Shown piece after piece: positions 1 through 10,023 of a stretch of 10,023 bases of DNA. The stretch spans positions 1-10,023 of the forward strand of contig JAQUXG010000048.1 in NCBI GenBank assembly GCA_028692515.1, given 5' to 3'. Made by a program: the position numbers and the translations under genes. Each line of letters opens with the position of its first letter. Position 1 is the first letter of the stretch. The notes below the pieces were generated by a model, which was not told the DNA's origin, did no database searches, and saw nothing but the letters and a program-made list of their open reading frames with translations. Source of the stretch: Kiritimatiellales bacterium. GTDB taxonomy: Bacteria; Verrucomicrobiota; Kiritimatiellia; Kiritimatiellales; Tichowtungiaceae.

Positions 1-422
1 GATCTTTCGAGGATTTTTTCATCCGCTTCAACAAAGAGACTGACTTCAGAGCCGTTGTCCTGAAGCCGCTTAACCGTTTTTTCCAAGGTTTGGAAATGGC
101 TGATGACGTCGAGTCCGCCTTCGGTGGTGAGTTCCTTCCGTTTTTCGGGGACGAGGCAGATTTCGGCGGGTTTTACTTCGAGCGCGATTTTAACGATTTC
201 TTCGGAGTTGGCCATTTCGAGGTTGATGGGTAGCGGACATTCTTTGGAAAGGCGGTACACGTCGGCGTCCTGAATGTGGCGGCGGTCTTCGCGCAGATGG
301 ACGGTGATGCTGACGGCCCCGGCTCTGGCGCAGATTTTTGCGGCTTCGAGCGGGTCGGGATAGATGGTGCCGCGTGCCTGACGCAGGGTGGCAATGTGGT
401 CGATGTTAACGCCGAGTTTCAT
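1..422 (-). CDS. pdxJ: Pyridoxine 5'-phosphate synthase, N-terminal 140 residues (runs off the window edge)
   Basis: PdxJ joins 1-deoxy-D-xylulose 5-phosphate with 3-amino-2-oxopropyl phosphate to make pyridoxine 5'-phosphate, the last ring-forming step of the DXP-dependent vitamin B6 pathway in the cytoplasm. The frame begins [14 protein letters not shown] and contains the family's signature stretches: NIDH at residues 6-9, ARGT near 16-19, [10 protein letters not shown] at 40-49, NLEM at 67-70 and EGGLDV at 101-106. By family alignment the likely active-site residues are Asn6, Asp8, His9, His42, Arg44, His49 and Glu69. The family is about 240 residues, so roughly the last 100 lie beyond base 1. 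The ATG at 420-422 has an AAAAAGG ribosome site 6 nt upstream, inside the end of the GGDEF gene, which it overlaps by 17 bp; translational coupling is likely. Residues 110-115 read FQTLEK and are encoded by a copy of the recurrent palindrome. The identification is firm. Confidence 0.96.
80..96. repeat. Palindrome copy 1, inside pdxJ
   Basis: Perfect 7-bp arms TTTCCAA and TTGGAAA flank a 3-bp centre GGT (plus strand). On the coding (minus) strand the core is read in frame as Phe-Gln-Thr-Leu-Glu, part of FQTLEK in PdxJ. By eye, the same stretch aligns to E. coli PdxJ without any length change, so the motif sits in normal protein sequence rather than in an insertion. Confidence 0.75.
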
Positions 423-1605
423 GTTCAGCCTTTTTCGCATGTTGCGCCGGATCGTATACGAGGCAGGCGGTTGTGTTCCAGCCGCGGAGGATTTCGAGCG
501 CGCGGTAGGCCCCGCGGAAGAGGTCGCGCAGGTTACGTCCATGTTCCGGATACGCCGCGATGCCGACGCTGACGGAGGATTTGATTCGTTTGCCGTTTGA
601 GACAAACAATTCTTTCTGTACCGCTTCACGCAGGCGGGTGGCGATGAGTTCACCCTGCTGCAGGGTGCCGGGGGCGAGGATCATGAAATCATCGCGGTGG
701 TAGCGGCCGATCAGGTCACAGTTGCGGGTGAGGTTCTGGAGAATTTTACTGACCCCGGCGATGACATCGTCGGCCGCCGGTTCGCCGTGCAACTGAATGA
801 TCTGATCGATGCGGTTGATGCCGACGCAGAGCAGAGTCGCCGGTTGTTTTTTATGACGGATTTCTGCGAGATATTTTCGTATGTATGAACCGATTACTCC
901 GGGGCGGAGAACGCCGGTGAGCGGATCCAGCGCGGCATTTTTATCCTGTTTGCTGAGCTCCCCGAGTTCTTCGGGCGTTTCGGGCGGCGGCTCTTCTGTT
1001 TTTGGAAGAGGGGCGATGCAGAATGGAAGGGGATTTTCAAAACCGGCGCTGTCCAGTGCTTCGTTGGCGGCATCAATAACAGACTGTGTGTTGAGGCCAT
1101 GCGCGGGGAAGCTGCTGACTCCCGCGCGGATGGAGGTTGCGCCGGAGCGGCTTAAAGCCGCTTTCATCTCCGCGGTTATGCGTGAGGCGATTGCAGGCAT
1201 GGTTTCTCCTTCGGTGTCGATGATGGCGGCTACGCAATCGTCGCGGAGAAGGCAGGCTTTATCGGAAGCTTCCCGAATTATGTTTTTGATCTCGGCAAGG
1301 AGTTTTTCCTGCACGGCTCGGAGATTTGGCTCTTCCGTGACGAATTGCAGGATAAGGATGCTGAAGCCGGAGGAGGTGCGGTTGATTTTACTTAAATAGC
1401 GGGTGACCTGAATGAAGAAGAAGTCGTTACAGTCATCAACGGTCTGCAATTCGCTTTCTTCCATCTGAATCATCCGGTGGAATCGGTAGGTACTGCTGAT
1501 CAGAGTAAGGATGGCGAATGAAATACCCGTTACAAGCAACAGCTGCCCGGCTTGTGCCAAGGGCAGCTGCGCAATCCATGTTAGCTGTTGAATGGGACTC
1601 AGCAT
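406..1605 (-). CDS. Membrane-anchored protein with two tandem degenerate GGDEF domains; probable c-di-GMP-binding, non-catalytic
   Basis: This 399-residue protein has one membrane segment near residues 18-40, then two GGDEF-fold regions. The second (about 225-388) opens with LDPLTGVLR, ends with [13 protein letters not shown] (344-356), and has HRDDF (303-307) where GGDEF should be. The usual metal-binding Asp is Gly262 and the substrate Asn-Asp pair is Ile270-Gln271, so cyclase activity is unlikely. The inhibitory I-site RxxD is intact and in register (Arg294, Asp297, six residues before the GGDEF position, as in PleD). The first region (about 79-190) shows the same plan with LRDDC at 120-124 and [10 protein letters not shown] at 161-170, but has Ser114 where the I-site Asp should be. 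A Pro/Glu-rich linker (202-220) joins them. The gene starts 31 bp after pal, where cpoB often sits in other bacteria, and overlaps pdxJ. Inference: a c-di-GMP receptor or scaffold, compared with PelD-type degenerate GGDEF receptors. The ribosome site upstream of the ATG is weak. Confidence 0.8.
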
Positions 1606-1636
1606 GCAGGGGTCGCTTCAGGGGACGCCGCGGCGA

Positions 1637-2149
1637 CTAATAATAAAGCACGAATTCGCCGCGGCGGTTCGCGGACCATGCCGCTTCGTCGTGGCCGGGA
1701 TTGGCCGGCAGTTCTTCGCCGTAGCTCTTGGTCTGAATCCGGTCAGCACCAATACCGAGACCGGCCAGATAGTCGCGGATGGCCTGCGCGCGGCGTTCGC
1801 CGAGAGCCAGATTGTATTCGTTGCTTCCGCGTTCATCGCAGTTGCCTTCGATGATGACGGCGACGGAGTTGTTCTGTTTGAGGTGCAGGGAAACGGCTTC
1901 AATTTTTGAGCGTTCCGTGGACGCCACCTGAGAGCTGTCGTAGTCGAAATAGACCGGAGCGAACATGCCGGGGTGTCCTGTGCCGCCTGTGAAGCGGTCG
2001 CCCATGGCCAGTCCGCCCATGCCGTCACCGTAGAGACCGTCAGAGCCGTAGACACCGGCCGGATTTTTTTTCAGGCTTTTGCAACCGGTGAGGGATGAGA
2101 GAGCCAGTAACAGACACAATCCTGTAACGACGGAGACATTCTTCTTCAT
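1637..2149 (-). CDS. pal: Peptidoglycan-associated lipoprotein Pal
   Basis: Pal is the outer-membrane lipoprotein of the Tol-Pal system; it binds peptidoglycan and TolB and helps draw the outer membrane in at division. The 170-residue protein begins MKKNVSVVTG with a hydrophobic signal and a lipobox LTGC, so Cys23 should be lipidated. A short Gly-rich linker (31-63) leads to an OmpA-like domain (about 64-170) with VYFDYDSS at the start, EGNCDERGSNEYN at 101-113, LGERRAQAI at 117-125 and ANRRGEF at 160-166. Asp105 and Arg120 fall in the stretches that bind diaminopimelate in OmpA-family proteins. The start at 2149 is chosen because the signal peptide begins there and GAGG lies 10 nt upstream; the frame is open to 2218, but that would place 23 charged residues before the signal. 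It follows tolB by 31 bp, in the usual tolB-pal order. Confidence 0.95.
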   Translation of the reverse strand: MKKNVSVVTGLCLLLALSSLTGCKSLKKNPAGVYGSDGLYGDGMGGLAMGDRFTGGTGHPGMFAPVYFDYDSSQVASTERSKIEAVSLHLKQNNSVAVIIEGNCDERGSNEYNLALGERRAQAIRDYLAGLGIGADRIQTKSYGEELPANPGHDEAAWSANRRGEFVLYY

Positions 2150-2180
2150 GATAACGAGACCTCGCTTTTTACATTTCCTG

Positions 2181-3368
2181 TCACGGTGAGCAAGCGGGCG
2201 CATACCAGCTTCCGCCACCGTTGAGTAAAGCTACCGGACGGTCGCTCACCGTGTCAAGGAGGTAGAGGGCCGATTGGTAGCGCACAGAGCGCGCCGCGAC
2301 AATATGCCGTCCATCCGGAGCCCATGACGGATCTTCATAGTCAGCCCCCTCGTTGGCCAGATAAACAGTCTGTCCGCTTGCCGGCTGGATTACCGCGATG
2401 CTGTACCGCCCGCCGGAGCGGCTGGAACAGGCGATCAGGCCGTTCGGCCCCCAGTCCGGGGCGACGTTTTCGGTGCCCTGACGGCTGAGGCGTCTGGGCG
2501 CACCGCCTTCGCGGGCGATGATGTAGAGCTGGGGGGTTCCGCTGGAGTCGGAGACATAGACAATCTGCCGTCCGTCCGGCGACCACGAGGGGCTGGCTTC
2601 AGTGGCGCGGGGCGTTGCGGTCAGGCGGGTCAGTTTTCCGCTACGGATATTTTTGAGGTAGAGCTCGGGGTTCCCGTCTTTTGAAAGAACCAGCGCCAGA
2701 TCTTTACCGTCCGGCGAAATAGAGGCTCCGGTGTTGAGTCCGCCATAGTTCGCCAGCATTTCGCGCCGGTTGCGGGACAGGTTGATCCGGTAAATATCCG
2801 GAAACCCTCTCATAAAAGAGGTATAGACGATGCTGTCGCCGTCCGGACCCCAGTTCGGGCCGACCACGATTCCTTTTTCGCCGGTGAGCTGTCGCAGACC
2901 TCCGCCGTCACTGTCGCACAGATAGAGTTCTTTTGTTCCGGTGCGGTTGCCGACCAGCACGATGCGCATGGAAGCCATCCCTTTTTGACCGGTAACCGCC
3001 TCAACGATATCGTCCGCCATTTGATGAGCGGCGATGCGGGGCTGGCCGGAATAGTTTTTCGAAAGCAGAATGGCCTGATCATTCAGACGGACAACCTGTC
3101 CGCCGGCTTTTACATCGCTACCGGAGGGGGCGGCGGTTCCGTTCACCCGGATCTCGCCGTTATCGCGCATGAGCTCAAACCAGCCGGAGAGTCGCAGATC
3201 TTTTTCCAAGGTTTGGAAAAATGTCTGGGAAGCGGGATCCCCGCCCGCGCGAAGACCGGACAGATCAATGGCAATTTTGCGGTCGGCGGATTTCACCACG
3301 CGGACTTGTGCGGGAGTCAGCTGCGCGGCGAGAAGCGCGCAAAGAAAAAGGGATAGAGAAGTTTTCAT
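2181..3368 (-). CDS. tolB: Tol-Pal system beta-propeller protein TolB
   Basis: TolB is the periplasmic propeller that shuttles between TolA and Pal. The 395-residue protein has a Sec signal peptide (about 1-20, ending TPA), an N-terminal domain (about 21-130, with QVRVVKS in the place of the TolA-binding strand and DLRLSGWFELM at 57-67), then a propeller of WD40-like repeats. Typical repeat cores are NWGPDGDSIVY near 172-182, SISPDGKDLAL near 216-226, SWSPDGRQIVY near 261-271 and SWAPDGRHIVA near 348-358. It is slightly shorter than the 430-residue E. coli protein and ends near PACSP. The start is the ATG at 3368 rather than the one at 3377, because the AAGGA ribosome site overlaps the latter. 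Residues 51-56 are FQTLEK, encoded by the recurrent palindrome. Unusually, a secreted-protein gene separates it from tolA. Confidence 0.95.
   Translation of the reverse strand: MKTSLSLFLCALLAAQLTPAQVRVVKSADRKIAIDLSGLRAGGDPASQTFFQTLEKDLRLSGWFELMRDNGEIRVNGTAAPSGSDVKAGGQVVRLNDQAILLSKNYSGQPRIAAHQMADDIVEAVTGQKGMASMRIVLVGNRTGTKELYLCDSDGGGLRQLTGEKGIVVGPNWGPDGDSIVYTSFMRGFPDIYRINLSRNRREMLANYGGLNTGASISPDGKDLALVLSKDGNPELYLKNIRSGKLTRLTATPRATEASPSWSPDGRQIVYVSDSSGTPQLYIIAREGGAPRRLSRQGTENVAPDWGPNGLIACSSRSGGRYSIAVIQPASGQTVYLANEGADYEDPSWAPDGRHIVAARSVRYQSALYLLDTVSDRPVALLNGGGSWYAPACSP
3201..3221. repeat. Palindrome copy 2, inside tolB
   Basis: This is the longest perfect copy: 9-bp arms TTTTTCCAA and TTGGAAAAA around the centre GGT (plus strand). 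On the coding strand the core reads in frame as Phe-Gln-Thr-Leu-Glu (TolB residues 51-55), the same peptide and the same reading frame as in pdxJ more than 3 kb away. Confidence 0.8.
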
Positions 3369-3376
3369 GACACCCA

Positions 3377-3381
3377 TCCTT
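3377..3381 (-). promoter_or_regulatory. Ribosome binding site that sets the tolB start
   Basis: AAGGA on the minus strand lies 8 nt before the ATG at 3366-3368. It overlaps the other in-frame ATG at 3375-3377, so that upstream ATG cannot use it. This supports the shorter TolB, which also begins directly with a normal signal peptide. Confidence 0.65.
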
Positions 3382-3432
3382 AACGGAATCCCCCGATAGA
3401 GGAAAGTGGATTCTTAAACGAACCCGTCGGCG

Positions 3433-4932
3433 CTATTTGTGTACGCGAATCTGATAAAATCCGGCGGCTTCCGTAGTTCGTACGGTGTTTGTGTCTTCGA
3501 AGTCGCTATCTGGAATATCCGGATAAATCAGCGTAAGGCCGGAAATCAGATTGGTGGTCCAGTAGATGTCGTATTGCCGTCCGGGCTGGCGGATCCAGCT
3601 GAAGCGGCGGGCACCCCGCCGGTCAAGACTGAGCCGGGCGTTGGCATCGGCGGGATTCAGCCCGGCGATGTAGGCCTCCAGATTTGACATTCCGTTGGAT
3701 GCGATTCCGTCGCTGGCGGCGTTTGTGATGCCGCCGAAATAGCGCTGCTCCCACCAGTCAGGGATGCCGTTTTTGTTAAAGTCGATATCTCCGGTGACAG
3801 ATGGCTGCTCTTCATCAGAGACATTAATCTGATCCATATATCCGTTTCCCGAGACCGAGCAAGATCTAGCCAGCCGACTGTTCGAAGAAAGGCGCAATCC
3901 GGAAGCAACGTTCGTGCCATTGACGCTTATACACCAATCCATATTTTCATAATCGCAGTACACATCAAAGCGAGTCCACGTGTTCGTTGGTATTTGAGTA
4001 TTCAGCACAATGGGGATGCTATTGCTGTAAACTACCAAATGTTGGGCGGTGTCAATGAGGAACGCAAAGTTGACATTTGTATCGATTTGAACCGGGATCG
4101 CGGATTGAGCACCAGAACAAAATACTTGAAATTGGGCCCACTCATCGGAACCATTCGCTGATAAAAGGTCATGGGAGACTTGAGCATTCTGAAGATGCAG
4201 AGCCTGCGAGCCGCTTTTAACGACATCAGACTGAACGATTGCATCTCCGCTTTTCACAACCCACCCGTTCTGTCCGTTAATGGAACCGGGTGCTATATGA
4301 TTTGTAGGTTCAAACGTTTCTAGAAAAGGAAGCGCAGCGGCGTTTTTGTCTATAACACTTACGCTGTCAATATAGGCTGGCTCCAAACTATCGCTGGCAA
4401 TCTTTAACGATTTAATCTGTTGTGCGGCGGAAAAGAACCCGATGTTGTTTGCCGCATTTGTCCCATTGACATTCAAACTCCATTTTTGGGTGTCGTAATT
4501 GCAATAAATATCGAAACGAGTCCAGGCATCGAGAAGAATTTGTTCAGAAAGCACGACCGGATTGGTGCCATCCCAGACCACCAGGTACCGATTGGTGTTG
4601 ATGAAAAAGGCGGCACTGGCATTGACGGGCATCACTGGATCGGTATCCGGAGCGGCAGTGATGCGGGCCTGAAAGCTGACCCAGACAGAAGTTCCGGTGC
4701 TTGACAGGGAATGAGAAACTTGCGAGTTCTGGATTTTAAGAGCCTGCGAACTATTGGTCGCGACGACACTTGATTGAACGGTGGCGTTGGTTCCGTTATC
4801 CAGAACCCAACCATTTTGGTTATTAATGGATACATTGTTGGTGAGCCCATCAAACGTTTCCGTAAACGGAAGTGTTGATGCGGAGACACTCATCGCTGTT
4901 AGTGCCAACCCGAAGCAGAACTTCTTTTTCAT
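3433..4932 (-). CDS. Secreted protein with two tandem lectin-like modules and a Ca-binding-type linker, inserted in the tol operon
   Basis: The protein has 499 residues and I do not recognise a named family for the whole. It begins with a signal peptide (MKKKFCFGLALTAMSVSAS). Two copies of one module follow, at about 21-195 and 201-373; shared landmarks are LPF.ETF, NGQNGWV or NNQNGWV, SQAL..QN.QVSH, W.RFD.YC.Y and VNGTN. The layout suggests a concanavalin/LamG-like beta-sandwich that may bind glycans. Residues 383-428 hold DFNKNGIPDWWE and SNGMSNLEAYIAGLNP, resembling the Asp/Asn-rich calcium-binding segments near the C-termini of secreted Verrucomicrobiota-type proteins. The tail (about 430-499) ends in GFYQIRVHK with no obvious anchor. 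It sits 19 bp after tolA and 64 bp before tolB, with no clear ribosome site. Base composition is visibly less GC-rich than the tol genes (27 of 60 bases G or C at 4381-4440, against 43 of 60 at 6301-6360), which suggests later acquisition. Its function is unknown. Confidence 0.8.
   Translation of the reverse strand: MKKKFCFGLALTAMSVSASTLPFTETFDGLTNNVSINNQNGWVLDNGTNATVQSSVVATNSSQALKIQNSQVSHSLSSTGTSVWVSFQARITAAPDTDPVMPVNASAAFFINTNRYLVVWDGTNPVVLSEQILLDAWTRFDIYCNYDTQKWSLNVNGTNAANNIGFFSAAQQIKSLKIASDSLEPAYIDSVSVIDKNAAALPFLETFEPTNHIAPGSINGQNGWVVKSGDAIVQSDVVKSGSQALHLQNAQVSHDLLSANGSDEWAQFQVFCSGAQSAIPVQIDTNVNFAFLIDTAQHLVVYSNSIPIVLNTQIPTNTWTRFDVYCDYENMDWCISVNGTNVASGLRLSSNSRLARSCSVSGNGYMDQINVSDEEQPSVTGDIDFNKNGIPDWWEQRYFGGITNAASDGIASNGMSNLEAYIAGLNPADANARLSLDRRGARRFSWIRQPGRQYDIYWTTNLISGLTLIYPDIPDSDFEDTNTVRTTEAAGFYQIRVHK
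3814..4332 (-). repeat. Second copy of the duplicated lectin-like module (residues 201-373)
   Basis: This stretch repeats the layout of the preceding module at a 180-residue offset. LPFLETFEP, NGQNGWVV, SQALHLQNAQVSH, TWTRFDVYCDYE and SVNGTNVASG match the corresponding segments of copy one. The copies have diverged and are best seen at the protein level, so the duplication is not recent. Confidence 0.75.
4348..4872 (-). repeat. First copy of the duplicated lectin-like module (residues 21-195)
   Basis: The module runs from LPFTETFDG through NNQNGWVL, SQALKIQNSQVSH, AWTRFDIYCNYD and NVNGTNAANN to the strand AYIDSVSVID. The second copy ends with the equivalent GYMDQINVSD. Confidence 0.75.
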
Positions 4933-4951
4933 AAAAGTCGTTTATACGGGT

Positions 4952-5725
4952 TTATTGAGATAAAACGAACTCAATCTCAATGTCTCGGCTGGGCAAGTCG
5001 GCGGGCGGCGCGGGCAGGCGGGTGGTCGCGGCCAGTGCGTCTTGAACCGACTGATCAAATTCCGGATTTCCCGAGCGGCGGGTAATGGACTTAGAGGAAA
5101 CGGTTCCATCGCGCTCCACCCGGATGGTGGCTTCGGCGGTGATTCCTTTTGGTGCGCCTGCCGGCTGCTGCCACGCCTGAACCATTTTTTGCTGAACCTG
5201 AGCGTAATACCCGGCAAACGGACTGTAAACCCCGTTGCCGGAGCCGCTTCCATAACTGGAGCTTGTGCCGGACGATGCACTGTTGAGGGCGGATTTAAGC
5301 CCGCTGTAATCCAGTGCCGGTTTTGCTGGAGCCGCCGGTCTGATCGTTTTTCCACCCTTGCGGACTTCGGCCAACCGTTCTTCCAGAGTTTTTGGTTTCG
5401 CCGCCGGTTTGGGTTCGGGTTTCTTCGGTTCAACCTTCTTTGGCTCTTCTTTTTTGGGTTCGGGCTTTTTGGCTTCCACCTTTTTGGGCGGGGCGTTGGT
5501 TTTTGGCGGCTCCGGAACCGGTTTGGGTTTCGGTGCCGGTGCCGGCGGCTCCGGTTCGGGAATCGACTCAGCAGGAGCCGGGGGCGCGAGGGCGAAGGTG
5601 AAGACGATGGGCTTGGGTTTTGGATGAAAGCAACCCTTGATCCACGGGATGAACAGCAGCAGGAACAGCACGCCCAGATGCGTGCCGAATACCCGTTTCA
5701 GGACTGTTTTTCGCAACTCATTCAA
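4952..5725 (-). CDS. tolA: TolA/TonB-type trans-periplasmic energy transducer
   Basis: TolA spans the periplasm from the TolQ-TolR motor to TolB and Pal. The 257-residue protein has a basic N-terminus, one membrane segment (about 16-29), a long Pro/Lys/Glu-rich rod (about 35-112) built of EPKK and KPEP units, a Ser/Gly-rich hinge (about 145-168), and a C-terminal TonB/TolA domain (about 169-257) with YYAQVQQKMVQAW, ATIRVERDGTV and FDQSVQDALAA. The rod looks more like TonB than the helical Ala/Lys-rich rod of E. coli TolA; the tolA name comes from its position after tolQR and before tolB-pal. The start appears to be TTG at 5723-5725, 6 nt after tolR, with GGGGA about 10 nt upstream. The nearby ATG at 5719-5721 is in another frame; a second in-frame TTG lies at 5716. 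Confidence 0.85.
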   Translation of the reverse strand: MNELRKTVLKRVFGTHLGVLFLLLFIPWIKGCFHPKPKPIVFTFALAPPAPAESIPEPEPPAPAPKPKPVPEPPKTNAPPKKVEAKKPEPKKEEPKKVEPKKPEPKPAAKPKTLEERLAEVRKGGKTIRPAAPAKPALDYSGLKSALNSASSGTSSSYGSGSGNGVYSPFAGYYAQVQQKMVQAWQQPAGAPKGITAEATIRVERDGTVSSKSITRRSGNPEFDQSVQDALAATTRLPAPPADLPSRDIEIEFVLSQ

Positions 5726-5731
5726 ACCAGA

Positions 5732-6139
5732 TTATTCCCCGGCTGTGACCAGCCCCATTCGTTCAACCTTGGCGTCCTTTAAGAGGCCGACCACTTCGGC
5801 GACCCGTCCGTAATTCACCGAAACATCCGAGCTCAGATAAACGGTCGCCGCCGGATTGTTGTCGATCGTCAGCTTGATCTCCTGCGCCAGCTCCTCTTTA
5901 GAGACGGGTTGGCTGTCGAGAAAGAGATTCCCGCCGGCATCAATCGTGATGCTGCGGCTGTCCTTGCTGTCTTTCAGCTCACCCTTGCCGGTCGGCAGTT
6001 TTACGGAGATTCCCTGCTCAATCATCGGAAAGGTGATGATGAAAGTAATCAGCAGAATAAAGGTCAAATCCATCATCGGCGTCAGGTTAATGTCGCTGAC
6101 TTCCCGGATGGCGATCAGGCTGGTTTTTCTTTTTCTCAT
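5732..6139 (-). CDS. tolR: TolR/ExbD-family proton-channel subunit
   Basis: TolR works with TolQ to convert proton flow into movement of TolA. The protein has 135 residues, close to the family norm of about 140: a short basic cytoplasmic tail, one membrane helix (about 17-40) and a periplasmic ExbD fold. The signature INLTPMMDLTFILLITFII carries Asp24, which matches the essential membrane Asp (Asp23 in E. coli TolR). The end of the periplasmic domain (YGRVAEVVGLLKDAKVERMGLVT) also fits the family. Its ATG overlaps the tolQ stop as ATGA, a sign of coupled translation. ExbD is the alternative name, but the tolB and pal genes downstream favour TolR. Confidence 0.93.
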   Translation of the reverse strand: MRKRKTSLIAIREVSDINLTPMMDLTFILLITFIITFPMIEQGISVKLPTGKGELKDSKDSRSITIDAGGNLFLDSQPVSKEELAQEIKLTIDNNPAATVYLSSDVSVNYGRVAEVVGLLKDAKVERMGLVTAGE

Positions 6140-6891
6140 GGCGATTCACTCAGCGTGCTGAACTGTTTCTGAACGTCGGCGGCGAACTCCTGCGAAAAAT
6201 TATCCATTTGCACCGCCAGCCGCCGGATGCGGGTGGTGAGCATGTTGTAGCCGATGGAGGAGGGCAGTGCCACCAGCAGGCCGACCACCGTTGTGAGCAG
6301 AGCTCCTGCGATTCCCGGGGCGACGGCCGAGAGCATGGCGGTTCCGGCGGCACCCATTGCGCCGAACGCTTCCATCACGCCCCAGACGGTTCCCAGCAGT
6401 CCGAGAAACGGGCCGGTGCTCACGGCAGTGGCCAGCAGCCCCATCAGACTTTCCAGATTCAGCGCGGCATCAGCCAGCGTGCAGTCCACCACGGTACGGA
6501 TGTTTTCCAGCTGGTGCGGCGCGAGCCGCCGCTGACCCGGCGGATACGTGCCGCCCAGTAAAATCTCGTTTTTATCGACGCCGATCTGCACCAGCTCATC
6601 AATCAGGGTTTTACAGCCGGCTTCATAGAGCCGGTTGAGCGGGGTCTCCGGCATGCGCTGCTTTTTTACAAACAGATTGGTCGGGCGGGTCTGTTCGCGG
6701 TAGGCGCGCAGGAAGCGATCCGAATCGATCCGCGCGCGGCGCAGCTCCATAAATTTGGTGACCATCGCGGTCCATGCAAAAATCGAGATGGCGAAGAGCG
6801 CGATGACAATAATTTTCCCCGACGTGGTGCTTTGCGCGAACGAGGCGGAAATGGAGCCGAGCGAGAGAAGTGGAAGCAGTAGACCATTCAT
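6136..6891 (-). CDS. tolQ: TolQ/ExbB/MotA-family proton-channel protein
   Basis: TolQ is the inner-membrane motor protein that forms a channel with TolR and energises TolA. The 251-residue protein has three membrane segments (about 25-43, 150-172 and 191-215) with the large cytoplasmic loop between the first two. The family hallmarks are present: TGPFLGLLGTVWGVMEAF at 159-176 and APGIAGALLTTVVGLLVALPS at 191-211. It is the first gene of the minus-strand block; GGAG lies 10 nt before the ATG, and the palindrome array lies just upstream. It overlaps tolR by 4 bp. A short insertion-like loop (about 66-125, with many Pro and Gly) sits in the cytoplasmic region. Confidence 0.93.
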   Translation of the reverse strand: MNGLLLPLLSLGSISASFAQSTTSGKIIVIALFAISIFAWTAMVTKFMELRRARIDSDRFLRAYREQTRPTNLFVKKQRMPETPLNRLYEAGCKTLIDELVQIGVDKNEILLGGTYPPGQRRLAPHQLENIRTVVDCTLADAALNLESLMGLLATAVSTGPFLGLLGTVWGVMEAFGAMGAAGTAMLSAVAPGIAGALLTTVVGLLVALPSSIGYNMLTTRIRRLAVQMDNFSQEFAADVQKQFSTLSESP

Positions 6892-6906
6892 AATTTATTT
6901 TCTCCG

Positions 6907-6925
6907 TTTTCCAATGTTTGGAAAA
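6907..6925. repeat. Palindrome copy 3 (tolQ-proximal)
   Basis: Perfect 8-bp arms TTTTCCAA and TTGGAAAA flank the centre TGT (plus strand). It lies immediately upstream of the tolQ ribosome site, so it would sit in or next to the tolQ leader. Confidence 0.8.
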
Positions 6926-6937
6926 AGTTGCCTCGTA

Positions 6938-6956
6938 TTCTCCAAGGTTTGGAAAA
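6938..6956. repeat. Palindrome copy 4 (middle of the array)
   Basis: Core TCCAA, centre GGT and TTGGA are kept; the left arm has one mismatch at 6940 (C where T is expected). Its centre is 31 bp from copy 3. Confidence 0.75.
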
Positions 6957-6969
6957 ACAGTACAGTTTT

Positions 6970-6988
6970 TTTTCCAATGTTCGGAAAA
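6970..6988. repeat. Palindrome copy 5 (hydrolase-proximal)
   Basis: Arms TTTTCCAA and TCGGAAAA with centre TGT; a single mismatch (C at 6982) breaks the symmetry. Its centre is 32 bp from copy 4 and it ends 18 bp before the hydrolase ATG. Confidence 0.75.
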
Positions 6989-7006
6989 TCCTCTATGCTC
7001 CGCCTC

Positions 7007-8158
7007 ATGAAAAAACTCTCTCCGGCCTTTCTTCTGCTGTTGCTTGCACTTCTTTTAACCGGCGGCGCGCAGGTACATTTGCCGGAGGTGCGCGCGATCT
7101 GGGTGACCCGCTTTGACTTTAAAACGGCGGCGGATGTGGAGGCGATTGTCGCCAACTGCGCGCGCGCCGGGTTTACGGATATCTTTTTTCAGATTCGCGG
7201 TAACGGAACCGTATCCTATGCCAGTCAGGCGGAGCCGTGGGCGTTTGAGCTGAGCGGCGCCGATGTGGCTTTTACGGGCCGGAATCCCGGCTGGGATCCC
7301 CTGAAAGTTGCAGCGACGGCGGCCAAAAAACGGGGGATTCGTCTGCATGCCTATATGAATGTGCTGCCCGGCTGGCGGGGCGTGAAAGAACCGCCGCGTG
7401 CGGCGGGGCAGCTGTGGACGGCGCACCCGGACTGGTTCATGGTGGATTCATTAGGCCGGCGGATGCGCCCGACCGGCGGATGGTATTCGTTCCTGAATCC
7501 GGCACTTTCGGATGTCCGGCAGCATCTGACGCAACTGGTTGCCGAGCTGGCGCGGTACGATATCGCGGGGCTTCATTTGGATTACATCCGCTTCCCGTAC
7601 GACTACAAAGATGTGGCGCGCGAGATTTATCCCAAGGCGTCGGCGGAAGAGATCAAACGCCGATCCGATTTTTCCTATGACCGTTTTTCAATGACGCAGG
7701 TTCGTGCGAACTGGACGGGCGACTGGGGGGCATTCCGCCGCTCTTCGGTTTCGCAGGTGGTGGCGGATTTGAATAAAACCTTCAAAGCGAAGCGCGGGCC
7801 GCAGTGCGTGGTTTCTTCCAGCGTACTGGCCGATTTTGACACGGGATACGGAACGGCCTTTCAGGACAGCCGCCGTTGGGCGAAAGACCGGCTGGTCGAT
7901 TGGCTGGTGCCGATGAATTATAATGCCGGTCTTTTTGATGCGCGACTGGCCAAAATGCGCAAGTCGCTGGGTCGCCGCGCGACCGGGGAACAGCTTGTGG
8001 TGGGGATTGATTGTAAAGCCGCTCCGGCGGAAATCCGCCGACAGATCGATGCGGCGCGCAAGGAGGGCTGCCGCGGCTACGCGCTGTTCGCCTATTCCTA
8101 TCTCTTCGAAAATCACCAGCCGTCGGCTAAAGGGCGAGCGTTGAGCGGGCTGCAATAG
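7007..8158 (+). CDS. Exported GHL10-family glycoside hydrolase, DigH (YddW)-like
   Basis: Glycosyl-hydrolase-like 10 proteins (the former DUF187 group) have a TIM-barrel fold. The E. coli member DigH cleaves glycan strands stripped of peptides at the division site. The 383-residue protein starts MKKLSPAFLLLLLALLLTGG, a Sec signal with likely cleavage after GGA (21); it has no lipobox Cys, unlike lipoprotein DigH. The barrel runs from VRAIWVTRFDF (28-38) through GFTDIFFQIRGNG (55-67), GIRLHAYMNVLPGW (110-123), HPDWFMVD (140-147), the hallmark GLHLDYIRFPYDY (188-200, with candidate catalytic Asp192) and DWLVPMNYN (298-306) to YALFAYSYLF (358-367). The ATG at 7007 is preferred for the signal peptide; ATG 6995 (four residues longer) is possible. 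The frame stays open back to 6755, but that part is antisense to tolQ and the palindromes. It is transcribed divergently from the tol block and ends at a strong terminator. Confidence 0.88.
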   Translation: MKKLSPAFLLLLLALLLTGGAQVHLPEVRAIWVTRFDFKTAADVEAIVANCARAGFTDIFFQIRGNGTVSYASQAEPWAFELSGADVAFTGRNPGWDPLKVAATAAKKRGIRLHAYMNVLPGWRGVKEPPRAAGQLWTAHPDWFMVDSLGRRMRPTGGWYSFLNPALSDVRQHLTQLVAELARYDIAGLHLDYIRFPYDYKDVAREIYPKASAEEIKRRSDFSYDRFSMTQVRANWTGDWGAFRRSSVSQVVADLNKTFKAKRGPQCVVSSSVLADFDTGYGTAFQDSRRWAKDRLVDWLVPMNYNAGLFDARLAKMRKSLGRRATGEQLVVGIDCKAAPAEIRRQIDAARKEGCRGYALFAYSYLFENHQPSAKGRALSGLQ

Positions 8159-8174
8159 GGCGCGGGAATTCAAT

Positions 8175-8203
8175 AAAAAAGGCGCCGTAACGGGCGCCTT
8201 TTT
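8175..8203. terminator. Bidirectional rho-independent terminator
   Basis: GGCGCC at 8181-8186 pairs with GGCGCC at 8193-8198 around a 6-nt loop. An A-run (8175-8180) on the left pairs with the T-run (8199-8203) on the right, so the hairpin has a U-tract on either strand. It sits between the convergent ends of the hydrolase gene (8158) and the membrane/TPR gene (8225) and can serve both. Confidence 0.88.
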
Positions 8204-8224
8204 CGTTTTTTATCCGGATCAGAC

Positions 8225-10023
8225 CTACTTCAATTGAGTTGGCATTTCTAGGTCCTGTGTGGATTGAAGAACCGGCTTTTCGACCGGCTTTTTCTGCTCT
8301 TTTAGCTTCTGTTGTTCCACCGTGGCTTTATCCGCTTTGTAGAATTTGTTGAGCTGATCGGCGGCTTCCTGTGCCTTGCCCTCGTCGCCTTTTAACCGGT
8401 AGGCCTGAAAGAGCGCAATCCAAACCCGATCGCTGCGCGGCGTGATCTTAACCGCCTTTTCCATATATTCGAGGCCTTGGGTTATCTGCTTCTGCATGAT
8501 CATACTCTGGCCGAGACCCAGCCAGGCTCCGGCCATGCCGGGACTGTTTTTGGTGAGGGCGCTAAAGACGGCTTCGGCTTCCTGCGGGCGGTTGAGGGAC
8601 AAGTAAAGACCGCCTGCACCGATCAGTCGCGACGGGTTGCCCGCTTTGACGAATCCCTTGCTCTGCTCAAGATAGTCGTGCCGTTCTTTTTCCAGAACGG
8701 CGATGCCGTACTTCTGAATGGCAGGATCCTTGATGAGCGTTGCATACTCCGGCAGGTCGCGTACGAGAATAACGGTTGCGCCGTCAAAGTAGACCAGTTT
8801 CCAGACTCTGGAACCAATCAGACGGGTGGCCAGTGCTCCGGCATTCGGCCAGCATCCGTTGAGAACGACTGCGTGCGGGTTCTGTTCTGTTAAAATCGTT
8901 TTCCACGCATCGGGCTGGCCGAGGAGCGCGCCGTTGAGCGTCTGGTAAAAGGCGGGCCCGTAGAATGAGGTGCGGGTATCACAGAACACCTTCCGGCCGG
9001 GGGTCTGCAAAGCAATATATCCACCGTCGTGCGGGGTGTTCAGAATTTTTTTCGGAAAGTCTGCGCGGCTGAGAATGCCGGCTGCGGCAACCGGGAAGGC
9101 ACCTTCTTCGGTACCCAGCCCGAAGCGCGAAGCGCTGCCAAGGTTGATATAGGCACGGTTGGTGATCAACGAACCGGCCGACAGGATCATCAGAACCAGT
9201 GTGATGACGGTCATCGCCTTGTGCAGTGTTGAATTGCTGGTTTTAAACACCATGGTCAACGTGCGGGTCAGATAGTCACTGACGGCATTAAAGCTCAGAA
9301 CCATGAACGGGAATGCGAGAAAAGAGAACAGATGGGTCATGCCGGGGGAGATGACGGAAAGCACCGCGCCCGTCAGAGCCAGCAGTGTAATCATGGTAGG
9401 GAGTTTTTTCTGGAGTGTAATCAGTCCGCCTGCGCCCAGCAGCAGTGCAAAACGGGTTAAATTATTAAAGAAAGCCTGAGGGAAGAAGCTGCTGAACAGC
9501 GAAATCCATTCGAGGTTTTCTTTTCCCATCAGTACGAGCCAGTTGGCGAAAACATGCCGGTGAAGATTGATCAGATTCGGATTGATCAATGTAACCAGCA
9601 GAGCGACTGCGGAGAGACCGAAGAGCTTGGTGGTCAGCGGAGTCACCATGGCAGTGCGAGAGGCGTTGCGGGTTTCCTGCCAGTTTTCAAACGCGAAGAA
9701 GAGGATCAGCAACGGGCCGAACAGAAACGAGGGGTGCATGTTGGTCCAAAGAACCTGCAACGGGAGCAGAAGGATGGCCAGCAGGTTGAAGTTTTTAACA
9801 CGATAAAGCAGGGTCAGAAAGAGAGCGGTGAAAAGCATAAAAAATGCTCCCGGACCGGGATTGAATACCGGAAGAAGCAGCCGGGCGCAGAGCAACAGAG
9901 CCAGTCCCTGACTCAGCGAGCCGCCCCATTTTCTGCCGAAATTAAGCATTAAGACAAAGGCGGCTGTAACGGCCAGTACATGAACCAGAGTAACCAGTCC
10001 TGCGCCGCCGAGTGACCAGAGCA
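8225..10023 (-). CDS. Multi-pass membrane protein with periplasmic-type domain and C-terminal TPRs (5' end beyond the window)
   Basis: The frame is open through the right edge: codons upstream of the ATG at 9949 read WSLGGAGLVTLVHVLAV, another hydrophobic stretch, so that ATG is internal. Numbering from it, hydrophobic segments fill about 11-270, with the motifs LWTNMHPSFLFG (67-78) and LINPNLINLH (121-130). These look like the WxNxH and NP motifs of large glycosyltransferase-like membrane proteins found in Acidobacteria and Planctomycetes. A soluble domain follows (about 280-400) with LNTPHDGGYIALQTPGRKVF and CDTRTSFYG. Two or three TPR-like helices pairs lie at about 437-540, then a Lys/Glu/Gln-rich tail. 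I do not recognise a named gene. Its role may be envelope polysaccharide or glycan transfer, but that is only inferred from family resemblance. It ends at TAG 8225-8227, just after the shared terminator. Confidence 0.75.
   Translation of the reverse strand, partial: LWSLGGAGLVTLVHVLAVTAAFVLMLNFGRKWGGSLSQGLALLLCARLLLPVFNPGPGAFFMLFTALFLTLLYRVKNFNLLAILLLPLQVLWTNMHPSFLFGPLLILFFAFENWQETRNASRTAMVTPLTTKLFGLSAVALLVTLINPNLINLHRHVFANWLVLMGKENLEWISLFSSFFPQAFFNNLTRFALLLGAGGLITLQKKLPTMITLLALTGAVLSVISPGMTHLFSFLAFPFMVLSFNAVSDYLTRTLTMVFKTSNSTLHKAMTVITLVLMILSAGSLITNRAYINLGSASRFGLGTEEGAFPVAAAGILSRADFPKKILNTPHDGGYIALQTPGRKVFCDTRTSFYGPAFYQTLNGALLGQPDAWKTILTEQNPHAVVLNGCWPNAGALATRLIGSRVWKLVYFDGATVILVRDLPEYATLIKDPAIQKYGIAVLEKERHDYLEQSKGFVKAGNPSRLIGAGGLYLSLNRPQEAEAVFSALTKNSPGMAGAWLGLGQSMIMQKQITQGLEYMEKAVKITPRSDRVWIALFQAYRLKGDEGKAQEAADQLNKFYKADKATVEQQKLKEQKKPVEKPVLQSTQDLEMPTQLK

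Follow-up and report, generated by a model that had tools for sequence, protein, structure and literature searches.

The palindrome that recurs in pdxJ and tolB of this Kiritimatiellales bacterium belongs to a set of genome-wide sites that is strongly enriched, strict in its anatomy, phased with the DNA helix and conserved at the DNA level, and its 31/32-bp pairs are confined to one class of the phylum. With a probability of roughly 0.55, these palindromes are the sites of a dimeric protein that binds co-operatively along one helix face and is probably a sequence-specific nucleoid protein. The protein, its dimeric state and its co-operativity are what we infer, and the nucleoid role is the part of which we are least sure.

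Sites in the window

According to a sequence-only reading of the window (the whole stretch of DNA analysed, 10,023 nucleotides), one palindrome lies within 80–96 and 3201–3221 and encodes FQTLEK in two genes. Both statements hold. TTCCAAGGTTTGGAA occurs exactly at 81–95 in pdxJ (pyridoxine 5'-phosphate synthase; 3..422, minus strand, 3' end beyond the window) and at 3204–3218 near the 5' end of tolB (2181..3377, minus strand), and the minus strand of both copies reads TTC CAA ACC TTG GAA and then AAA, which encodes FQTLEK (residues 110–115 of PdxJ and 54–59 of TolB). The full sites, to which no strand is assigned, span 79..97 (core TTCCAA-GGT-TTGGAA; PWM score 28.5) and 3202..3220 (score 30.7). 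Beyond the two noted copies, the window contains three more in a divergent spacer (6909–6986): 6907..6925 (core 6909–6923, exact; score 31.1), 6938..6956 (core 6940–6954, one arm mismatch, 31 bp from the previous site; score 24.0), and 6970..6988 (core 6972–6986, one arm mismatch, 32 bp further; score 25.9), again unstranded.

This array adjoins the start codon of a minus-strand gene at 6136..6891, which we take, by eye and from family features, to be of the tolQ/exbB type. Downstream of the array lies the divergent plus-strand gene 6995..8158, whose start is uncertain (predicted at 6995, with an in-frame ATG at 7007); its relative in genome G003 likewise faces an array and stands beside a tolQ-like gene. 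A possible weak, unstranded site in the last gene (8797..8815, core TTCCAG-ACT-CTGGAA at 8799–8813; score 16.9) may represent a further copy, its change being symmetric across both arms. At up to three mismatches, with the palindrome counted on both strands, the window has 9 matches vs 0.68 expected, and 0 of 200 shuffled windows reach this number.

Abundance and anatomy

The suggestion of a genome-wide short signal that persists in genes is borne out by 609 exact genome sites of TTCCAANNNTTGGAA (TTCCAA-N3-TTGGAA), coding copies included. The count of the nucleotide core is far above chance level: the reversed control yields 0, and by calculation a motif with 12 fixed bases is expected ~0.1 times in a genome of 1.81 Mb. 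TTCCAANGTTTGGAA has 324 exact copies in the genome (reversed control 0).

The spacer is strictly 3 bp, with 102 such sites in a sample of the bacterium's own genome (G000) vs 0–1 for any other spacer length between 0 and 8, and 178 in the relative G009, again vs 0–1 for the other lengths. The G000 sample consists of the window and 20 contigs picked for having listed sites (283 kb, 102 exact sites; 0.36 sites/kb vs 0.34/kb in the whole genome), and the G009 sample of 60 evenly spaced 20-kb stretches, i.e., 1.2 of 3.88 Mb (genome length 3,882,676 bp; G+C content of the sample 53.0%). The consensus is TTTTCCAA-NSN-TTGGAAAA, a conserved element of 16–19 bp, and nothing is conserved past ~2 nt on either side. 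Exact, one-mismatch, and two-mismatch copies number 102, 37, and 27 in the G000 sample (control palindrome 0, 7, and 13), and 178, 210, and 175 in G009 (control 0, 6, and 62). Symmetric complementary changes are carried by 7/27 two-mismatch copies in G000 (control 0/13) and 10/175 in G009 (control 2/62). In 100 kb each of the site-poor G007 and G053 and of G023 and G024, no other dense palindrome exceeds 5 copies; the top alternative in G023, TTTCCA-N5-TGGAAA, is this palindrome again with its centre less constrained. The G000 count from the same scan also includes runs of N.

Gene-position counts rest on a simple codon-based gene predictor written for the analysis. More than half of the sites fall in predicted coding DNA, the adjoining genes are of many kinds, and site density is highest in convergent spacers. 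Within 9 nt past a stop codon lie 16 of 60 sites in G000 (6.8 expected) and 22 of 121 in G009 (10.3 expected). No origin, terminus, or replication-strand bias is visible in the 60 stretches of G009. The pdxJ and tolB copies do share a frame, which is, however, only partly special: the FQxLE frame and the other two hold 31, 16, and 8 of the 55 coding sites in the 283 kb of G000, and 53, 39, and 30 of the 122 in the 1.2 Mb of G009.

Helical phasing and arrays

Neighbouring sites tend to be separated by whole helical turns (22, 31/32, 42, 52/53, and 63 bp), in coding DNA too. The 10.5-bp phasing of neighbours reaches R 0.83 in G000 (n = 42) and 0.82 in G009 (n = 83), and that of coding–coding pairs 0.90 (n = 15) and 0.88 (n = 38), respectively. 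Permuted-arm controls (up to 3 mismatches for similar site numbers; a mean of 18 pairs per draw over 31 draws, a few of them repeats) have a mean R of 0.24 and a maximum of 0.62, the latter from 9 pairs. Rayleigh p values for the phasing are too small, as every pair enters them twice, once from either end. Weak sites are also phased, with offsets of 22, 31, 32, 41, 42, and 53 bp enriched ~6–24 fold vs 0–3 fold for all other offsets between 20 and 60 bp.

The 387 phylum genomes scanned together contain 2118 exact pairs at 31/32 bp vs 7 at 26/27 bp. Of the 131 genomes of the class, 37 have pairs at 31/32 bp, as do 0 of the 256 others, according to a class tally counted by hand. G057 has an array of 11 sites, and the longest array has a mean step of 31.4 bp. 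Spacers resemble one another within some G057 arrays, so tandem duplication helped there. Phasing is weak in family f2 (R 0.43, n = 75; 0 of 20,000 random draws as high), where the test covers 75 of 98 close pairs: 26 of 43 from G018, 0 of 6 from G024, and all from the other four genomes. Within this family, phasing is not seen in G018 (R 0.23, n = 26) despite its 1177 sites.

In G050, G054, G056, G280, and G301, the few 31/32 pairs adjoin toxin–antitoxin, restriction, or RhuM-like genes (named by eye), a setting suggestive of lateral transfer; in G007, G008, G014, and G017 they adjoin housekeeping genes. Neither beside arrays nor beside the pairs of the nine genomes with one or two is there a recurring DNA-binding regulator that could be an autoregulated binder gene. 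Phased arrays are also present in three IMG/VR viral contigs. Two viral contigs have in common an HTH_17-like small ORF (identity 23%; at E values of 0.2 and 0.017, the Pfam matches fall below the cut-off).

Conservation in pdxJ and tolB

The sequence-only reading had described an intergenic-type element accommodated by the proteins. A DNA signal within genes it is, but nothing was inserted: neither site shows a length change vs relatives, and, as had been judged by eye, PdxJ aligns with E. coli PdxJ (1ho1) without a gap across FQTLEK. Insertion of a mobile repeat is refuted for both copies by these gap-free alignments.

Relatives with fewer sites have genes of equal length and often a similar peptide, written with different synonymous letters. 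Thus, FQTLE of TolB reads TTC CAG ACG CTG GAA in G012 and TTT CAA ACC CTG GAA in G005 (115 and 62 genome sites, respectively). The peptide, whose presence in relatives without the repeat elsewhere had been named as a refutation of that reading, does occur in these site-poorer genomes, but the nucleotide motif is absent there. In site-rich relatives at most one arm letter differs, and the 3-bp centre falls in a codon that varies (T, A, or P in PdxJ). Since the arms are kept while the centre codon varies, and poorer relatives use other synonyms, it is the DNA and not the peptide that is conserved; peptide-level conservation was set aside on these grounds.

Arm letters track genome-wide site density, with Spearman coefficients, kinship ignored, of 0.84 for pdxJ (n = 13) and 0.88 for tolB (n = 12); TolB of G010 and G011 and PdxJ of G002 are left out, their alignments not covering the site. 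Genomes of the same genus differ about tenfold in density, and a rich/poor division at 120 sites/Mb switches at least five times on the TolB tree. G004/G007 is the only pair of sisters with unlike density that has firm support, and G013, G008, G000, G002, and G012 form one supported clade without a resolved internal order; in both cases the arms match better in the richer genome.

Proposed explanation and its rivals

Each TTTTCCAA-NSN-TTGGAAAA palindrome would be the site of one putative homodimeric DNA-binding protein, and dimers at adjacent sites would touch along one helix face to build nucleoprotein arrays, the preferred steps being two, three, four, or more full turns of the helix (three in most genomes). 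Exact sites number ~340 per Mb in G000, are dispersed, and lie beside all sorts of genes, which argues against a single-pathway regulator and makes a sequence-specific nucleoid (chromosome-organising) protein the most likely candidate; it may also tune transcription. The pdxJ and tolB sites would have arisen via base substitution, largely synonymous, in codons whose peptide was close to F-Q-x-L-E beforehand, and would be maintained at the DNA level.

The strongest rival, although rather unlikely, is that one Lrp/AsnC-type global transcription factor uses the sites as its operators. It may be the only Lrp/AsnC protein present in most genomes, and would wrap DNA at clustered inverted repeats on one face and have amino-acid genes among its targets. 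In PMC2995911, Lrp-family sites are described as dimer-bound inverted repeats of 13–17 bp that are grouped on one face of the helix at centre-to-centre distances of two or three turns, and the geometry of our short inverted repeats agrees with this. All 22 relatives (out of 58) whose exact sites exceed 88 have a PF01037 protein, and 5 of the 7 site-rich genus members surveyed have sites with at most one mismatch 38–123 bp ahead of the lrp start (38–41 bp in four). Sites also directly precede lysA (name by eye) in G009, L336, L347, and G017, the only 31/32 pair of G017 being that one, and the array of G056 lies ~190 bp before a dapL-like gene. The distribution, however, fits poorly. PF01037 is found in 52 of the 58 relatives, rich and poor alike, and four of the six without it have 25–88 sites (G027 65, G032 88, G041 25, and G042 39, with 4 in G029 and 0 in G043; all but G043 are 59–89% complete). 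Among 29 loci surveyed upstream of lrp, 28 have an lrp match (not G045); sites precede lrp in 5 of these 28 genomes, all five in the genus, and the 21 genomes besides the seven site-rich genus members (12 of these 21 with ≥75 sites) have none within 400 bp before it. The orthologue looks alike in rich and poor genomes (by eye, first 75 residues), the lysA/lrp pattern is post hoc, with G009, L336, and L347 apparently closely related, and the predominance of coding sites and the dense convergent spacers are likewise at odds with operators. The link between the sites and an Lrp protein is at most suggestive. E. coli Lrp itself is ranked among nucleoid proteins, so this rival can merge with the nucleoid-protein explanation.

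DNA uptake sequences, the parallel preferred by the sequence-only reading, are a less probable answer. A competence receptor would prefer DNA with the palindrome, and biased uptake with recombination would spread it, coding DNA and gene ends included. This suits the hundreds of near-perfect coding and non-coding copies, their enrichment just past stop codons and in convergent spacers, the varying density among close relatives, the fall from exact to mismatched copies (sharp in G000, less so in G009), and ComEC in 54 of 58 relatives. ComEC, however, is present in site-poor genomes too and does not discriminate between rich and poor; helix-phased neighbours, three-turn arrays, and the phased viral-contig arrays favour instead a DNA-binding protein assembling along DNA. 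To our knowledge, known uptake sequences show neither helical phasing nor three-turn arrays. A hairpin formed in the transcript at gene ends, as a terminator or as a signal for stability or processing, is hard to credit: the perfect palindrome with a 3-nt centre, the stop-codon and convergent-spacer enrichment, and symmetric changes above control would fit, but 20/27 and 165/175 two-mismatch copies are uncompensated, a two-fold symmetric protein site would favour symmetric changes as well, many sites lie inside coding sequence, and 10.4–10.5-bp phasing is a property of B-DNA, not RNA. Still less plausible is the target of an orphan DNA methyltransferase, as for HIP1 of cyanobacteria, which occurs in coding and intergenic DNA. 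PMC4390886 describes HIP1 as a high-frequency palindrome with species-dependent density, and our highly iterated palindrome varies among species in the same way; such a target leaves the phasing, the arrays, and the 16–19-bp conserved element unexplained. A mobile or duplicated REP/MITE-like repeat inserted at many places would account for the many copies and for tandem duplication in some G057 arrays, and is next to incredible given the lack of a conserved body or flank, the unchanged lengths of pdxJ and tolB, and differing spacers at mixed 31/32-bp steps.

Several points count against the nucleoid-protein explanation: no binding protein was found, stop-codon enrichment is not predicted by a nucleoid role in itself, the tenfold density spread within one genus is odd for an essential chromosome organiser, phasing is weak in f2 and not seen in G018, and the recurrent sites before lysA and lrp hint at a metabolism regulator.

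A tentative extension of the nucleoid-protein explanation, less probable than the explanation itself, is that many class members carry a sequence-encoded chromosome scaffold of hundreds to more than 1000 near-perfect sites for one dimeric protein. Sites would keep helix register through coding and non-coding DNA, with dimers on one face for up to ~400 bp, and genes would have been rewritten at synonymous positions to hold that register. If so, the genome sequence itself records the positions and helical register of a chromosome-wide binder, which it ordinarily takes ChIP or footprinting to reveal, and makes them readable and comparable over dozens of genomes that gained or lost sites: a natural experiment on the constraints that such a protein places on coding sequence.

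Comparison with known systems

We know of no described bacterial system with such a helix-registered scaffold, and the element was not found among the open-licence PMC matches listed for the motif, Kiritimatiellota palindromic repeats, phased nucleoid sites, and uptake or iterated palindromes. REP/BIME elements are also palindromic units near stop codons, sometimes arrayed; here, however, no body is conserved beyond 19 bp and coding copies came without insertion. Neisseria DUS and Pasteurellaceae USS share the hundreds of near-perfect copies, many in genes and many at gene ends, but are asymmetric and not known to be helix-phased or to form tandem three-turn arrays. The sites of MatP (matS), ParB (parS), Noc, SlmA, and Fis are likewise palindromic, dimer-bound, and dispersed over the chromosome; they number in the tens or are degenerate, mostly with origin or terminus bias, whereas ours number in the hundreds, are near-perfect and phased, and have no visible bias in the G009 stretches. 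HIP1, which is tied to methyltransferases, is an 8-mer without a gap; the element described here is a gapped 15–19-mer and has phased neighbours. Lrp/AsnC operators such as those of Ss-LrpB and FL11 are, according to PMC2995911, also inverted repeats clustered on one face at two or three turns. The sites reported here, however, are near-perfect rather than degenerate, occur 609 times per 1.8 Mb, and lie for more than half in predicted coding DNA.

Number and structure of the palindromic site

The palindrome that the sequence-only reading had picked out, a gapped inverted repeat with two 6-nt arms, is real, and the finding is larger than first noted. The window (contig C144 of a 1.81 Mb assembly, 86% complete) carries the exact 15-mer TTCCAAGGTTTGGAA at 81-95, inside pdxJ, and at 3204-3218, inside tolB. 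Three further palindromes (6909-6923, 6940-6954, and 6972-6986) follow one another in steps of 31 and 32 bp in the spacer of divergent genes. A weak match at 8799-8813, changed symmetrically in the two arms, may be another copy. According to counts across the source genome, the nucleotide core occurs as 324 exact copies of TTCCAANGTTTGGAA, and a broader core as 609 exact copies of TTCCAANNNTTGGAA, versus 0 for the reversed pattern in both cases, which bears out the suggestion of a genome-wide signal.

In 283 kb of the source genome (20 contigs picked for having sites, plus the window) and 1.2 Mb of G009, a relative assembled as a single contig (60 even 20-kb stretches), the site has the form TTTTCCAA-NSN-TTGGAAAA. 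Only a spacer of 3 is used (102 and 178 sites, respectively), each of the other lengths between 0 and 8 having 0-1 sites. The central base of the spacer is G or C in all source-genome sites and in 94% of those of G009, KGT being the commonest centre (59 of 102 and 89 of 178). As for the flanks, A/T is preferred at two further bases per side, with no conservation beyond. Copies with 0, 1, and 2 mismatches number 102, 37, and 27 in the source genome (control palindrome: 0, 7, and 13) and 178, 210, and 175 in G009 (control: 0, 6, and 62).

Location of sites on the chromosome

Relative to genes from a simple codon-based prediction, exact sites fall within coding DNA less often than its fraction would suggest: 55 of 102 against 90 expected in the source genome, and 122 of 178 against 157 in G009. 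Coding sites occupy every frame in both orientations, led by the FQxLE frame (31 of 55 and 53 of 122). Between genes, the density per kb is 3.2 in convergent, 2.1 in co-directional, and 2.0 in divergent spacers of the source genome (1.4, 1.0, and 0.9 in G009). Sites within 9 nt of a stop codon number 16 of 60 against 6.8 expected, and 22 of 121 against 10.3, respectively, while those within 9 nt of a start number 3 against 3.9 and 2 against 6.9. Across the 60 stretches of 20 kb from G009, which average 3.0 exact sites each (variance/mean 1.6), there is no obvious bias relative to origin, terminus, or strand.

Genes adjoining sites are of many kinds. In three genomes, pheS (named by eye) is closely preceded by 2-3 sites (L188:2493-2579, L190:4833-4869, and L284:2406-2483), and three array neighbours resemble, by eye, integron-integrase-like tyrosine recombinases (L034:14407-14632, L036:8009-8963, and L119:18661-19999). 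The minus-strand gene order in window 1-6891, with names partly by eye, is tolQ-tolR-tolA/TonB-like, LamG-like, tolB, pal, GGDEF-like, and pdxJ; an array also adjoins a tolQ-like gene (named by eye) in the relative G003.

Conservation in pdxJ and tolB

The products of pdxJ and tolB were identified through matches to solved structures, and both minus strands read TTC CAA ACC TTG GAA AAA in the same frame, as had been claimed. The expected gain without length change also holds: the orthologues read have no gap inside the site, the TolB of G003 having one gap 7 codons upstream of it. Among the seven covered genomes with >140 sites per Mb, all 12 arm letters are present in 6 of 7 PdxJ and 5 of 7 TolB genes, and the rest have 11 (G004 in both genes, G009 in TolB); poorer genomes match 7-11 letters in six PdxJ and 9-10 in five TolB genes. 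The denser the sites in a genome, the better the arms match (Spearman 0.88, n = 12, for TolB; 0.84, n = 13, for PdxJ). The codon over the centre differs among rich genomes (T, A, or P in PdxJ), which is the opposite of peptide constraint. Judging from these alignments, what is kept at both genes is the DNA, not the peptide. The pdxJ match of G004 (G004:C1:4153-4569, L087) contains an in-frame TAG.

Dividing the genomes into rich and poor at 120 sites per Mb requires 7 changes on the TolB tree, of which at least 5 are forced by well-supported branches, though the two labels show some clustering (a number this low arises in 28 of 500 shuffles). Another site, ~960 bp downstream of lrp, is common to seven site-rich genus members.

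Helical phasing

Distances between neighbouring sites (at most 1 arm mismatch, at most 200 bp apart) peak at 22, 31/32, 42, 52/53, 63, 74, and 84 bp. For a period of 10.5 bp, the phasing strength R reaches 0.83 (n = 42) among source-genome pairs and 0.82 (n = 83) among those of G009, with phase near zero, and the best periods for distances <160 bp are 10.40 and 10.45 bp, respectively. Coding-coding pairs are also phased (0.90, n = 15, and 0.88, n = 38), which neither insertion nor codon periodicity would produce. Pairs of G009 that lie 260-400 bp apart are still phased (R 0.65, n = 19; 0 of 2000 random draws as high), and phasing is not seen at 400 bp or more; source-genome pairs beyond 110 bp are too few for phasing. 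Degenerate copies near strong sites keep the same register, offsets of 22, 31, 32, 41, 42, and 53 being enriched ~6-24 fold versus 0-3 fold for the remaining distances of 20-60 bp.

Permuted-arm palindromes (up to 3 mismatches tolerated, 342 sites on average) give a mean R of 0.24 over 31 draws, the maximum of 0.62 coming with 9 pairs. The cleanest control is provided by 387 genomes, with 2118 exact pairs at 31/32 bp against 7 at 26/27 bp. The longest array has 11 sites with a mean step of 31.4 bp, in G057; spacers are alike within some arrays of this genome, so tandem duplication contributed to those arrays.

Distribution among genomes and viruses

At least one arms-only match is present in 51 of 58 relatives (range 0 to 1339). 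Of the genomes scanned, 37 of 131 from the same class have pairs at 31/32 bp, versus 0 of 256 from the phylum's other classes. At least 116 stretches of GTDB contigs match the pair pattern, and the 80 matches listed come from MAGs named Kiritimatiellae or similar, Lentisphaerae, Verrucomicrobia, or 'bacterium', along with one 'Spartobacteria' and one 'Firmicutes' bin. Phasing is not uniform: G018 alone shows none (R 0.23, n = 26), and its family f2 reaches R 0.43 over 75 close pairs read. G018 and G019 each have >1100 exact sites but few close pairs, and phasing is weak or absent; the density of sites is thus a trait separable from the building of arrays.

Three IMG/VR contigs also bear 31/32-bp pairs (L354/L355 from IMGVR_UViG_3300035698_006241, L356, and L357), with phased pairs or arrays in spacers or, in L356, inside a gene. 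The first has terminase and portal genes in half L355 and a phage-transposase match in half L354. In several single-pair genomes the pair lies beside genes resembling, by eye, toxin-antitoxin, restriction, or RhuM-like genes (G050:C392:4000, G054:C28:1332, G056:C30:29423, G280:C126:18107, and G301:C27:2241). Such pairs look like DNA from site-rich donors, and arrays may trace lateral transfer.

Candidate binding protein

B-DNA phasing, a two-fold site with a fixed 3-bp centre, in-register weak sites, and arrays together suggest a dimeric DNA-binding protein whose neighbours would be in contact along the DNA. The most likely candidate is a sequence-specific nucleoid protein, with a probability of roughly 55%. 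An uptake sequence, to which the sequence-only reading likened the palindrome, is possible: density and position of the sites fit it, but the helical phasing does not. ComEC does not tell site-rich from site-poor genomes. One ComEC match (G053:C1:1409676-1410500) has three in-frame TAG codons and may be a pseudogene or subject to read-through. No published description of the palindromic element was found in the excerpts of the literature searched.

A global Lrp-type regulator ranks second and is rather improbable, although the recount of sites before lysA and lrp raised its odds and lowered those of the nucleoid protein. A single PF01037 protein is present in all 22 relatives with >88 sites, and the start of its gene, lrp, is preceded by sites at 38-123 bp in 5 of the 7 members of the genus. 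They also directly precede lysA (named by eye) in four loci (L117:2902-2999, L336:4891-4968, L347:6960-7037, and L382:1500-1545), the last being the sole 31/32-bp pair of G017; this is a lead towards a lysine or Lrp-type regulator. Among 21 other genomes, however, none has a site within 400 bp before lrp, although 12 have at least 75 sites, and the orthologue looks similar in rich and poor genomes. Moreover, G027, G032, G041, and G042 (59-89% complete) lack a PF01037 match yet have 65, 88, 25, and 39 sites. According to a review, Lrp-type regulators bind 13-17 bp inverted repeats that are clustered along a single face of the helix at distances of two or three turns, and wrap DNA (PMC2995911). 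The palindrome shares inverted repeats, clusters, and helix-face phasing with the sites described there, and by this analogy may act in the manner of Lrp-family binding.
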